DNA of 64,000 nt from Arthrobacter sp. MYb227 (lineage in GTDB: Bacteria; Actinomycetota; Actinomycetes; Actinomycetales; Micrococcaceae). The position numbers were made by a program, and so were the translations under genes. The stretch lies in assembly GCF_002975435.1 (NCBI RefSeq), contig NZ_PCPT01000001.1:558001-622000 (forward strand), in the 5' to 3' direction. This document shows positions 1 to 64,000 of the stretch, in pieces; within the stretch, counting starts at the first letter, position 1, and each line of letters begins with the position of its first letter. The notes below the pieces were generated by a model that did no database searches, was not told the origin of the DNA, and was given only the letters and a program-made list of their open reading frames with translations.

Positions 1-227
1 GTGGCATCAATGAGCGGATCTGAGTTCGCGATTGCATCGCGCAAGAGTTTCTCAACCCGGGCAAGGCCTGTGGCAATGGCGGGACCGTATTCCGGGTCCT
101 GCGCAATTGCGGCAAAGCCGCCGGGAAGGTTTACCGCGGCTGCCAGCACGCTGGTCTCCGGGTTCAGATCGAAGGATTCGGGCACGCCGTGTCCGGCAGC
201 GGTCCAGTTGGTCTGGGAATCGGTCAC
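1..227 (-). CDS. Polyprenyl diphosphate synthase family protein, N-terminal part (cut by window edge)
   Basis: Reading leftward from a GTG at 227, the 75 visible codons give an N-terminus with the segment LARVEKLLRDAIANSDPLID, which is the start of the first conserved helix region of trans-polyprenyl (heptaprenyl/octaprenyl-type) diphosphate synthases; the Asp-rich substrate motifs lie beyond the window. Such enzymes make the prenyl tail of menaquinone from isopentenyl diphosphate in the cytosol. It lies downstream of menG on the same strand, separated by 191 bases, an arrangement that fits menaquinone supply. No strong Shine-Dalgarno is visible before the GTG, so the start is tentative. Family assignment rests on the N-terminal helix only. 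Confidence 0.72.
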   Translation of the reverse strand, partial: MTDSQTNWTAAGHGVPESFDLNPETSVLAAAVNLPGGFAAIAQDPEYGPAIATGLARVEKLLRDAIANSDPLIDA

Positions 228-418
228 AGTTCTAAGACTTACTATCTCTCGACGGGCGGTTCCAGCGTGCGACCCAAAAGGTCGATTCTGGTTGCTGGTA
301 GATGGGTGCCAGCTGCTCAAGTACAGGCTTCACTCTATCGCCATTCGGGACAAGCTGGGCCATGGGCGATTCCACTCGGCAGGTCGCACCCTCGCTTTTG
401 CGCAATACAACTAACTCT

Positions 419-1126
419 TTATGGTGTCTTGGAATGTGGTTTGGTGGCTCTGTGTACCGCAACAATTCCTCCGCTGAGGTTACGGTAGCGCACCGTTTCC
501 CAGCCAACGGCATCAATCCAGGCGGCTAAACCATCCTGGTTTGGCCAGTCTCTAATGGACTCGGCCAAATAAACATAGGCCGCTGGGTTAGATGAAACCT
601 TCTTCGCGATGGGCGGAAGCGCTTTCATCAGATACTCGCTATACACGGTACGGAATGGGGCAAAAGTTGGGTGCGAAAATTCCGCGATCACCAAAGATCC
701 ACCGGGTTTAGTAACCCGTAGCATCTCAGCGATTGCGGCTTGTGGATCTTCGACATTGCGCAGCCCAAAGCTAATTGTTGTTGCATCAAAGCTACTCGAA
801 GCAAAGGGAAGATTCATTGCATCCCCGGCAACAAAATCAATATCCGGGCGCCGCCGTTTGCCAACCTTAAGCATTCCTTGGGAAAAGTCACACGCAACAA
901 CGGCGATTCCCGCATCGGCAAAGGGCTCGGCCGAGGTTCCGGTTCCGGCAGCGACGTCAAGGACACGTTGTCCTGGTTGAGCGCCTACCGCGTCAAAGAC
1001 TATTTTGCGCCAGCGGCGTGTCTGACCCAACGAAAGGATGTCATTGACCACGTCATAACGCGGGGCCACTTCATCAAACATGGCTTGGACTTCATCAGTG
1101 TGTTTATCCATCGACGCACGGCTCAT
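419..1126 (-). CDS. menG: Demethylmenaquinone methyltransferase (UbiE/MenG family)
   Basis: 235-residue SAM-dependent methyltransferase for the last step of menaquinone synthesis, C-methylating demethylmenaquinone. Visible family marks: the N-terminal signature around [20 protein letters not shown] motif [13 protein letters not shown] near residues 56-67, an acidic motif II ending in ACDFS, and the second UbiE signature [17 protein letters not shown] near residues 138-154. Length matches the family. The start ATG at 1126 and a second in-frame ATG at 1111 both lack a good Shine-Dalgarno, so the transcript may be leaderless. It is divergent from the isochorismate synthase gene across 117 bases; both belong to one pathway, so a shared control region is plausible. 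Ubiquinone genes are absent nearby, hence menG rather than ubiE. Confidence 0.93.
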
Positions 1127-1228
1127 TGAATCATTGTTGCAAAGTTAGCGCACAAGAGGAAAACTTTTGGGCCGCCAACAGTGAGTGAGCGCGGACACGT
1201 GGGAGCCTATGCGACGTCCCTACAGCGG

Positions 1229-1234
1229 TAGGCT
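1229..1234 (+). promoter_or_regulatory. Putative -10 box TAGGCT of menF (leaderless)
   Basis: TAGGCT fits the actinobacterial TAnnnT -10 consensus and ends 9 bases before the menF ATG at 1244. No Shine-Dalgarno precedes that ATG, so transcription probably starts at or next to the start codon. No convincing -35 is visible. Confidence 0.4.
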
Positions 1235-1243
1235 TAGCTCATC

Positions 1244-2581
1244 ATGACTTCCCAACTTTCTGCCGGTCCGGGACCAGACGCGCCCATTTCTGTGCCACAA
1301 CTGCGTAGCGTCACCTTTAAACGCCCGGCCATGAGCGACCACGGACTTCTTGATTACGCGACTCGAGATGACTCACTGATGTGGTCCCGTCAGGGTGAAG
1401 GTGTCATTGGATTTGGGCAGATCGCACGCTTTGAGGCCACCGGCCGAGAGCGTTTCGCTTTGGCTCGTCAGTGGTGGGGCGACCTCACCTCTGCTTCCGC
1501 GGTACAAGATGACCTGGAGGTTCCAGGCACCGGTCTGATTGCTTTTGGAGCCTTTTCTTTCTCATTTTCCAGCAGCTACGCATCCCGACTGATCGTGCCA
1601 AAAATCGTGGTGGGACGAAACGATGAATTTAGTTGGATCACCTACACGGTCACAGATCCGCACGCGATACTCACCCTTGAAGCCGCGGAGAGTGAACTTG
1701 CCGAACTGCTCGATGATTATTCTGCAGAACAAGAACTAAGTACCGGCATTGACCAGCTGATCACCGGCCAGATTAGCGAAGATTACTACAAAGATTCCGT
1801 CCGTAAGGGCGTTGAAATCATTGAATCTGGCGCCATTACCAAACTGGTGCTGGCCCGCGATGCGGTAGCTCAGCTGGGTGCTCCAATCGCGGTGGCTCAG
1901 GTATTGCGTCAATTAGCCCTACGCTATGCCGACTGCTGGACCTACTCGGTAGATGGACTGATCGGTGCCACCCCCGAAATGCTGGTCCGTGTACGTGGCG
2001 AAATTGCCGAGGCTCGCGTATTAGCTGGCACACTCGATCGGGCAACGGCCCCCGCCGGGGACACCGAATATGCCCACCGCATGCTGGTCGATGACGAGAA
2101 ACAGCGCCATGAACACCAGCTAGCCATTGATTCGCTCACCGAACAGCTAGGACCACTGGCATCAGGAATGGACGCGCCTGCGGAACCATTCGTACTCCAG
2201 CTACCCAATGTTTGGCACCTAGCCTCGGATGTCAAAGCCTCGCTGGCGCACCGAAATGATGGATCGGTTCCTAGTGTGTTGGATTTGGTTGAGGTTTTCC
2301 ATCCAACCGCCGCGGTATGCGGGACCCCAACCAAAGAAGCAGGACGTATCCTGCGCGAACTTGAAGGCATGGACCGCGGCCCCTACGCCGGTCCAGTTGG
2401 GTGGATCGATACCCATGGCAATGGAGAGTTTGGCATTGCACTGCGTGGTGGGGTGATCGAATCCCCCACCAGCATTCGTCTCTACGCCGGGTGTGGCATC
2501 GTAGCGGCTTCGGATGCGGATGCCGAACTTGCTGAGTCTTGGGCCAAAATGAGGCCCATGCGCGAAGCCTTAGGAATCTAG
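1244..2581 (+). CDS. menF: Isochorismate synthase, menaquinone pathway
   Basis: 445-residue chorismate-binding (MST family) enzyme converting chorismate to isochorismate, the entry step of menaquinone synthesis. The C-terminal catalytic domain shows the conserved ITKLVLARDA segment (general-base Lys near residue 200), EARVLAGT, HPTAAVCGTP and GPYAGPVGW, and ends with the typical YAGCGIVAASDADAE and an ExxxK-type helix. The variable N-terminal roughly 170 residues are as usual for this family. The context (divergent menG, menD and menC within 10 kb) favours the menaquinone enzyme over a siderophore or salicylate synthase, for which no partner genes are present. Transcription ends at the strong hairpin at 2606-2637. 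Confidence 0.92.
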   Translation: MTSQLSAGPGPDAPISVPQLRSVTFKRPAMSDHGLLDYATRDDSLMWSRQGEGVIGFGQIARFEATGRERFALARQWWGDLTSASAVQDDLEVPGTGLIAFGAFSFSFSSSYASRLIVPKIVVGRNDEFSWITYTVTDPHAILTLEAAESELAELLDDYSAEQELSTGIDQLITGQISEDYYKDSVRKGVEIIESGAITKLVLARDAVAQLGAPIAVAQVLRQLALRYADCWTYSVDGLIGATPEMLVRVRGEIAEARVLAGTLDRATAPAGDTEYAHRMLVDDEKQRHEHQLAIDSLTEQLGPLASGMDAPAEPFVLQLPNVWHLASDVKASLAHRNDGSVPSVLDLVEVFHPTAAVCGTPTKEAGRILRELEGMDRGPYAGPVGWIDTHGNGEFGIALRGGVIESPTSIRLYAGCGIVAASDADAELAESWAKMRPMREALGI

Positions 2582-2605
2582 CAATACACCTAAAACTCAT
2601 TTTTC

Positions 2606-2640
2606 AGACGCCTCGAGCAATTTTGCTCGAGGCGTCTTTC
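2606..2640 (+). terminator. Intrinsic terminator after menF
   Basis: Perfect 15-bp inverted repeat (2606-2620 pairing with 2623-2637) formed by GACGCCTCGAGCAA and its complement with a minimal loop, followed by TTTC. It sits 24 bases after the menF stop. The T run is short, but the stem is GC-rich and perfect. Confidence 0.85.
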
Positions 2641-2805
2641 ATTAATAACGATTTGGGGTTCTTTGTCGGCACCATTCAAAAGAACTTGTATACCTATAGG
2701 AAACGAATGTAGCGTGTGATGCACATCTCTTCACTTGAGGCAATGCCGGTTAGAATGAACATCGACACAAGTCTGCAAGCGATTACTAACGAAGGATCAC
2801 ACTCC

Positions 2806-3600
2806 ATGCGGATCACCTCAACCGTACTTAAGTCATTGGCTATTGCGGCCGTTGGCGCACTAGCGCTGACCGCTTGCGGAAGCAACGACATCCCAGCTGC
2901 TTCTTCTCCGGCCGATGCAAATGCACTGCAGCTCAAAAATGCAGGTAAGCTCACCGTCTGCTCCGACATCCCTTACGAGCCGTTCGAATTTGTTAAAGAC
3001 GGCAAGAACGTAGGCTTTGACATGGACATCGCTGCAGAAATTGCAACCGATGCAAAGCTTGAGCTCAACGTGATCGATGCCGGGTTCGATTCAATCGAAT
3101 CGGGTCTGTTCAACGTGCAGTGCGATATCGCAATTTCTTCGATTTCGATCACCGATGCGCGCAAGGCCAAAATGAATTTCTCCACACCCTATATGGATGA
3201 TGATTTGGTTCTGATCGCCAAGGATGGCACGGGAATCACGGATCTTGCTACGGCAAAGGACAAAAAGGTTGGTGTCCAGCAGGCCACGACCGGCGAAAAG
3301 TACGCCAAGGAAAACGGCTTGACCAAGGTAATTGGCTACGAGGATGCAGGATTGCAGACCCAGGCATTGCTGGCAAACCAGGTTGAGGCATTATTGGGCA
3401 ACCAGTCGGTCATGCTTTACGCAGTCAAAGGTAAGCCAGGCTACTCGGTGGTGGGCGAATTCAAAACCGGTGAGAAGCTGGGAGTTGCTGTTCCGAAGGA
3501 TCAGCCCAAGACCCTAGAACTGGTTAACAGCACCCTGAAGCGTCTTGAAGATTCGGGCAAGCTCAAGGAACTTACTGTGCAGTGGTTCGGCGAAAAGTAA
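2806..3600 (+). CDS. Polar amino-acid ABC transporter substrate-binding lipoprotein
   Basis: 264-residue periplasmic-type binding protein (SBP_bac_3 family) that captures an amino acid outside the membrane. The start ATG at 2806 is chosen because GAAGGA lies at correct spacing and the protein then begins with a classic lipoprotein signal, MRITSTVLKSLAIAAVGALA, and lipobox LTAC; the lipid-modified Cys anchors it. The body shows the family pattern YEPFEFVKDGKNVGFDMDI, followed by the DSIESGLFNVQCD segment and the DARKAKMNFSTPY segment. Downstream are its permease and ATPase on the same strand, making a complete importer. The exact ligand cannot be read from sequence; glutamine, glutamate, cystine or arginine are possible. 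Confidence 0.9.
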   Translation: MRITSTVLKSLAIAAVGALALTACGSNDIPAASSPADANALQLKNAGKLTVCSDIPYEPFEFVKDGKNVGFDMDIAAEIATDAKLELNVIDAGFDSIESGLFNVQCDIAISSISITDARKAKMNFSTPYMDDDLVLIAKDGTGITDLATAKDKKVGVQQATTGEKYAKENGLTKVIGYEDAGLQTQALLANQVEALLGNQSVMLYAVKGKPGYSVVGEFKTGEKLGVAVPKDQPKTLELVNSTLKRLEDSGKLKELTVQWFGEK

Positions 3601-3633
3601 GTCCACGTCGGTAAAGATCTATTACCATGCGGG

Positions 3634-3671
3634 GGTCTGAACTGTGGGTTTGCAAACTGGCAGTTCAGACC
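3634..3671 (+). promoter_or_regulatory. Intercistronic stem-loop between binding protein and permease genes
   Basis: GGTCTGAACTG (3634-3644) pairs perfectly with CAGTTCAGACC (3661-3671) around a 16-base loop, 33 bases after the binding-protein stop and just before the permease Shine-Dalgarno at 3683. There is no T run, so it is not a full terminator. Such hairpins commonly protect the 3' end of the upstream message and give excess binding protein over membrane subunits; that role is inferred here. Confidence 0.7.
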
Positions 3672-3697
3672 TCCGCTATTTTGAGAGGCAAATAAGC

Positions 3698-4489
3698 ATG
3701 GCTATGACCACGCGTCAGCGCGCCCGCCTAAGTAAAACCATTCAGATTGTCGTCTTTGTCGCGGTAATCCTGCTGCTCCTCTTCTCCTTAGATTGGGAGA
3801 AGGCTCGGTACGCATTCTTCTCCTTTGAGAAGCTCGGGCCCATGTTCCCCGACTTGATCATTATCGGGTTGAGGAACACGTTGTTCTACACGGTGATCTC
3901 ATTCGCATTCGGCCTGGTACTCGGTCTGCTACTCGCGCTCATGAAGATGGCTTCCTTTGCCCCCTATCGCTGGTTTGCCACAGGGTTCATCGAGTTTTTC
4001 CGAGGCATCCCGGCAATCTTGGTGCTGCTGGCGTTCGGGTTTGGCATCCCCCAAGCATTCGGAACTTCATGGCCTCAACCGGTAAATGTCATGCTGGCAC
4101 TCGGTTTGGTTTCTTCTGCCTACATTGCAGAAACCTTACGTGCAGGCCTCCAGGCCGTTCCCAAGGGACAGACCGAAGCTGCCCGCTCATTAGGTATGCC
4201 CGCATGGCGTGCAATGGTCACCATCGTCATTCCGCAGGCTTTTAAGATCGTCTTGCCGCCGATGACCAATGAGGTCATTTTGCTGACCAAGGATACGTCC
4301 TTGGCCTTCATCTTGGGAGCTTCGATTGCGCAGTACGAAATGACAAAATTCGGTCGTGATGGAATTACTGCCATTGATGCCGGTCTGACCCCCTTGGTCA
4401 TGGCAGGTCTGCTCTACCTGATCATTACTATCCCTTTGAGCCTCGTGGCCCGTAAGTTCGAATCCCGCTCGGCGCGGACCAAGCGATAG
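3698..4489 (+). CDS. Polar amino-acid ABC transporter permease
   Basis: 263-residue inner-membrane subunit of the HisM/GlnP family. The ATG at 3698 is preferred over the upstream in-frame codon at 3644 because GAGAGG lies 9 bases before it and the earlier start lies inside a stem-loop. The protein has an N-terminal membrane segment ([17 protein letters not shown]) followed by the five-helix transport domain; the cytoplasmic EAA loop reads [20 protein letters not shown]. It follows the binding protein gene and precedes the ATPase gene by 8 bases, consistent with one operon. Confidence 0.9.
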
Positions 4490-4497
4490 GCGAAATC

Positions 4498-5280
4498 ATG
4501 AATACTAATACTTCTACATTCAAAGCATCCGGTGTCTCAATCACGGGGTTGCACAAGTCATACGGTGATAACGAGGTACTTAAGGGCATCGACCTTGAGG
4601 TCAAGCCCGGCGAAGTAGTTTGTCTGATTGGGCCTTCCGGCTCGGGCAAATCAACGCTACTTCGATGTGTAAACATCCTCGAACAGCCCAATGCTGGAAC
4701 CATTCATGTAGGTGGTTTTGAAGCCACTGATCCCGAAGTCGATCTGGATAAGATGCGCCGCACGGTAGGCATGGTCTTTCAACAGTTCAATCTGTTCCCG
4801 CACCTCACCGTGACACAGAACTGCACAGTTGCCCAGACCAAGGTTTTGAAACGGCCCGCCGCCGAAGCCAAGGAAATCGCTCACAAGAATCTCACTCGTG
4901 TGGGTCTGGGAGATTTTGGGGAACGCTATCCAGACGAGCTTTCCGGAGGTCAGCAACAGCGCGTGGCTATTGCTCGTGCGCTTTCCATGGATCCAACGCT
5001 GATGCTCTTTGACGAGCCGACTTCTGCACTGGATCCGGAAACCGTCGGTGAAGTTCTTTCAATCATGCGTTCACTTGCCAAGGGCGGTATGACCATGCTT
5101 GTGGTCACGCACGAAATGTCCTTCGCCAAGGAAGTAGCGGATCGAGTGGTCTTCATGGATGGTGGAGTAGTGGTCGAGGAAGGCCGGGCTAAGGACGTCA
5201 TTGGGAACCCACAGCAGACTCGTACCCAGGATTTCCTCAAGCGAGTACTTGATCCAACGCATGTGGAGATCAGCGATTAG
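4498..5280 (+). CDS. Amino-acid ABC transporter ATP-binding protein (GlnQ type)
   Basis: 260-residue ATPase energising the importer encoded just upstream. Walker [10 protein letters not shown] near residues 44-52, Q-loop [13 protein letters not shown], signature LSGGQQQR, Walker [13 protein letters not shown] and the switch His in [15 protein letters not shown] are all present in the right order. Length and the [18 protein letters not shown] stretch match polar amino-acid (GlnQ/HisP) ATPases. The gene closes the three-gene operon and is followed at once by a very strong terminator. Confidence 0.92.
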
Positions 5281-5291
5281 TTCTTTGTTCT

Positions 5292-5345
5292 AAATGGGTG
5301 GGGGCGGTGGGCCGATGTTTCTTGGCCCACCGCCCCCACCCATTT
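5292..5345 (+). terminator. Very long hairpin terminator after the amino-acid transporter operon
   Basis: A perfect 22-bp inverted repeat (5292-5313 with 5324-5345), loop of 10 bases, GC-rich with AAAT/ATTT at its base. The A/T ends give short U stretches in both directions, so it could stop transcription from either side. It begins 11 bases after the ATPase stop. Confidence 0.88.
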
Positions 5346-5414
5346 CTAGGCAACTTACGAGTTCTGGAAGCGGCCAGAAGCTCGTAGGATTTCTTTTCTC
5401 GCAGTCGTCTCTAG

Positions 5415-5900
5415 ACAAAAGGGCTCGATGTTCCGGCCGAGGGAATGACAAATCAACTAGTAGTTGAGTCCATGGGCCGAGTAAATTACGGAAGATTGGT
5501 AGGCGAACGCAAGGGAATACTTGGCGGGGTATTACATGAACGCCAAGAACTTCACGGTTGGAATATGACGGCGCTCGAACTACCCCAATTGCCCTCGCCC
5601 GAAATAGTGAAAAAGGCCGGTGCCGCCAGCAACGTTAGTGCAACTGACGCAGCGTTCCATGCTCTGGTCTTTACCTCGGAGCGATCCGCTGATGGATTCC
5701 TTGAAATGACGGGCTGGGGAAAGGGCTACGTATGGGTCAATGGCTTCTGTCTTGGCCGCTTCTGGGATCAAGGACCCCGCATATCTCTCTATGTGCCTGC
5801 TCCGGTAGTACGCGCCGGTGTGAATGAGATCCTGATATTTGAACTCGATGGAGCTCCGGGAGCTTGCCTATGGATCAGGTCTGAACCAAATTTGGGATAA
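5415..5900 (+). pseudogene. Remnant of a GH35 beta-galactosidase (C-terminal domain only)
   Basis: The reading frame from 5415 to the stop at 5900 encodes only the C-terminal jelly-roll part of a family 35 beta-galactosidase: an ESMGRVNYG segment, RKGILGGV, then GWGKGYVWVNGFCLGRFWD and the ISLYVPAPVVRAGVNEIL strand near the end. Intact family members have a catalytic TIM barrel of several hundred residues before this point; nothing of it is found. A TAG at 5412 closes the frame, although homology-like residues (LDVPAEG) continue upstream of the first ATG at 5445, and that ATG has no properly spaced Shine-Dalgarno. The region is therefore best read as a truncated relic with no active site. It sits isolated between a terminator and menD. 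Confidence 0.75.
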
Positions 5901-5958
5901 GGTTCGGCACCGCTAGCATCTCGGTAGCAGGCAACAGGATACGTAGCGTTGACGACTG

Positions 5959-5992
5959 GTGTCTGGCTCAAGACGTTTCTTAAGCCAGACAC
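5959..5992 (-). terminator. Stem-loop downstream of menD
   Basis: GTGTCTGGCT (5959-5968) pairs with AGCCAGACAC (5983-5992), 18 bases beyond the menD stop. No clear U run follows on the minus strand, so it may be a weak terminator or a 3'-end stabiliser. Confidence 0.5.
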
Positions 5993-6010
5993 GAAACGAT
6001 TTCTCTGCTT

Positions 6011-7720
6011 TTATTCCGCTACCGGCCAATCCAAGGAATTAACACTCTGGGCAATGTCTTGGTGCAGAGATCGTAGTTCATTGCGAGTTACAACGACTTC
6101 AATTAGCCTGCGACGGCTAGCCTTCGCCACGAGCGTATGGTTGAGCTCAGCGAGGTTCCCGACCGCCACGTATTCCCAGCCGTAGGCGGCGGCTAACGGC
6201 CCAAGTCGCACATCATGTGGTGTAGCAAAGAGACGTTCAACCGTGTTGGCATAACGTCCAGATGCCTCAACAGCACCATGTTCAAGTGTCGAGAAGATTG
6301 CGCCTCCGCGATCATTGAGCACTATCACGTCAAGATCGGGTTCCGGCTCGCCGGCCCCCAGTAGCATCGATCCAACATCATGCAGGAATGTCACGTCCCC
6401 CAACAGCACCGTGGTTTTGATGCCGGGCCGAACTTGGGCAATGCCTGTGGCAGTAGCGACGGTTCCATCGATACCGGCCAGCCCTCGATTGGCAAACACC
6501 TTACTCCTGGCAGCAGCACCCGGGACCGCGCACAAGTCTGCGTCCCGGATGACGTTTGAGGAACCAAATACAAGATTCCCTACAGCACGTTTCCAGACCG
6601 TTTGAGCAATAAGTGGTCCGTTGAGTTCACCGGAAGCTTCGATAGCGTGATCGATAATCTTTGTTGCCTGCGCATCTAGGGTTTGCCATGCTTCGAGCCA
6701 GCCGGATGGCCCCACTCCAGCGAACGAAGAAAGCTCCGTTGCACTATCAATGAGAGTCTCTGTACGTTTCCCTTTTTCAAACCATGATGCCGGGGTAGGG
6801 TTCCAAAGCGCTACCTTGATTGCGGCATTGCCAAGTAATTTGGCTACTGGCCGGCTCAAGGTTGGGCGGCCGAAAAGAACTACGCGCTCGATGCGATTCA
6901 TATGCTTTGTTATGAGCGTTCTGTAGGCAGCAATAACGTTAGCTCCGTGGCGAGCGTTCGAGCTAGGTTCGGCAAAAAGCGGTAATCCCAACGCGTGAGC
7001 AAATTCGGAAGCTTCAGCGCCGGCACCATGTCCTGCAACGACAACAGTTTGCCTAATTTTGACCCCAACTGGTACATCCCAGCGGATCGTGGAGGGAGTT
7101 TCCCGGGCCACAGCTGGGTATGAGACGTTGGTTCCAAAATCGGGCAAAGAGTCTTCGTCTGCCGGTATCAATGGGTCTCTAAATGCCACGTTGATTTGTA
7201 CGGGCCCCGGAGCTATGAACTGAGATCCGGATGCCTCGTGCAAGGCCCGCTGGGCATACTTGCTCGGGTCAATTCCTACGGAAATATTTACGCTTGCCCT
7301 CACATGGGTACCGAAGAGAGCAAATTGGCTTGTTGTTTGATTTGCTCCAGTGCCGTGCAGTTCAATGGGCCTATCAGCCGACAGCACCACGAGTTGCACC
7401 CCGGCGTGGTTAGCCTCCATGACAGCGGGTAGCAACTCCCCCACGGCAGTTCCAGATGTTGTGAGAACCGGTACCGGCACACCGCTGGCAAGACTTAGAC
7501 CCAGAGCGGTGAAGCCTGCGGCACGTTCATCAATACGCACGTGAAGTCGCATCATTCCGACGGCTTCGGCTTCGGCGAGCGCGTAGGCCAAGGGCGCGCT
7601 GCGGGATCCTGGGCAGATCACCACATCGCGGACTCCTGATGTTTGCAGTGTTGAAACAAGTTTCCTTGCTGCATCCATGGAGGTGAGACTGGGGGCGGAA
7701 TTAGCTGGCATACCTTCCAT
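6011..7720 (-). CDS. menD: SEPHCHC synthase (2-succinyl-5-enolpyruvyl-6-hydroxy-3-cyclohexene-1-carboxylate synthase)
   Basis: 569-residue thiamine-diphosphate enzyme that joins isochorismate and 2-oxoglutarate in menaquinone synthesis. Family marks: DVVICPGSRSAPLAYAL near the N-terminus, the catalytic-type Glu in RIDERAAGFTALGL, LTTSGTAVGELLPAVMEA, ADRPIELHGTGANQTT, and the ThDP/Mg motif beginning LLGDVTFLHD and continuing to VLNDRGGAIF. Length is typical. Two ATGs (7720 and 7711) are possible starts; both lie in the loop of a long hairpin, described separately. The gene follows the ECF-sigma-linked membrane protein gene by 33 bases and is not clustered with menB or menE. Confidence 0.94.
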   Translation of the reverse strand: MEGMPANSAPSLTSMDAARKLVSTLQTSGVRDVVICPGSRSAPLAYALAEAEAVGMMRLHVRIDERAAGFTALGLSLASGVPVPVLTTSGTAVGELLPAVMEANHAGVQLVVLSADRPIELHGTGANQTTSQFALFGTHVRASVNISVGIDPSKYAQRALHEASGSQFIAPGPVQINVAFRDPLIPADEDSLPDFGTNVSYPAVARETPSTIRWDVPVGVKIRQTVVVAGHGAGAEASEFAHALGLPLFAEPSSNARHGANVIAAYRTLITKHMNRIERVVLFGRPTLSRPVAKLLGNAAIKVALWNPTPASWFEKGKRTETLIDSATELSSFAGVGPSGWLEAWQTLDAQATKIIDHAIEASGELNGPLIAQTVWKRAVGNLVFGSSNVIRDADLCAVPGAAARSKVFANRGLAGIDGTVATATGIAQVRPGIKTTVLLGDVTFLHDVGSMLLGAGEPEPDLDVIVLNDRGGAIFSTLEHGAVEASGRYANTVERLFATPHDVRLGPLAAAYGWEYVAVGNLAELNHTLVAKASRRRLIEVVVTRNELRSLHQDIAQSVNSLDWPVAE

Positions 7721-7738
7721 CCTAATTCCGCCCCCAGT
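7688..7738 (-). promoter_or_regulatory. 17-bp hairpin enclosing the menD start codons
   Basis: Bases 7688-7704 are the exact complement of 7722-7738, giving a 17-bp stem with a 17-base loop. On the menD message the loop holds both candidate ATGs and the GGAAGG sequence, while the 3' arm is coding sequence for about residues 6-11. There is no U tract after it on the minus strand, so it is not a standard terminator for the gene ending at 7754. It could limit or gate menD translation. Confidence 0.65.
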
Positions 7739-7753
7739 TATAACTGCTTCTGG

Positions 7754-8935
7754 CTATTCGGAGAAGGCCAGGTAGCGCATCACGTAATCGTGCTTATTGA
7801 AGCTCTGCAAAGTAAAGTCCCGGTCAACAGTGAATTCCTGTGCATAGTCGATGGGGCGTCCGGTGTCCGGATTGAACATCAGCATGGTTTGGTTGGTTCC
7901 ACTATCGGTGGGGGTCTTCACCCCAAAAACCATGGTCTTCCGCTCCCATCTGTCCGTAGCGGTTCCCAAATACTCAACGTTTTCGACCATCAGCAGTGTT
8001 TGAAGCAGCGCTTTGCTTTGAGCTTGGCTCAGTTTCCAGTCGGTTAGCATGAACCCCACGCTTTGTATGAAGCCTTCGGAGCCGTCACCCACTGCCGCGT
8101 TGTTGGACTTCTGAAATTTCTGGATCTGCTTGAAAAGCTGGCTAGGGTCCTTGGACGGCTCCTTCTTGAACCATAGCTGCATCTCACCGGCCTTGAATTT
8201 CAGTGTCTCTACGCTGCCGGGTATTTGGTTTCCTACCGCTGGAACGAACTTCACGTCCTCACCTGTCGTTGAGTAGGGGTCACCCACCGTGATGGTGGTG
8301 TTTCCGCTCAGATCTTTCTCGCGTAGGGTTTCCGAGACCGTGGGAATGGACACTCGTTCGTCGCTTGTGCCTTGGATCATGGTGATGGGCTCGGAACCAT
8401 CCTCAGGGTAGAAAGGTTCCGAGGTTTGCTCTTTGTCGGGGATGAACAAGGAGTTTTCTTCCCAATGCTCAACTTTGAGGTGGCCAGGGTTGAAATTGGC
8501 AGGGTCTGGATGCTGCTCGGCAGCTTCAAGCAGCGCCGCAATGGCTTCTTCGGTGCTCATGGTCGCGGGTTTGATGTTGGTCAGGGCCAGCGGTGAAGCA
8601 ACGGCCTTGCCTGCCCCGTTCAATGAGGATCCCAATGGTCCTGCCACCAAAATGCCCGCCGCAACCGCAGCAACGGCACCGAGTACCCAGCGGCGGGTAT
8701 GCGTGGACTTACGAGAACGTCCCTGGAGCTGCACCACGTTGGTTGTTTCCGGAAGCGGATTGCCAGAAGCAGGTTCTGTTTCGGGGACCGTGGAGGAGTA
8801 ATTGTCTCCGAGGATAGCGGCGAGGTCTCTTAGTGCACGTTCGTCTAGCTCCGGAGTCTTATCGTTAGGGAAAGGATTGGCCTTGCGTAGGCTGCTCTCC
8901 AGCATGTTTTCATCGTCGAGAATGTTCCTAGACAT
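7754..8935 (-). CDS. Single-pass membrane protein linked to ECF sigma factor (CU044_5270-like)
   Basis: 393-residue protein with an acidic cytoplasmic N-terminus of about 80 residues, one membrane helix (WVLGAVAAVAAGILVAGPLG), and a large external domain rich in the VSIPTVSETLREKDLSG and FKAGEMQLWFKKEPS type segments. Its start overlaps the sigma-factor gene by 8 bases, with GGAGG five bases before the ATG, so the two are translationally coupled. The order sigma factor then one-pass membrane protein is that of ECF sigma/anti-sigma pairs, and actinobacterial proteins of this shape are annotated as the CU044_5270 family. No ZAS zinc motif is seen, so an anti-sigma role is inference from position. 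Confidence 0.7.
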   Translation of the reverse strand: MSRNILDDENMLESSLRKANPFPNDKTPELDERALRDLAAILGDNYSSTVPETEPASGNPLPETTNVVQLQGRSRKSTHTRRWVLGAVAAVAAGILVAGPLGSSLNGAGKAVASPLALTNIKPATMSTEEAIAALLEAAEQHPDPANFNPGHLKVEHWEENSLFIPDKEQTSEPFYPEDGSEPITMIQGTSDERVSIPTVSETLREKDLSGNTTITVGDPYSTTGEDVKFVPAVGNQIPGSVETLKFKAGEMQLWFKKEPSKDPSQLFKQIQKFQKSNNAAVGDGSEGFIQSVGFMLTDWKLSQAQSKALLQTLLMVENVEYLGTATDRWERKTMVFGVKTPTDSGTNQTMLMFNPDTGRPIDYAQEFTVDRDFTLQSFNKHDYVMRYLAFSE

Positions 8936-9455
8936 GGTGTCCTCCGTTTCGCAGAATGTGCTTCAATGACTTCCGTGCTCTGCTGACCCGCGCCCAGGCT
9001 GCTTCTTGAGAGCAGCCTAGGAGTTTGGCGAGCTGCTGGGCCGAGAGCTCTTCCCAGTAGGTCAGGTAGAGGATCTCTCGTTCGGCTTCACGCATTGAAA
9101 GCATGGCTTCACGCAACTGCACCGAGTGTTCGTCCCCTGCGCTGCGGTCGGGGCAGTGCCGGAGTTTGACCTCAAGTGCTGCTACACGTAATTGGCGTCG
9201 GTATTCGTTACCGATGAGGTTCTTGCAGGTCTGGTACAGGTAGGCCAGTCCTGCTGGTTCTGCCTCTGCGAATTTACCCCAGGCCACGCGGAAGGTTTCG
9301 CTTGCCAGATCACGTGCCGTTTCGTGGCTGCTAATACGCCGCTCGGCATACCGGAGAACCATCCAATAGTGCTGTTTATAGAACGTGCTGAAGCGCTCCT
9401 CAACAGTTTGTGGGGGTCTGACGGTATCCTCCAGCAGTTTGAGTTCGGGCTGCAT
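8928..9455 (-). CDS. ECF-type RNA polymerase sigma factor
   Basis: 175 residues with sigma-70 region 2 (FSTFYKQHYWMVLRYAERRI then ARDLASETFRVAWGKF, near residues 23-62) and region 4 (LYLTYWEELSAQQLAKLLGC followed by AWARVSRARKSLKHIL, near 130-165), and no regions 1 or 3, as in extracytoplasmic-function sigma factors. GAGGGAGG lies three bases before the ATG. It is followed, with an 8-base overlap, by the membrane-protein gene that may hold it inactive. The stimulus and target genes cannot be read from the sequence. Confidence 0.88.
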   Translation of the reverse strand: MQPELKLLEDTVRPPQTVEERFSTFYKQHYWMVLRYAERRISSHETARDLASETFRVAWGKFAEAEPAGLAYLYQTCKNLIGNEYRRQLRVAALEVKLRHCPDRSAGDEHSVQLREAMLSMREAEREILYLTYWEELSAQQLAKLLGCSQEAAWARVSRARKSLKHILRNGGHHV

Positions 9456-9712
9456 GGGCCTCCCTCTAAAGGTATGTTGGTTTGTGGTTCACACTATCTA
9501 TTTCCGATATGCGCCAGTTCCTGACATATTTGGCCAAAATTAATGCGTTCGTTTATCACGTGGCTCCAGTGACGTGATCATTGTGCTGGCTCGGGTGGGG
9601 GGTCCAAGAAGAAGTCGTGACCAAAGATTTACCGATGACCGGCCTAACGTGAGAAGGTTGGCGTTGAGCTTTTCTGCCCGCAGTTTTCGTTAAACGAAGG
9701 TACATTGCGTTT

Positions 9713-10306
9713 GTGCCGTATGCGGGGCCCGCTCAAAATCTTGATGACCCGCAGATAACCCACCATGCGAAAGCTGCAATGCGACTTTTCACCACAGTTC
9801 GAAACATGTTCCTGATGTTATGGCGAGAGGCCGCCAAGTTTGGTGTTGTTGGTGGGCTTGGTTGGTTCATCGATAACGGCATCTACGCGCTTTTATGGCA
9901 CGGCCCAATGTCCGAAAGCACCATTAAGGCAAGAATCGTTTCAACGGGCATAGCAACGCTCTTCTCATGGTTTGCCAACCGGTATTGGACTTTCAGGCAC
10001 CGACGCTCTGACCGCCCTTGGAAGGAATTCCTACTCTTCTTAGCGATGAACGGCGTCGGGCTCGGAATCGTTGTTCTTTGCCAATTCACGTCCCGCTATG
10101 TTCTTGGCTTCACTTCGTTTAGTGCGGATTTCATTGCGGGTGGAGTCATTGGTTTGATCCTTGGAACGATTTTCAGATTCTTTGCTTATCGTTTCTTTGT
10201 ATTCAGCCAGGACCCCGTGTCTGTTGAGACAGATACCGATATCGAAGCCCTACATGGTAATCCGGCTGAACGAGATCTTGTCACCGCAAGCTCATCGCAG
10301 AAATAG
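9713..10306 (+). CDS. GtrA family membrane protein
   Basis: 197 residues with four predicted membrane helices and the GtrA hallmarks: FGVVGGLGWFIDNGIYALL in helix 1, the SWFANRYWTFRHRRS stretch after helix 2, a Gly-rich third helix and the RFFAYRFFVF end. GtrA proteins help move lipid-linked sugars or support cell-wall polysaccharide assembly. The GTG start at 9713 has no Shine-Dalgarno but lies six bases after TACATT, a fair -10 box, suggesting a leaderless message; an ATG at 9779 is the alternative. A 13-bp palindrome (9686-9698, TTCGTTAAACGAA) lies just upstream and could be an operator. Confidence 0.83.
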   Translation: MPYAGPAQNLDDPQITHHAKAAMRLFTTVRNMFLMLWREAAKFGVVGGLGWFIDNGIYALLWHGPMSESTIKARIVSTGIATLFSWFANRYWTFRHRRSDRPWKEFLLFLAMNGVGLGIVVLCQFTSRYVLGFTSFSADFIAGGVIGLILGTIFRFFAYRFFVFSQDPVSVETDTDIEALHGNPAERDLVTASSSQK

Positions 10307-10352
10307 GAATAAACTCCTGAGACTGTCTTGCTGCTGATCAATACCGGAGCGG

Positions 10353-11351
10353 CTAGGAAAGCTTTCGACTCAACACTTGGTAGCTAGCCTTTAGTCGTTC
10401 CAACCACCATTGCCGGCGCTGTGCGCTTACGGCATGCGCTTTGAGCAAGGCCGGATCCGCAGCAATAGTGCGAAGGTTCAAGACTCCATTGACTGCTAGG
10501 TATGGATCGTGAGTGATATCGCTGCTCAGTAATGATCCGGTGGCAAGCCCGCAGGCATACGGTAGTTCTGGCAATGCGGCCGCGAGCGCCGCACCCTGAC
10601 GCAAACCAATCGAGGTGTCCAAGGCCGAAGAGACAACAGCCGGAAGGCCCGCATCGGCAACAATCTGTAGTGCTTTGCGCACACCGCCTAAGGGCTGGGC
10701 CTTGATAATGATCAGGTCGGCGGCTCCGGCCCGTGCAACTGCCAACGGGTCCTCGGATTTACGCACCGATTCATCTGCGGCAATGAGAATTCCAAGATTC
10801 TCGGTTCGAATGAATTCTCGAATCAAAGCCAAATCTTCAATGCTTGCCACGGGCTGTTCGGCATATTGCAAACCGAATCTGGCCAGGGCCCCCATCGCTA
10901 TCTTTGCTTCATCCAAGCTCCACCCTGCGTTAGCGTCAATACGTACGTGGGCTTGTGGGTACAGCCTGCGGACTTCGGTGAGACGGGCAAGATCCTGGCT
11001 TAGGTCTTGCCCTTGTTCGGCTACCTTGACCTTGATTGTATGAATGGAGTCGTAGTTGCTCAGCACCTGAGCAACTCGTTCGACTCCCACGGCAGGCAGC
11101 GTTGCGTTGACAGGAATATGCTCACGTACCGGCTCGGGGAATCCTGCCCATGCAGCTTCTATGGCCGAGGCCAGCCAGGCCGAGGATTCCTCTGCTCCGT
11201 ATTCAATGAACGGGGAGAATTCTCCCCAACCCGTTGGTCCCTCGAATAACAATGCCTCACGATGTTCAACCCCACGGAATTTAACCTTCATGGGGATCGA
11301 GACAATGCGTGCTCGTTGGGTCAAATCGGCAAGGCTGGGCAGTTCAAACAT
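10353..11351 (-). CDS. menC: o-Succinylbenzoate synthase
   Basis: 332-residue enolase-superfamily dehydratase converting SHCHC to o-succinylbenzoate in menaquinone synthesis. Catalytic and metal residues are visible in order: the KVKV pair on strand 2, Asp in RIDANAGW, Glu in YAEQPV, Asp in IAADESV and the second base Lys in LIIIKAQPLGG. Length and the N-terminal capping domain fit the actinobacterial enzyme. AGGGTGG lies upstream of the ATG. It stands alone on the minus strand between gtrA (convergent) and the SRPBCC gene, so the men genes here are dispersed rather than in one operon. Confidence 0.92.
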   Translation of the reverse strand: MFELPSLADLTQRARIVSIPMKVKFRGVEHREALLFEGPTGWGEFSPFIEYGAEESSAWLASAIEAAWAGFPEPVREHIPVNATLPAVGVERVAQVLSNYDSIHTIKVKVAEQGQDLSQDLARLTEVRRLYPQAHVRIDANAGWSLDEAKIAMGALARFGLQYAEQPVASIEDLALIREFIRTENLGILIAADESVRKSEDPLAVARAGAADLIIIKAQPLGGVRKALQIVADAGLPAVVSSALDTSIGLRQGAALAAALPELPYACGLATGSLLSSDITHDPYLAVNGVLNLRTIAADPALLKAHAVSAQRRQWWLERLKASYQVLSRKLS

Positions 11352-11442
11352 GGTTCCACCCTATCGCCCGTTCATTGCGGCTCCGGCCCGGATCTCAAGT
11401 GTTTTGGTTGGTTGGCTGCCAGTTGAGCAGCCAACCAATTTT

Positions 11443-12132
11443 CTAGTTCTGGGCATAGGCTTCGTTGATTGCTTGCTGCCAGAGACTGGTGTTTTCTTGT
11501 GCATCGGCATCTGGAGCAAAATCATGAACTGTAAGACCGACTCGGTGGCCGAAGGCGTTGCGTCCAAAGATTCGGATCATTGAGGAATTCGTGCGTAGCC
11601 CCACAAAATTCTCATTACGGAAATCTACAACAATTTCTGAAAGTCCGCTTCCGGGAAGATTCACGCTGTGACTCTCGCCCTCTTTGGCGTTTTCCAGTCC
11701 CAAAGAGGTGAGGAACATATCTAGTGCATTCGGAGCGGTGGCCGCGTCAGGTCCTTGAATATCGCTGAAGGTTACCGGCCTACCGTTGAAGTGAGCCAGA
11801 TATTGGCCCAGCGTATGTAGGTAAAATGCCGTGTGTTTTGAGGCACCGTCATATTGGTTATCCCAGTCGTCAACGAATATTCCTGAATGAACGTAACGCA
11901 GGATAGTGCCTTGGTGGCCTTCGGTGAGCTGGTGTTCAAGTTGGTTGAACCACCCATCGGGGCCTTCCATCCGGGTCACCAAATGTGTGGGGAACTCTTC
12001 AACCTTGACGAATGCTTTCCAATCTCCGGTGGGGAACATCCATGCTGCGGTATCGTCGGTAACGGCTTTCCAAACCTGTTCCGGGGTTCCCGGGAGATCT
12101 ATGTCCTGGTGGATTTCAAATTCTTTGCTCAT
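11443..12132 (-). CDS. SRPBCC (AHSA1/START-like) domain protein
   Basis: 229 residues starting at the ATG at 12132, which overlaps the TGA of the preceding regulator gene by one base (TGATG). The N-terminal half has the START/Bet v1 pattern, EIHQDIDLPGTPEQVWKAVT followed by GDWKAFVKVEEFPTHLVTRM, and aromatic residues typical of AHSA1-like proteins that bind a hydrophobic ligand in a cavity. The C-terminal half looks like a second, diverged copy. Coupling to an ArsR-type repressor is a common pairing for this family, suggesting response to a small hydrophobic molecule; the ligand is unknown. Confidence 0.8.
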   Translation of the reverse strand: MSKEFEIHQDIDLPGTPEQVWKAVTDDTAAWMFPTGDWKAFVKVEEFPTHLVTRMEGPDGWFNQLEHQLTEGHQGTILRYVHSGIFVDDWDNQYDGASKHTAFYLHTLGQYLAHFNGRPVTFSDIQGPDAATAPNALDMFLTSLGLENAKEGESHSVNLPGSGLSEIVVDFRNENFVGLRTNSSMIRIFGRNAFGHRVGLTVHDFAPDADAQENTSLWQQAINEAYAQN

Positions 12133-12716
12133 CAGAGTTGTTCTTTCAATGTTGGATGCAGGGTCATGACCAGACGGTGGGCGCGGCCATTTTCCGCAGG
12201 CTTGTGGTATTTGTTGGCCAAGGCGCTCACGCTTTGGGTTAGTTCCTTGCTGAATTCGGCGCGGTCTTTGGCGCTGGAAAAAACTATTTCCGTATCCAGC
12301 GCAAAGGTTGCCAGTGGTTTCTTGGCGGCTCTGGCTCCAAGAATCATTTTCCCGACTTCTCGCATGGTTCGTGCGGCTAGGGCCACCATCCATACCGCTG
12401 AGAACTCGTTACGCAATGATCCAGATTGCGGGGAAAGCTCACCCATGGTTTCCGGGGAAATGATGTACGAAGCGGCAGTTGCCTGCATCAAGCGTTCGGT
12501 CATGATGCCTTTTTGCCGTTGTTCTACTACTTGAAGAAGCCCAAGTTCAACGAGTTGGTTCAGGTGGTAGGTAATCTTCTGACGTGGAATCCGCAGTCGC
12601 GTAGCTAGCATGCTTGCCGAAGCGGGCTCACGAAGTTCGGTTAAGAAATTCCGGCGTATCGGGTCTAGTGTGGCGGCCGCCGCTCGTGGGTCTTCAATCA
12701 CTGAGAGGTCTAACAT
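12132..12716 (-). CDS. ArsR-type winged-helix transcriptional regulator
   Basis: 194 residues: an N-terminal winged helix (DPIRRNFLTELREPASASML then ATRLRIPRQKITYHLNQLVE, about residues 18-58) and a helical C-terminal part of unknown ligand specificity. No Cys cluster for metal binding is seen, so this is not a classical arsenic or zinc sensor. The gene is first in a two-gene operon with the SRPBCC protein. A perfect palindrome overlaps its own promoter, which points to autorepression. The ATG at 12716 has no Shine-Dalgarno and coincides with the predicted transcription start. Confidence 0.83.
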   Translation of the reverse strand: MLDLSVIEDPRAAAATLDPIRRNFLTELREPASASMLATRLRIPRQKITYHLNQLVELGLLQVVEQRQKGIMTERLMQATAASYIISPETMGELSPQSGSLRNEFSAVWMVALAARTMREVGKMILGARAAKKPLATFALDTEIVFSSAKDRAEFSKELTQSVSALANKYHKPAENGRAHRLVMTLHPTLKEQL

Positions 12717-12722
12717 GAGTCA

Positions 12723-12751
12723 AGAATTGCACTGACAAATAAATTTGTCAA
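12723..12751 (-). promoter_or_regulatory. Promoter and operator of the ArsR/SRPBCC operon
   Basis: On the minus strand TTGACA (12751-12746), a 17-base spacer and AATTCT (12728-12723) form a promoter whose start would fall at the ArsR ATG. The perfect inverted repeat TGACAAAT-AA-ATTTGTCA (12733-12750) overlaps the -35 box and the spacer, an ideal place for a repressor. Confidence 0.65.
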
Positions 12752-12820
12752 TAGAGTGTTGTGGGCGATTCACACCACAGTCGCCTCCATTTTCTGCACA
12801 GATGTGAAACGCTTGAAAGG

Positions 12821-13750
12821 ATGAGCTACACGCACCAGCCTCGAACAACGCTCCGGGAAATATCCGGTCTGCTTCCTTGGTATGCCTCAATGGCAGCCTT
12901 GGTGACAGCATTCGGGGCTTGCTACTTATTCTTTGTGCACTCGCGAGTTGGCCAATGGATCGATGAAGCCGCACTCCTGGGTGGTCAAGCGTTCCTCGCA
13001 GCGGATACAACTCGCAAGCCCGCCTTAGCATTTCTTGATTACATGCCAGCGGTCTCCGCCGGGATTGCTGCAATCGTCTTATTCCTGGCCTTGATTAGGA
13101 GGAAAGACTTTGCCCGACCAATCATTGCCGGACTCAGTATTCTGGGGGCTGCAGGGACAACTCAGCTGCTCAAACATGTGCTCTTGGAGCGCCCAGATCT
13201 AAATATTTCTGCAGCAACGGGTAACTCGTACCCTTCCGGGCATACAACCTTTGCTGCAGCGGCAATGATGTCACTATTTCTGGTGGCACCAATTGCCCAA
13301 CGTCCTTTCGTGGCATTGATCGGATGGAGCTACGCGGCGATCGCTGGAGCTTCAACATTGGTGTTGGGATGGCACCGCCCCAGCGATGTAGTTGCGGCTT
13401 ACTTGGTGTCGGCGTTTTGGGTGCTACTAGCTGGACTTTTGTTGCGTCACTGGCACGGCCCTACCGATCAAGAACATTCTCTGAAATCCCTCAAATCAGG
13501 TCTCTGCCAACGAATACTCGCGAGCTTTGCGGCCCTTGGTGCCCTAGGAGTAAGTGCCAGCATGATTTTGGTTTTGCTCTTGCCGCACCCAAAGGTCAGC
13601 GGCGTATCCGAAGCCGGGCTTCTAGTTTTTTTGGGCGCCGGGCTTGTCATGATTGTGGGTTCAGCTTTCGTTCTTGGTTTCTTGGTACTCAAACTCTTCA
13701 CTCACTTTGGTTCTGCTATCAGATTCCGGGCTGAACGCGGGATGAAATAA
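12821..13750 (+). CDS. PAP2 family membrane phosphatase
   Basis: 309-residue multi-pass membrane protein with the acid-phosphatase motifs in order: KHVLLERP (KxxxxxxRP), YPSGHTT (PSGH) and GWHRPSDVV (SRxxxxxHxxxD type, here HRPSD). This family removes phosphate from lipid phosphates such as phosphatidate or undecaprenyl diphosphate at the membrane. Eight or so hydrophobic segments are visible; the C-terminal two lie beyond the catalytic core. ATG 12821 is used, but GAAAGG directly abuts it, so an upstream GTG at 12761 cannot be excluded. Its 3' end overlaps the convergent MFS gene by 49 bases. Confidence 0.82.
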   Translation: MSYTHQPRTTLREISGLLPWYASMAALVTAFGACYLFFVHSRVGQWIDEAALLGGQAFLAADTTRKPALAFLDYMPAVSAGIAAIVLFLALIRRKDFARPIIAGLSILGAAGTTQLLKHVLLERPDLNISAATGNSYPSGHTTFAAAAMMSLFLVAPIAQRPFVALIGWSYAAIAGASTLVLGWHRPSDVVAAYLVSAFWVLLAGLLLRHWHGPTDQEHSLKSLKSGLCQRILASFAALGALGVSASMILVLLLPHPKVSGVSEAGLLVFLGAGLVMIVGSAFVLGFLVLKLFTHFGSAIRFRAERGMK

Positions 13751-14910
13751 CCAAAGATCCCTGCGCCCAGTAGTGAAACCGCAGCGATGGACCAAATTCC
13801 CACACTTAGGCTTGCGAACGCGACCATCGCGGCAAGCACTATGGGCCCACTCATCACCCCGGTGTCCGCCATCAGACGCCACAGTCCTAGGAATTTTGCC
13901 CGCCCTTGAACCGGTGAATAATCTGCTCCAAGGGTCATCACAATTCCCGATCCAATTCCATTGCCAAACCCCAGCAACATGGCAACCGCAGCGAATGTTC
14001 CAACTCCTGTCGTCAACGGTAGAAGTCCCAACGCCAAGGCCATGAAAACCATGCATGGGACAGCAATCCACGCCCGACCCTTGATATCCATAATTTTCCC
14101 AGCCGGATAGAAAATCAGCATGTCAATCGCGCCGGAAAGTCCGTAGACCAAGGAGATTGTTTCAACGCTCAGCCCCAAGCTGTCTCCCCACAAGGGCAAT
14201 ACCACTTGTCGGGTCGAACGAACCGCCGCAATACAAAAAACGCCGAGTCCGACCCCACACAGTACCCGCCAGTTTTCTTTGGCAATACTCATCATCGATT
14301 CCGTTGAGGAACCGGATGAGTACTCTAGGCTGCTGAGCGTGCGTGAGGGCAGCTCGGGGATTGCAAAACAGACGACGAGCGCAATAAGCATCGATGATGT
14401 GCCTACCCAATAGGCCCCGGCAATCCCCCACCATTTCATGGCCAGAGTTGCAATAAATGGACCGGCAAACACCCCGATACGCATCACCCCGCCCAGGGTG
14501 GACATGGCTCGAGCGCGATATTGCTGTGGGATTGCTTCGGCTAGATAGCTTTGCCGGGCGAGGTTGAAGACGGCACCTGCCATGCCCAACATGGTCACAC
14601 CCACTGCAAAGAGGGTAAGACTTGAGGGAAACAGTCCAACGCTCATTCCGACTGTTGCCCAACCAGCAGCGATGACCATGGCGAAGCGTTCACCAATGCG
14701 AGAGATTAGCAACGCCGCGGGGACATTGGAGATCAATGAGCCCACACCGACGAGGGTCACGATCAGTGCCGCTGTGGCAATATCTGCACCACGTTCTCGC
14801 GCGGCTATGGCGATGATCGGGGCAACGGCGCCCAGCCCCAGACCGTAGAGCAATGAGGGTGAATAGATTTTCAGTGCCTTGTCGCGAACCCTGAAATTTT
14901 CTTCACCCAT
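13702..14910 (-). CDS. MFS transporter
   Basis: 402 residues with twelve hydrophobic segments. The loop after helix 2 carries LLISRIGERFAMVIAAGWAT, the GxLaDrxGrr-type signature in variant form, and the second half has the matching PAGKIMDIKGRAWIAV loop, so both six-helix halves are complete. The family covers drug and metabolite exporters; no substrate can be assigned. It is transcribed toward the PAP2 gene with a 49-base tail-to-tail overlap and no terminator between them. Confidence 0.82.
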   Translation of the reverse strand: MGEENFRVRDKALKIYSPSLLYGLGLGAVAPIIAIAARERGADIATAALIVTLVGVGSLISNVPAALLISRIGERFAMVIAAGWATVGMSVGLFPSSLTLFAVGVTMLGMAGAVFNLARQSYLAEAIPQQYRARAMSTLGGVMRIGVFAGPFIATLAMKWWGIAGAYWVGTSSMLIALVVCFAIPELPSRTLSSLEYSSGSSTESMMSIAKENWRVLCGVGLGVFCIAAVRSTRQVVLPLWGDSLGLSVETISLVYGLSGAIDMLIFYPAGKIMDIKGRAWIAVPCMVFMALALGLLPLTTGVGTFAAVAMLLGFGNGIGSGIVMTLGADYSPVQGRAKFLGLWRLMADTGVMSGPIVLAAMVAFASLSVGIWSIAAVSLLGAGIFGYFIPRSARNLIAEPK

Positions 14911-14951
14911 TGCTTTATCCTACGCAGATTCGCAAAGATGACATTCCAAGG

Positions 14952-15812
14952 TCAGGTGGCATGCACTCTTTGATACAAGTTTCGTGATTCAACGGGACCG
15001 AAGGGCAACACACGTAGTTCATGATCGGTTGGCTCGGAGCCGGGTTTTTGTACAGCTGCTATTTTGCGGCAGGTGGTAATCGCCTCACGTATTTGATCGC
15101 GTTGGTGGAGCACAAAGTCACGGTCAACGGTTCCACCATGTCCCGGAACATATACGGTGTCTAGCGCCTCACCGGTGACAAGTTCATCCAAGACAGCTAC
15201 CCAGCGTAGGGGTATTGAATCTTCAAAGTTTGGTGGACCACCTTGTTCGATTACGTCTCCAGCAAAAAGCACTCGTCCGGTATGGACACTGATATCTCCC
15301 GGACTATGTGCGTTGCCCAGTTGTTGAAGAGTGACAAATTTGTCCCCAAGATTGATTCTCACCGGTGCGCTTCCCACGCGATGCTCTGGAATATGAAGCC
15401 TCGTGCATTCACCTTCACCGGCGGCCATTTCTGGCTCGATGCTTGCTACTAGTTCGCGCTGTTGAGACTCGGTTTGTTCCATGTGTTCGATCGCGAGCGT
15501 GCCCGCGTAAAAGTCGGTAACACCTTGCGCACGAAAGTAGTCGTTGCCTAGAAAATGGTCACCGTGAGCATGAGTATTAGCAATAATCAGGTGCGTATCG
15601 GTAATGCGTCTAACCGCACGGTGGATGGCCGCTGCTTCACGAGGCCCGGAGCCAGTATCAACGAGCAAAGAGCTACGAGTGCCAACGATCAGCCCACTAT
15701 TCATCTCAAACCCGGGGCTACGCAGGCGCCAACAATCATCTGGCAATGCTTCCCATACAAGATCAGCTGGCAGCGTCGCGCCTTCGAAGCGTTGCTCTTG
15801 GAAGGGAATCAC
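14952..15812 (-). CDS. MBL-fold metallo-hydrolase
   Basis: 286 residues. The GTG at 15812 is chosen because AAGGAAGG lies eight bases upstream; an ATG further up at 15866 would place a perfect palindrome inside coding sequence. Metal-binding motifs of the metallo-beta-lactamase fold are present: NTHAHGDHFLGND (HxHxDH type), a His in GNAHSPGDIS, Asp in LFAGDVIEQGG and His in YVPGHGGTVD. Members act as glyoxalase II-like thioesterases, lactonases or other hydrolases using one or two zinc ions. No signal peptide is seen, so it is probably cytosolic. The substrate is unknown. Confidence 0.85.
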   Translation of the reverse strand: MIPFQEQRFEGATLPADLVWEALPDDCWRLRSPGFEMNSGLIVGTRSSLLVDTGSGPREAAAIHRAVRRITDTHLIIANTHAHGDHFLGNDYFRAQGVTDFYAGTLAIEHMEQTESQQRELVASIEPEMAAGEGECTRLHIPEHRVGSAPVRINLGDKFVTLQQLGNAHSPGDISVHTGRVLFAGDVIEQGGPPNFEDSIPLRWVAVLDELVTGEALDTVYVPGHGGTVDRDFVLHQRDQIREAITTCRKIAAVQKPGSEPTDHELRVLPFGPVESRNLYQRVHAT

Positions 15813-15838
15813 TATGGTTTCCTTCCTTGAACTATTAG

Positions 15839-15852
15839 CGTCAAATTTGACG
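15839..15852. promoter_or_regulatory. Perfect palindrome upstream of the MBL hydrolase gene
   Basis: CGTCAAATTTGACG is a 14-bp perfect palindrome lying 27-40 bases before the chosen GTG start. Position and symmetry suit a dimeric repressor. No adjacent regulator gene is obvious. Confidence 0.45.
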
Positions 15853-15862
15853 GCTGAATGGT

Positions 15863-16072
15863 TCAAATCGTCGTGATCTTGACCTTACCAAAAGGAACTG
15901 TCTCATCAACGAGAGCTTGTTCCGAGTGGTGCCCTAATCCACGGACATGTACACCATGCATACCTTCTGCCACCGATTCGAGCATGACAGGAAGCACCAT
16001 TGCCGAGTGACGCTCATCCAGAGTTTCAAGGTATTGAACATATTCTTCTGGCAGTTCATTCATTTCGCTCAT
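15863..16072 (-). CDS. Small hypothetical protein
   Basis: A 69-residue soluble protein, MSEMNELPEEYVQYLETLDE at its start, with GMHGVHVRGLGHHSEQALVD in the second half. No membrane segment, signal or recognisable motif is present apart from the His-rich GHH. It lies 50 bases upstream of the MBL gene on the same strand, possibly in the same transcript. The start could also be the ATG at 16063. Reading-frame length and an acidic, soluble composition support a real gene, but I do not recognise its family. Confidence 0.55.
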   Translation of the reverse strand: MSEMNELPEEYVQYLETLDERHSAMVLPVMLESVAEGMHGVHVRGLGHHSEQALVDETVPFGKVKITTI

Positions 16073-16159
16073 GCCCCTAGGATAGAGCCGCAATCTGCCA
16101 CGTCATAGAGGCAAAAGCCGCCAATCTGAAAATCATATGACAGCCGTAACGGTGCGTAG

Positions 16160-16211
16160 AAAAACTATGGGTACCCTGCAATCCGTTTCCGGATCGTGAA
16201 GGGCACCCATA
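16160..16211 (-). terminator. Terminator of the bkd operon
   Basis: TATGGGTACCCT (16166-16177) pairs with AGGGCACCCATA (16200-16211) with one mismatch, with an inner ATCCG/CGGAT stem. On the minus strand it is followed by five U residues (16164-16160). It begins 14 bases after the E2 stop. Confidence 0.8.
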
Positions 16212-16225
16212 ATTTGAAATTTCTC

Positions 16226-17638
16226 TTAGAGATCGGCCAATGCTCCGGCCGGGTTCTCCATTGCATCAGCGACAAAGCGGAGGAACCCTGCGGCGACTCC
16301 CCCATCGCATACCCGATGATCGAAGGCCAGCGTCAGTTCGGTGACCTTGCGTACGGCCAGTTCGCCATTGACAACCCATGGCTTATCGATGATTCGACCG
16401 ACTCCCAGAATTGCAACTTCGGGGTAGTTGATGATTGCTGCAGAACCATCAACACCAAAGACACCGTAGTTATTCAGTGTGAAGGTGCCACTGGTTAGCT
16501 CGGCAATCGTTGCCTTGCCAGCCCGAGTGACCTCGGTGAGCCTGGCTAGTTCGGTATTGATGCCCCGGGCACTGAGCTGTTGAACATTACGGATGGCCGG
16601 AACCATCAGTCCGCGATCGGTCTGCGCGGCAATGCCAAGGTTGATTCCCTCAAAGCCAATAATCTCGGCATCACCCTGCGCATTGGTTTCGATACGAGTG
16701 TTTAGCTCAGGGTATTTTTGCAACCCGGCTACTACGAAGCGGGCAATGAACGCCAAGAGTCCAGGAGTATTTTCCGGTTCCTTAGCCTTGAGCGCCGAAC
16801 GCATCTCAAGCAGGGCGGTTGCATCAACATCAACCCACACGGTTGCTTCAGGAATCTCACTGCGCGAGCGAGTCATTGCCGCAGCAATGGTCTTGCGCAC
16901 CCCGGTGAGCTGTGTGCGCGAAGCAATCGTGAGACCCGAACGCGAATCACGTTCGCCGGCAGGCACGTTCACCGCAATAGCTGAAACCTGAACCGGTGCC
17001 ACGGCGACAGGGGCAGGGTCGACCGGAATAGCTTGCGACACTGCACTGGATGCTGTTTCAACGTCGCTGCGCAGAATCAAGCCACCGGCACCGCTTCCAC
17101 GTACCGAAGCAATATCGATCCCACGTTCCTTGGCAAGTTTGCGAACCAAGGGAGAGATAACCAGTGGTGCGCGCACTGATGCTGCAACACTCTGTGCCGA
17201 GGAAGCCACCGCGGCTACAGCCCCGGCACGCGGGCGACGCTTCCGTGCCTTGGCCGATAGTCCCTCGGGAGTTCCATAACCAATGAGTACGTTGCCAGAG
17301 CCTTCGCTCTTAGGCTCGGTGGCTCCGGCGCGTTCTTCTTCGCGGTAAGACAACGCAACTTCACGTTCCGGAGCCGGGGCGGTCGGTGCCTCGGATCCTT
17401 CTTCAAGAACAGAAATCAGCGGGGTATCAACCTGGATCATTTCTCCGGCAGCACCGTGCAGCTGATGCACAGTACCGGCGTATGGGCTTGGTACCTCAAC
17501 CATGGATTTGGCGGTTTCAACCTCGGCAATGGGCTGATCGATGACTACTGTGTCGCCCACGGAAACTAGCCATTTCACCAATTCGGCCTCGGTAAGTCCC
17601 TCACCAAGATCCGGCAACAAGAAAGTTTTCACGCTCAT
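16226..17638 (-). CDS. Branched-chain 2-oxoacid dehydrogenase E2 (lipoyl acyltransferase)
   Basis: 470 residues in the usual order: a lipoyl domain (FLLPDLGEGLTEAELVKWLV, lipoyl Lys in VETAKSMVEVPSP near residue 43), an Ala/Pro-rich linker, an E1/E3-binding domain (PLVRKLAKERGIDIASVRGS then GAGGLILRSDVE, about 150-190), a second linker, and the CoA acyltransferase domain with the active-site pair DHRVCDGG near the C-terminus (HxxxDG). The GTGGCATGAG junction gives an ATGA overlap with the E1-beta gene, which sets the start. It transfers acyl groups from E1 to CoA in the cytosolic complex. No E3 gene is in the operon. Confidence 0.9.
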   Translation of the reverse strand: MSVKTFLLPDLGEGLTEAELVKWLVSVGDTVVIDQPIAEVETAKSMVEVPSPYAGTVHQLHGAAGEMIQVDTPLISVLEEGSEAPTAPAPEREVALSYREEERAGATEPKSEGSGNVLIGYGTPEGLSAKARKRRPRAGAVAAVASSAQSVAASVRAPLVISPLVRKLAKERGIDIASVRGSGAGGLILRSDVETASSAVSQAIPVDPAPVAVAPVQVSAIAVNVPAGERDSRSGLTIASRTQLTGVRKTIAAAMTRSRSEIPEATVWVDVDATALLEMRSALKAKEPENTPGLLAFIARFVVAGLQKYPELNTRIETNAQGDAEIIGFEGINLGIAAQTDRGLMVPAIRNVQQLSARGINTELARLTEVTRAGKATIAELTSGTFTLNNYGVFGVDGSAAIINYPEVAILGVGRIIDKPWVVNGELAVRKVTELTLAFDHRVCDGGVAAGFLRFVADAMENPAGALADL

Positions 17639-18735
17639 GCCACTTCCTCCCACTGCAACGCGTCAACAGCATCGAGAATGCGGTCAACCGACGGCAAGAA
17701 ATACTTTTCAAGCTTCGGCGGCGGGAATGGAGTATCAAACCCTGTCACGCGCAGCACGGGGGCTGCCAATGAATGGAAGCAACGCTCCTGAACCCGAGCA
17801 ACAATTTCGCTAGCAACCGAGGCAAAGCCCGGGGCTTCCGAAATCACTACCGCGCGTCCGGTCTTGCGGACCGATTCGCTAATCGTTGCATCATCGAAGG
17901 GCACGATCGTGCGCACATCAATGACTTCGAGGTTGCGCCCTTCCAGAGCTGCTGCCTCGGCTGCAGCAAGAGCCGTAGAAACCGAGGGACCATAGGCGAT
18001 CAATGTTGCATCTGTACCCGCGCGGGCGATGGCCGCCTTACCTTCGGTGGGTGGAACCATTGAGGTCTCATGGGACAGGCGCAGGGATTCAAGATCGACT
18101 TGTTCCTTGGTCCAGTAGAGCTTTTTGGGTTCCATGAAGACCACCGGGTCCGGAGAGTCGATGGCTTCACGCAACATCAGGTACGCGTCTTTAACCGTCG
18201 ACGGGGTGAAAACTTTCAATCCCGGCGTGTGTGCGTAGTAGGCCTCGGAGGAATCACAGTGGTGCTCAACTCCGCCAATGCCACCGGCATAGGGAATGCG
18301 GATGACCATGGGCAATGGCATCTTGCCCTTGGTGCGGTTGTGCATCTTGGCAACATGCGAGGCGATCTGCTCAAAGGCAGGATACGCGAAGGCATCGAAC
18401 TGCATTTCAATAACCGGGCGCATGCCATTCATTGCCATGCCAATGGCCATGCCCACAATGCCAGATTCTGCCAGCGGGGTATCAAAGCAACGCCCGGTAC
18501 CAAAGCGCTTGGTCAGCCCGTCGGTAATGCGGAAAACGCCACCGAGTACTCCAACGTCTTCGCCGAACATCAAGACAGCTGAGTCATGTTCCATGGCATC
18601 GGCAAGTGCCGTGTTCAGGGCCTTGGCAAAGGTTACCGACTGCACACCGGTGTTTGCTGTGCGTGCGGCCTGGGCTGCGGTTTCGGCGCTTACGTTGCCG
18701 TTAGCCGGGGATGAGGTGCTGATGCTCGGGCTCAC
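17635..18735 (-). CDS. Branched-chain 2-oxoacid dehydrogenase E1 beta subunit
   Basis: 366-residue transketolase-like beta subunit. Recognisable segments: LMFGEDVGVLGGVFRITDGL, DTPLAESGIVGMAIGMAMNG, EMQFDAFAYPAFEQIASHVA, VIRIPYAGGIGGVEHHCDSS and PVVFMEPKKLYW. The HCDSSEAYYAHTPGLKV stretch corresponds to the conserved HSQ(S)xE-type region of the family. GTG start overlapping the E1-alpha TGA (GTGA) with GAGGAGG upstream. With E1-alpha it decarboxylates branched 2-oxoacids from Val, Leu and Ile. The organism class uses the products as primers for iso and anteiso fatty acids. Confidence 0.9.
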   Translation of the reverse strand: MSPSISTSSPANGNVSAETAAQAARTANTGVQSVTFAKALNTALADAMEHDSAVLMFGEDVGVLGGVFRITDGLTKRFGTGRCFDTPLAESGIVGMAIGMAMNGMRPVIEMQFDAFAYPAFEQIASHVAKMHNRTKGKMPLPMVIRIPYAGGIGGVEHHCDSSEAYYAHTPGLKVFTPSTVKDAYLMLREAIDSPDPVVFMEPKKLYWTKEQVDLESLRLSHETSMVPPTEGKAAIARAGTDATLIAYGPSVSTALAAAEAAALEGRNLEVIDVRTIVPFDDATISESVRKTGRAVVISEAPGFASVASEIVARVQERCFHSLAAPVLRVTGFDTPFPPPKLEKYFLPSVDRILDAVDALQWEEVA

Positions 18736-19901
18736 TTGGTGTCCTCCTCGCGGGCGAGTTCGTCGGCAAGCATGTGTGCCTGCTCGGTTAGCTGAGTGGT
18801 GGGGCTCGAAAAGACGTAGGCGAAAAGCTCGGCCGGATCCGGAGTTTCTTCCGAGTTCATTCCATCGCGCAGCGTCTTGGCCACTGCCTCGGCACTTGCG
18901 GTGATGCGTTCTTCTGCTGCCTCGGTGAGCAAGCCTGCATCGGCTAGGTAGCTACGCATGCGGGTCAGCGGGTCCTTGGCAATCCAGGCCTGCACCTCGG
19001 CGTCTTCGCGGTAACGCGTTGCGTCATCGGCGTTGGTGTGTGCCTGCATCCGGTAGGTATGCGCCTCAACAAGGAGCGGACCGTTTCCTTCGCGGGCAAG
19101 ACGCACGGCTCGGCCCAAGACCGCAAGCAGCGCGACAAGGTCATTGCCGTCTACACGTTCACCGGCCATGCCGTAGCCAACCGCCTTGTGCGCCAGCGAT
19201 GGAGCAACGGACTGCTGGGAAAGTGGGACGGAGATTGCGTACTGGTTGTTCTGCACGAAAAAGATCACCGGTAGGTTGAAAACTGCTGCGAAGTTCAGTG
19301 CTTCATGGAAGTCGCCCTCGGAGGTAGCACCGTCACCGCACATGGCAAGAACCACTGTGTCTTCGCCGCGCAGTTTGGCAGCGTGTGCGACACCAACAGC
19401 GTGTAGGAGCTGGGTGGTCAGTGGGGTGGCTTGGACGGAGACCTTGTACTGGTTGGGGTCGTAGCCGCTGTGCCAGTCGCCGCGGAAGCTCGTCATGACT
19501 TCCATGGGGGCAACGCCCTTGGCCATCACCGCAACCGAGTCGCGGTAGGTGGGGAACATCCAGTCGTCTTCACCCAGACACAGGGCCGCTGCCACCTGGC
19601 AGGCTTCCTGCCCGTGGCTCGAGGGGTAGACAGCCATGCGTCCCTGACGGACCAGTGCGGAGTTTTGGTCGTTGACGCGGCGGCCGATCACCAGTTGTTC
19701 GTAGGCCGCGAGCAGCGCGGCAGGGCTTGGCAACGGGTATTCGTGTCCCGGCTCGGCGCCTTGCTGGCCAGCCGGGTGCAACTTTCCATTGACGTCAAGC
19801 ATGTGAATTTCGGTTCGGGCCGGGAGCATGTAGTCCTCCGGGGTAATACCGAACTTGCTGCTCACCTGCTCCATTGCTTCGCGCGATTCGTTGATGGTCA
19901 C
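18732..19901 (-). CDS. Branched-chain 2-oxoacid dehydrogenase E1 alpha subunit
   Basis: 389 residues. The GTG at 19901 is chosen because AGAAAGG lies eight bases upstream; the long upstream open frame has no family similarity. ThDP-binding marks: YPSSHGQEACQVAAALCL, MFPTYRDSVAVMAKGV, then the GDGATSEGDFHEALNFAAVF motif (GDG ... N, completed by VQNNQYAIS), and the loop LLVEAHTYRMQAHTNADDAT. The sequence is nearer to branched-chain than to pyruvate E1 alpha, and the neighbouring Lrp regulator agrees. First gene of the three-gene operon, divergent from the regulator across 219 bases. That gap contains a TTTCG/CGAAA inverted repeat (19986-19999). Confidence 0.9.
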   Translation of the reverse strand: MTINESREAMEQVSSKFGITPEDYMLPARTEIHMLDVNGKLHPAGQQGAEPGHEYPLPSPAALLAAYEQLVIGRRVNDQNSALVRQGRMAVYPSSHGQEACQVAAALCLGEDDWMFPTYRDSVAVMAKGVAPMEVMTSFRGDWHSGYDPNQYKVSVQATPLTTQLLHAVGVAHAAKLRGEDTVVLAMCGDGATSEGDFHEALNFAAVFNLPVIFFVQNNQYAISVPLSQQSVAPSLAHKAVGYGMAGERVDGNDLVALLAVLGRAVRLAREGNGPLLVEAHTYRMQAHTNADDATRYREDAEVQAWIAKDPLTRMRSYLADAGLLTEAAEERITASAEAVAKTLRDGMNSEETPDPAELFAYVFSSPTTQLTEQAHMLADELAREEDTK

Positions 19902-20120
19902 GGTCCACGCCTTTCTACTCTTGGGGTGACATCTGAGCAAACCTTGAGGGTTTGACCCGAGGCCATTTCTTAACTCAATTATGGGTTTCGCTACCGAAAT
20001 GTATCCAGCTTCACGAAATATTCTGGAAAAGTGGGCATGAGATCGATAGTCTTGTAGACAGAATGAAAATGTGACCGTCACTACATGATGGTTTTTAGAC
20101 AAAGCAGATAGAGGCATTTA

Positions 20121-20570
20121 ATGGAGACTCCCCCCGTTCGGCTTGATGACGTGGATCGTCGCATCCTTGAAGAGCTCACCAGAGATGGTCGTCAGTCCGT
20201 CACCACGGTCGCACAAAAGGTCCACGTCTCCCGTGCGCACGCCTACTCCCGCATCAATCGGCTGCAGGAAGAGGGTGTGATCACCAGGTATACGGCGGTG
20301 ATCGATCCACTGCGCGCCGGGTTACGCGCCAGTGCCTACGTAACGCTGAAATTGCGCCAGCATTCGTGGCGTGAGCTGCGTGAACGGCTTGCCCTGATGC
20401 CAGAAGTCCACCACGTGGGATTGGTAGGTGGAAATTTCGATGTCATCTTACTGGTGCGCGCCAAGGACAATGTTGATTTACGCCGCGTGATCTTTGAGCA
20501 GATCCAGGCCATGCCCGGAGTCTTGGACACTCAAACCTTCCTGATCTTCGAAGATGTAGACACTCGCTAG
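20121..20570 (+). CDS. Lrp/AsnC family transcriptional regulator, probable regulator of the bkd operon
   Basis: 149 residues: an N-terminal HTH (RLDDVDRRILEELTRDGRQS then VTTVAQKVHVSRAHAYSRIN, about residues 6-50) and a C-terminal RAM ligand-binding domain with GLVGGNFDVILLVRAKD. AGAGG precedes the ATG. Divergent placement against the bkd operon matches BkdR of other bacteria, which senses branched-chain amino acids; that role is inferred from position and family. Lrp proteins form octamers and bind several AT-rich sites; no single operator stands out in the intergenic region. Confidence 0.87.
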   Translation: METPPVRLDDVDRRILEELTRDGRQSVTTVAQKVHVSRAHAYSRINRLQEEGVITRYTAVIDPLRAGLRASAYVTLKLRQHSWRELRERLALMPEVHHVGLVGGNFDVILLVRAKDNVDLRRVIFEQIQAMPGVLDTQTFLIFEDVDTR

Positions 20571-20640
20571 TCGACACACCTTGCGATAGGGTATTCCCAA
20601 TGACTCATGAGTGGTTGTACAGAACACGAAGGTTTCCGCC

Positions 20641-21936
20641 GTGGAGCAACAGTCCAAAGATGTAGTAACGTCAGCATCGACTGCGCCGCAGGAACCGCTT
20701 TTGCGGAACCGCCAAGGTTTTTCAACGCTGATGATTTCGTTGGGATTCGGAGCAATCTCCTCGGGCATCCTCAATGTTGCAGATGACTTAGTGGCGATCT
20801 ATGCACTTGGTGCTAGCGCAACCCAGATCGGGATACTAAACGCTGCCGGTTCCTTGACGTTCCTTTTCTTCGCGATCCCCGCAGGTATGTTCTTGGATCG
20901 AGTCAATCGGATCAAAGTCATGATCGTGGCACAGTGCGCCGCAGGGTTGGCGATTTTCTCGGTCCCTATCTGTTGGGCTCTGGGCGTGCTGAGTTACCCG
21001 CAACTCGTCGCAGTTTCTTTCTTAGGCGGCATCGCTGGGATGCTCTGGAGCATGGGCGCCGGCTCAACCTTGCCAGCCCTTGTTGGCAAAGACTTACTCT
21101 CCAGCGCCTACGCGCGCAAAGAAACCGTCGAAACATCAATAGGGATCGTTGCCCCAGGGTTTGCCGGGCTATTGATTGCCGTGATTTCTGCACCGTTCAC
21201 GCTGCTGGTTGCGGCAATCGCCAACGTTCTTGCAGCGCTATCCCTCATATTCGGACTAGGAAAACTTTCCGGTCCTGCTACCGAGGTCTCCGGTGCGTCA
21301 GAACGTTTATCGTTCAAACAATCCTTTAGCGAGGGCTGGAGGTTTACGCTCACCAAACCGCTGATTCGAGCGCTCATAGCTTCTTCGTCAGTCACCAATA
21401 TGGGTCTGGCTTTTGGCTCGGCACTGGAAACGATCTACTTCGTGAAGATCTTGGGATTCTCGCCGCAGACCATTGGGCTACTCATTTCTACAGTTGCGGT
21501 CGGCGGCCTCCTTGGCTCTCTGGTGGTTCCGTGGCTTGTGGGCAAGCTTGGTGAACACAAGACCTTGGCATTGTCGGTGCTTAGCCTTCCCCTAGCAGTA
21601 GTCCTCATTCCGTTGGCCGCAATGTTCCCTACCGCGGCAGTGATCCTTGTCGTTGGAAACGCAGTTTTATACAACGCACTGATGGTTTCCTACAACGCGA
21701 CGGCCTACGGGCTGCTGGCAGGGCTCACACCCAACGAGATGATGGGCAGGCAGCAAGGTTTCCGGCTCGTGTTCACCATGGGACCTGTTCCCTTATTTGG
21801 AATCATCGGCGGCCTAACCGGGGACGCACTGGGATTGCAAAATGCGACGTGGATATGGGTAGGGATCACCGCCTGTGCAGCGGTTCCACTCTTCTCTCTC
21901 TTACGATCGCGTCGACCCGTCAAGACGCAAAGCTAG
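20641..21936 (+). CDS. MFS transporter
   Basis: 431 residues. The GTG at 20641 is chosen since GAAGG lies eight bases before it. Twelve hydrophobic segments; the inter-helix loop [18 protein letters not shown] is the variant of the MFS motif A seen in the MFS_3/enterobactin-exporter group, and the mid-protein cytosolic loop is [20 protein letters not shown]. The family exports small molecules. It ends with a four-base overlap against the convergent XRE gene. Substrate unknown. Confidence 0.82.
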
Positions 21937-22166
21937 CGAAAATCATTCTTGTCGGGCGTGTAGCTAAAAACTCTGTCTAGTGGTTGCTCCAGCACCTGCG
22001 CAATGAGAAAGGCCGCCTCCAGGGAAGGAGAATATTTGCCTTGCTCAATGGCAATGATCGTTTGTCGGGTGACGCCCACTGCCTCGGCAAGTTCGGCCTG
22101 AGTCATGTTCTCTCGCGAGGCACGTAACTCCCTCATGGAGTTACCCAGCCTTCCCCTTTTTATCAT
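21933..22166 (-). CDS. Short XRE-family HTH regulator
   Basis: 77 residues, almost entirely a Cro/C1 helix-turn-helix: [20 protein letters not shown] followed by [20 protein letters not shown], and a short tail. The ATG at 22166 overlaps the stop of the upstream membrane-protein gene (ATGA), so the two are co-translated. Small regulators of this kind with an integral membrane partner recur in Gram-positive genomes; the regulator usually represses its own operon. Confidence 0.85.
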
Positions 22167-22600
22167 GCTGCTAGACCGCGTCGATAGCCACTTATTTGCG
22201 TCCAAGCGCCGGACAGTAGTGCCAGGATAAATCCACTCGCCATTACCGTGGCGATCCAAAAGTATGCGGCACCGGTAAAGACCAAAGACAAGACGATGAC
22301 ACAAGCGAAGGAAAGAATCTGGAATTTGATCTGGTCAGCTCGTCGAGCGATGTCACGGTCACGTTCATCCGCGCCCTGGGCATTATATTCATCGCGGAAG
22401 TGCAGGACCGTCTGTACGACGAAGACGGGGATCGCCATCAGCAGAAGGCAACCAACCATTGCAATTGAATAGTTGGCCTCCCCCACCGGTTGTTCACTGA
22501 GAACGTGGAGCAGCACCACGCCGACAAAGGAAACCATTCCTGCGATACCGGCCAGCAAAGTCGTCCAGGCAATCTTTTCTTGGTCAGACATATTTGCCAC
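22163..22600 (-). CDS. Four-helix membrane protein paired with the XRE regulator
   Basis: 145 residues with four hydrophobic helices (about 11-30, 45-64, 94-113, 115-135) and a charged cytoplasmic loop [20 protein letters not shown] between helices 2 and 3. TAGGAG lies upstream of the ATG. Similar small membrane proteins are found next to XRE regulators, but no biochemical role is known to me. First gene of the pair. Confidence 0.75.
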
Positions 22601-22685
22601 TCCTAGATGTCAAAAACTCTTTACTTTAGAGCGTAGTTAGGGCGTTAGCCCATGTAAAGGATTATTGACATTTTGGTTAGTTTTC

Positions 22686-22735
22686 AAAAAACGACAGGAG
22701 GGCACCTGCACTAATTCAGTGTCGGCACCCTCCTG
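22686..22735 (-). terminator. Terminator after the paaG-like gene
   Basis: CAGGAGGG (22695-22702) pairs with CCCTCCTG (22728-22735); on the minus strand the stem is followed by GTCG and six U residues (22691-22686). It lies just past the isomerase stop at 22755. Confidence 0.8.
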
Positions 22736-22754
22736 CTCAGAGCGGCGGAAGAAT

Positions 22755-23534
22755 TTATCCCTTAAATACCGGCTTACGCTTTTCTTGGAAGGCTAAGAAA
22801 CCCTCGGCATAGTCTTCGGTAGCGCACAGATCGGCCTGGGCCTGATTCTCATTGGCCATCGAATCCCAAAGCCCCAATCGAGCATCACGAATCTCAGCAA
22901 CAAGTTCCTTAGAAGCCCTGAAGGCTTCGGTGGCACCGGTAGCAACCTTGGCAACAATGGCACGGGTGTCTTCCAGTAGTTTCTCTGCCGGCATGGAACG
23001 CGAGAAGAGCCCGGAGCGCACTGCCTCGGCACCACTCATGAGTTCCGCGGTATAGATCAGATCCAGGGTTCTGTGTGACCCCAGACGTTCGGTAAATAGC
23101 CAGTGGCCGCCAGAGTCCAAGGTCGCCCCAAGGTTGGCAAATGGCGAGCCGATCTTCGCATTCTCAGCAACATAGACGACATCGGAAGCAATCGCCAGGC
23201 CTAGCCCAACACCGAGGCAGGCACCCTGAACCGCGGCAAACGTAGGGGCAGGGAACGAGGCCATTTTGGCAAGTAGCGGCTGTACTTTTCCGCCCAGATA
23301 CCCAATGACATCATCATTGGCAGGGTTGACGCCGGAAATATCGCGCCCAGCACAGAATCCGCGGCCTTCGCCTCGCAGGAGAAGCGCACGTACCTCACCA
23401 GTTTCAACTCCTTCGGCGGCCTTGTCATAGGCTGCTTCGAGTTCGGCAAGTGCAGATTCATCGAGGGAATTCATTTTGTGTGGGGCGTTGAGCACGATTT
23501 CTGCCACGCCGCCGGAAATATTTAGTTCAATCAT
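22755..23534 (-). CDS. Enoyl-CoA hydratase/isomerase, PaaG-like
   Basis: 259-residue crotonase. The ATG at 23534 has AGAGGA upstream. Oxyanion-hole segments GRGFCAGRDISG and VQGACLGVGLGLAIASD are present; the catalytic region reads GATLDSGGHWLFTERLG, with Asp where PaaG has its key Asp and without the Glu of true hydratases, so 1,2-epoxyphenylacetyl-CoA isomerase (PaaG) is favoured over PaaF. It lies 78 bases downstream of paaE on the same strand, consistent with isomerising the epoxide to oxepin-CoA made ready for PaaZ. PaaF-type hydration remains an alternative. Confidence 0.78.
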   Translation of the reverse strand: MIELNISGGVAEIVLNAPHKMNSLDESALAELEAAYDKAAEGVETGEVRALLLRGEGRGFCAGRDISGVNPANDDVIGYLGGKVQPLLAKMASFPAPTFAAVQGACLGVGLGLAIASDVVYVAENAKIGSPFANLGATLDSGGHWLFTERLGSHRTLDLIYTAELMSGAEAVRSGLFSRSMPAEKLLEDTRAIVAKVATGATEAFRASKELVAEIRDARLGLWDSMANENQAQADLCATEDYAEGFLAFQEKRKPVFKG

Positions 23535-23612
23535 CCGGTCCTCTTTTCGAGTTGCTATGAGTGAAGGGCCCATCCGCCGATCGTGGATGAACCCTTTCCC
23601 CAGAGAAAATAT

Positions 23613-24782
23613 TTAGGCGTCGTAGTCGACCAAAACGCTATCGCTGGTGGGACGTGACTGGCAGGTCAATACATAACCCTTTTCAATCTCGTCCGGCTCC
23701 AGTGCATAGTTCTCGTCCATGTCCACGGTACCGGTGATGACTTTCGCGCGGCAGGTGCCACACACACCGCCCGCGCAAGCGAATGGAACATCGGGACGTA
23801 CGCGAAGTGCAGCATTAAGAATGGTCTCGCGAGCCTTGACAGGGCTCTTGACTTCACCTTGCAGACCGTCGAGTTTGAAGGAAATGTCGAAGCTTTCATC
23901 ACCCTCATCAATAATGACCGGGCGGCCAATATGCCCTTCGGGGCGGTTTGGTTCGCCGGTGCTAAAGAGCTCAAAGCGCACCTTTTCGGCGGCAACGCCC
24001 TGACCGCTGAGGTTATCGCGAACCAATTGGACAAGTTCGAACGGCCCGCAGAGGAACCATTCATCAACCGCCGAGGTGCGAATCACTGTGCTGAGCATGG
24101 TGTCAAGCTTTTCCGAGTCAATACGCCCGGAGAGTAGGGGCGAAATACGCTGTTCACGGCTCAAAACGTGGTGCAGGGCAAAACGTGCCGGGTAGCGGTC
24201 TTTGAGGTCGGCAAGTTCTTCGAGGAACATGACATCCATCGCTGCCTTGTTCGCGTAGATCAGATCGAAGCGAGTGGTTTCGTTTGCGGCAAGCACTGTA
24301 CGTGCAATGGCGATGACCGGGGTGATACCCGAGCCTGCTGCTACGGCGACAAAGTTGTTTTCATTGTCCGTATCAATAGATTCCGGGTCATTCATTCCAG
24401 TCATCTTATGCTTGGAAATGAAGGCACCTGCCGGGCTCATCACATCGATCTCGTCCCCGGCCACCAGCGACTCGTTGGCCCAGGTGGAGAAGATGCCGCC
24501 GAGGTCACGTTTGATGGCTACGCGAATTTCTCCGCGCACCGGAGCTGCACAGATCGAGTAGCTGCGGCGTAGCTCAAAGGGGTTTCCCTCATCATCGGGA
24601 AGTTCCTTGCGCAGGGCAACATATTGGCCTGCCACGTAGTCATACTGATCGGCAAGTTCTTCGGGGACCGCAAAGGTCACCTCAATGGCTTCGGCGGTGA
24701 GCCGTCGCACCTCGGCTACCTTCAATGTATGAAAGGTAGCCCGACGGCGGGTTGTATCCGGTGTGGCAGCTGTTTCTGTCAT
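23613..24782 (-). CDS. paaE: Phenylacetyl-CoA 1,2-epoxidase reductase subunit
   Basis: 389 residues: an N-terminal FAD domain with RRSYSICAAP (FAD-binding RxYS motif near residue 72), an NAD(P)H domain with AAGSGITPVIAIA, and a C-terminal plant-type [2Fe-2S] ferredoxin domain with CAGGVCGTCRAKV and a fourth Cys in VLTCQSRPTSDS. It passes electrons from NADPH to the PaaAC diiron oxygenase. The ATG overlaps the paaD stop (ATGA). Last of the five paaABCDE genes. Confidence 0.94.
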   Translation of the reverse strand: MTETAATPDTTRRRATFHTLKVAEVRRLTAEAIEVTFAVPEELADQYDYVAGQYVALRKELPDDEGNPFELRRSYSICAAPVRGEIRVAIKRDLGGIFSTWANESLVAGDEIDVMSPAGAFISKHKMTGMNDPESIDTDNENNFVAVAAGSGITPVIAIARTVLAANETTRFDLIYANKAAMDVMFLEELADLKDRYPARFALHHVLSREQRISPLLSGRIDSEKLDTMLSTVIRTSAVDEWFLCGPFELVQLVRDNLSGQGVAAEKVRFELFSTGEPNRPEGHIGRPVIIDEGDESFDISFKLDGLQGEVKSPVKARETILNAALRVRPDVPFACAGGVCGTCRAKVITGTVDMDENYALEPDEIEKGYVLTCQSRPTSDSVLVDYDA

Positions 24783-25267
24783 GAGAGCACCTTGAAGTAA
24801 TCAAAGGGTTCCAAACAATCCTTGCAAGAGTAAAAAGCCTTGCAGGCGGTGGAACCAAAGCGGGAAAGTTCTTTGGTATTCAGTGAGTGGCACAGTGGGC
24901 ATTTGACCGACATGCCAAGGGTTACAGTCCCTCGATGTCCCTTCCCGGTGGGTGGGGCAATGCCATACTCCTCGAGCTTGACCTTGCCGGATTCACTCAT
25001 CCAGTCGGTGGTCCAGGCCGGGGATAGCACTAGGTCAACACTTACCTTGTCAAAACCTTCGGCATTGAAAGCAATGCCGAGATCTTCGGTAATAGCATCC
25101 ATGGCAGGGCACCCCGAATACGTGGGTGTGATTGTCACATGGACGGTGCCTTCGGTGTCTAGCTGCACCGAGCGTAGGATTCCAAGGTCCGCAATAGTGA
25201 GAACGGGAATCTCTGGATCCGTGACCCCTGAGGCGATTTCGAGCAGACGCTCGGTGGAAACAGACAC
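24779..25267 (-). CDS. paaD: Phenylacetyl-CoA epoxidase assembly protein
   Basis: 162 residues. The N-terminal MIP18/DUF59 domain shows VTDPEIPVLTIADLGILRSV and PTYSGCPAMDAI with its conserved Cys; the C-terminal part has a zinc-finger-like set CPLCHS ... CKAFYSCKDC. PaaD is required for maturation of the Fe-S or diiron parts of the epoxidase. GTG start; AGAGG is 10 bases upstream. It lies between paaC and paaE in the usual order. Confidence 0.92.
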   Translation of the reverse strand: MSVSTERLLEIASGVTDPEIPVLTIADLGILRSVQLDTEGTVHVTITPTYSGCPAMDAITEDLGIAFNAEGFDKVSVDLVLSPAWTTDWMSESGKVKLEEYGIAPPTGKGHRGTVTLGMSVKCPLCHSLNTKELSRFGSTACKAFYSCKDCLEPFDYFKVLS

Positions 25268-25291
25268 TGTGTATTGGCCTCTTTCTTTTCG

Positions 25292-26152
25292 TTACCAGGT
25301 GGCGCCGGGGTGTTTGCGAGCCAGGACCTGCATTTCAGCGAGGATGAATCCCATGTGCTCGCTGGGCTGGCCCTGGCGACCGAAGCTCATGGCAGAGCCG
25401 GTCTTGGGAATTTCCAGTTCGGCATCTGCCAGAACTGCATTGATTTCTTCATCCCAGGCAGCACGCAGTGTCGACGGACGAACTCCGGCATCGCCGAGCT
25501 CATCGTAAAGCGGCTCGTCCTTGAACATCTCATCAACATACGGCCAAAGGATTTCCATCGCGTGGCGCATCTTTTCGGCCGACTCCTCGGTACCTAGGCC
25601 GAGGCGCAAGGTCCACTGGATTGCGTGATCTCGATGGTAGTCAACTTCTTTGACTGCCTTGGCACAGATCGCGGCGATGGTTTCATCGCTTGACTTCAGC
25701 AACTCGGTATAGAGCAGGTGCTGGAAAATCGAGACGATCAGCTGACGCATGATCGTCACACCGAAGTGCCCATTGGGCTGCTGGACGATGTGCAGGGCTG
25801 TGAACTCTTCTTCCTCACGGAAGTAGGCAAGATCGTCCTCCGTCTTATCCCAGGCGAGTGCCGCATAGGAAAGGAACGATCGGGCATGGCCCAACTGGTC
25901 GAGGGCAATATTGCCCAAGGCAATATCTTCTTCAAGCTCCGGCCCGCGTGAAATCCAGTGTGAAAGACGCTGAGCTAAGATCAGCGCATCATCACCCAAG
26001 CGCAAGGCATACTGGGCGTTGGCTTCACTTGGCACTGCCTTTTGAATGGCAATGTCTTCCGGGCGCAGTGCATTACCCGGGGTGACGCGGGTTGCCGAAG
26101 CGCTGGAGTCGCCAAAGCTATCCAACGAGTGATCAGTCTTCTGGGTGCTCAC
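25292..26152 (-). CDS. paaC: Phenylacetyl-CoA 1,2-epoxidase structural subunit
   Basis: 286-residue ferritin-like protein that pairs with PaaA but lacks a complete diiron site. Typical segments: YALRLGDDALILAQRLSHWI, LEEDIALGNIALDQLGHARS, KAVKEVDYHRDHAIQWTLRL and HMGFILAEMQVLARKHPGA at the end. The GTG start overlaps the paaB stop (GTGA), so it is co-translated. Confidence 0.94.
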   Translation of the reverse strand: MSTQKTDHSLDSFGDSSASATRVTPGNALRPEDIAIQKAVPSEANAQYALRLGDDALILAQRLSHWISRGPELEEDIALGNIALDQLGHARSFLSYAALAWDKTEDDLAYFREEEEFTALHIVQQPNGHFGVTIMRQLIVSIFQHLLYTELLKSSDETIAAICAKAVKEVDYHRDHAIQWTLRLGLGTEESAEKMRHAMEILWPYVDEMFKDEPLYDELGDAGVRPSTLRAAWDEEINAVLADAELEIPKTGSAMSFGRQGQPSEHMGFILAEMQVLARKHPGATW

Positions 26153-26442
26153 AGGTGCTTCACGCCCTCACTCTTGGTGTAGTACGTTGCGTGGCGGTAA
26201 TCCTTACCCTGCGGGGATTCAAAGAACTGTCCCTTGGCATCCGGATCCGAGGCAACGATGTCGTTGGAGCTCACGATCCACAGAGAGACACCCTCATTGC
26301 GACGAGTGTAAAGATCGCGGGCATTACGCAATGCCATGTCCTTATCCGGAGCGTGCAGGGAGCCTGCGTGGACATGCGAAAGACCGCGTGACGAACGAAC
26401 AAATACTTCCCAGAGCGGCCAGGCGCTATTTTTTTCACTCAT
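26149..26442 (-). CDS. paaB: Phenylacetyl-CoA 1,2-epoxidase subunit B
   Basis: 97-residue small subunit that bridges PaaAC units. It shows the family core WPLWEVFVRSSRGLSHVHAG then SLHAPDKDMALRNARDLYTR and EGVSLWIV. Position between paaA (three-base gap) and paaC (four-base overlap) is as in other organisms. Confidence 0.94.
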   Translation of the reverse strand: MSEKNSAWPLWEVFVRSSRGLSHVHAGSLHAPDKDMALRNARDLYTRRNEGVSLWIVSSNDIVASDPDAKGQFFESPQGKDYRHATYYTKSEGVKHL

Positions 26443-26445
26443 TGT

Positions 26446-27444
26446 TTAGGCAACCTCAGTCTTTCGAGCCATCTTCGCTGCGTATGCAGCTGCTGCTTCA
26501 CGAACCCAAGCGCCATCGCGGTGGGCTTCACGGCGACGTTCCATGCGCTGTGCGTTCAGTGGTCCGTTACCGAAAATCACTGCTTTGAACTCTTCCCAGT
26601 CAAGATCCATGTGAATCCACTGACCGGTCTCTTCATCAAAGCGAAGTTCCGGATCCGGCAGGGTAAGTCCAAGGACCTTAACCTGCTCCGCGATCATTCC
26701 AACGAAACGCTGGCGTAACTCGTCGTTGGAGAAACGCTTGATCTTCCACTCCATTGACTGCTTGGAGTTTGGTGAGTCGTCATCCGGTGGGCCAAACATC
26801 ATCAGGGATGGTGCGTAGAAACGGTTGATTGCTTCCTGGGCCATCTTCTTCTGAGCTTCGGATCCCTGAGAGAGTTCCAGTAGGATTTCGAATCCCTGGC
26901 GCTGGTGGAAGGACTCTTCCTTACAGACACGCACCATAGCTCGGCCATAGGGGCCGAAGGATGCTCGGCACAGTGGCACTTGGTTGGCGATTGCCGCACC
27001 ATCTACCAGCCAGCCGATCGCACCCATATCTGCCCAGGAACGTGCCGGGTAGTTGAAGATCGAGGAGTACTTGGCTCGACCTGTAAGCAGCTGGTCGTTG
27101 AGCTCGTCACGTCCGGTGCCGAGAGTTTCTGCGGCCGAGTACAGGTACAGGCCGTGGCCTGCTTCGTCCTGAACCTTGGCCATCAAGATGGCCTTACGCT
27201 TTAGCGACGGGGCACGGGTAATCCAGTTAGCTTCTGGTTGCATTCCAATGATCTCGGAGTGCGCGTGCTGGGAAATCTGACGCGTCAAAGTCTTTCGGTA
27301 TGCCTCGGGCATCCAATCGCGTGGTTCGATACGCGAATCTTCGGCAATAATCGCTTCAAAGCGATCCTTGCCGGCCTGCTCCTCAGGAGAAAGTACCGCG
27401 GATAGTTTTCCGCCGCTTTCATTCTGTGCAGCCATAGTGCTCAC
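26446..27444 (-). CDS. paaA: Phenylacetyl-CoA 1,2-epoxidase catalytic subunit
   Basis: 332-residue diiron oxygenase subunit that epoxidises the ring of phenylacetyl-CoA. Iron-ligand helices are visible: [20 protein letters not shown] (ExxH type) and [20 protein letters not shown] (E(E)xxH), together with the [20 protein letters not shown] segment near residue 60. GAGGTGAG precedes the ATG. First gene of paaABCDE, expressed from the PaaR-type promoter just upstream. Confidence 0.95.
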
Positions 27445-27467
27445 CTCACTGTGACAAATTTATATTT

Positions 27468-27512
27468 ACTGACCGTTCGTTCAGGATATGCGGATGGTCA
27501 CCTTTTCGTCAA
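27468..27512 (-). promoter_or_regulatory. paaA promoter with overlapping PaaR-type operator
   Basis: Minus-strand -35 TTGACG (27512-27507), 18-base spacer, -10 TATCCT (27488-27483). The 22-base operator (27468-27489) with the core ACCGTTCGTTC overlaps the -10 box and start site. The same pattern recurs before paaI and paaZ. From memory the Corynebacterium PaaR site has the core ACCGnnCGnnCGGT; I have not verified that here. Confidence 0.72.
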
Positions 27513-27540
27513 TCAATGACACACATAAGACGTGTCATGT

Positions 27541-28011
27541 TTCACTGCAGGTGAGGCAATTTCACTTCACTTGAGGCATTAGGTGCTCTTGTCTCACTAC
27601 GCCCATGGCAGCTGCTCATTCCATTTCGCTACAGCTGAGACAAACACCTCTCCGCTTCTCTACACCCAGGCATTTGGCCAAATCCGGCTCCCGTCAACCG
27701 AGAAAAAACATCATCTGACTTGGGCCGAACGAATCCCAGATCATTCAGTCCGTGTTTCAACTTCAAACGGTCTCAGCAAAACCGACACACCACCGTAAAC
27801 CCGAGGCAAATGCCGATTTACCTCGCGTGTAGTGAAACGGAATTCGGCGTTACGGTCCACGACACCCGAGGCCCCCGCGGAAAACCGGGACCATCTACCT
27901 CACCTGAAATGAAGAAGGACAAGACGTGTTGCCCCTCTTATTCAAGGTAAGGCACTCTCACTACACCCGAAGCCTTAGGCTATTGAGTCTCACTACAGCT
28001 GAGGCATTCTC
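27541..28011. repeat. Degenerate short-repeat array with about 32-bp phasing
   Basis: At least nine copies of a roughly 20-base motif, consensus CACTACAnCyGAGGCATT, lie in the gene-free space between paaA and the deacetylase gene. Forward copies begin at 27543, 27563, 27595, 27627, 27658, a weak one at 27690, 27793, 27858, 27959 and 27991; inverted copies occupy 27816-27838 and about 27894-27914. Successive spacings are 20, 32, 32, 31 and 32 bases, with 32 again between the last two and larger gaps near multiples of 32-34. The best pair (27959 and 27991) shares CTCACTACA and most of the GAGGCaTT half. The copies are too short and variable for CRISPR and do not code. The array starts 29 bases beyond the paaA -35 box. 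Function unknown. Confidence 0.72.
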
Positions 28012-28117
28012 TGGAATTATGCGTAAGGCATTGCGCCATTCGCTTAGGTCGAGATTTGCTAACATTTCGGCCAGTACGGCGCGCTGGCTTAGGAAGCTCA
28101 AAGGTTCACCATGGAAC

Positions 28118-28930
28118 ATGGAGGTCATGACTTCGCGTTTCACGGCCCTTCGTTTGTCCCTCAGCACAGCACTTGTCTTAGTTATCGCCGGATGCGGGAC
28201 ACCCCTGAGTGAAAACTGGTCCGATTACACACCTCCGGCCGCACCGGCCCAAATCATTGCGACCACACCACCGAGTGCCGCGCCGGAGCCTGAAAAGAAG
28301 CTGGAACGTGTAGCCCCCGACTGCAGTATCGAAAAGTGTGTTGCGCTGACCTTCGACGATGGTCCAGGCAGTCATACCCCCGAATTACTAAAAGTTCTTG
28401 CCCAGTATGACGCCAAGGCAACTTTCTTTTTGATTGGAGAGAATGTTGCAAAGCACCCGGATATCGTCAAGGCCGAACTTGATGCCGGGCATGAAATTGG
28501 CAACCACTCATGGGCTCACAAAGACTTGAGCAAGATGTCAGTTACCGCGGCCAAGAAGGACCTTCAGAAATCCGATGACGCGATACAAAAAGCAATTGAG
28601 CAGAAAGCCACCTTGGTTCGTCCACCCTTTGGTGCTTTAGCTCCCTCGCTCAAGAAGTCCCTTGACGTTCCGGTGGCGTTATGGAGTGTGGACACTCTTG
28701 ATTGGAAGACCCGTGACACCAAAAAAACTGAAAAATCTGCAGAAAAAGTCAAGCCTGGTGACATTGTATTAATGCATGATATTCATGAATCAACGGTCAA
28801 GGCCGTACCCGAAATGCTGAAGACGCTCAAGGCTCAGGGGTATCACTTCGTGACGGTTACCGAGATCATCGGAAAACCGAAAGATGGCATCGGATATGGA
28901 ACGGGGCAAAGCCCGGCCACGAAAAAATAA
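28118..28930 (+). CDS. Polysaccharide deacetylase (CE4) lipoprotein
   Basis: 270 residues starting at ATG 28118 (28127 is equally possible, as GGAGG lies between them). A lipoprotein signal (TALRLSLSTALVLVIAGC) is followed by a Pro/Ala linker and the NodB homology domain: TFDDGPGSHTP (motif 1, Asp pair), IGNHSWAHKDL (HxxxH of motif 2), VRPPFGALAP (motif 3), VDTLDWKTR (motif 4) and IVLMHDIHES (motif 5). All metal and catalytic residues of a carbohydrate esterase 4 are present. It probably deacetylates peptidoglycan or another GlcNAc polymer outside the membrane. A longer open frame upstream runs through the repeat array and is not credible as coding. Confidence 0.88.
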   Translation: MEVMTSRFTALRLSLSTALVLVIAGCGTPLSENWSDYTPPAAPAQIIATTPPSAAPEPEKKLERVAPDCSIEKCVALTFDDGPGSHTPELLKVLAQYDAKATFFLIGENVAKHPDIVKAELDAGHEIGNHSWAHKDLSKMSVTAAKKDLQKSDDAIQKAIEQKATLVRPPFGALAPSLKKSLDVPVALWSVDTLDWKTRDTKKTEKSAEKVKPGDIVLMHDIHESTVKAVPEMLKTLKAQGYHFVTVTEIIGKPKDGIGYGTGQSPATKK

Positions 28931-28960
28931 CCATCCTGCCAAATCCGCCCACACAAAACT

Positions 28961-29004
28961 GAAGGCGGTTTCCTACACATTCGTGTGCATGGGAAACCGC
29001 CTTC
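28961..29004. terminator. Bidirectional terminator between deacetylase and SHOCT genes
   Basis: GAAGGCGGTTTCC (28961-28973) pairs exactly with GGAAACCGCCTTC (28992-29004). It lies 30 bases after the deacetylase stop and 45 bases beyond the convergent SHOCT stop. U runs are weak on both sides. Confidence 0.7.
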
Positions 29005-29049
29005 AATGTTCATCCCGAAAGCCGTTGGCCGTTGGAGTGAGCCACAGGT

Positions 29050-29340
29050 TTACAGAGCTAGAATCTTAGTTTTTTCACCCAAGAATTCTTCTTCAGTTAG
29101 TACCCCAGCAACTCGCAGTTCGCCAAGCTGTTTCAGCTGCGCGAGCTTGTGATCAGTGAGGTCCATTGAGGAAACCGGCGCCTCCACCGGGGTAACTGTT
29201 GTTGCAGCAGCTGGCACGCTTGTCACGGTTTGTTCAGCGGCTGCATCTTCGGCAGCAAATCGTTGCTGTTGTTTACGTTGTACTCGTCCGACAACTGAAC
29301 CTGCAACAGCTGCCCTTCCTGCAGTTCGAAAAAGTCCCAT
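29050..29340 (-). CDS. SHOCT-domain protein
   Basis: 96 residues. The ATG at 29340 has GAGAGG nine bases upstream. It begins MGLFRTAGRAAVAGSVVGRV, a hydrophobic, Gly-rich N-terminus that may associate with membrane, followed by an Ala/Thr-rich linker and a C-terminal SHOCT motif, KLAQLKQLGELRVAGVLTEE ending EFLGEKTKIL. SHOCT domains are oligomerisation modules; the function of this architecture is unknown. Confidence 0.82.
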   Translation of the reverse strand: MGLFRTAGRAAVAGSVVGRVQRKQQQRFAAEDAAAEQTVTSVPAAATTVTPVEAPVSSMDLTDHKLAQLKQLGELRVAGVLTEEEFLGEKTKILAL

Positions 29341-29483
29341 GATGTGTTGCCTCTCCCAAGAAATCCATAGTGGATGCTCCAACCATAGGTTGAGATTGCG
29401 TGAAAATGGCATGGTGACCATTTATTGACTGAGATGTCGCAAACGTGGCATATATGGCGAATCAGTTGGGTCAAAGCAAGCTC

Positions 29484-30242
29484 TCAGAGAACCTTAGAAA
29501 GAAATTCCTTGGTTCGCTCCTGCTGCGGGTTACCAAAGAGTTCGGACGGAGGTCCTGACTCACAGACAACCCCATCTGCCATGAAGACCACGCGGTCACC
29601 AATTTCTTTGGCAAATCCCATCTCATGAGTCACCAAGACCATGGTCATGCCCTCGTCCGCCAAGTCTCGGATCACTTGGAGTACTTCGCCCACCATTTCT
29701 GGATCTAGCGCACTGGTTGCCTCGTCAAAGAGCATGATTCCAGGGCTCATGGCCAGTGCTCGAGCAATGGCCACGCGCTGTTTCTGGCCCCCCGAGAGTG
29801 AAGCGGGACGCGCATCTGCTTTAGCTCGCAGGCCGACTCGATCCAATAGTTTTAGTGCTTGTTCTCGTGCTTCGGCCTTGGTTGCCTTCTTCAGCTCCAC
29901 CGGGGCGAGCATAATATTCTCGGCCACCGACATATGGGGGAAAAGATTGAAATGCTGGAAAACCATGCCCACATGCCTGCGTACTTCATTGATGTCCACC
30001 TTTGGGTCGGTGACGTCGAACCCATCGACAACCACTTGACCAGCAGATATTTCCTCAAGCTTATTCAGGCAACGCAATAGCGTTGACTTACCGGAGCCCG
30101 AAGGGCCAATGATGCAGACGACTTCTCCCTCACCGATTTGCACATCAATACCTTTGAGAACCTCATTGGCACCAAAAGATTTCCGCAGACCTTGGACGGT
30201 GATCTTTGCCGGTTTCTGTGTTTCAACAGGTGCTGTACTCAC
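29484..30242 (-). CDS. Amino-acid ABC transporter ATP-binding protein (second system)
   Basis: 252-residue GlnQ-type ATPase: Walker [11 protein letters not shown]-loop [13 protein letters not shown], signature LSGGQKQR, Walker [13 protein letters not shown] (Ala replaces the usual Pro, a common variant) and [17 protein letters not shown] start overlapping the TGA of the upstream fusion gene. Together the two genes form a complete importer for a polar amino acid, paralogous to the one at 2.8-5.3 kb. Confidence 0.92.
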
Positions 30243-31732
30243 TTGTTGAACCTCCTATCTGCGAAGTTTGCGAGTTTGGTCAGGGCCATAATGGCGATGA
30301 AGTAAATAGCACCGACGATCAGCAACGTTTCGGTGACGCGGAAGTTCGCTGCGTAGATTTGTTGGCCCTGGTAGAGCAGTTCGGCAAATCCAATAGCCAG
30401 CAGCAAAGATGAATCTTTCAGCATAATGATCAGCTGATTAATCAATGATGGAGTCATCATCTTAAACGCCTGCGGGACCACTACCTTTTGCATTGATTTG
30501 CCATAGCCTAGGCCCAACGAACGCGAAGCCTCAAGCTGTCCAGGATCAACTGATTGAATGCCTCCGCGCACAATCTCTGCAACATAGGCTCCTGAGTTCA
30601 AGGACAACGTCAACACGCCGGCAACCCAAATATTGATGGGCTGCCCGATGAGCTGAGGAATACCGAAGTAGAACATGAAGGCCCACAGCAGCAACGGTGT
30701 GCCGCGGAAAACGTTGACGAACGTTGTTGCAATACCTCGCAATAAGATGTTGCGGGAAATCTTCATAAACCCTGCTAGTAGGCCCAAGGCCATGGCAACG
30801 GCGAAAGAAATGATGGTTACCAGCAGCGTGTTTTTCAAACCACTCATAAGGGCCGGGAAAGACTTGACCAAAAGATCCCAAAACGTGCTGGGAGCTGCGG
30901 CCGTTGGATCCGCAAGGTACTTATCAAGAATTTTTTGGTACTCACCGTTGGCTTTCATTTTGGCAAGACCATCGTTGAACGCACCGAGCAAGGCAGTATT
31001 TTTGCCCTTATTTACTGCAAAACCATAGGAACCACCCGGGACCTTATCGGTGACAGCTTTGAGGCCACTATTTTGTGCAATGCCATAGGCAAGTACCGGA
31101 TAGTCATCAAAGACTGCTGCCGCCGATCCCGATTTAACCGATTCCACCATGGTTGCCGATTGGTCAAGAGATTTGACGGTAAATCCATATTTTCCGGCAA
31201 TTGATTTGGCATAGGTTTCACCCTCGGAACCTGTCTTGGCGACCACGGTCTTGCCCTTGAGGTCCTCGTAGCCCTTGATGTCATCGTTATTGCGTGCGAC
31301 TGCCATCTGGATGCCGGATTCGAAATAGGGCTCGGAGAAGTCGTAGACCTGTTTACGTTCATCGGTGATCGACATACCGGCAATGACCCCGTCGACCTGA
31401 TTTGAGGTTAGTGCCTGAAGCGCCGCGTTGAAGCCCAACGAGCGGATTTCGACCTTGAATCCCTCACTCTCAGCAATGGCACGAATCAGATCCATATCAA
31501 TACCGGTCAGTTCTCCATCCTGCCGGAACTCGAAGGGTGCAAAAGTGGTATCGGTGCCAATGACAAAGGTTTTTCCTTCGACCCCACTATCACTCGTTTG
31601 CGCCATGGCGCTTCCTACGCCACCGAGCAGTAGCAGCAGTCCCAACACGACACCAAGTAGTGCCCTCACTCTTGGCCATGAATGGCCTGTACTTACCGGT
31701 GTTTTCAAGTCTCGTTCATCCTCCTGCGTCAC
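30239..31732 (-). CDS. Fused amino-acid substrate-binding protein and permease
   Basis: 497 residues: a hydrophobic signal anchor ([20 protein letters not shown]), one SBP_bac_3 domain (about 55-280; [40 protein letters not shown]) and, without a break, the HisM-type permease domain (about 285-497) with [20 protein letters not shown] as its EAA loop. This is the GlnP-type arrangement in which the receptor is tethered to the channel. The GTG at 31732 has GGGGAGAG upstream, held in a UUCG hairpin; a TTG at 31708, with AGGAGG 11 bases upstream, is an alternative start. Confidence 0.9.
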
Positions 31733-31736
31733 AGTT

Positions 31737-31754
31737 CTCTCCCCGAAGGGAGAG
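31737..31754 (-). promoter_or_regulatory. UUCG-capped hairpin covering the Shine-Dalgarno of the fusion transporter gene
   Basis: On the minus strand CTCTCCC-TTCG-GGGAGAG is a 7-bp stem with a C(UUCG)G tetraloop, an unusually stable fold. Its 3' arm is the GGGGAGAG ribosome-binding site four bases before the GTG at 31732. It may limit initiation there or favour the TTG start at 31708. Confidence 0.55.
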
Positions 31755-31880
31755 TCCCTTGATGTGCTTCACGCCACAAAGCATATGCGTTTAGAAGTCA
31801 AGAAAACACTGGTTAGAAGCAAAAACGGCTAACAACTTCGCAAAGAATTCGTGCCCCAAATTCCCGTACTTTTCATGGTT

Positions 31881-33377
31881 TTATGTGTTTGTTTCATCAT
31901 CGGTGGCGGGCTGAACAAGTGCCGGAAGCGCAAAATCTTTTTCCCGCACAAACCGCATCCCTCCGGGGCCGCGAAATGCCGAAGCCCCGGAATCATCGAA
32001 CTCAAAGTGCACCTTTTCTCCGTACCCACCAAATCCATTCGGGTCCACTGATTTCAAGGTGTTTTCATCAACGAATTCAAGCGGCACGGTGTTCTTGGCA
32101 TCCACCGCAGAAGTCGGATCAATCTGGAAGAGTTTCCCACCGAGCAACACAACATCTTGCACACCCCATAACGCGGCGAAGCGGCCGGTAAAGCGCTCCA
32201 AAGCCTCCTGGGTGATTCCCGTATAGGAGTCCGGTGTGCTTTGCTCGGCGAGCGCTGCCAGGGCAAAGAGGGATTCTCCCCAGCTGGTGGCCTGACCGTC
32301 TACGGCATTCGTCAGCATGCTTAGCACCACTGACGTTTGAGGAACGGCCCAGGTCCGGGTGATGTGTCCCGGATAGCCTCCGCTGTGCCCAAAGGTTTCG
32401 CGCCCTTGAATTTTTTGGAGGATGAATCCAAGTCCGTAGCTTCGTCCCGGGGCACCAGATTCTTCTGCTCGTTGTTGCATGAGTCGTTTTGAGTCATCGG
32501 TCAGTACGCTCGGTTCGCTGCCCATTAGGTGGGAACCGAAATAGGTAACCAGATCAGTGGCGGTGGAATAGATTCCTGTGGCTGCGGCAAGGGCTCCGGT
32601 GTTTATATGTGTGATTTCGGCGCGTGCAGCTAAGGCATAGTCGCTCCCGGCGTGGACCAGTGGCCCATACCCGGCTGCCAGGTTCGAGGTATTCGCGTCA
32701 ATATCGGTTCCCGTGTTTGCTAGTCCGAGGGGGTCAATGATGCGTTCTGTAATGAACTGCTCGAAGGATTGTCCGCTGCTGGTTTCGATGATTAGTCCCA
32801 GGATCCCATACCCAATATTTGTGTATTTGAAGTGTTCATTGGGTTCTAGAATTTTTGCGTGCCCAGCGATTTCTAGTAATTCTTTGTCCTTGGGGAATGG
32901 TCTGCCTAAGGCCCAGAAGTCAGCATTCTCGCTATCGCGGATGATGCCGCCTGAGTGTGAAAGAAGTTCACGCACGTTCACGCGCGCAATGTCACTATTG
33001 CTAAGCTCCGGAAGCAGCTGACCTACCTGGTCTTCGAGGTTCAGCAATCCGTCTTCGCGAAGGAGCATGATGGCTGTTGCTGTGAAGGTTTTGGAATGGG
33101 AAGCGACCCTGAATAGGTGATCGTTCTTCAGCCGAGTCTTGGCACCAAGATGTGCATAGCCACCGCTGAAAGCTCCGATGAGTTCACCGTTAACGCCCAC
33201 CGCGCATTGGAAACCTGGCTGATGTGAGTAGGCCCGATTTTTATCCAAATACGTTGGAGCATATTTCAGGACAGATTCCCAGATGGCGCTGGCTTCGTTG
33301 GGCAACTGTGCGTCGGTGGCAGAGTGTGCGAGGTTCATGATCACCATCCTGCCACTGGGCAAATAACAATCGCGCAT
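31881..33377 (-). CDS. Serine hydrolase, beta-lactamase/class C family
   Basis: 498 residues with the three serine beta-lactamase/DD-peptidase motifs: SHSK (Ser93, Lys96) as SxxK, YTN in HFKYTNIGYG as YxN, and HSG in FGHSGGYPG as HxG. The N-terminal 380 residues form the hydrolase domain, followed by a C-terminal beta-rich extension of about 110 residues. ATG 33377 is preferred because AGAAAGG lies six bases upstream; ATG 33338 is an in-frame alternative. No obvious signal peptide, so possibly cytosolic esterase or peptidase rather than a cell-wall enzyme. Substrate not predictable. Confidence 0.85.
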   Translation of the reverse strand: MRDCYLPSGRMVIMNLAHSATDAQLPNEASAIWESVLKYAPTYLDKNRAYSHQPGFQCAVGVNGELIGAFSGGYAHLGAKTRLKNDHLFRVASHSKTFTATAIMLLREDGLLNLEDQVGQLLPELSNSDIARVNVRELLSHSGGIIRDSENADFWALGRPFPKDKELLEIAGHAKILEPNEHFKYTNIGYGILGLIIETSSGQSFEQFITERIIDPLGLANTGTDIDANTSNLAAGYGPLVHAGSDYALAARAEITHINTGALAAATGIYSTATDLVTYFGSHLMGSEPSVLTDDSKRLMQQRAEESGAPGRSYGLGFILQKIQGRETFGHSGGYPGHITRTWAVPQTSVVLSMLTNAVDGQATSWGESLFALAALAEQSTPDSYTGITQEALERFTGRFAALWGVQDVVLLGGKLFQIDPTSAVDAKNTVPLEFVDENTLKSVDPNGFGGYGEKVHFEFDDSGASAFRGPGGMRFVREKDFALPALVQPATDDETNT

Positions 33378-33416
33378 ATTTTTCCTTTCTCCGGTGTATT
33401 CGCTTGGGCTACTGCG

Positions 33417-33422
33417 TAGGCT
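33417..33422 (+). promoter_or_regulatory. Putative -10 box TAGGCT of the following small membrane protein gene
   Basis: TAGGCT ends six bases before the ATG at 33429, which has no Shine-Dalgarno. The same hexamer stands just before menF and before the lipoprotein gene at 63825, suggesting leaderless transcription. No clear -35. Confidence 0.38.
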
Positions 33423-33428
33423 CGCTGT

Positions 33429-33749
33429 ATGAGTGAGGCATCAGAGCTATCAATGACCTTGTCGGATCGGCAATCGATGACCCAGCGCAATCCCTTCGTG
33501 TTGGCTCTTTATGGGCTGAGCGCGCTGTTGGGCCTGGCTGCCCTCATCATCCAGCGTGTTGGAGTTTCCAAGGCTTGGCTCAGTGGTGGAATGGACAGCG
33601 ATTCCGGGGACTTTTTGGGAATTGTCTATGACCCCACTATTTTGTTGCGCTTCAACGTTGTAGCGCTGGTTCTGCTGGTCTTATGCATCGTTATTCTTAG
33701 CGCAACTTTGGTCTTCCAAGCAGCCCGGTGGAAACCAGCAGGCAGTTAG
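33429..33749 (+). CDS. Hypothetical two-helix membrane protein
   Basis: 106 residues with two membrane helices (FVLALYGLSALLGLAALIIQ near 24-42 and VVALVLLVLCIVILSATLVF near 77-97) and a Ser/Asp/Gly-rich loop between them. The short N-terminus is polar and the C-terminus ends ARWKPAGS. I do not recognise the family. It is divergent from the serine hydrolase gene across 51 bases. Confidence 0.65.
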   Translation: MSEASELSMTLSDRQSMTQRNPFVLALYGLSALLGLAALIIQRVGVSKAWLSGGMDSDSGDFLGIVYDPTILLRFNVVALVLLVLCIVILSATLVFQAARWKPAGS

Positions 33750-33881
33750 CTTCTTCTCGGTTGGTCGCTCATGCCTGATACGGGTCTTTGACAGCCGGTC
33801 AGGGCGAGATTCTGCAATTCTTTCTACGCGGTGGGCGTAGCTACGCCCTCTTCGGGCCAAGGTTCGGATTGAATAGGAAGC

Positions 33882-36044
33882 ATGAGCCAGACCGAGCAGA
33901 TGCCACAGCCACCACAAACCGCCAAGATCCCCACCACTCGTATCCATCATGGGGATAGCTTCACCGACGATTACGAATGGTTGAGGGAGAAGGAAAGTCC
34001 CCAGGTACTCGAACACCTGCACGCCGAAAATGCGTATGCGCAAGCCGTCACGGCTAACCAAGAGTCCTTGCGTGAGGCAATCTTCAATGAAATCAAGGAA
34101 CGCACCGTAGAGACCGATCTTTCGGTTCCCGCCCGCAAACGTGGTTGGTGGTATTTCACCCGTACCGTCGAAGGTTCCCAGTACGCGATCCAGTGTCGTG
34201 TGGCGGCCAACGATACCGGAGACCTTGCAGCAGACTGGACTCCCCCGGCCATCGAAGCCGGGGTGAGTATTCAAGGCGAACAGGTACTGCTTGATGGCAA
34301 CCAAGAAGCCGCAGGCAAACCGTTCTTCTCCCTCGGTGGCATGGCTGTGAGCGAAGACGGAAACTTGCTGGCCTATGCGCAGGATAATGCCGGGGACGAG
34401 CGATTCACCCTCCGCATCAAGAATCTAGAAACCGGCGAAATGCTGGCCGATGAGATCGAGAACGTCTTCTATGGCCTGGCCTTCTCCCCCGATTCGACCC
34501 GCATTTTCTACACGGTGGTTGACGATTCATGGCGTCCACACCAGATCAAGGCCCATACCCTCGGCACCGATCCAGACCAAGACACCGTCATCTTCCAAGA
34601 AGATGACCCCGGGATGTGGCTTGGTTTTGATCTCTCGGCGGATCGCACCGAACTGTTGATCGGCATTGGCAACTCCGAATACTCCGAAACCCTATCCTTG
34701 GATCTGCGCACACCCGAAGCCACCCCGGTGATGTTGGTATCCCGCGCACACCGTATCCTGCACTCGATTGACCCCATCACCCTTCAGGGCACGCGCGCCT
34801 ACGTGATTACTCATGATCGCCAGGCACTAAACAATATGGTTTCCCTGCTACCTGCCGAACAAGTCTCGCTCCCTTATGAGCAGCAGCAGTGGGCAACTAT
34901 CATCGAACACAGTGACACCATCAAGGTTGAGGGCACCGCAGCAACCGCAACACATCTGATCGTTGCGGTACGTAAGGACACCACCGAACGGATCCAGATT
35001 CTCCCGCTAGCGGGATTGGGCACCGCTACGCAACGACCGGCAGTAGAACCAGCTTTTGACGAAGAGCTCTACACTGCCTCGCTGGCCAATGCCGAACTCG
35101 ATGCACCCATGATCCGGCTGTCCTACACCTCGGATTTCACCCCGGCCCGCGTCTACGATTACACCCTCGCCGATGGCACCCTGACACTACGCAAGCAAAC
35201 TCAGGTGAACAACTATGATCCGAGCAAGTACCTGGCAACCCGCGAATGGGCAACAGCGGCAGACGGAACCAAGATCCCACTGACCATCTTGCGCCGATCC
35301 GATCTGACCAACAAGACTGCCAACGCGGTCCTGATCTACGGATATGGAAGCTACGAAGCCTCCATGGACCCGGGCTTCGGTATCCCACGGCTCTCGCTGC
35401 TTGATCGCGGAGTCGTCTTCGTCATCGCCCATGTACGTGGCGGCGGCGAACTAGGACGGCATTGGTACCTAGATGGCAAAAAACTCACCAAGAAAAACAC
35501 CTTTACCGACTTCGTCGATGCCACAAAATATGTGATCGATACTGGCTGGGCAGACCCGGCACGCGTGGTGGCCATGGGAGGATCCGCCGGTGGCCTGCTC
35601 ATGGGAGCGGTAGCAAACCTAGCCCCGCAACTCTACTCGGGCATCATTGCCCAAGTACCGTTCGTTGACGCGCTAACCTCAATCCTTGACCCAGAACTCC
35701 CGCTCTCCGCGCTGGAATGGGAAGAATGGGGAAACCCCATCCAGGACAAGGAAGTCTACGACTACATGAAGTCCTACACACCGTACGAAAACATCGCGGC
35801 CTTGCCCTACCCCAAGATCGCGGCAGTTACCTCGCTCAACGACACCCGTGTGTTGTATGTAGAACCAGCCAAATGGGTCGCAAAACTGCGCGAAGAAACT
35901 ACCGGAGCCGAACCGATCATCATGAAAATTGAAATGGACGGTGGCCACGGCGGCGCCTCGGGCCGCTACGAAGGCTGGAAAACTCGTGCCTGGGACTACG
36001 CCTTCGTGCTAGACACCCTGGGCCTGAACCCAGCGGGCGCATGA
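33882..36044 (+). CDS. ptrB: Oligopeptidase B (S9A prolyl oligopeptidase family)
   Basis: 720 residues: an N-terminal beta-propeller (about 75-420, covering the active site so that only short peptides enter) and a C-terminal alpha/beta-hydrolase domain. Catalytic triad: Ser568 in MGGSAGG, Asp654 in SLNDTRV and His689 in DGGHGG. The VIAHVRGGGELGRHWYLDGK segment and length match oligopeptidase B, which cuts after Arg or Lys in small peptides in the cytosol. No signal peptide. The stop overlaps the next gene by four bases (ATGA). Confidence 0.92.
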   Translation: MSQTEQMPQPPQTAKIPTTRIHHGDSFTDDYEWLREKESPQVLEHLHAENAYAQAVTANQESLREAIFNEIKERTVETDLSVPARKRGWWYFTRTVEGSQYAIQCRVAANDTGDLAADWTPPAIEAGVSIQGEQVLLDGNQEAAGKPFFSLGGMAVSEDGNLLAYAQDNAGDERFTLRIKNLETGEMLADEIENVFYGLAFSPDSTRIFYTVVDDSWRPHQIKAHTLGTDPDQDTVIFQEDDPGMWLGFDLSADRTELLIGIGNSEYSETLSLDLRTPEATPVMLVSRAHRILHSIDPITLQGTRAYVITHDRQALNNMVSLLPAEQVSLPYEQQQWATIIEHSDTIKVEGTAATATHLIVAVRKDTTERIQILPLAGLGTATQRPAVEPAFDEELYTASLANAELDAPMIRLSYTSDFTPARVYDYTLADGTLTLRKQTQVNNYDPSKYLATREWATAADGTKIPLTILRRSDLTNKTANAVLIYGYGSYEASMDPGFGIPRLSLLDRGVVFVIAHVRGGGELGRHWYLDGKKLTKKNTFTDFVDATKYVIDTGWADPARVVAMGGSAGGLLMGAVANLAPQLYSGIIAQVPFVDALTSILDPELPLSALEWEEWGNPIQDKEVYDYMKSYTPYENIAALPYPKIAAVTSLNDTRVLYVEPAKWVAKLREETTGAEPIIMKIEMDGGHGGASGRYEGWKTRAWDYAFVLDTLGLNPAGA

Positions 36045-37060
36045 CCCCACAGAACTTGGTAGTTGCTCGGAGCGCGGCGTTCTCAACAAACTCCGCGTTC
36101 CGAGCCCTGCTCACCGAGGCCTCCGACGCCACCGGTGAGGCACTCGAAACACTGCTGTCCGAGATCAGCACCATGAACGTGCTGCTCTACCCCGGTCCGA
36201 ACGGTGATCCTTTGGCGCTCGCCGTCTACCACAGGCTCGATTCCTATGCCGTGGAGATTGAATATCTAGCCGTTGCTGCGGCTTTGCGACGCCGGGGTGT
36301 GGGGCTCGCACTGGTCAACAAGGTGCAAGAACTTGAGATGGCGATGATCGTAGCCCGAACGGACGATGATGCCATTGAATTTTACCGGGTAGTGGGTTTT
36401 CAGTGCAGTGCTTCGGCTACAGATCCGCGCTGGCCAGAAAACCAGCGTTATCTTTGTGTGCTGCCCTTTCTGCCGTTGGTTCAGGAACCTTTGGAGGATG
36501 ACGCGTCGGTCCAATGGGTTCAGCCGGTGCCACAGCCTATGCAGATTGAGCTTGTTCCACCGCAAGAATCCTGGGCTCGTGACTTTGCCAAAGTGAAATC
36601 GTTGATTAAACAAACCTTGGGCGCACGGGCGCTTGCGGTGCAGCATCTGGGCTCAACGTCAGTTCCCGGGCTTCCGGCCAAGCCCATCATCGATATTGTT
36701 TTGACGGTTGACGATCCTGCTGCCGAGGGCGAATACGTCAAGGATCTTGTGGCTGCGGGGTTTGCGCTGCGTTTACGTGAACCAGGGTGGTACTCGCACA
36801 GATTACTGGTCTCCGTCGGCCAGGGTGTACTGCCCGCGGTCAATCTGCATGTTTTAGGCCCCGGCTCGCCGGAGACTTCTCGGATGCGCAGCTTTCGGGA
36901 CTGGCTTCGTATGCATGATACAGACCGGGATGAATACGCGCGCGTTAAGTATCTAGCGGCAGCAAATATCAATGAGCACGGCGGCGGTCTGGTCATGGAT
37001 TACAACGCTGTCAAAGAGCCTTTTATCCAAGCACTCTATGCAAGGATTTTTGCCAGCTAA
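36041..37060 (+). CDS. GNAT acetyltransferase fused to a GrpB (UPF0157) nucleotidyltransferase-fold domain
   Basis: 339 residues in two parts. Residues 1-145 are a GNAT domain with acetyl-CoA loop AALRRRGVGLALVNKV and DDDAIEFYRVVGFQC. After a Pro/Gln linker, residues about 168-335 are a GrpB domain: ELVPPQESWARDFAKVKSLI, QHLGSTSVPGLPAKPIIDIV (GS...D pattern of the nucleotidyltransferase fold), then HLLVSVGQG-type and FRDWLRMHDTDRDEYARVKY segments. The start overlaps the ptrB stop. Neither the acetyl acceptor nor the GrpB substrate is known, but a single chain holding both suggests linked modification steps. Confidence 0.85.
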   Translation: MTPQNLVVARSAAFSTNSAFRALLTEASDATGEALETLLSEISTMNVLLYPGPNGDPLALAVYHRLDSYAVEIEYLAVAAALRRRGVGLALVNKVQELEMAMIVARTDDDAIEFYRVVGFQCSASATDPRWPENQRYLCVLPFLPLVQEPLEDDASVQWVQPVPQPMQIELVPPQESWARDFAKVKSLIKQTLGARALAVQHLGSTSVPGLPAKPIIDIVLTVDDPAAEGEYVKDLVAAGFALRLREPGWYSHRLLVSVGQGVLPAVNLHVLGPGSPETSRMRSFRDWLRMHDTDRDEYARVKYLAAANINEHGGGLVMDYNAVKEPFIQALYARIFAS

Positions 37061-37079
37061 TGAGCTAGTGGCATGGTGT

Positions 37080-37253
37080 TTATGCTCCTGACTCGGGGCC
37101 GTGTTCGAGGCCCTTCTCGGTGGGGCCGCTCTGGCGTGCCATTTTTATCCCGTCACGCACCCCGGCACGGATCACGTGGTAGAGCACGTAGAAGCCGATG
37201 GCCACAATAACGATGTTCAAGACTATCGAAGAGAAGAATTCACCAGTCATCAT
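37080..37253 (-). CDS. 57-residue single-helix membrane protein
   Basis: A short open frame beginning MMTGEFFSSIVLNIVIVAIG and continuing with a hydrophobic run FYVLYHVI, then a basic stretch RAGVRDGIKMARQS and a polar tail ending in ESGA. One membrane helix with positive residues following it predicts an outside N-terminus and cytosolic tail. The two start ATGs are adjacent (37253 and 37250); no strong Shine-Dalgarno is present. Codon use resembles neighbouring genes. It fills what would otherwise be a 324-base gap. Family unknown to me. Confidence 0.6.
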   Translation of the reverse strand: MMTGEFFSSIVLNIVIVAIGFYVLYHVIRAGVRDGIKMARQSGPTEKGLEHGPESGA

Positions 37254-37384
37254 GGGTGCAGTCTAACGATCGGGAAGCAATGCCGATTCGTTGCCTCGCC
37301 GCATCAGCCCAGAAGATTCTGGTGTTGAGCATGCCAAGGAATGGTGCCCGGAATCGCCGGCCATCGAGTCATGCTTGTGTGTTG

Positions 37385-37738
37385 CTATTTGAAGCGTTCC
37401 CAAGCTGATTGACGGGTCATTCCCAAGGATTCGCCCACGCGTGCCCAGCTTGCTCCTTTGCTGCGTGCAACGTTCACCCAGGCGGTAAGTCTCGACTCGA
37501 CCTGCGCGGCGACAGCAGAAATTTTGGGTAAGAGGTCAAGCACCTCATCGACGTTCATATCGCGCCACGGTTCGGCGGCCGCATGGGTCTGAGTAGTTTT
37601 ATGAAGGGCCATGGCGTTTTGGGCGCACTCTAAACAAATTGCGATACCAGCGCCCAACACCAATTTTCCGCACTCCTCGCGGGTGCGACCGCAAAAGCTA
37701 CACAGTTCCGGGTCAATGTATGCACCGAGGTCCGACAC
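37385..37738 (-). CDS. ClpX-type C4 zinc finger plus HTH protein, probable transcriptional regulator
   Basis: 117 residues. The GTG at 37738 is chosen because AGAAGGAG lies six bases upstream. The N-terminal part has ELCSFCGRTREECGKLVLGA and ICLECAQNA, i.e. CxxC ... CxxC as in the zinc-binding domain of ClpX, without any AAA+ domain. The C-terminus, ARSKGASWARVGESLGMTRQ ending SAWERF, is a sigma-region-4-like helix-turn-helix. It is divergent from an MFS gene, and two tandem palindromes lie in its own promoter, so it is probably a zinc-containing autoregulator. Confidence 0.78.
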   Translation of the reverse strand: MSDLGAYIDPELCSFCGRTREECGKLVLGAGIAICLECAQNAMALHKTTQTHAAAEPWRDMNVDEVLDLLPKISAVAAQVESRLTAWVNVARSKGASWARVGESLGMTRQSAWERFK

Positions 37739-37786
37739 CAGCGACTCCTTCTGTTGTGGGGCAGCTCGGTCCCCTCTTCTTGACAC

Positions 37787-37827
37787 TGTCAGGATACACC
37801 TGACACGATGTCAGGCAATGCCTGACA
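37787..37827. promoter_or_regulatory. Tandem 19-bp operators between zinc-finger gene and MFS gene
   Basis: TGTCAGGATACACCTGACA (37787-37805) and TGTCAGGCAATGCCTGACA (37809-37827) share TGTCAGG arms and lie 22 bp apart centre to centre, about two helical turns. They overlap a minus-strand promoter, -35 TTGCCT (37818-37813) and -10 TATCCT (37796-37791), of the zinc-finger gene, and also a TTGACA (37780-37785) facing the MFS gene. Confidence 0.78.
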
Positions 37828-37851
37828 CGAGAGTTGCGAGTACCTACCCCC

Positions 37852-39171
37852 ATGAGCTCCAACGTCAACACCTCCAAACCCATCCGGGGCAATAAACCGT
37901 TCGGGCGATTCTTGGCCTCGAGTGCCTTTGAGTCGCTGGGCGATGGAACCATTCGCACGCTCCTGCCACTCATTGCGGTAAGTGCGTTGGGTGCAGGGAC
38001 ATTCCATATCGGATTGCTCAATGCCATTGGGCTCAGTGCGTTCTCGATCCTTGGGTTACCCGTTGGTGTACTGGCTGATACTTTGCCACGACTCCGGCTC
38101 ATGTTTCTCGCCGATATTCTGCGTGCGGCCTTGCTCCTGGCAATTCCTGCATCATATTTTTTGGGCTTCCTACAGCTGTGGCACCTGATTGCAATTGCAG
38201 GGGTCCTCAGCATTTGTGATGTGATCTTCATCTCCGCCAGCGGAGCGGCAATTCCCGATCTGGTAGGTCCGCGACAGGTCAGTGAAGCTTATGCCCAATT
38301 ACATCGGGTCTCGAGCGCCACGTCGCTGGGCTCTCCTATCCTTGTCACCGGACTCTTGAAAATTTTGGCCGCACCCTTTGTCCTACTCATTGGCAGTATT
38401 GGATACCTCATGTCCGGGCTCGCACTTCCACGCCTTCTTCCCCCGGAGCCCGGCACCGCAAAACCACAGATACAGCCATTCTGGGCCTCGCTTCGATTAG
38501 GAATGCTCACAACGCTTCAGCAGCCGATCATGCGTCAACCGCTCTTCTCCGGCATGCTCCTCAATGCGGCGACCATGCTCGGCAATTCCGTACTTGCCGT
38601 TTATGCCATGCGGGATCTCGGTTTTCAGCCGGCAACATTTGCCATGCTGGGAGTCTTCGGCGCGGGCGGAGGTTTAGCCGCAGGCCTTGCTGCCCCCAAG
38701 CTTTTAGCACTCTATGGAATTGGACCGCTGCGGGTGACCGCTACGCTTCTCTGCATTCCTGCGGTGAGCCTCCAGCCGCTGGCAACAATTCTTCCGGGAA
38801 ACGCCATTATCTGGTGTGCCACGTCATCGTTCAGTTGGGCGTTTCTACTGATTCTTGCGTCGGTCGCCGGTGCCGGAATCATCCCCCAGTTGTGCGATTC
38901 CTCAAACCTTGGAACTGTGATGGCAAGCAACAGATTCTTCACCCTGGGCATCATGCCGATTGCGAGCATTATTGGCGGATCACTAGCTACGCTCATCGGC
39001 CCCGCACCAATCCTTTGGGCTTGGGCACTCCTAGCAGGATGCTCTGCACTTCCCATTATTTATTCGCCAATTCGCTCATGGCAAGAAGTCCCTGATTCAC
39101 CCACCGTCACAGAGACAAAGAACCGTGCTCCGAGGGAGGAAAGCATTCCTCACCGAAACACGGATCTATGA
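37852..39171 (+). CDS. MFS transporter divergent from the zinc-finger regulator
   Basis: 439 residues from ATG 37852 (no Shine-Dalgarno; TTG 37834 is a weaker option). Twelve hydrophobic segments, with GVLADTLPRLRLMFLADILR as motif A and SGAAIPDLVGPRQVSEAYAQ before helix 5, as in the MFS_3 group of exporters that includes macrolide and enterobactin exporters. The shared operator region implies that its expression is under the same control as the regulator gene. Substrate unknown. Confidence 0.82.
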   Translation: MSSNVNTSKPIRGNKPFGRFLASSAFESLGDGTIRTLLPLIAVSALGAGTFHIGLLNAIGLSAFSILGLPVGVLADTLPRLRLMFLADILRAALLLAIPASYFLGFLQLWHLIAIAGVLSICDVIFISASGAAIPDLVGPRQVSEAYAQLHRVSSATSLGSPILVTGLLKILAAPFVLLIGSIGYLMSGLALPRLLPPEPGTAKPQIQPFWASLRLGMLTTLQQPIMRQPLFSGMLLNAATMLGNSVLAVYAMRDLGFQPATFAMLGVFGAGGGLAAGLAAPKLLALYGIGPLRVTATLLCIPAVSLQPLATILPGNAIIWCATSSFSWAFLLILASVAGAGIIPQLCDSSNLGTVMASNRFFTLGIMPIASIIGGSLATLIGPAPILWAWALLAGCSALPIIYSPIRSWQEVPDSPTVTETKNRAPREESIPHRNTDL

Positions 39172-39198
39172 CCATGCAGAGCCTTGCGCCCCGGGGCA

Positions 39199-39558
39199 TT
39201 ACCTGACGTGAGCTTGCTGTGCACGCGAAGCCTTAATACTCGGACGCATAGCAAGCACGGTTGAAACCAAGGCCACGCCGCCTGCGATCCACGCAGTGAG
39301 TGCAGGAACATTTGCACCGGCAAAGTTTCCTAGCCATGGCAAGATAATTGCCAGCACCGAGGCCATGATCTGTCCGATTTCAATGCCATAGAGGTTTGGT
39401 CCGGCCAAATCAATAATGCCCACCACAAGAAGCAGTGCCCCGGAGGTCAGCAGCATGGGAACCGAACTTCCAATTCTCTCGCTCCAGACAGGGGTCAAGA
39501 CCATGACCAAACCAGCGATAACTACCGCCCAGTCTTCCCAACGATGCCATTTACGCAT
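39199..39558 (-). CDS. SPW repeat membrane protein
   Basis: 119 residues with four membrane helices arranged as two SPW repeats: HRWEDWAVVIAGLVMVLTPV in the first, and the later LPWLGNFAGANVPALTAWIA segment. The start ATG 39558 is chosen because GAGGAG lies about ten bases upstream, whereas a GTG at 39576 would put that site in coding sequence. The family is widespread in actinobacteria and alpha-proteobacteria; its role is unknown. Confidence 0.82.
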   Translation of the reverse strand: MRKWHRWEDWAVVIAGLVMVLTPVWSERIGSSVPMLLTSGALLLVVGIIDLAGPNLYGIEIGQIMASVLAIILPWLGNFAGANVPALTAWIAGGVALVSTVLAMRPSIKASRAQQAHVR

Positions 39559-39746
39559 TTTGAACCAACTCCTCACATTTCTACTTATTCCCGAGTCTGC
39601 CGCGGATGATAAACGGGTGGAAGAGTCTTTTGACCCAAAAGACGGTTAGACACTTCAGCGATTCTTGAGCGTCTTGTGCGTACGCGAGTACGTTAAATGA
39701 CATCGATTCGACGCATGCATCTTGACTTATGTCACATTTCAGGATT

Positions 39747-39768
39747 ACCTAATGATCGTTCGGTAAAT
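39747..39768. promoter_or_regulatory. PaaR-type operator upstream of paaI
   Basis: On the minus strand this segment reads with core ACCGAACGATC, aligning with the paaA and paaZ sites. It lies 17 bases before the paaI ATG, where binding would block transcription of paaI-paaK. Confidence 0.65.
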
Positions 39769-39784
39769 AATTGAAGGGACTTTC

Positions 39785-40225
39785 ATGAGCGACACAAACC
39801 TCGACGCACCACTTGCGCATCCCATTTTGAAAAATGACTATGCCAGTGAATGGATGGGCATCGAGGTTCAGAAAGTTGCAGATGGGCACGCAACCATCAC
39901 CATGAAACTTCGCCAAGAAATGCTCAATGGTTTTGGAATCGCCCACGGCGGTATGATCTTCGCTTTTGCCGATACTGCCTTTGCTCTTTCCTGCAACCCG
40001 CACACAGGCTCCGAAGATTCAATTACCGTGGCCTCGGGTGTCGACATCAACTTCCTCAAACCAGGTATCCCCGGACGCGTCCTCACCGCGGTAGCCAACC
40101 GTCGTCAACAGACCGGACGCAGCGGAATCTATGACATTCAGGTATTTCAGTCGGTTCCCGACGCCGAGGATGAAGTCCTCGCCGAGTTCCGCGGACGCTC
40201 CCGCACTATCCCCAAGCGTGCGTAG
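39785..40225 (+). CDS. paaI: Hydroxyphenylacetyl-CoA thioesterase
   Basis: 146-residue hotdog-fold thioesterase. The PaaI signature GFGIAHGGMIFAFADTAFAL contains the HGG turn and the catalytic Asp, and SGVDINFLKPGIPG follows. PaaI releases CoA from dead-end ring-hydroxylated CoA esters and so protects the CoA pool during phenylacetate breakdown. GAAGG lies just before the ATG. It is the first gene of the paaI-paaK locus, 58 bases before paaK. Confidence 0.92.
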   Translation: MSDTNLDAPLAHPILKNDYASEWMGIEVQKVADGHATITMKLRQEMLNGFGIAHGGMIFAFADTAFALSCNPHTGSEDSITVASGVDINFLKPGIPGRVLTAVANRRQQTGRSGIYDIQVFQSVPDAEDEVLAEFRGRSRTIPKRA

Positions 40226-40283
40226 CCAGCAAGCTTGCTTAACCTCCGTTCACCCAAAAAATCACAGCACGATAGGCCAAGAC

Positions 40284-41603
40284 ATGACCCAGACCTCAAC
40301 ACGGATCGAACTTCCAAATCCGCTAGATCCGGAAGAAACCATGAGCCGTGACCAGATCGAATCGATCCAGCTCACACGCCTACAGGACACCCTTGCCTAC
40401 GCCTATGATCGGGTGCCACTGTACAAGGAAAAGTACGATGCAGCAGGTGTGCACCCCAGCGACCTGAAGGAACTGTCCGACCTGGCCAACTTCCCCTTCA
40501 CCGAGAAGGAAGATCTACGCAAGACTTATCCGTTTGGCATGTTCGCCGTCCCACAGCAGGAGGTAGCCCGCATTCATGCTTCATCCGGCACCACCGGACG
40601 AGCAACGGTTGTTGGTTACACCCAACAGGACCTGGATAATTGGGCCACCATGGGCGCCCGATGCCTGCGCCTCTCGGGCGTCAAGCCGGGTTGGAAGGTC
40701 CACAACGCCTACGGCTATGGCCTGTTCACTGGCGGTCTTGGCGCGCACGCCGCGGCCGAGCGTCTGGGTACCACCGTGATCCCGATGTCCGGTGGCCAGA
40801 CGGAAAAGCAGATCACGCTCATCCAGGACTTCGAGCCGGATGCCATTCTTTGTACCCCGACTTACTTGTTGACCATCGGTGATGCGATGCAGCGTGCCGG
40901 GCTTGACCCGCGCAAGACCTCACTGAAAACAGCGGTGCTCGGCGCCGAACCGTGGACCGAGGAAATGCGTCACGAGCTAGAGGTCATGTTCGACCTGGAC
41001 GCCTGTGACATCTACGGCTTGTCCGAGGTCATGGGTCCCGGCGTTGCCGGCGAGTCAAACGAAACCAAGGACGGCAGCCACATCTGGGAGGACCACTTCC
41101 GCCCGGAGATCATCGATGCCTTCGACGAGACCAAGGTGCTGCGCGACGGTGAACACGGCGAGCTCGTCTTCACCTCGTTGACCAAACAAGCACTGCCGAT
41201 CATCCGCTACCGCACGCACGACCTCACCCGCCTACTGCCGGGCACCGCACGTCCGGGCCACCGTCGTATGGGTAGGATCACCGGGCGTAGCGATGACATG
41301 ATCATCCTGCGCGGCGTGAACCTCTTCCCTTCGCAGATCGAGGAAATCGCGCTGCGGATCCCGGGGCTTTCCCCGCACTTCCAGCTTGAAATCACCCGTC
41401 CGGGCCGCATGGACCAGCTGGCAGTGCGCATTGAACGCCGCGAGGATTGCGCTGCGGATCGGGCCATTGCCGCGGGTAAGGAACTTGCCAAGCAGATCAA
41501 GATCCATGTCGGCTCATCGTGTGAAATTGATGTGGTTGATCCCGGTTCCCTAGCACGATCCTCGGGCAAGTTGCGCCGCATCTACGACATGCGTAACAAG
41601 TAG
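40284..41603 (+). CDS. paaK: Phenylacetate-CoA ligase
   Basis: 439-residue adenylate-forming enzyme activating phenylacetate with ATP and CoA, the first pathway step. P-loop-like motif SSGTTGRATVVGYT near residue 97, then AEPWTEEMRHELEVMFDLDA, DIYGLSEVMGPGVAGE (A5-type), YRTHDLTRLLPG and the hinge GRITGRSDDMIILRGVNLFP with IEEIALRIPG. ATG 40284 is chosen since the polypeptide then matches family length. The gene is followed by a strong terminator. Confidence 0.95.
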   Translation: MTQTSTRIELPNPLDPEETMSRDQIESIQLTRLQDTLAYAYDRVPLYKEKYDAAGVHPSDLKELSDLANFPFTEKEDLRKTYPFGMFAVPQQEVARIHASSGTTGRATVVGYTQQDLDNWATMGARCLRLSGVKPGWKVHNAYGYGLFTGGLGAHAAAERLGTTVIPMSGGQTEKQITLIQDFEPDAILCTPTYLLTIGDAMQRAGLDPRKTSLKTAVLGAEPWTEEMRHELEVMFDLDACDIYGLSEVMGPGVAGESNETKDGSHIWEDHFRPEIIDAFDETKVLRDGEHGELVFTSLTKQALPIIRYRTHDLTRLLPGTARPGHRRMGRITGRSDDMIILRGVNLFPSQIEEIALRIPGLSPHFQLEITRPGRMDQLAVRIERREDCAADRAIAAGKELAKQIKIHVGSSCEIDVVDPGSLARSSGKLRRIYDMRNK

Positions 41604-41612
41604 TCAGCTGCC

Positions 41613-41652
41613 TAGCTGGGGCAGGAATCCATGGCGGTTCCTGCCCCAGCTA
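41613..41652 (+). terminator. Terminator after paaK
   Basis: A perfect 15-bp stem, TAGCTGGGGCAGGAA (41613-41627) with its complement (41638-41652), loop of ten bases, followed by ATTTC. It begins ten bases after the paaK stop and separates paaK from paaR. Confidence 0.85.
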
Positions 41653-41701
41653 ATTTCAGTAGGAAATTTCTCCTCCCCGCTTCATGAAAGAATGTTTGAT
41701 C

Positions 41702-42319
41702 ATGACCACTAGCTCCCTGAAACCTTCGGCGACTAAACGCGGACGTCCCGGCTATGACCAAGAATCGGTACTCTCCATTGCCGTTGAGGTCTTCAATAAG
41801 CATGGCTACGATGCAACGTCCATGGGCAAACTCGCCGAGAATCTAGGCATTAGTAAGTCAGCGATCTATCACCACGTTCCGTCCAAGGGTGATTTACTGC
41901 GCTTAGCCCTCGATGAGGCATTAGTCCCCCTTGAAGCGATTGCGTTGGACGAACGAGCAACCGTTGGCAGCGCCGAGGAACGGCTGAAATTCTTTCTGCG
42001 TTCAACCATCAAGGTGCTAGTCAAACGCCAACAGTACGTAACCCTATTGCTGCGCTTACGCGGAAATACAGACATTGAACGCGATGCCCTCGAACGTCGT
42101 CGTGCCGTTGACCGCAGAGTCTCTGACTTAGTTGTCGCCGCCCAGCAAGAAGGTTCCCTACGCAGCGATATTGATCCGCGCACCACCACTAGGTTGCTAT
42201 TCGGTACCATTAACTCCCTTGTTGAATGGTTCCGTGAAGACGGTAACGTCAGTGCCGAGCAAGTCGAAGATCATGCAATCACCATGATGTTTGAGGGATT
42301 GCACAAGCGCGAAGAATAA
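41702..42319 (+). CDS. paaR: TetR-family repressor of phenylacetate genes
   Basis: 205 residues. An N-terminal HTH (ATSMGKLAENLGISKSAIYH, then HVPSKGDLLRLAL, about 38-70) preceded by RGRPGYDQESVLSIAVEVFN; the rest is the all-helical ligand domain of TetR proteins. ATG 41702 is taken, with 41684 as alternative. Its place directly after paaI-paaK and the presence of related operators at three paa promoters identify it as the likely PaaR, released by phenylacetyl-CoA. That inducer is known for PaaR in other actinobacteria and is not shown here. Confidence 0.85.
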   Translation: MTTSSLKPSATKRGRPGYDQESVLSIAVEVFNKHGYDATSMGKLAENLGISKSAIYHHVPSKGDLLRLALDEALVPLEAIALDERATVGSAEERLKFFLRSTIKVLVKRQQYVTLLLRLRGNTDIERDALERRRAVDRRVSDLVVAAQQEGSLRSDIDPRTTTRLLFGTINSLVEWFREDGNVSAEQVEDHAITMMFEGLHKREE

Positions 42320-42387
42320 AGGTGTATCACCTATTTCGCGCTACGATCAATAGTTGAGGCTCTCGCACCGTCTCTCTCCCAAACTTT

Positions 42388-43110
42388 GTGAATAGGCAGT
42401 ATTTCTTCGTGGACGAACTTTTCTACAACCTTTTCTCCCAGGCCCCTGGCACCGATTCCGGAACCCAGGTATCGCTTTTTGCGGTATCCGCTTTGCTGAC
42501 TTTCCTCGCCATGCTCTTGCTAGCACGCCGCAATGACCTAGGGTGGTGGGCGCAAATCCTTGCGGTTTTTGCAGGTCCCATCGTCGTCGCCCTGCAGTAC
42601 GAGTCATCAATGCTCTTCTACGCAGTTCCAGCATTGTTAGCAGGTGCTTTTGGGCTGTGGCGTTTCTCCAAATTTGAAATGTCCGGTCGTTTTGGTCGCC
42701 AGGTCACCCGTCGCGACTTCACCATCAAGTCATTGATTATTGGCATCATTTTGCTGGCTGCTTTCAGCGCATTGCGCTTTGGCCGCATGCTGACCACCGG
42801 TTTCATTTTTGGTGGCGAGACGCTAGCGCTTTCGATTTCGCTGATCGCCGAGGCAGCAATCGTGGTTTCACTCATTGGTGTTGCTTGCGGATACCGCTGG
42901 GCATGGCTTGCTGCGAGCGTCAGTGGAATTGCCTACGTCGTGGTGCTCTTTAGTTCTAATCCGGCACTTGCACTTCTGGGGGTCACGGTATTCCAGGTCT
43001 TGGCCGGGATCTACGGTTGGTTTGCTTGGCGCGAATTGCCGACGGTCAAGGCAGCTCAGGAAGCCGAATCAACCGATTCGAAGTACCCTCCAAGCCCGTA
43101 CACGGCTTAG
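42388..43110 (+). CDS. Integral membrane protein resembling PnuC nicotinamide riboside/NMN transporters
   Basis: 240 residues with about seven membrane helices. The final helix, VFQVLAGIYGWFAWRELP, resembles the C-terminal IYGWxxW motif of PnuC, and the length and topology fit, but the first half has no clear match, so the assignment is tentative. The start GTG 42388 has no good Shine-Dalgarno; GTG 42409 is an alternative. PnuC proteins admit nicotinamide riboside by facilitated diffusion. No NAD riboswitch or nadR gene is nearby. It ends at a strong bidirectional terminator. Confidence 0.5.
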   Translation: MNRQYFFVDELFYNLFSQAPGTDSGTQVSLFAVSALLTFLAMLLLARRNDLGWWAQILAVFAGPIVVALQYESSMLFYAVPALLAGAFGLWRFSKFEMSGRFGRQVTRRDFTIKSLIIGIILLAAFSALRFGRMLTTGFIFGGETLALSISLIAEAAIVVSLIGVACGYRWAWLAASVSGIAYVVVLFSSNPALALLGVTVFQVLAGIYGWFAWRELPTVKAAQEAESTDSKYPPSPYTA

Positions 43111-43140
43111 CCTTCGAAGCACCTAATATTTAGCTAAATT

Positions 43141-43199
43141 GCTGATGCGGGGTTGCCATTTCCCACGAAATGACAACCCCGCATCAGCATTTTTGTTTT
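43141..43199. terminator. Strong terminator between the PnuC-like and GNAT genes
   Basis: GCTGATGCGGGGTTG (43141-43155) pairs exactly with CAACCCCGCATCAGC (43174-43188), with the stem continued through one mismatch, followed by ATTTTTGTTTT on the plus strand. It directly abuts the convergent GNAT stop at 43200. Confidence 0.9.
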
Positions 43200-43775
43200 C
43201 TAGTTCTGCACCGGTAACCGTGCAATCGATGGTGCCGGATCCGTGGCAAGACGCGAATAGGTTCGCACGTCGAATCGCACGGGTTGATCGAATTCGTTGA
43301 GGTACATTAATTTGCCTCGCTCAATTCCTTCAACGATGAATCCGGCCTTCTGCGCGACGTGACCGGAGGCAGGATTATTCACCCGATGGGCAAGTTCTAA
43401 CCTATATAGTCCAAGGTTCTCGAAGCAGTAATCTGCCAACGCTGCGGTGGCTGCCGCGGCCAACCCTCGTCCCCGAGCGGCCGGAGTCACCCAATAGGAA
43501 ACCCAGGCAGTCTCGTGTCGGTACTCAATCGAGTTTGCCATCACGTGACCCACCGCCTGCCCATCACATTCGATAGCGAAGCCAACTGCGTGAGCATCCT
43601 TCTTCTCCACCCAATATGCCAACCAGCGGCGGGCAGCTGCTTCAGAATTGATCGGTTCCCCGGATTGTCCAGCCATATCATCGGCGTTAAAGGCGGCTAG
43701 AACCGCTTCAAGGTCTTGTGCCGAATCATTCCATGGCCTGAGGAACGTAGACGGTAACGAGTTATTGCTGGTCAT
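43200..43775 (-). CDS. GNAT N-acetyltransferase, RimJ/RimL type
   Basis: 191 residues. Acetyl-CoA loop TPAARGRGLAAAATAALADY, then the RLELAHRVNNPASGHVAQKAGF segment typical of RimJ/RimL-like enzymes and the EGIERGKLMYLNEF end. The start overlaps the stop of the FtsX-type permease gene (ATGA), making it the last gene of the PadR-ABC operon. The substrate could be a protein N-terminus or a small amine; none can be chosen. Confidence 0.85.
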   Translation of the reverse strand: MTSNNSLPSTFLRPWNDSAQDLEAVLAAFNADDMAGQSGEPINSEAAARRWLAYWVEKKDAHAVGFAIECDGQAVGHVMANSIEYRHETAWVSYWVTPAARGRGLAAAATAALADYCFENLGLYRLELAHRVNNPASGHVAQKAGFIVEGIERGKLMYLNEFDQPVRFDVRTYSRLATDPAPSIARLPVQN

Positions 43776-46729
43776 CCAGCCATCCTATCGGCGGGCACGG
43801 TGCGTGGAACCAGCGCCCAACCAATCAGCGCGGCAGCTGGTGGGATAGCGAGCAGTGCCACCACTGGCAACAACAGACGTGGATCCATCGATCCTTCCAT
43901 GATGATGATCAGCAGGGACACCGGCATCGCGCCCAGCACGATCCCCAACGTGGTGCCCAGCAATGCCGTAAGCCCCGCTTGTACGGCACCAAAGCGACGT
44001 CTGGTGCGTGGTTCGGCCCCCACTCCAACCATGACCCGCGCATCGCGCCGACCGTCGGCCAGAGCCAAACCTGTTGTCATGGCCGCCGTTGTCAGCACCA
44101 AGGCGCCGGCACCGATACTCAGCACCCAGGGTAAATTCGTTAGAAGCGTTTCCACTCCGGTGCTCTTCGTAGCACCATTCATGCGCACGTCCAATGCCGC
44201 CAGGTCTTTGTTTAGCGCCATCACCTCATCTGCATTCAGTACCCGGCCCAGATCCACCAGCAGACGTGAATCGGCAATAATTCCGCCGGTACCATTCATC
44301 GCAGCCTCAGAGACCATGATGGGTGGCATCTGGCGATCTCCGGTGAGCACCTCCACCGCATCAAGCTCAAAACTTCGCTTCAGTGGAACACCCAAGAGCA
44401 CCCCGGTATTTCCACCAAAGTATTCATTATTTTTTATCAGCGGAAAATCGAGATCGGGCATCCCAAAGGAGATTCGTTGCTGATCGGTCACAAACTCGGG
44501 CACCGTGACGATTGCCTGTCCACGCTCAAATGCGGCACCCAGCGCCGGGGTATAGTGCTTGCCCAGCATAAGTTTAAGTCCGGCTACATCGGTGATCTGG
44601 GCGTTAATCTCGGATTGATCCCAGGCACCCCGCGGTTCACCATAAATCCCACAATGCCGTGCAGTGAACCTATCTCCGTCCCTAACGTTGCGCGCTAGGG
44701 AATCATCACGGGCTTCGAGCACGGCAAGGCTTGGATTGGTCTTGCTGTAAATATCGTCTTGCCCGTAACGACAAGCGCTTGCCGGTGCCAACAGCGCAAC
44801 CCATGAATCTGCAACCGGCCATTGGTCTTCGTCGGCAGCCTTCCGATATCCAGCAATGAACTGCCCATATTGTCCGCTGGCCTGTGCCGGATATCCGGAT
44901 CGTTCCATTTGCGCTAGTACATCACTCGCGTGCTGATCCGCTGCCTGCCGGTTCAGCGGGGCCCCATCTTCGTTTCCACTCATCAAGTAGAGATCGTAAA
45001 TCGACGATGACTTTGTTGAGACTTGGTAGCCTCCGTTAGCCGTTGAATATCCGATGGCAAGTGCCAAAGATGTGGCTAGTGCGGTACCGGCAATCACCGC
45101 GGCAATCGCGGGAACCGTCCGCGAGCGGTTACGTTGAATATCGCGCAGTGCAAGCCTGCTGGCCAATGGGAATCGGTGGCCTAGGCCTCCGATCGCCCAC
45201 AGAATCCTACCGATGGTAAGCATCAGCCCAACGGTGCACAGCACAATTCCCGCGACAAATCCACCAACAATTAGGGTGGTGCGATCGTTGAGTAAACCGT
45301 AGGTAGTCGCAGAAATTCCCAGATATAGGGCGGTGGCCCAGCAGGCCAAGCCAAGACCCAGCAACACATAGCCGAATACTGGGCCTTTGGGTCCAGCCGC
45401 CGAGTGTCCCTCGGCCCGTAGGGCGTTTAATGCCGCGTTGCGCCCCACCCGTCGAGCCGGAATTAACGCAGCAACCACGGCACTGGCCAGACCCAGTAGC
45501 ATCAAAGATGCGATAGCTAACCAGGGCACGTGCCAGCCGGGGAATCCCCCGGCATTCAGTTCGCTCCATACCGTGATTCCCCAGGCCCCGAGCAGTCCAA
45601 ACGCGCTACCGGCGAGCACCGCCATCCCGCCGAGGAACAGTCCGGAATATGCGCCAATCCACTGGATCGTTTTAGCTTCCGCACCGTTGGCACTAAGCAA
45701 AGCAAAACTCCGGCGCTGTTTCTTGGCTCCCACGGCAAACGCGGCACCCGAGAGCAGGCCTACCTCGAGGAAGATAAAGAATCCAATAATGAAAATCGAC
45801 AGAAATCTAACAAGGAGCTCGGCTTTTGCCTCGTCGCTTGTAGACCCTGCCCACATTTCGCTGGCTGGAGGATCGATAATAAAGCTTCGGACATAACTTC
45901 CGATTCCCATGGCATTGAAGGCTGCCTGACGATCCAGATCGATAGTCATCCCTTCAACGAAGACCGAGGAATAATCGACTTCAAGGTCCTGCGCAGCCGG
46001 GTGCCCGGGAGCCACAAACAATACCGGGGATCCATAACTAGTCAGCCCCAGACTCTGGAAAAGCCCGCTCAGCCGCAAACCCATGCCCGAGGAATTTTTC
46101 ATGATCCCACTGACCGGATAATCGCTATCGCCTAACCTGAGCGTGTCTCCCACACCAAGCCCGGTCGCTTGGCTGAGGTCATGGTTGATGAGAACAGAAT
46201 CTGGGCCGCCCCAATCCCCAGATTCGAGGATGTAGCGCCCGGCGAATCGGGGATCGGAGACCTCCCCGACCGTCAGATCAGTCCGCACCGTGCCACCGGA
46301 GCCTTGGATCTCAACGTACCCGCTGGTAATTATCGAGCTTGAAGCTCCAGAGTCAAGCGCCTTGAGAATCGTCGGAATATCGGCAATACCCGAGCTCGCG
46401 CTATCGTCACTAAGGTCCTCCCTGCTGGCCGATCTCCCAGGCTCATTCGGGTCCTGTACCGAACCGACAGGGTAATCATGGCCAATTAACTGAAGATCAA
46501 ATTTGCCCAGCTGCCGCGTCGCGTTTTCTTCAGGTGTGGGGACCGAACTGTCGATAAGTGTCACTACAAGTACCAGCACCATCAATGGCAGTGCAATCAA
46601 GGAAAAAATCAGGGCCGAGGTGGACTTGTTGGCACGAATATCGCGTAATGCCATCCGTCGCGCCAGCGAATTGTTCCCCCGAGACACCCCGGATGAGCCC
46701 TTCGGCGTGCTTGCTCGTTGTTTATACAT
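43772..46729 (-). CDS. ABC transporter permease with two FtsX/MacB-type domains
   Basis: 985 residues. After a basic N-terminus the first helix (ALIFSLIALPLMVLVLVVTL) precedes a large external domain of about 250 residues. It continues with a three-helix FtsX domain (about 315-435), two further helices near 455-510, a helix after RDIQRNRSRTVPAIAAVIAG (about 535), a second external domain, and a final three-helix FtsX domain at the end. This duplicated layout is that of actinobacterial MacB-like lipoprotein or peptide exporters. It is coupled to the ATPase gene by overlap at 46729. Substrate unknown; antimicrobial-peptide defence is one possibility. Confidence 0.85.
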   Translation of the reverse strand: MYKQRASTPKGSSGVSRGNNSLARRMALRDIRANKSTSALIFSLIALPLMVLVLVVTLIDSSVPTPEENATRQLGKFDLQLIGHDYPVGSVQDPNEPGRSASREDLSDDSASSGIADIPTILKALDSGASSSIITSGYVEIQGSGGTVRTDLTVGEVSDPRFAGRYILESGDWGGPDSVLINHDLSQATGLGVGDTLRLGDSDYPVSGIMKNSSGMGLRLSGLFQSLGLTSYGSPVLFVAPGHPAAQDLEVDYSSVFVEGMTIDLDRQAAFNAMGIGSYVRSFIIDPPASEMWAGSTSDEAKAELLVRFLSIFIIGFFIFLEVGLLSGAAFAVGAKKQRRSFALLSANGAEAKTIQWIGAYSGLFLGGMAVLAGSAFGLLGAWGITVWSELNAGGFPGWHVPWLAIASLMLLGLASAVVAALIPARRVGRNAALNALRAEGHSAAGPKGPVFGYVLLGLGLACWATALYLGISATTYGLLNDRTTLIVGGFVAGIVLCTVGLMLTIGRILWAIGGLGHRFPLASRLALRDIQRNRSRTVPAIAAVIAGTALATSLALAIGYSTANGGYQVSTKSSSIYDLYLMSGNEDGAPLNRQAADQHASDVLAQMERSGYPAQASGQYGQFIAGYRKAADEDQWPVADSWVALLAPASACRYGQDDIYSKTNPSLAVLEARDDSLARNVRDGDRFTARHCGIYGEPRGAWDQSEINAQITDVAGLKLMLGKHYTPALGAAFERGQAIVTVPEFVTDQQRISFGMPDLDFPLIKNNEYFGGNTGVLLGVPLKRSFELDAVEVLTGDRQMPPIMVSEAAMNGTGGIIADSRLLVDLGRVLNADEVMALNKDLAALDVRMNGATKSTGVETLLTNLPWVLSIGAGALVLTTAAMTTGLALADGRRDARVMVGVGAEPRTRRRFGAVQAGLTALLGTTLGIVLGAMPVSLLIIIMEGSMDPRLLLPVVALLAIPPAAALIGWALVPRTVPADRMAG

Positions 46730-47460
46730 CAGCCGGTCACCAACAACGAGTTTGGATCGCCTTGCACCGAGCTTTGGTCAACAATGCGTCCGTCCTTGAG
46801 GAATACCACACGGTCCGCCCACGCCGCATGACGGGGTTCGTGGGTCACCATTACCACCGCTGCACCGGCATCTGCACGTTCACGTAGCACCTCAAGAACA
46901 CCATTGCCTGTCACCGAGTCAAGAGCCCCGGTGGGTTCATCGGCGAGGATCAGGCTGCGTTCACCAATGATGGCTCGAGCAATGGCCACACGCTGCTGTT
47001 GGCCGCCGGAAAGCTGGTCCATGAAACGGTCTGCTAAATGTTCGATACCCACCTGACGCAGGGCGTTACGTGCCACCCGGTGCGCTTTGCTGGGCTTCCA
47101 GCCTTCGAGTTCCAGCGGCAGGGCCGCGTTTTCCACTGCAGTAAGTGTTGGGATGAGATTAAAGTCTTGAAAAACGTAGCCAACTGCTCGTCGACGAATT
47201 CGAGCCAATTCGGCAAGTCCCAACGAACTCAACGGGGTGTCTTGAATATAGACCTCGCCGTGGCTTGCCATATCAAGACCACCGGCGAGGGCCAGCAACG
47301 ATGATTTCCCCGAACCCGAGGGGCCCATGACGGCAACAAATTCGCCAGCCTCAACACCGAAGGAGACATCGCGCAGTGCTGCCACGGTGGTGTCCCCGCT
47401 GCCGTAGGTCTTGGTCACCGAGGCCAGTTCAAGGATCTGTCGCACATGTGGGTTGCTCAA
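46729..47460 (-). CDS. ABC transporter ATP-binding protein (MacB/LolD type)
   Basis: 243 residues: Walker [11 protein letters not shown]-loop YVFQDFNLIPTLTA, signature LSGGQQQR, Walker B LILADEPTGALD and switch VTHEPRHAAWADR. The DEPTGALD form and the FQDFNLIP segment mark the LolD/MacB group. It powers the permease encoded next and overlaps both neighbours: the regulator stop at its start and the permease start at its end. Confidence 0.92.
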   Translation of the reverse strand: MSNPHVRQILELASVTKTYGSGDTTVAALRDVSFGVEAGEFVAVMGPSGSGKSSLLALAGGLDMASHGEVYIQDTPLSSLGLAELARIRRRAVGYVFQDFNLIPTLTAVENAALPLELEGWKPSKAHRVARNALRQVGIEHLADRFMDQLSGGQQQRVAIARAIIGERSLILADEPTGALDSVTGNGVLEVLRERADAGAAVVMVTHEPRHAAWADRVVFLKDGRIVDQSSVQGDPNSLLVTG

Positions 47461-48077
47461 CGGGTTTCCTCCAGTGTCGCTGTGTTCGTGCGTTTAGCTT
47501 GGGTTGGAGGTTGGCTGGGGGTTGTTTCACGCGGAGCGTTGGACCGGCTAGCGCGTGCCATTGAGGACATCTTCGCTTCACAATGATCAAGCCACTTGAG
47601 TTCGGCTTCGGCGGAATAGATCAGCGACTCAAGGACAAATCGCCAGGAGAGATCCTCGGCCTTGTTTTCACGGTCGGCTTCACGTCGCGCTCGTACGTAT
47701 CCCTGCATAGTTTGAATCGTTGCTAGGCGTTGGGTTTGTATCACGGCTCCGGTATCGACGCCCGGAGTGCTCAACGCCAGTGCCAACTTGATGGCAAGTT
47801 CGTTACGAGGTGGAGTGCTCGGTGCCACCGGAGTGTTGAACCAGTCTCGGGCTTCTTGGCACCCGGTATCGGTGATTTCGTAGTAGCGGTGTCCGGCTTC
47901 GTCGGTCCCCATGTCCTTGACCAGCCCGTCCCGCTCTAGCCGATCCAAGGTCGTATAGACCTGCCCAATATTCAATGGCCACGTTGCACCAGTTGACCGT
48001 TCGAATTCTTCACGTAGTTCAAAACCATAACGTTGTTGCTGCTGCAACATGACCAACAGCGAATGTTTGATTGACAC
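47457..48077 (-). CDS. PadR-family transcriptional regulator
   Basis: 206 residues. The GTG at 48077 has AGGAG about five bases upstream. Winged helix: VSIKHSLLVMLQQQQRYGFE, then TWPLNIGQVYTTLDRLERDG and GHRYYEITDTG, the invariant PadR features. A C-terminal helical dimer domain of the AcrR-like PadR-s2 type follows, with a disordered Thr/Pro-rich tail. First gene of the operon regulator-ATPase-permease-GNAT, typical for exporters induced by their own toxic substrate. Repeated palindromic sites lie before it. Confidence 0.87.
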   Translation of the reverse strand: MSIKHSLLVMLQQQQRYGFELREEFERSTGATWPLNIGQVYTTLDRLERDGLVKDMGTDEAGHRYYEITDTGCQEARDWFNTPVAPSTPPRNELAIKLALALSTPGVDTGAVIQTQRLATIQTMQGYVRARREADRENKAEDLSWRFVLESLIYSAEAELKWLDHCEAKMSSMARASRSNAPRETTPSQPPTQAKRTNTATLEETR

Positions 48078-48089
48078 CCAAACTCCTAC

Positions 48090-48129
48090 ATACTCGGTAT
48101 TCCTAATGGCCATACTACATACTCAGTAT
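48090..48129 (-). promoter_or_regulatory. Paired PadR-type operator sites
   Basis: On the minus strand ATACTGAGTAT (48129-48119), a perfect 5-1-5 palindrome, and ATACCGAGTAT (48100-48090), one change away, are each followed by GTAG and lie 29 bp apart. The pair ends 13 bases before the PadR start codon, a position suited to autorepression. Confidence 0.62.
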
Positions 48130-48360
48130 CTAAACGCTACTTTCGCCTCTGGGCCACAAGGGAGCTGTGATAGCAAAATCAAGTCATAGTGATCAATGCC
48201 CCATTGTGACGTAAGCATTTCGACACCTAATATCAGTAAGAACCGATCATCATGTACATTTACTGAAAATTGGGATTGCTTCGGCACGGTGGAGCACAAA
48301 GAGGTGCCACACCGAAAAATATCCCCGTCTTCGTTTCGGCGAGCGCCAGGAGAACATTTC

Positions 48361-50037
48361 ATGTCTACACAGTTGCAAGAGGTTGCGCAGGAATTAGATT
48401 CACCTGCTTTAAGGTCCGCGGGGCATGTCATTGTTGACACGCTTGTAGCCCATGGGGTGGAGCGCACCTACGTAATTCCGGGCGAAAGCTACCTGGATGT
48501 TCTTGATGGTCTTCACCATTCCGCAGTTGAAACCATCGTCTGCCGCCACGAAGGCGGTGCCGTATACATGGCGGAAGCCGATGGAAAGATGCACCAGCGG
48601 CCGGGTATCGCCATGGTCACCCGTGGCCCGGGTGCCGCTAACGCGCATGTTGGACTGCACACCGCGTGGCAAGATTCAACACCGATGGTACTTTTTGTTG
48701 GGCTCATTCCTTTCGCGCACCGTGACCGCGAGGCATTCCAAGAATTTGATATCAAGGCGTGGTTCAGCACCGGCGCTAAGCGCGTGATGGTGCTTGATCA
48801 CCCGGAACGTGCATCGGAGATTGTTGCCGAGGCAATGTTTGCCGCAATGAGCGGCCGTCCCGGTCCGGTTGTTGTAGGGCTGCCCGAGGACGTCATCCGT
48901 GAAATGGTTGACCCTACATTGCACCCCATCATTCCTGTGGCTCCCGGCGGCATGACCGTCACCGACTGGAAAGAGCTGAAGTTCGCGCTCGAAGAATCCG
49001 AAAAACCCCTATTTGTTGTGGGAGGTAATGACTGGACAGCAGAAGGTGTTGCAACACTCACCACATGGCTAGAGGAACACAAAATTGCTGCGGCGGTCGA
49101 ATGGCGCTGCGAGGGAAACATTCCTTTCAGTTCCCCTTCCTATGTTGGGCCCATTGGTTACGGACGACCCAAGCCAACCTACGATTTGTTGGAAGAAACC
49201 GATCTATTGGTCTTCGTTGGTACGGTCCCGGGAGATGTGATCACCGATGGATTCGTGGTGCGTCAAGACTGGAGCAAGAAGAACTTCCTTGTCACCATCG
49301 ACCCCTCGCTGCGCGGCCGATCCGGACCAGTTTCTCACCAGATTGTTTCCAAGCCAGATGTATTCGTCAGGGACCTGGTCATGATGGACTTGGATGTGAA
49401 ACCAGAATGGCAGGCATTCACCGAGCGCATGCGCGGTGAGCAGGAAAAGTTTGCTGCCTTACCTTCGGCAACGCCCTCTGCTGGTCCCGCACGGATGGAT
49501 ACCATGATGGCAAACCTCGCCATCGGTTTGCCCAAGGATGCAATGATCACCCTTGGCGCTGGTGAACACACCAACTGGGCGCACCGCTACTTCCCCACCG
49601 AAGAATACGCCTCAATGATTTCGGCGCGTAACGGGTCCATGGGTTACTCGGTACCTTCCGCCATCGCCGCATCACTGAATTTCCCTGGGCGCCGCGTGGT
49701 GACCATCGCCGGTGATGGCGAGTTCTTGATGAACGGTCAGGAACTGGCAACCGCGGCTCAGTACGGCGCAACCCCGTTGGTCATCGTGATGGACAACCAG
49801 GAATACGGGACCATCCGTACCCACCAGGAACGTCACTATCCGGAACGAGTTTCCGGAACCCAGCTGAAGAACCCCGATTTCGCCTTGATGGCTCAGGCCT
49901 TTGGTGGGTTTGGTGTGCGAGTTGAGAAGGATGCGGACATTCCAGCAGCTCTTCAGGCCGCGCTGAAGGCTATCGATGAGGAAGGCCAGTTTGCGCTCAT
50001 CCACCTGATCGTGGAACAGCGCGTCAAGGCCTACTAA
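48361..50037 (+). CDS. Thiamine-diphosphate-dependent enzyme, acetolactate-synthase-like (orphan)
   Basis: 558 residues with the three domains of the POX/acetolactate synthase family: N-terminal Pyr domain with the catalytic Glu in CRHEGGAVYMAEADGK, a central domain, and the C-terminal PP domain with GDGEFLMNGQELATAAQYGA and the closing Asn in VMDNQEYG. ATG 48361 is set by AGGAGA upstream. No ilvN-type regulatory subunit follows, and the gene has its own terminator, so it is probably a decarboxylase or carboligase with another substrate rather than the housekeeping acetolactate synthase. Its reaction cannot be fixed from sequence. Confidence 0.85.
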   Translation: MSTQLQEVAQELDSPALRSAGHVIVDTLVAHGVERTYVIPGESYLDVLDGLHHSAVETIVCRHEGGAVYMAEADGKMHQRPGIAMVTRGPGAANAHVGLHTAWQDSTPMVLFVGLIPFAHRDREAFQEFDIKAWFSTGAKRVMVLDHPERASEIVAEAMFAAMSGRPGPVVVGLPEDVIREMVDPTLHPIIPVAPGGMTVTDWKELKFALEESEKPLFVVGGNDWTAEGVATLTTWLEEHKIAAAVEWRCEGNIPFSSPSYVGPIGYGRPKPTYDLLEETDLLVFVGTVPGDVITDGFVVRQDWSKKNFLVTIDPSLRGRSGPVSHQIVSKPDVFVRDLVMMDLDVKPEWQAFTERMRGEQEKFAALPSATPSAGPARMDTMMANLAIGLPKDAMITLGAGEHTNWAHRYFPTEEYASMISARNGSMGYSVPSAIAASLNFPGRRVVTIAGDGEFLMNGQELATAAQYGATPLVIVMDNQEYGTIRTHQERHYPERVSGTQLKNPDFALMAQAFGGFGVRVEKDADIPAALQAALKAIDEEGQFALIHLIVEQRVKAY

Positions 50038-50060
50038 GCACCGGCAGTAGATCTTCATGA

Positions 50061-50110
50061 GGAATATCTGTGGTCCCTTAAGTTCAGGGACCACAGATAT
50101 TCCTATTTTT
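50061..50110 (+). terminator. Terminator after the ThDP enzyme gene
   Basis: A perfect 18-bp stem, GGAATATCTGTGGTCCCT (50061-50078) with 50086-50103, loop of seven bases, followed by TATTTTTG. Strong rho-independent form. Confidence 0.93.
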
Positions 50111-50222
50111 GCCTCTTTTGATTCCATGGAACCGGCGGTTTAGCCCCTGGTGGTGTCTTGGTACTGGTCAGAATGAAGTCTTTCTCATCTCTGTCTCATC
50201 ATTCTCGGACATACTGGAATGC

Positions 50223-50615
50223 ATGAGATGGGGAAGACTGAGCAAGATCGTGCTCGCCGCTTTGGCATTAGCTGCCTTAGCTTTGGGTTCCTATGCGGTG
50301 GCCAAACAGCTTTCGGCGCCCCCGGCCGTAAATTTGGGCCCGGCAATTCGCATCGATCAAAGTGCTCCAGCGACCTCGGCGCTACCATCACCGGCAGCAC
50401 CTTCTACAGCTACGCAGTCACCTGAACCCACGCCCCCATCATCGCCACCGGCAGAACCGGCACCTTCTAAGACTCCGCGACCGTCGGTAAAACCCCAGCC
50501 AACCCAAAAAACTGTGCTCCCCTCCAAACCGGCACCAGTCAAACCCCTGCCACCTTCTAAGTCATATGACGACGACGATGATGATGATGATGACGGGGAT
50601 GATGACGATGACTAG
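50223..50615 (+). CDS. Membrane-anchored Pro-rich protein with poly-Asp tail
   Basis: 130 residues from ATG 50223. One N-terminal helix (IVLAALALAALALGSYAVA) is followed by about 75 residues rich in Pro, Ser, Ala and Thr, likely extended outside the cell, and a C-terminal run DDDDDDDDDGDDDDD. The acidic end suggests cation binding (for instance calcium), which is inference. It overlaps the sensor-kinase gene by eight bases, so it is co-expressed with the two-component system and may be its accessory sensor. Confidence 0.68.
   Translation: MRWGRLSKIVLAALALAALALGSYAVAKQLSAPPAVNLGPAIRIDQSAPATSALPSPAAPSTATQSPEPTPPSSPPAEPAPSKTPRPSVKPQPTQKTVLPSKPAPVKPLPPSKSYDDDDDDDDDGDDDDD
50568..50612 (+). repeat. 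GAY trinucleotide repeat coding poly-Asp
   Basis: About fifteen consecutive GAC/GAT codons, broken once by GGG (Gly), encode the acidic tail and run into the sensor-kinase start. Mixed codons lower, but do not remove, slippage potential. Confidence 0.8.
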
Positions 50616-52122
50616 AGCGGAGCGGCGCGCAACGAAAACCTTGGAACAGGGCGATGAGAGTTCGGCTAAGCGTCGTGGGTTTTCCGTACGCACCCGCGTA
50701 CTTGCCGGCATGTTAGGGCTCATGACCGTAGCATTCGCCATCACCGGAACTGCCGTGTATCTTCTCCAGGTCGGGACCATGGATGCCCGCATTGATGATT
50801 CACTCAAACGTAGTGCCCAAGAATTTGAGGTGCTTGCTGCCCGACATTCCGTGCGGGCTACCAACGCAGAACCCCTCACGGCAGAAGCATTGCTATATGC
50901 AGCAATGCAACAAACCCTGCCCGCCAAACATGAAGGAATGCTCAGCATAGTTGATGGGAAAATCCGCTGGACGGCCCCGGAAGTGGTCAACACCCGCTTA
51001 GAAGAAGACCCAGAATTTGTTTCATGGGTGCTCAACCAAGCCTCGGATGAGTACATCATGCTCCAAAGCATGAGCACCACCACTTCCACCTACCGTGTGC
51101 TCAATGTACCGATAAACTTCACCCAGTCGGCTTCCAATTCTCATCTGATCTTTGCCTACAACTACTCAGCAGAAAAGCACGCACTGAACCGTGGCTTCCT
51201 CATGTACACGGTCGTCGGGTTTACGGTATTACTTGCCGCAGGTGCCGCGGGCTGGCTACTAGTAGGACGTTTCCTACGTCCTGTGGCGCTATTGCGCGAT
51301 ACAGCGCAGCAAATTTCCGAATCGGATCTATCCCAACGCATTGAAGTGGTGGGCCGTGATGATCTTGCCGAACTCACCATTACGGTCAACGCAATGCTCG
51401 ACCGGGTAGAAAATGCAGTGGTGTCTCAACGCCAATTACTCGATGATGTTGGCCATGAACTTCGTACACCGGTCACCATTGTCCAGGGCCATCTTGAACT
51501 CATGGACCGTAATGACCCCGAGGATGTGGACCAAGCCAGGGATATCGCTCTTTCCGAGCTAGACCGCATGTCATTCCTGATCAACGATCTGGTGACGCTC
51601 GCGACCTCAAATAGTGTTGGTTTCGTCCAACCAGTTCCCACTCATACCGGAACGCTACTTGATGAACTCTTGGACCGTGCTTACCCCTTGGGTGAACGAA
51701 TCTGGCGCATTGGTCACCGGGTAGAAATCATCACCAACCTCGATCCTCAACGCATCACCCAAGCAATGCTTCAGCTATGTTCAAATGCCGTGAAGTTCAC
51801 CGCTGTTGGTTCAACTATCACCATGGGCACAAACCTCGTCAGCATTTCGGATGAAGACCAAGTGTTGCGTCTGTGGGTTCGTGATGAGGGTGTGGGTATT
51901 GCTCCAGAGGATCAGGAGAAGATCTTTGAACGTTTTGGGCGTGGCCGCAATTCAAAACGTACCGAAGGATCCGGGTTGGGACTCAACATTGTTTCGGCAA
52001 TCGCCGAAGCACATCACGGTCATGTTGGCGTTGACTCACAAATCGGTGCCGGTTCAACCTTTGTTATTGAAATCCCCATTTACTTAGAGAGTGCAGAAGA
52101 TGAGCCGGATACTGATTATTGA
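50608..52122 (+). CDS. Sensor histidine kinase
   Basis: 504 residues from ATG 50608, which overlaps the preceding stop. Helix 1 (LAGMLGLMTVAFAITGTAVY), a periplasmic-side sensor region of about 140 residues, helix 2 (VVGFTVLLAAGAAGWLLVGR), HAMP linker (PVALLRDTAQQISESDLSQR), HisKA with phosphorylated His283 in GHELRTPVTIVQG, and HATPase_c with N, G1 (RDEGVGIAPED), F (FERFGRG) and G2 (GSGLGLNIVSAIA) boxes. Upstream in-frame ATGs fall inside the Asp-repeat and are unlikely starts. It passes phosphate to the response regulator encoded with a 23-base overlap. Confidence 0.92.
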   Translation: MTRAERRATKTLEQGDESSAKRRGFSVRTRVLAGMLGLMTVAFAITGTAVYLLQVGTMDARIDDSLKRSAQEFEVLAARHSVRATNAEPLTAEALLYAAMQQTLPAKHEGMLSIVDGKIRWTAPEVVNTRLEEDPEFVSWVLNQASDEYIMLQSMSTTTSTYRVLNVPINFTQSASNSHLIFAYNYSAEKHALNRGFLMYTVVGFTVLLAAGAAGWLLVGRFLRPVALLRDTAQQISESDLSQRIEVVGRDDLAELTITVNAMLDRVENAVVSQRQLLDDVGHELRTPVTIVQGHLELMDRNDPEDVDQARDIALSELDRMSFLINDLVTLATSNSVGFVQPVPTHTGTLLDELLDRAYPLGERIWRIGHRVEIITNLDPQRITQAMLQLCSNAVKFTAVGSTITMGTNLVSISDEDQVLRLWVRDEGVGIAPEDQEKIFERFGRGRNSKRTEGSGLGLNIVSAIAEAHHGHVGVDSQIGAGSTFVIEIPIYLESAEDEPDTDY

Positions 52123-52768
52123 AGATGAAGAACGTATTGCTTCTTTTGTTGCCAAAGGACTAAAAGCAGCCGGCTTCCAGCCAACCATTGCCGCAACAGG
52201 TTTAGAGGGCGGCTATCTGGCCCAAACTGGCGAGTTCGAGCTCATCATTCTCGATTTAGGTCTACCCGATGAGGATGGTTTTTCGGTGCTGGCCCGGATC
52301 CGTTCCACGGACACCGAAACTCCGGTAATCATTCTCACAGCACGCTCGAGCATTGATGACACGGTAGCGGGACTGGAGAACGGAGCGGATGACTATATGG
52401 CCAAGCCGTTTCGCTTCGAGGAATTGCTTGCGCGCGTTCGCTTGCGCTTACGTCCTCAAGCAACAGTTGCCGAGGACCAAGTCATCCGTTTTGGCCCGCT
52501 CGAGCTTGACGCCAGTAGCCGTCGGACCCGTTTGGACGGCCGGGAGATTGATCTTTCTGCACGGGAATTCGGCCTAGCCGAAGCCTTCATGCGTAATCCC
52601 GGACAGGTACTCAGTCGTGAGCAACTGCTATCGCGTGTCTGGGGTTATGACTTTGACCCCGGATCAAACGTCGTAGATGTGTATGTGCGCTATTTGCGCA
52701 ACAAGATTGGAGCCGAATGGTTCACCACAGTGCGCGGCATGGGATACCGCTTTGAAGAGCCCGTCTAA
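52100..52768 (+). CDS. OmpR/PhoB-family response regulator
   Basis: 222 residues. Receiver domain with the acidic pocket IIEDEE, phospho-acceptor Asp52 in ILDLGLPDEDG, Thr in ILTAR and Lys in MAKPF; then a winged-helix DNA-binding domain with LSAREFGLAEAFMRNPGQVL, SREQLLSRVWGYDFDPGSNV and the wing TTVRGMGYRFE. It overlaps the kinase gene and is the last gene of the group. Targets are unknown; the secreted repeat protein gene facing it is a candidate by position only. Confidence 0.93.
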   Translation: MSRILIIEDEERIASFVAKGLKAAGFQPTIAATGLEGGYLAQTGEFELIILDLGLPDEDGFSVLARIRSTDTETPVIILTARSSIDDTVAGLENGADDYMAKPFRFEELLARVRLRLRPQATVAEDQVIRFGPLELDASSRRTRLDGREIDLSAREFGLAEAFMRNPGQVLSREQLLSRVWGYDFDPGSNVVDVYVRYLRNKIGAEWFTTVRGMGYRFEEPV

Positions 52769-53107
52769 AGACGACAGTACGCGACAGACACACGTATTTT
52801 ACGCGTTCCACTTGCTTAAAGACTTGAGCCATACCGGCCCAAATCGTTCAAAAACAATCAAGGTCTCTTCATACCGAAGATGCCCCTTGTGCGGCTTCGG
52901 TTCGTTTCAAATACTTTGCGTGTTCACGTTGCCAACTTTGCACATAGAGAAATCTACGTGGTATCCAAAGACTTACCGGGGTAACGGAAGGCACGCTGCG
53001 CGCTTGCATTTCCCACCACAACGAAGGGTGGACTGGTATCCGTTCTCGAGGGGGAATCGAGCCCGGATACCAGCCCTAGGGGGATCCTACTGAGGGGATT
53101 CTATATG
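52769..53107. other. Gene-free interval with a two-tier hairpin
   Basis: No credible coding frame in 339 bases between the response regulator and the repeat-protein gene. CTGGTATCCG (53033-53042) pairs with CGGATACCAG (53064-53073), with an inner CTCGA/TCGAG stem. A second TGGTATCC at 52959-52966 could compete for the same 3' arm. No U tract follows, so it is more than a simple terminator; a small RNA or structured 3' region is possible. Confidence 0.45.
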
Positions 53108-53629
<522 letters not shown>

Positions 53630-53643
53630 TTAGAACGAAATTC

Positions 53644-54861
53644 TTAGTCCGTACGACCTAGGAAATGTTCAACGATGCTCAAACGATTCATGGCGATGAG
53701 GTGCCACTGTGGATTATTTTCATCTCGTGCCCCGGCCACTAGCGACAACACCACGCATGCTGCTCGTGCATAGAGTCCAGCCGCTGGGATACCTCGAGAT
53801 TCAAGTTCTACGGCAAAGGCCCGACAATAACTTTCTAGGTATTCTTGCACTCGGTGATACCGCTGATCTAAGTTTGGTAATACGGCGAGATGGCCTAGGA
53901 AACAGGCCAAGTCATCAACCAAATAACCAGGACCAGCTGAATCAATATCCAGTAATCCGGTAATTTCCCCATCCTGGACGAAGATATTTGCTTCATAGAA
54001 GTCGCCGTGACTTGGCACCACGGGGCCGCGTGGGCAGGCTTCAAGCAGTTGAGACAAGTGCTGAATTTGTAACCCGATCCGTTCCCCTTGATCGGGGACG
54101 GCGGTCTGCGCAGCATGTCCATACCACCCTAATCGATCAGACCATGCCGGTCGTGCCGGGAACTCTAACAAGGTCTTTGGCAGCGAATCGAGCAATCCGA
54201 TAATACGTTGTGGACTCAGAGGAAGTACCGCTGAATGCATTAGTGCTTCGGCTAGCGGCTGCCCTGAGGTTCGTCCACAAGCTAAGACTTCGTTAACCGG
54301 AGGGCCAGCCGGAACCGGGGCTGGAATACCAACTTCAAGTAGGGCAAGGTGTTTGTCCATCAACGATTGGGCGTCTTTACGCAATACCTTGAGGAACAGC
54401 TGCTCGTCATTGGCAAATTGTGCGATCATTACGGCACGTCGCAAGGGCCGATAGGCAAGCGTTCGCAGCCCTTCTAGGGTCCGTCCCCCACCCCAGGTTT
54501 CCTCAACGAAGGCAGGAGTTGTTGCCAGCGGCAATCCTGGTAATAGCGGATCTGCCGGATGTAACCACACGGTCACACTCCCACGCTCATTCTCGATTCG
54601 GACAGTACCCTCAGGTACGCTTTTCAGCTTTTCAGCGGTCGCCCCGAGATACATTGAAGTACTCCCGTCGGTGGCCTCAAAAACACCTGAGACTCCAGCC
54701 CCGGGACGATGATGAAGCTCTGCCACTGTGATCGCTGCATGCTCCAGACCCAGCGGAGCCACAATCTCTGCGAGCATGCCGGTGAACTCTTCGGAACCGA
54801 GAAAATCCAGCTGTTCTCGTTCCGACCATGAGCCAGTATTTTGGGTTACCGGTGAATTCAT
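53644..54861 (-). CDS. Phosphotransferase of the aminoglycoside phosphotransferase (APH) fold
   Basis: 405 residues. Brenner motif VPSHGDFYEANIFV (catalytic Asp and metal Asn) and the following LLDIDSAGPGYLVDDLACFL (metal Asp) near residues 287-320 define the kinase fold. The N-terminal 150 residues are variable and hold YRPLRRAVMIAQFANDEQLF as part of the ATP lobe. AAAGGA lies upstream of the ATG. Such proteins phosphorylate small metabolites or drugs; sequence alone does not show resistance. It has no operon partner. Confidence 0.83.
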   Translation of the reverse strand: MNSPVTQNTGSWSEREQLDFLGSEEFTGMLAEIVAPLGLEHAAITVAELHHRPGAGVSGVFEATDGSTSMYLGATAEKLKSVPEGTVRIENERGSVTVWLHPADPLLPGLPLATTPAFVEETWGGGRTLEGLRTLAYRPLRRAVMIAQFANDEQLFLKVLRKDAQSLMDKHLALLEVGIPAPVPAGPPVNEVLACGRTSGQPLAEALMHSAVLPLSPQRIIGLLDSLPKTLLEFPARPAWSDRLGWYGHAAQTAVPDQGERIGLQIQHLSQLLEACPRGPVVPSHGDFYEANIFVQDGEITGLLDIDSAGPGYLVDDLACFLGHLAVLPNLDQRYHRVQEYLESYCRAFAVELESRGIPAAGLYARAACVVLSLVAGARDENNPQWHLIAMNRLSIVEHFLGRTD

Positions 54862-55024
54862 CGAATGTTCGATTCCTTTCAGGTGAACATGCAGTTCAGG
54901 TGCGCGCCTTTGACCATTCCAGATTCCGTTCTGTCCGCTACCCTCTCACATTCGGATGCTCACTTGGGGTAACGGCTCGCAAAAAATATTTTGGCACCCA
55001 ACAAGCAGCTCGGTGAAATGACAG

Positions 55025-55073
55025 CGGCCGGTTTTGGTAGCTTTCCTTATGGGAGATCTACCAAAACCGGCCG
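55025..55073 (-). terminator. Terminator after paaZ
   Basis: A perfect 16-bp stem, CGGCCGGTTTTGGTAG (55025-55040) with 55058-55073, loop of 17 bases, 36 bases past the paaZ stop. The T-rich arm and GC base give bidirectional potential. Confidence 0.78.
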
Positions 55074-55109
55074 TCACATCATTTACTTGGCTTTCACCAA
55101 TGAGCCGTT

Positions 55110-57236
55110 TTAGGCCCAGTTAGCGTAAGTGGTGTTTTCCTTTTCAACCAACGTCAACACATCGTAGGTTGCCACAATCTCGCCAGCCTGGTTATTGATG
55201 ACTGCGTCCCAAGCCACTTCGCCGTATTCATCGGTGACACGCGGAGTGATCTTCTTGGCGGTCAGCGTGACACGGATGGAATCTCCTGACGGCACCGGAG
55301 TGATGAAGCGCAGGTTCTCCAGACCGTAGTTGGCAAGCACCGGGCCGGGCGCTGGCTGGACGAACAGTCCTGCAGCCCAGGACACTAACAGGTATCCGTG
55401 GGCAACAATACCCGGGAAAAACGGGTTGGCTTCCGCTGCTGCCTGATCTGTGTGCGCGTAGAAGGTGTCACCTGTTTCATTGGCGAAGGCGGTAATTTCT
55501 TCCAGCGTTACTTCACGCAATGGTGAGGCAAAAGCATCACCAATCTTTAGCTCGGCAAGCGACTTACGGAACGGGTGAATTGCACCTTCCACAGCACCAA
55601 ACTCAGCAGCACCGGCGATCACGCGGTCGGCACCGGTGTGCCAAATACCGGTAACTGCCGTGAGCATATTTGGTGAACCCTGGATTGCTGTGCGTTGCAT
55701 GTGGTGCTTGACCGAGCGGATACCGCCAAGTTCTTCGCCACCACCTGCACGCCCGGGGCCACCGTGTACCAAGTGCGGCACCGGGGAACCGTGCCCCGTG
55801 GATGTACGTGCGGTCTCGCGGTTGAGCATGTGCACGCGGCCGTGGTGCGAGGCGATACCCACGCTGAGCGTCTGGGCGATCTGCGGATCATTGGTACATA
55901 CTGTTGCCACCAGCGAGCCCGAGCCCATTGCGGCCAAGCGAATCGCGTCCTCAAGGTCGGTATACCCAATCACGGAGCTAACCGGGCCGAAGGCTTCACG
56001 GCTGTGAACCGCTTGGTTATTTACATCGTCCCAGGTCAATAAGAGTGGGGACATGAAGGCGCCAGCACTAACAACTGCTTCTTTCCCGTTTGCCGTGCGC
56101 ACCACTGGGGCATCGAGGGTGCCGTAAGCAATCTCGCCGCCAGCTGCAATCATTTCTTCAACAGCTGCACGTACATCACGCAGCTGCTCCAGTGAGGCAA
56201 GCGCACCCATGGTGACGCCTTCGGCACGTGGGTCACCGATGACCACCCGCTGATCGATTCGTTCACCAACGGCCTTCACTACGTCATCCACAAGTGCTGC
56301 CGGGACAATGGTGCGGCGGATTGCTGTACATTTCTGCCCGGCCTTCACAGTCATTTCCGTGACAACAGCCTTGATGAATGCCTCAAATTCCGGGGTGCCG
56401 GTGACGGCATCGGGCCCCAGGATCGCTGCGTTGAGCGAGTCGGTCTCGGCGGTGAAGCGTACTCCACCGTCGATGACATTCTTGTGTGCCTTCAGCGAAG
56501 ATGCCGTGGAAGCCGAACCGGTAAAGGAAAGCATGTCGCGGTAGTCAAGCACATCAAGCAGGGTGCGGGCCGAACCCGAAATCAGTTGGATGGAGCCTTC
56601 TGGCAGGATGCCGGATTCAACCATCAAGCGCACCATGCCCTCGGCTACATAACCGGTGGGAGTTGCTGGCTTGGCAATGGTTGGAACGCCGGCAATGAAA
56701 GCCGGTGCAAACTTTTCAAGCATTCCCCAGACCGGGAAGTTGAACGCGTTGATCTGTGCGGCAACACCGGGGATGCGGGTGTAGATGTGTTCACCGGCGA
56801 AAGAGCCATCGCGGGAGAGAACTTCCATGGGTCCGTCAAGGATGACGTTTGAGTTGGGAAGTTCGCGGCGTCCCTTGGAAGAGAAGGTGAAGAGCACACC
56901 TATGCCACCGTCAATATCCACCATTGAGTCGATCTTGGTGGCGCCGGTGCGGAAGGACATTTCGTAGAGTTCTTCGCGGCGTCCATTAAGGAACTGGGCG
57001 AGTTCTTTAAGCTTTAGGGCACGCTCGTGCAAGGATAGCTTGCCCAGCTCGCGCTGCCCGACGGTGCGTGCGTAGTCAACCATTGCGGCAAGATCTAGGC
57101 CGTTGGAGTCAACGGTTGCTAGGGCCTCTCCGGTGTTTGCATCGAGTACCGCGGTGCCTTCGGCCGGATCGGACGGAGTCCACCAGGCGTTTTGGACAAA
57201 GCTAGGAACAAGTGGAGCCATGGGAGTTGTCGTCAT
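55110..57236 (-). CDS. paaZ: Oxepin-CoA hydrolase / 3-oxo-5,6-dehydrosuberyl-CoA semialdehyde dehydrogenase
   Basis: 708-residue bifunctional enzyme. Residues about 1-520 are an aldehyde dehydrogenase with a FTGSASTASSLKAH coenzyme loop, the Glu in FTAETDSLNAAILGPDA and the catalytic Cys in AGQKCTAIRRTIVP. Residues about 550-690 are an R-specific hydratase (MaoC) domain with GDTFYAHTDQAAAEANPFFPG and the VAHGYLLVSW helix. It opens the oxepin ring and oxidises the aldehyde. ATG 57236 has GGAAGGA upstream and places the operator outside coding sequence. Not linked to the other paa genes but carries the same operator. Confidence 0.94.
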   Translation of the reverse strand: MTTTPMAPLVPSFVQNAWWTPSDPAEGTAVLDANTGEALATVDSNGLDLAAMVDYARTVGQRELGKLSLHERALKLKELAQFLNGRREELYEMSFRTGATKIDSMVDIDGGIGVLFTFSSKGRRELPNSNVILDGPMEVLSRDGSFAGEHIYTRIPGVAAQINAFNFPVWGMLEKFAPAFIAGVPTIAKPATPTGYVAEGMVRLMVESGILPEGSIQLISGSARTLLDVLDYRDMLSFTGSASTASSLKAHKNVIDGGVRFTAETDSLNAAILGPDAVTGTPEFEAFIKAVVTEMTVKAGQKCTAIRRTIVPAALVDDVVKAVGERIDQRVVIGDPRAEGVTMGALASLEQLRDVRAAVEEMIAAGGEIAYGTLDAPVVRTANGKEAVVSAGAFMSPLLLTWDDVNNQAVHSREAFGPVSSVIGYTDLEDAIRLAAMGSGSLVATVCTNDPQIAQTLSVGIASHHGRVHMLNRETARTSTGHGSPVPHLVHGGPGRAGGGEELGGIRSVKHHMQRTAIQGSPNMLTAVTGIWHTGADRVIAGAAEFGAVEGAIHPFRKSLAELKIGDAFASPLREVTLEEITAFANETGDTFYAHTDQAAAEANPFFPGIVAHGYLLVSWAAGLFVQPAPGPVLANYGLENLRFITPVPSGDSIRVTLTAKKITPRVTDEYGEVAWDAVINNQAGEIVATYDVLTLVEKENTTYANWA

Positions 57237-57244
57237 CGACGAAT

Positions 57245-57266
57245 CCTTCCTGAACGATCGGTCAGT
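57245..57266. promoter_or_regulatory. PaaR-type operator between paaZ and the thioesterase gene
   Basis: Contains TGAACGATCGGTCAGT; on the minus strand the core is ACCGATCGTTC preceded by ACTG, identical in 19 of the 20 central positions to the paaA site. It begins nine bases upstream of the paaZ ATG, overlapping the expected transcription start, and lies 82 bases before the divergent gene. Confidence 0.7.
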
Positions 57267-57347
57267 ATTAGCAACCACAGTACAGTATGGTGCAGGACAC
57301 TACGAGTCTCACGTGTCCATATGACTTAGCTTGAGGAGAACTCCACG

Positions 57348-57785
57348 ATGAGTGAACAACGCCCCACCGCCCCCACCGCAGAAAATTCCATCGATGGTGT
57401 TTGGCAGATAGCCCTGGGCGAACTTGATGAAAAAATGGGCATCAAGATCATTGAAGAATCGGTGGACAAGGTTGTTGCAACCATGCCGGTCGAAGGAAAC
57501 CGCCAGTCCTTTGGTCTACTGCACGGAGGTGCTTCGCTAGCTGTGGGTGAGGCAGTGGGTTCGTGGGCCGCTGTGAAACATGCCTCAACGTTGGGTAAGT
57601 CGGCAGTGGGTGTCGATATCTCGGCAACTCATCACAAGGGTGCTCGCGAAGGGCTGATTACTATTACCGCAACGCCGATTAGCTTGGGCCGTCGCATGGC
57701 AAGCCATCAGGTAATTATCGAAAATGAGGCAGGTCAGCGACTATGCACCATGCGCATCACCAACCTGATTATTGATATCCGCTAG
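57348..57785 (+). CDS. Hotdog-fold acyl-CoA thioesterase, MenI/YdiI type
   Basis: 145 residues. NRQSFGLLHGGASLAVGEAV then GSWAAVKHA resembles the FGLLHGGAS..LAE..GS motif of MenI/YdiI and EntH, with the Glu as catalytic base, unlike the Asp of PaaI. VGVDISATHHKGAREGLITI and LCTMRITNLII follow as in that group. GAGGAGA precedes the ATG. Two roles fit: hydrolysis of 1,4-dihydroxy-2-naphthoyl-CoA in the menaquinone pathway seen elsewhere in this window, or a CoA-releasing thioesterase serving phenylacetate breakdown, since it faces paaZ across a PaaR-type site. I cannot choose. Confidence 0.82.
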   Translation: MSEQRPTAPTAENSIDGVWQIALGELDEKMGIKIIEESVDKVVATMPVEGNRQSFGLLHGGASLAVGEAVGSWAAVKHASTLGKSAVGVDISATHHKGAREGLITITATPISLGRRMASHQVIIENEAGQRLCTMRITNLIIDIR

Positions 57786-57797
57786 CTCTCCCTGTAA

Positions 57798-58421
57798 CTA
57801 CGTGTCGCAGGTGGAGTCCGGCGTACCAACGACAGCGAACGCCGGCCCCTGAGGTGTGACGGTTCCGCTCAGTCCATAGGCGGAAAGGGTCACCTCGGGG
57901 GTTCGCACGGTCCCCATTGAACCACCGACCGACATGCACCCGGGGCTTCGCTCAACCACTGCCGAGATCCGGACCGCGTCACCCGGCAGAAGGTCTTGAT
58001 TCAAGACGAAATTGGCATCTGCGGAACCACCGACGGTACGTTCAATTAAATTGAGTGTCAGGCGGGGCATATGCGCCCCGTTTGCATTGCCCTCCCCCAT
58101 CATGGCAATGCCCAGGCCCGTCAAGGAAACCTTCGTTTTGCCTGCATTGCTGATGCTAAAGGAAAAAGTGCAAGCAAGTCCGTCGTTGAGTTTGAGGGCC
58201 GGTACCGGGTATTTGATTTCTTCGGAGGAACCAAGTTCGTACTCGAAAATCGTGACATCTTCCGGGCGCTCGCAACTAAAAGCATCTGCCCCAATCAGGA
58301 CTTCCACCTGGGAACGCGCCTTTGCGGCATTAGAAACCCAGACAGCGCCGATCACCGCCACACCAAAGACAAGCACCGCTCCAATGGTGAATGCGACAAT
58401 GCGCCCGCGTTTCTTTTCCAT
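57798..58421 (-). CDS. Hypothetical membrane-anchored protein
   Basis: 207 residues: a basic start MEKKRGRIVAF, one helix (TIGAVLVFGVAVIGAVWVS), and an external beta-rich domain with LACTFSFSISNAGKTKVSLT, a pattern like an immunoglobulin-like or DUF4352-type fold. Four Cys residues in the outer part (FSCER, LACTF, PGCMS, STCDT) could form disulfides. It converges on the thioesterase gene with a 12-base gap. No function recognised. Confidence 0.62.
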   Translation of the reverse strand: MEKKRGRIVAFTIGAVLVFGVAVIGAVWVSNAAKARSQVEVLIGADAFSCERPEDVTIFEYELGSSEEIKYPVPALKLNDGLACTFSFSISNAGKTKVSLTGLGIAMMGEGNANGAHMPRLTLNLIERTVGGSADANFVLNQDLLPGDAVRISAVVERSPGCMSVGGSMGTVRTPEVTLSAYGLSGTVTPQGPAFAVVGTPDSTCDT

Positions 58422-58459
58422 GGGCAGATCCTACGCCAAAACTGTCCTCATTAGTGCTT

Positions 58460-58696
58460 TTAGGACTCGTTTTCGGTTTCTAACAACTCACCAACATGGC
58501 AGTCAAGTGCCCCACAGATGGCCACTAAAGTGGAGAATCGGATGGCTCGAGCGCGGTTGTTCTTCAAGACAGATAAGTTCACGACGCTTATCCCGATTTT
58601 CTCACTGAGCTCCACCAGCGTCATATTTCGTTTTTCTAGCAACGCACCAAGATTGCAGAGTATCCCCGTGGGTTCCTCAACTTCCGAGTTACCCAC
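58460..58696 (-). CDS. YozG-like XRE-family HTH regulator
   Basis: 78 residues, a complete Cro/C1-type HTH: LGALLEKRNMTLVELSEKIG then ISVVNLSVLKNNRARAIRFS and TLVAICGALDCHVGELLE. The KNNRARAIRFSTL segment is the mark of the YozG/Xre-like regulators that pair with DUF2975 membrane proteins. A GTG start overlaps the stop of that upstream gene by one base (TAGTG). Confidence 0.86.
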   Translation of the reverse strand: MGNSEVEEPTGILCNLGALLEKRNMTLVELSEKIGISVVNLSVLKNNRARAIRFSTLVAICGALDCHVGELLETENES

Positions 58697-59460
58697 TAAA
58701 CCAGTCCTGCAGTATCTTTTTGCATTTCAAGGCCGCGCCTAAAAATCTGCGCGGTCGTGAACAGCCCAAGTCCTGCCCACAGCGGCCACAGGTTGAAATT
58801 AATATCAAGGTAAACCGGTGTCGGAATACCGATAATGTCCTGCAAGCTTTCTCGTTCCATGGCGTCCCTTTGAAATGATGACCCATGATAACTAAGGACT
58901 TGCTCCGATGCCTGCATCCCTGCCAGGGATTCGGTAAGTTGCCACCCGAGCCCGCACACGAGAATCACCACCGCGGCGGCGGTGAACCATCTGATCAGCA
59001 CCGGACGGAATGTTGCCTTGGTGATATAGCCATTACACATGCTAACTACTGCTGCACCGATAAAAATAGCTGCCACACCCTGCAAAAAGGATGTACTTGC
59101 CAACAACCAGCGAGTATTGGCCGCCAGTCCTTCCACTTCTACCAGGGCCTGGGTAAACCCACCCGAAAGTACCGTGGCGGAAACCCCCGTCATGGTGGAG
59201 CCGCTCGGAAGCGAAGGCCAAAATTCTTCCACCGGCATCTTGACCACCAGACTCGGCGCCGTCAGTGTCTGGGCCAAACGATAAATGGTGGAAGCACTGG
59301 CAATGACGATGTACGCCACCGCAATTCCCCGCGTCAGCACCACACGGCGCTGCGCAGCTTCCCCACCATTTCGCGCAGTCTTCCTATCGAAGAGCGGTGC
59401 CACCAATAACGCGGCCAGGAAGGCCACCAGAAGCATTGCAATGGTTCCCAGTATTGACAT
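58696..59460 (-). CDS. DUF2975-like four-helix membrane protein
   Basis: 254 residues from ATG 59460 (GGGAG six to seven bases upstream). Helix 1 LGTIAMLLVAFLAALLVAPL, helix 2 near GIAVAYIVIASASTIYRLAQ, an external loop of about 60 residues, helices near 135-155 and 165-185, and a C-terminal hydrophobic stretch ending with ALGLFTTAQIFRRGLEMQKD. The last segment and the partner regulator match DUF2975 pairs. Function of the family is unknown. Confidence 0.72.
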   Translation of the reverse strand: MSILGTIAMLLVAFLAALLVAPLFDRKTARNGGEAAQRRVVLTRGIAVAYIVIASASTIYRLAQTLTAPSLVVKMPVEEFWPSLPSGSTMTGVSATVLSGGFTQALVEVEGLAANTRWLLASTSFLQGVAAIFIGAAVVSMCNGYITKATFRPVLIRWFTAAAVVILVCGLGWQLTESLAGMQASEQVLSYHGSSFQRDAMERESLQDIIGIPTPVYLDINFNLWPLWAGLGLFTTAQIFRRGLEMQKDTAGLV

Positions 59461-59655
59461 CAAATACTCCCGGCTCGTGAGGCAAATGTGATTTCAAGTC
59501 TTTTTGGAATCAGCCCCAGCATAATGCTTATCGTTATGCCTCACCAAGCTTGCACGCTTTTTGGGTCAGCGCCTCAAAGTGATTGACAAACATCGACCAC
59601 TCATGGTTTTCTTGAATCATTCCATTTATGACTATCGAAGGAGGGAACCCGATGA

Positions 59656-60600
59656 GTGTCCCAATGCGCACCCCAAAATCCTTATTCCCTTCGTTCGGAA
59701 GTCCCAAACATCGTGAAAAAATTTTCAGAATCCACTTTCCAACCAATCCGTAAGCCGAAGACCTCTCGTCAAGATTCAGGCGGCGCTAAGCAAGATCCCG
59801 ACTGGAATATGCTCGATGACCAATTGCGAGAAGACCAGCGCTGGTCAACCTGGCCCGACACCGAAAAACTCATGCGTGGGCCACATCCCTACCCCGAATT
59901 TGTCATCGAAGACGCAGCAGCTATCGATACCGAACTCGGGGTGCTGAAAACCGGCAAGGAAGCGGATGTCTTCCTCATTGAACGTGCAACCACCGAGCAC
60001 AGCGCGTTACTTGCAGCGAAACGCTATAGGTCATCCGAGCAGCGCATGTTTTCACGCTCAACGATCTATACCGAAGGGCGCAGCATACGTCGCTCACGTG
60101 ATGCGCGGGCCCTCAAAAATTCCAGTACTTACGGCAAGCTCGTCGAAGCATCGCGTTGGGCAGACTCCGAATGGCAGTACCTCAAACTATGCTTTGCTGC
60201 CGGAGTCCCGGTTCCTTATCCGGTTCAAATCCTTGGCACCGAGATCCTCATGGAATTCATTGAAGACCCCAATTCACCGGGCATGGCTGCGCCCCGTTTG
60301 CATCAGGTACATCCAACGCAGGTACGCCTACGTGACTATTGGGAACAACTCGTTGAGGCGATGCGTGTCCTATCAAGCTTGGGTTTTGCTCACGGAGATC
60401 TCTCGGCCTACAACGTACTTGCCGCTGGTGAGCGCTTGGTGATCATTGATTTACCACAGCTCGTTGATCTTGCTGGCAACTCCCAAGGTGTTGAGCTCCT
60501 GCAGCGTGATTGTCGAAATATGTGTAGCTGGTTTGCCTCGCGTGGGCTCGAAAAAGACAGCGAAGAACTACTCTCTGAGCTCATGGCGGCCACCTGGTGA
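59656..60600 (+). CDS. RIO1-family atypical protein kinase
   Basis: 314 residues. RIO kinase core: GVLKTGKEADVFLIERATTE (nucleotide loop), AAKRYRSSEQRMFSRSTIYT (ATP Lys), AEWAD-type helix with SEWQYLKLCFAAGVPVPYPV, LMEFIED hinge, catalytic loop FAHGDLSAYNVLA and metal-binding IDLPQ (Asp). The 50 N-terminal residues are not conserved. GTG 59656 is used; GTG 59713 would also fit. AAGGAGGG actually best serves an out-of-frame ATG at 59652 that opens a 33-codon frame ending at 59753, possibly a leader peptide. Bacterial RIO kinases are poorly characterised; substrates unknown. Confidence 0.83.
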   Translation: MSQCAPQNPYSLRSEVPNIVKKFSESTFQPIRKPKTSRQDSGGAKQDPDWNMLDDQLREDQRWSTWPDTEKLMRGPHPYPEFVIEDAAAIDTELGVLKTGKEADVFLIERATTEHSALLAAKRYRSSEQRMFSRSTIYTEGRSIRRSRDARALKNSSTYGKLVEASRWADSEWQYLKLCFAAGVPVPYPVQILGTEILMEFIEDPNSPGMAAPRLHQVHPTQVRLRDYWEQLVEAMRVLSSLGFAHGDLSAYNVLAAGERLVIIDLPQLVDLAGNSQGVELLQRDCRNMCSWFASRGLEKDSEELLSELMAATW

Positions 60601-60807
60601 ATAACACCGGACGGCGCCTACATCATTGCCGGGTTACTCGTGCTGGTTTCTGCGGCCTTTCGGGACTATTCTTAGCCATCAAAACTGTTCCGGGCTGCTC
60701 ATATGAAACCAATTCGACTCGCACCTCAAGACAACAGAACGCAGCCACGTGGCCACTCCTGGCCTTCCAATTTGCTAGTTGAAGCAACTTTAGGAAAGGA
60801 CAAAAAG

Positions 60808-61236
60808 TTGCGTACCGCGTACAAGGTTGTCGCCCACATTATTGCCGCGGCAGTAGTCATCCAGGCAGCTCTGATCGCTTGGACATTGTTCGGGTTCATT
60901 CCCGGATTTGAGGAGGGGACTGTTCCTGATGGCCCACCATTCAGTGCAATGCTGCACGGAAGCATAGGCATGTATGCCGCACCCGTGTTGGCCCTGGCCT
61001 TGGTAGTCATTGCGCTACTGGGCCATGCGGGGCTGAAATGGGCACTATGGCTTGTAGCAGCCGTGGTGGTGCAAATTGCTCTTGCCTTCATCGCATTTGG
61101 TGCACCTTGGGTTGGTGCACTTCACGGGCTCAATGCTTTCACCATCATTGCACTGGCCGAGGTGGGCGCCAGGGCTGTTGCCCACGCTCCGGAGCATGTT
61201 CCAAGCGCCAAGCAGGTCATGCGTCCGGCTGTCTAG
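60808..61236 (+). CDS. DUF6220-like four-helix membrane protein
   Basis: 142 residues. A TTG start at 60808 is chosen because GGAAAGG lies eight bases upstream and the upstream residues are not membrane-like. Four helices: VVAHIIAAAVVIQAALIAWT, then MYAAPVLALALVVIALLGHA, ALWLVAAVVVQIALAFIAFG and GALHGLNAFTIIALAEVGAR. The paired His in the MLHGSIGMY and ALHGLNA segments fits DUF6220. Its tail overlaps the convergent ABC-F gene by 20 bases. Function unknown. Confidence 0.68.
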   Translation: MRTAYKVVAHIIAAAVVIQAALIAWTLFGFIPGFEEGTVPDGPPFSAMLHGSIGMYAAPVLALALVVIALLGHAGLKWALWLVAAVVVQIALAFIAFGAPWVGALHGLNAFTIIALAEVGARAVAHAPEHVPSAKQVMRPAV

Positions 61237-62878
61237 GAATTCTCTGCATTTCCCATTCACGATCCGTGGCCAGCACCTCGAGGAATTCCTCGTCGTGGCT
61301 GGCCACAATCATGGCCCCGCCAAAGGACTCGAGCGCGGAAAGCAATTGCTCGATCGTGACCAAATCCAGATTGTTTGTTGGTTCATCGAGCAGGAGTAGT
61401 TGCGGTGCCGGCGTCGCCAGCAGCACCATCGCCAAGGCGACCCGAAAGCGCTCCCCACCGGAAAGCTGCGACACTGGTTCTTCAACCCGACTGCCCCGGA
61501 AATGAAAAGCTGCTAGCTGTTCACGCAATTGGCCGGGAGTCTTTTCCGGTGCCGCGGCACGCACGTTATCTAGCATGCTCGACTGCTCGTTTAGCCCTTC
61601 CCAACTATCCGAGTCTGTTCCGCCTAATCGCTGACGTATGAATCCCACTGGAACTTTCGACGCCAATGCGAGGCGATTCATCAGGGTTGTTTTGCCTACC
61701 CCATTGCCGCCCACCACTGAGATTTTTTCCGGTCCGCGCACGCTGAGAACGGCGTTCTCGCTTATCGGTTCCCCTCCTTCGCTCAAAACACCGAGCAAGA
61801 TCTCGGCGCCACCGAGCTGCAGGATGTCACGTCCGGCGGGGACAGCCGATTCGGGGAGCTCAATTGCGATCCTTAAGCCGGCCGGAAGATCGTTGCGAGC
61901 CGCTTCCAGTTCCGTGTGTGCCTCGGATTCCTTAGATTTCATAGTTGTTCTAGTCTTGGCCGCGGTACCCTCCGCCTTATTCTTCAGGGTGTTAGCCAAG
62001 ATCTTGGGCATAGATTGGGCAGCCTTGTGTCCCTGCTTAGCACGCCTAGCAATCTTCGTTTCGGCTTCCCGCCGTTGCCTTCTCTCGGTAGCTAGGACCT
62101 GTCTAGCATCGCGAATTCGGCGCTCGGCAGATGCCTTGTCACTTTCTAGTGCATCTAGCCTGGAATCCCAATCAGCAAAATGGATCATCTCCATTTTCTC
62201 GGCTCGTAGGGCACGTACGTTGACCGGTCGTAATTCTGCAATGGAGCCGACCAGCCCCAACAACGTTTTGTCGTGTGTAGTGACTACTACGGTTCCACTG
62301 GCGCGTTCTAACACCCCATAGAGCTTGTTCCGCGCCGCACGATCAAGGTTGTTTGTCGGCTCATCCAGAAGCAGAATTGAGCTTTCACTCAGTTCGATCC
62401 CGGCGAGCGAAACGGCCATAGTTTCTCCTCCCGAAAGGCTCAACACCTTACGAGACATGAAGCTTGAGTCGATATGTGTCCCCAAGTATCCCTGCAACAG
62501 CGCGGTACTGCGCTCGGCTAGGTCCCAGTCGTCACCGATGAGATCCATATCGGTTTCAAGATCCGTCGATTGCTCACCAATCACCCGTTCAAGCGCGGCA
62601 AGCTTCGTTTCAAGGCCCATCAAATCGGCAACGCTGCGTTGGACATGAAGAACTGTATTCTGCGCCAAATAACCGGGCTTTGAACTTGTCGTGATGCTAC
62701 CGGATGTGGGTAGGAGCTCACCGGCAATGAGCTTCAAAAGCGTTGATTTCCCGGAACCGTTAGAACCTATGAGCCCCGTGACGCCCTGCGAAAATGATGT
62801 TGAAAGCCCTTCAAATAGGGTGCCGCCATTGGGCCAAAAAAATTCAAGCTGGTCAATAACAATGGGGTGGGTCTGCAT
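61217..62878 (-). CDS. ABC-F family ATPase (ribosome-associated or antibiotic-resistance type)
   Basis: 553 residues with two ABC domains on one chain and no membrane segment, the ABC-F layout. First: [36 protein letters not shown]. Second: GGNGVGKTTLM, QLSGGERFRVALA, LLLLDEPTNNLD. Between them is a long, highly basic coiled linker (about residues 225-330) with RRQRREAETKIARRAKQGHK. ABC-F proteins act on the ribosome; some displace macrolides or lincosamides. The long linker hints at that group but does not prove resistance. ATG 62878 is preferred over upstream in-frame codons. Confidence 0.86.
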   Translation of the reverse strand: MQTHPIVIDQLEFFWPNGGTLFEGLSTSFSQGVTGLIGSNGSGKSTLLKLIAGELLPTSGSITTSSKPGYLAQNTVLHVQRSVADLMGLETKLAALERVIGEQSTDLETDMDLIGDDWDLAERSTALLQGYLGTHIDSSFMSRKVLSLSGGETMAVSLAGIELSESSILLLDEPTNNLDRAARNKLYGVLERASGTVVVTTHDKTLLGLVGSIAELRPVNVRALRAEKMEMIHFADWDSRLDALESDKASAERRIRDARQVLATERRQRREAETKIARRAKQGHKAAQSMPKILANTLKNKAEGTAAKTRTTMKSKESEAHTELEAARNDLPAGLRIAIELPESAVPAGRDILQLGGAEILLGVLSEGGEPISENAVLSVRGPEKISVVGGNGVGKTTLMNRLALASKVPVGFIRQRLGGTDSDSWEGLNEQSSMLDNVRAAAPEKTPGQLREQLAAFHFRGSRVEEPVSQLSGGERFRVALAMVLLATPAPQLLLLDEPTNNLDLVTIEQLLSALESFGGAMIVASHDEEFLEVLATDREWEMQRIPRQPDA

Positions 62879-63199
62879 ATGAGTTCTCGATTCGACGAAG
62901 CAATACGCCGAAAACATGAATCCCTCTGGCAACATCGATCAGGGGGTGTTGCGGGAAACTGTTCCTTGGCGCGATTAGGCGAAGGCAAGAACTTTGAGCA
63001 CAGCGTGATCCTCACGTCGACAATAAGACTCTTCAATCCTGCGGCCGGAGGTCTCAAAGTGTCAAGTTCGACCGCCTTGGCAACAAACACTTATGGTTTC
63101 GCATCGGTAGACGCATCTTTTGCTACGGTCACCTCGCTTTAGACTATCTACATCCGTCTTCGCTCATGAGCATCATTGAAATGGGACCCCAGAACTACC
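62879..63199. other. Leader and intergenic region upstream of the ABC-F gene
   Basis: 321 bases without a convincing gene. It holds the predicted ABC-F promoter and a leader of about 150 nucleotides. On the ABC-F message strand a hairpin TCCCGCAACA/TGTTGC..GGGA can form within the leader (about 62917-62972). An 88-codon open frame on the plus strand (62879-63142) has no family features. Confidence 0.4.
63038..63067 (-). promoter_or_regulatory. Putative promoter of the ABC-F gene
   Basis: Minus-strand -35 TTGACA (63067-63062), 18-base spacer, -10 CAGGAT (63043-63038). The start codon lies 160 bases further on, a long leader, as in ABC-F genes controlled by attenuation. Confidence 0.5.
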
Positions 63200-63730
63200 A
63201 TGGCTCCTTGGAATACTGAAGCAGTTCCGCCACCCCCGCACGACGAAATCGACGTCGATGTGCTCGATGCGGGCGTAAAATTTATCGCTCGAAGCGAGCA
63301 GATACATCAGTTATGGGACTCGGCGCCGCCCAATTTTCCGTACGAGGCCCAGAGGCTATCGACGGAACTTGTTCGAGATTCCATTACTTGGCGTTACCCC
63401 GAAGCCGACCATGCCTATGTGATACCGGAATACTCCCATAACGAGGTGCGCTGGTCTATCGCAGAAATTCGGGATCTCAACGATCACCCCATTGCCTGGG
63501 ACGAATTAAGCGGAGGCCTAGAGCCTGCCACGATTGATTACAGTGAAATCTTGTTCATCGATAACGCCCTGATCGATGAATTGTGGCCATTTCTCTGCGA
63601 TCTAGCTCAGCAAGGATCCCCGGGACCGCAGGTTCCGGTACCTACGCGAGTTGATACCAACATTTTGAAGGGCCATGACGGTGGGATCCGTGAGCTGTTT
63701 CGACTCGAGCTTCGGGCAAAGGCGGACTAG
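63200..63730 (+). CDS. Hypothetical acidic protein
   Basis: 176 residues from ATG 63200 (TTG 63176 also open). Soluble, Asp/Glu-rich, with MAPWNTEAVPPPPHDEIDVD at the start and PATIDYSEILFIDNALIDEL in the middle. No membrane helix, signal or known motif. The end, GGIRELFRLELRAKAD, is amphipathic. Codon use resembles its neighbours. No operon partner or recognised family. Confidence 0.62.
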   Translation: MAPWNTEAVPPPPHDEIDVDVLDAGVKFIARSEQIHQLWDSAPPNFPYEAQRLSTELVRDSITWRYPEADHAYVIPEYSHNEVRWSIAEIRDLNDHPIAWDELSGGLEPATIDYSEILFIDNALIDELWPFLCDLAQQGSPGPQVPVPTRVDTNILKGHDGGIRELFRLELRAKAD

Positions 63731-63812
63731 AGGGCCGGTACGCCCCCAGCTCTTAGTTCGCTCCAAACCCGGATCGTTACAATCTTTTCAACTTTCGAAA
63801 GGTCCTCGCGAC

Positions 63813-63818
63813 TAGGCT
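63813..63818 (+). promoter_or_regulatory. Putative -10 box TAGGCT of the lipoprotein gene
   Basis: TAGGCT ends six bases before ATG 63825, which lacks a close Shine-Dalgarno, again suggesting a leaderless message. Confidence 0.38.
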
Positions 63819-63824
63819 TTCTCT

Positions 63825-64000
63825 ATGAAGCAACGTTTGCGCCCCTTCTTCGCGGTAGCCGCCTTGGTGACTTGGGCAGTGAGCGCTTGTGTTCCGCTGG
63901 ACATTGAAACCGGCGAATCTACACCGGCGGTGAGTCCACCGATGGTTGAGCCTATTCCGTCCATTGCCGTTCCGGATCTAGAACTCTATACACAAGAGGG
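63825..64000 (+). CDS. Putative lipoprotein, N-terminal part (cut by window edge)
   Basis: The 58 visible codons encode MKQRLRPFFAVAALVTWAVS followed by AC, a lipoprotein signal with lipobox VSAC, and then a Pro/Ser/Thr-rich linker (TPAVSPPMVEPIPSIAV). The mature domain lies beyond the window, so no function can be given. The frame is open to the window end. Confidence 0.7.
   Translation, partial: MKQRLRPFFAVAALVTWAVSACVPLDIETGESTPAVSPPMVEPIPSIAVPDLELYTQE

Follow-up and report, generated by a model that had tools for sequence, protein, structure and literature searches.

The 64-kb window analyzed here (the whole stretch of 64,000 nucleotides) comes from a 4.31-Mb draft genome that comprises 27 contigs and carries, on its minus strand, paaA, which encodes a subunit of 1,2-phenylacetyl-CoA epoxidase (positions 26446 to 27444; TIGR02156, 483.4 bits), and, on its plus strand, a polysaccharide deacetylase gene (28127 to 28930, start approximate; PF01522). 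The repeat stretch that is the subject of this analysis lies between these two genes. The paaA promoter contains an operator-like palindrome, CTGACCGTTCGTTCAG, at positions 27469 to 27484; the only other full match in the genome, at 57250 to 57265 of the window, precedes a minus-strand ORF (55110 to 57278) that we take to be paaZ. The presence of the palindrome at both paaA and the putative paaZ suggests a shared regulator. According to excerpts of PMC13186573, the TetR-family repressor PaaR is the dominant local regulator in Actinomycetes, and the palindrome is a candidate PaaR operator.

In the gap between the genes, the first-pass annotation had described a single array of degenerate, roughly 20-bp repeats from 27541 to 28011, with ten forward and two inverted copies, and the array does lie there. 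Allowing up to three mismatches, the annotated motif has four matches in the window, all inside the array, versus 0.27 expected. We also scanned the window with a weight matrix whose training set consisted solely of congener transposon ends from loci of dif, the chromosome-dimer-resolution site (25 sites from five loci, none of them window sequence; one locus, on contig C38 of genome G004, has no dif on its contig). At a threshold of 4, this matrix found 11 sites in 682 bp and 12 in the remaining 63.3 kb of the window; over 300 dinucleotide shuffles, the average was 0.17 sites and the highest count 2. Thus, a matrix built on other loci establishes that the repeats are real. The reported spacings of 20, 32, 32, 31, and 32 bp between copies were correct. 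The matrix returned nine forward and two inverted sites; among the ten annotated forward copies, those at 27658 (one base short) and 27690 (very degenerate) fell below threshold. These two weak copies keep the register of left-end sites five and six in an intact transposon described below. CRISPR arrays consist of near-identical repeats with unique spacers of similar length; this identity was rejected for the present repeats, which are degenerate, about 19 bp long, in two cases inverted, and mostly 12 to 13 bp apart.

What had been read as one array consists of two facing transposon ends plus a second left end, and the feature is larger than annotated, reaching from a target repeat at 27528 to about 28016. 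Its main part, element A (27533 to 27921, plus strand), is 389 bp long, is bounded by TGT...ACA, and has its left end towards paaA, starting 56 bp from the center of the palindrome. It is flanked by an identical 5-bp duplication, AGACG, at 27528 to 27532 and 27922 to 27926. When all TGT...ACA pairs 250 to 600 bp apart in the window were considered, equal 5-bp flanks occurred in 4 of 2440, element A among these. Arrays of ~20-bp sites occupy both ends. The left-end array (27540 to 27706, plus strand) comprises six candidate TnsB sites, starting at about 27540, 27560, 27592, 27624, 27656, and 27688, the last two being degenerate and below the matrix threshold; the right-end array (27819 to 27914, minus strand), delineated by matrix and alignment, comprises sites at 27896 to 27914 (minus), 27855 to 27873 (plus), and 27819 to 27837 (minus). 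The left end scores 70 bits against our left-end model R1 and the right end 96.9 bits against the right-end model R2, element A being a training member of both. Its 389 bp hold no tns genes, and we classified it as a non-autonomous derivative.

Directly behind the right duplication of element A follows element B (27927 to 28016, plus strand), which is the lone left end of another copy, oriented like element A, with sites at 27936, 27956, and 27988. Element B, itself a training member, scores 61 bits against model R1 from model position 4 onward, its outermost bases having diverged. These bases carry a two-base insertion relative to other left ends; element A therefore entered at the end of element B or no more than a few bases from it. 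A search of the window's own genome with model R2 (E < 0.001) revealed no second right end.

Matches of the array stretch by blastn were found in 7 of 59 genomes, counting the window's own, all of one genus, and the left-end model matched 10 of 15 genomes of this genus at E < 1e-7 and 12 of 15 at E up to 0.5 (counts that include the own genome, with 12 of the matches being training sequences). Within the own genome, a single strong relative was detected on contig C21 (75% identity over 135 bp); this copy starts with TGTCCCGTTTTACTACAGGTGAGGCA, and the ORF behind it matches NCBIfam TnsA_like_Actin (221.8 bits versus a cut-off of 110). An intact element was found in the congener G006 (locus L025, positions 8566 to 13645): it is 5080 bp long, is bounded by TGT...ACA and a 5-bp duplication (GTTGT), and encodes TnsA, TnsB, TnsC, and a short TniQ-like protein. 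Support from profile searches varies between these proteins. TnsA is clear by NF033179 (247.6 bits, cut-off 110), with PF08722 at 19.8 bits lying under its cut-off of 26.5; TnsB has a Mu-transpos_C domain (PF09299, 40 bits, cut-off 21.7) and an rve match (PF00665, 25.9 bits) under the cut-off of 32.6; TnsC matches PF05621 (TniB, 66.2 bits) and PF13401 (AAA_22, 61.5 bits); and the TniQ-like protein reaches 22.1 bits with PF06527 (E = 2.7e-4), where the cut-off is 27. On its left, the intact element carries 19-bp sites at six offsets (7, 27, 59, 91, 122, and 154), i.e., with the very spacings of 20, 32, 32, 31, and 32 bp seen in element A, and its right end has sites in the order forward, inverted, forward, which accounts for the inverted copies in the window. 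The idea, raised in the first-pass annotation, of a decayed family of short interspersed repeats was thus near the truth, insofar as the repeats belong to the ends of a mobile element with copies elsewhere, including in the own genome.

Short forms whose interior is homologous to that of element A occur in front of paaA in G010 (73% identity over 388 aligned bp), near a dif-like site in G008 (357 bp long, flanked by the duplication CCCGT; 74% over 210 bp), and on contig C76 of G011 (76% over 168 bp). That such forms stand at two kinds of places suggests mobility of the short form itself, with Tns proteins supplied in trans. In the window's own draft genome, no TnsB match was found at E 1e-30, and only the TnsA ORF is left at dif, with DUF4158 fragments nearby, so that elements A and B are now probably stranded. 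Near this dif locus, a 451-amino-acid ORF on contig C21 (L009, positions 316 to 1671) shows an odd fusion of the end of a DUF4158 domain to a matrixin-like peptidase domain. In G006, the intact element is followed, two bases past its right end, by another left end in which the tnsA start is broken (L025, 13646 to 14332), a tandem insertion at dif that resembles elements A and B in the window.

Each of the 15 genus genomes contains a single full core match to the dif candidate, with a further one-mismatch match in two of them. In all four genomes checked, the candidate lies 47 to 50% of the contig away from dnaA along the shorter arc, as expected of dif. A search of 295 genomes of the bacterial family detected TnsB in 27. 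Among extended TnsB loci at ≥39% identity, a dif-like sequence lies beside the element start in 9 of 11 (two of the loci being in G004), and the two without it are a 4952-bp contig and contig C38 of G004, which starts 143 bp before the element. No dif was found in any of 10 scanned TnsB loci at ≤33% identity, covering 12 to 20 kb each, nor on a 3443-bp contig of G075 (TnsB identity, 38%) that is counted apart from these 10. The extended set covers the TnsB genomes other than G018, G131, G144, G169, G224, and G290 (6 of 27), and G131 and G144 hold TnsB fragments of up to 73 and 67% identity, respectively. Relatives in the bacterial family sit about 35 to 61 bp from chromosomal dif. Measured from the dif center to the TGT of the element, the distance is 57 to 63 bp at seven genus loci (L025, L026, L028, L029, L031, L034, and L100); L098, L099, and L101, which belong to other genera, have 59 to 75 bp, and four loci where the first plausible TGTC was taken have about 48 to 54 bp. 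An exact duplication together with a convincing right end was recovered at 4 of 14 dif-side loci. The gene zapE was considered as the target and rejected: it adjoins dif in G006, G013, and the window's genome but is absent from the fetched stretches around L098, L099, and L101, which are dif loci with close TnsB relatives.

Association with dif has its bounds. Named genomes (Streptomyces, Micromonosporaceae, and others) contributed 18 loci, none of which matched the genus dif at up to eight mismatches. In most of these loci TnsB is 32 to 50% identical, in many 43 to 50%, and one of the 18 is again the G004 contig; identity alone is thus no predictor of dif. The dif of other orders may differ from that of the genus. 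The TnsA-TnsB relatives at loci L080 to L096, found in Streptomyces, Micromonospora, Salinispora, Saccharothrix, and others, are mostly accompanied by TnsC and show no dif match. Outside the genus, 15 left-end-like loci were inspected; dif is immediately upstream of seven and more distant at one, and the remaining seven lack it. The seven other-genus arrays lacking dif (L198, L200, L201, L204, L205, L209, and L210) include several with GGACCA-type repeats, which perhaps represent a subfamily with other targets.

The second place at which these ends recur is the paaA promoter region, which was found in all 15 genus genomes. A left end faces paaA at the same place and in one orientation in six of them (the window's genome, G010, G006, G003, G008, and G013), those in G008 and G013 being decayed and matching weakly (E = 5e-4 and 8e-5); by eye, the other nine have no left end in front of paaA. 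From the palindrome center to the left end, the six copies measure 56, 58, 58, 61, 57, and 57 bp. The G006 insertion is 336 bp long with a duplication of GCGGT/GCCGT (one mismatch), and its flanks, once joined, can be aligned to the unoccupied G004 site, the only gap being one of two bases shortly before the junction; the G003 copy has no clear duplication, and the right terminus of the G010 copy is altered. Across the 15 genomes, 18 left-end matches at E < 1e-7 (12 of them training sequences, and two of them one end in two registers) comprise 9 at dif, 5 at paaA, and single matches at a dif-like site and in tandem with the G006 dif element, 2 bp behind it; the other 2 are on contigs that lack dif, both of which carry a glycosyltransferase-like ORF that neighbors other dif loci. 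Eight of the 23 rows above 1e-7 were checked, with 2 at paaA, 2 at dif, and 4 (L128, L137, L140, and L142) at neither within the fetched locus. The search with the left-end model placed no transposon end at the palindrome copy in front of the putative paaZ. No dif-like site was found in the window at up to eight mismatches or in the paaA loci L119, L124, L127, L130, L134, L138, and L139 at up to seven, and no targeting sequence common to dif and the paaA region was seen by eye.

These observations bear on several explanations of the repeats. The helical phasing and the position just past the paaA −35 region would fit a host nucleoid or regulatory protein that coats the segment, as the first-pass annotation had proposed, and controls paaA from phased operators. 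However, the same array with the same spacing lies in an intact transposon at dif, far from paaA; exact 5-bp duplications adjoin the outer ends of the array; the array is missing before paaA in 9 of 15 genus genomes; and for the G006 copy a relative shows a clean empty site. Since the intact transposon has exactly the same six-site spacing, the 32-bp phasing is a matter of transposon-end architecture and not of a nucleoid coat, an explanation to which we give hardly any credence. A leftover element might instead have been co-opted by the host to regulate or insulate paaA, given that both ends are still recognizable and lie just upstream of the promoter; the degeneracy of several sites and the patchy presence in the genus speak against this, and we regard it as very unlikely. 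The insertion left the paaA promoter whole, and an effect on paaA expression is possible.

A stronger competitor, although still an unlikely one in our judgment, is a single ancestral random insertion upstream of paaA that was inherited and lost several times, in which case paaA would be no target site at all. By eye, G003, G004, and G006 have common flanks, and in the gene tree the well-supported branches force only two changes of the occupied state (the best tree has four), so that some of the paaA copies may share one ancestral insertion. Against a single event for all of them, the duplications differ (AGACG and GCGGT/GCCGT), as do the offsets (56, 58, 58, and 61 bp) and the content, with a tnsA start kept in G006 and the short form present in the window's genome and in G010. 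Moreover, two left ends are stacked at one position at paaA in the window, and the 18 left-end matches concentrate at paaA and dif.

The array consists of a gene-less Tn7-like element, A, together with the solo left end of another, B, both from a Tn7-like family whose intact member encodes TnsA, TnsB, TnsC, and a short TniQ-like protein. We regard as highly probable the account that follows, in which this family targets dif and also a site upstream of paaA. The ~19-bp repeats would then be TnsB-binding sites, as suggested by their counterparts in the family, and a target choice between dif and paaA is likewise implied by where the ends recur. On this model, TnsB bound to the six left-end and three right-end sites would pair the ends, TnsA and TnsB would excise the element, and TnsC, guided by TniQ, would position the insertion relative to a recognized site, with distance and orientation fixed. 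That site would usually be chromosomal dif in the bacterial family, 57 to 63 bp from the dif center in the genus, and the second recognized site would lie upstream of paaA, 56 to 61 bp from the center of the operator-like palindrome. Element A could have moved only with Tns proteins provided in trans. By eye, dif and the paaA palindrome show no evident sequence similarity, and the offset is alike at both. It is tempting to speculate, and we do so with considerable doubt, that the family reads protein-occupied palindromes rather than one sequence—dif when bound by XerCD, and the paaA operator when bound by a TetR-type repressor—inserting about 56 to 63 bp from the palindrome center at both, with gene-less passengers sharing both targets.

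Several known systems resemble this family. An Actinobacteria-dominated clade of Tn7-like transposons with TnsA, TnsB, TnsC, and TniQ has been described, and excerpts of the same study present end-site arrays as a general Tn7-like feature and as candidate TnsB binding sites (PMC8649781). To that extent, the annotated proposal of a multimeric DNA-binding protein on the repeats stands, the candidate protein being the TnsB transposase. Like Tn7-like transposons, the present family has TnsA_like_Actin, TnsB, TnsC, and TniQ-like genes, ~20-bp site arrays at both ends, TGT/ACA termini, a 5-bp duplication, and a fixed distance and orientation to the target; unlike them, the window element is gene-less and its relatives lie at dif. 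The whole word "dif" is absent from the main text of PMC8649781 and of PMC10293859. The IS1202 family (ISAjo2 type) contains "dif site hunters," which in the excerpted account use a lone TnsB-like transposase and insert 5 bp from the XerC side of dif (PMC10132070). The present elements share with these the dif target, the single orientation, a TnsB-like transposase, TGT/ACA ends, and a 5-bp duplication, but the intact element carries tnsABC-tniQ between its ends, its relatives lie 35 to 61 bp from dif, and they stand on the side whose half-site is similar to the XerD consensus given in that paper (excerpts of PMC10132070). Membership in the IS1202 family is ruled out by the TnsABC-TniQ set and by this distance.

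The Tn5053/Tn402 "res site hunters" lack TnsA and have their own resolvase and res site, and they reportedly sense resolvase-bound res sites. Insertion beside a site-specific recombination site and a selector of TniQ type, putative in the present case, are common to them and the present family, which differs in having TnsA and in using dif rather than the res site of a serine resolvase. Membership was rejected, TnsA being present and no resolvase being found among the four genes scanned in the intact element. Miniature inverted-repeat transposable elements (MITEs) and other non-autonomous elements are short and gene-less, with both ends, a target duplication, and homologous copies at different places; all of this applies to element A, which differs from MITEs in that its ends are Tn7-type site arrays and its copies per genome are few.

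Since the IS1202 family targets dif (excerpts of PMC10132070), dif-targeting as such is already known. No report of dif-targeting TnsABC-TniQ elements was found in the literature searched, outside which most subscription papers lie, and dif-targeting by a TnsABC-TniQ family at 35 to 61 bp is thus provisionally new relative to that literature. The reading turns an unexplained phased repeat into a recognizable insertion and points to Tn7-like transposons that would use dif as a harbor, with a second site before a catabolic operon. Confirmation would add dif to the Tn7-type attachment sites, which include glmS, tRNA genes, comM, and others, and the machinery that reaches it would be unlike that of the IS1202 dif hunters. 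The gene-less derivatives would then be passengers, at low copy number, of a transposon with site specificity. The equal offset at two unrelated targets poses the question of whether the sequence or a bound protein is recognized.

Among the weak left ends, two lie at similar distances from a further palindrome, GATAAGCCTGTTATC or GATTAGCCTGTTATC: L128 in G002 (about 1434 to 1501), at 57 bp, and L140 in G011, at 53 bp. L128 is 3.8 kb from dif, and its upstream ORF reads, by eye, like a tyrosine recombinase; the palindrome at these two loci is possibly the site of another recombinase that is used as a target.
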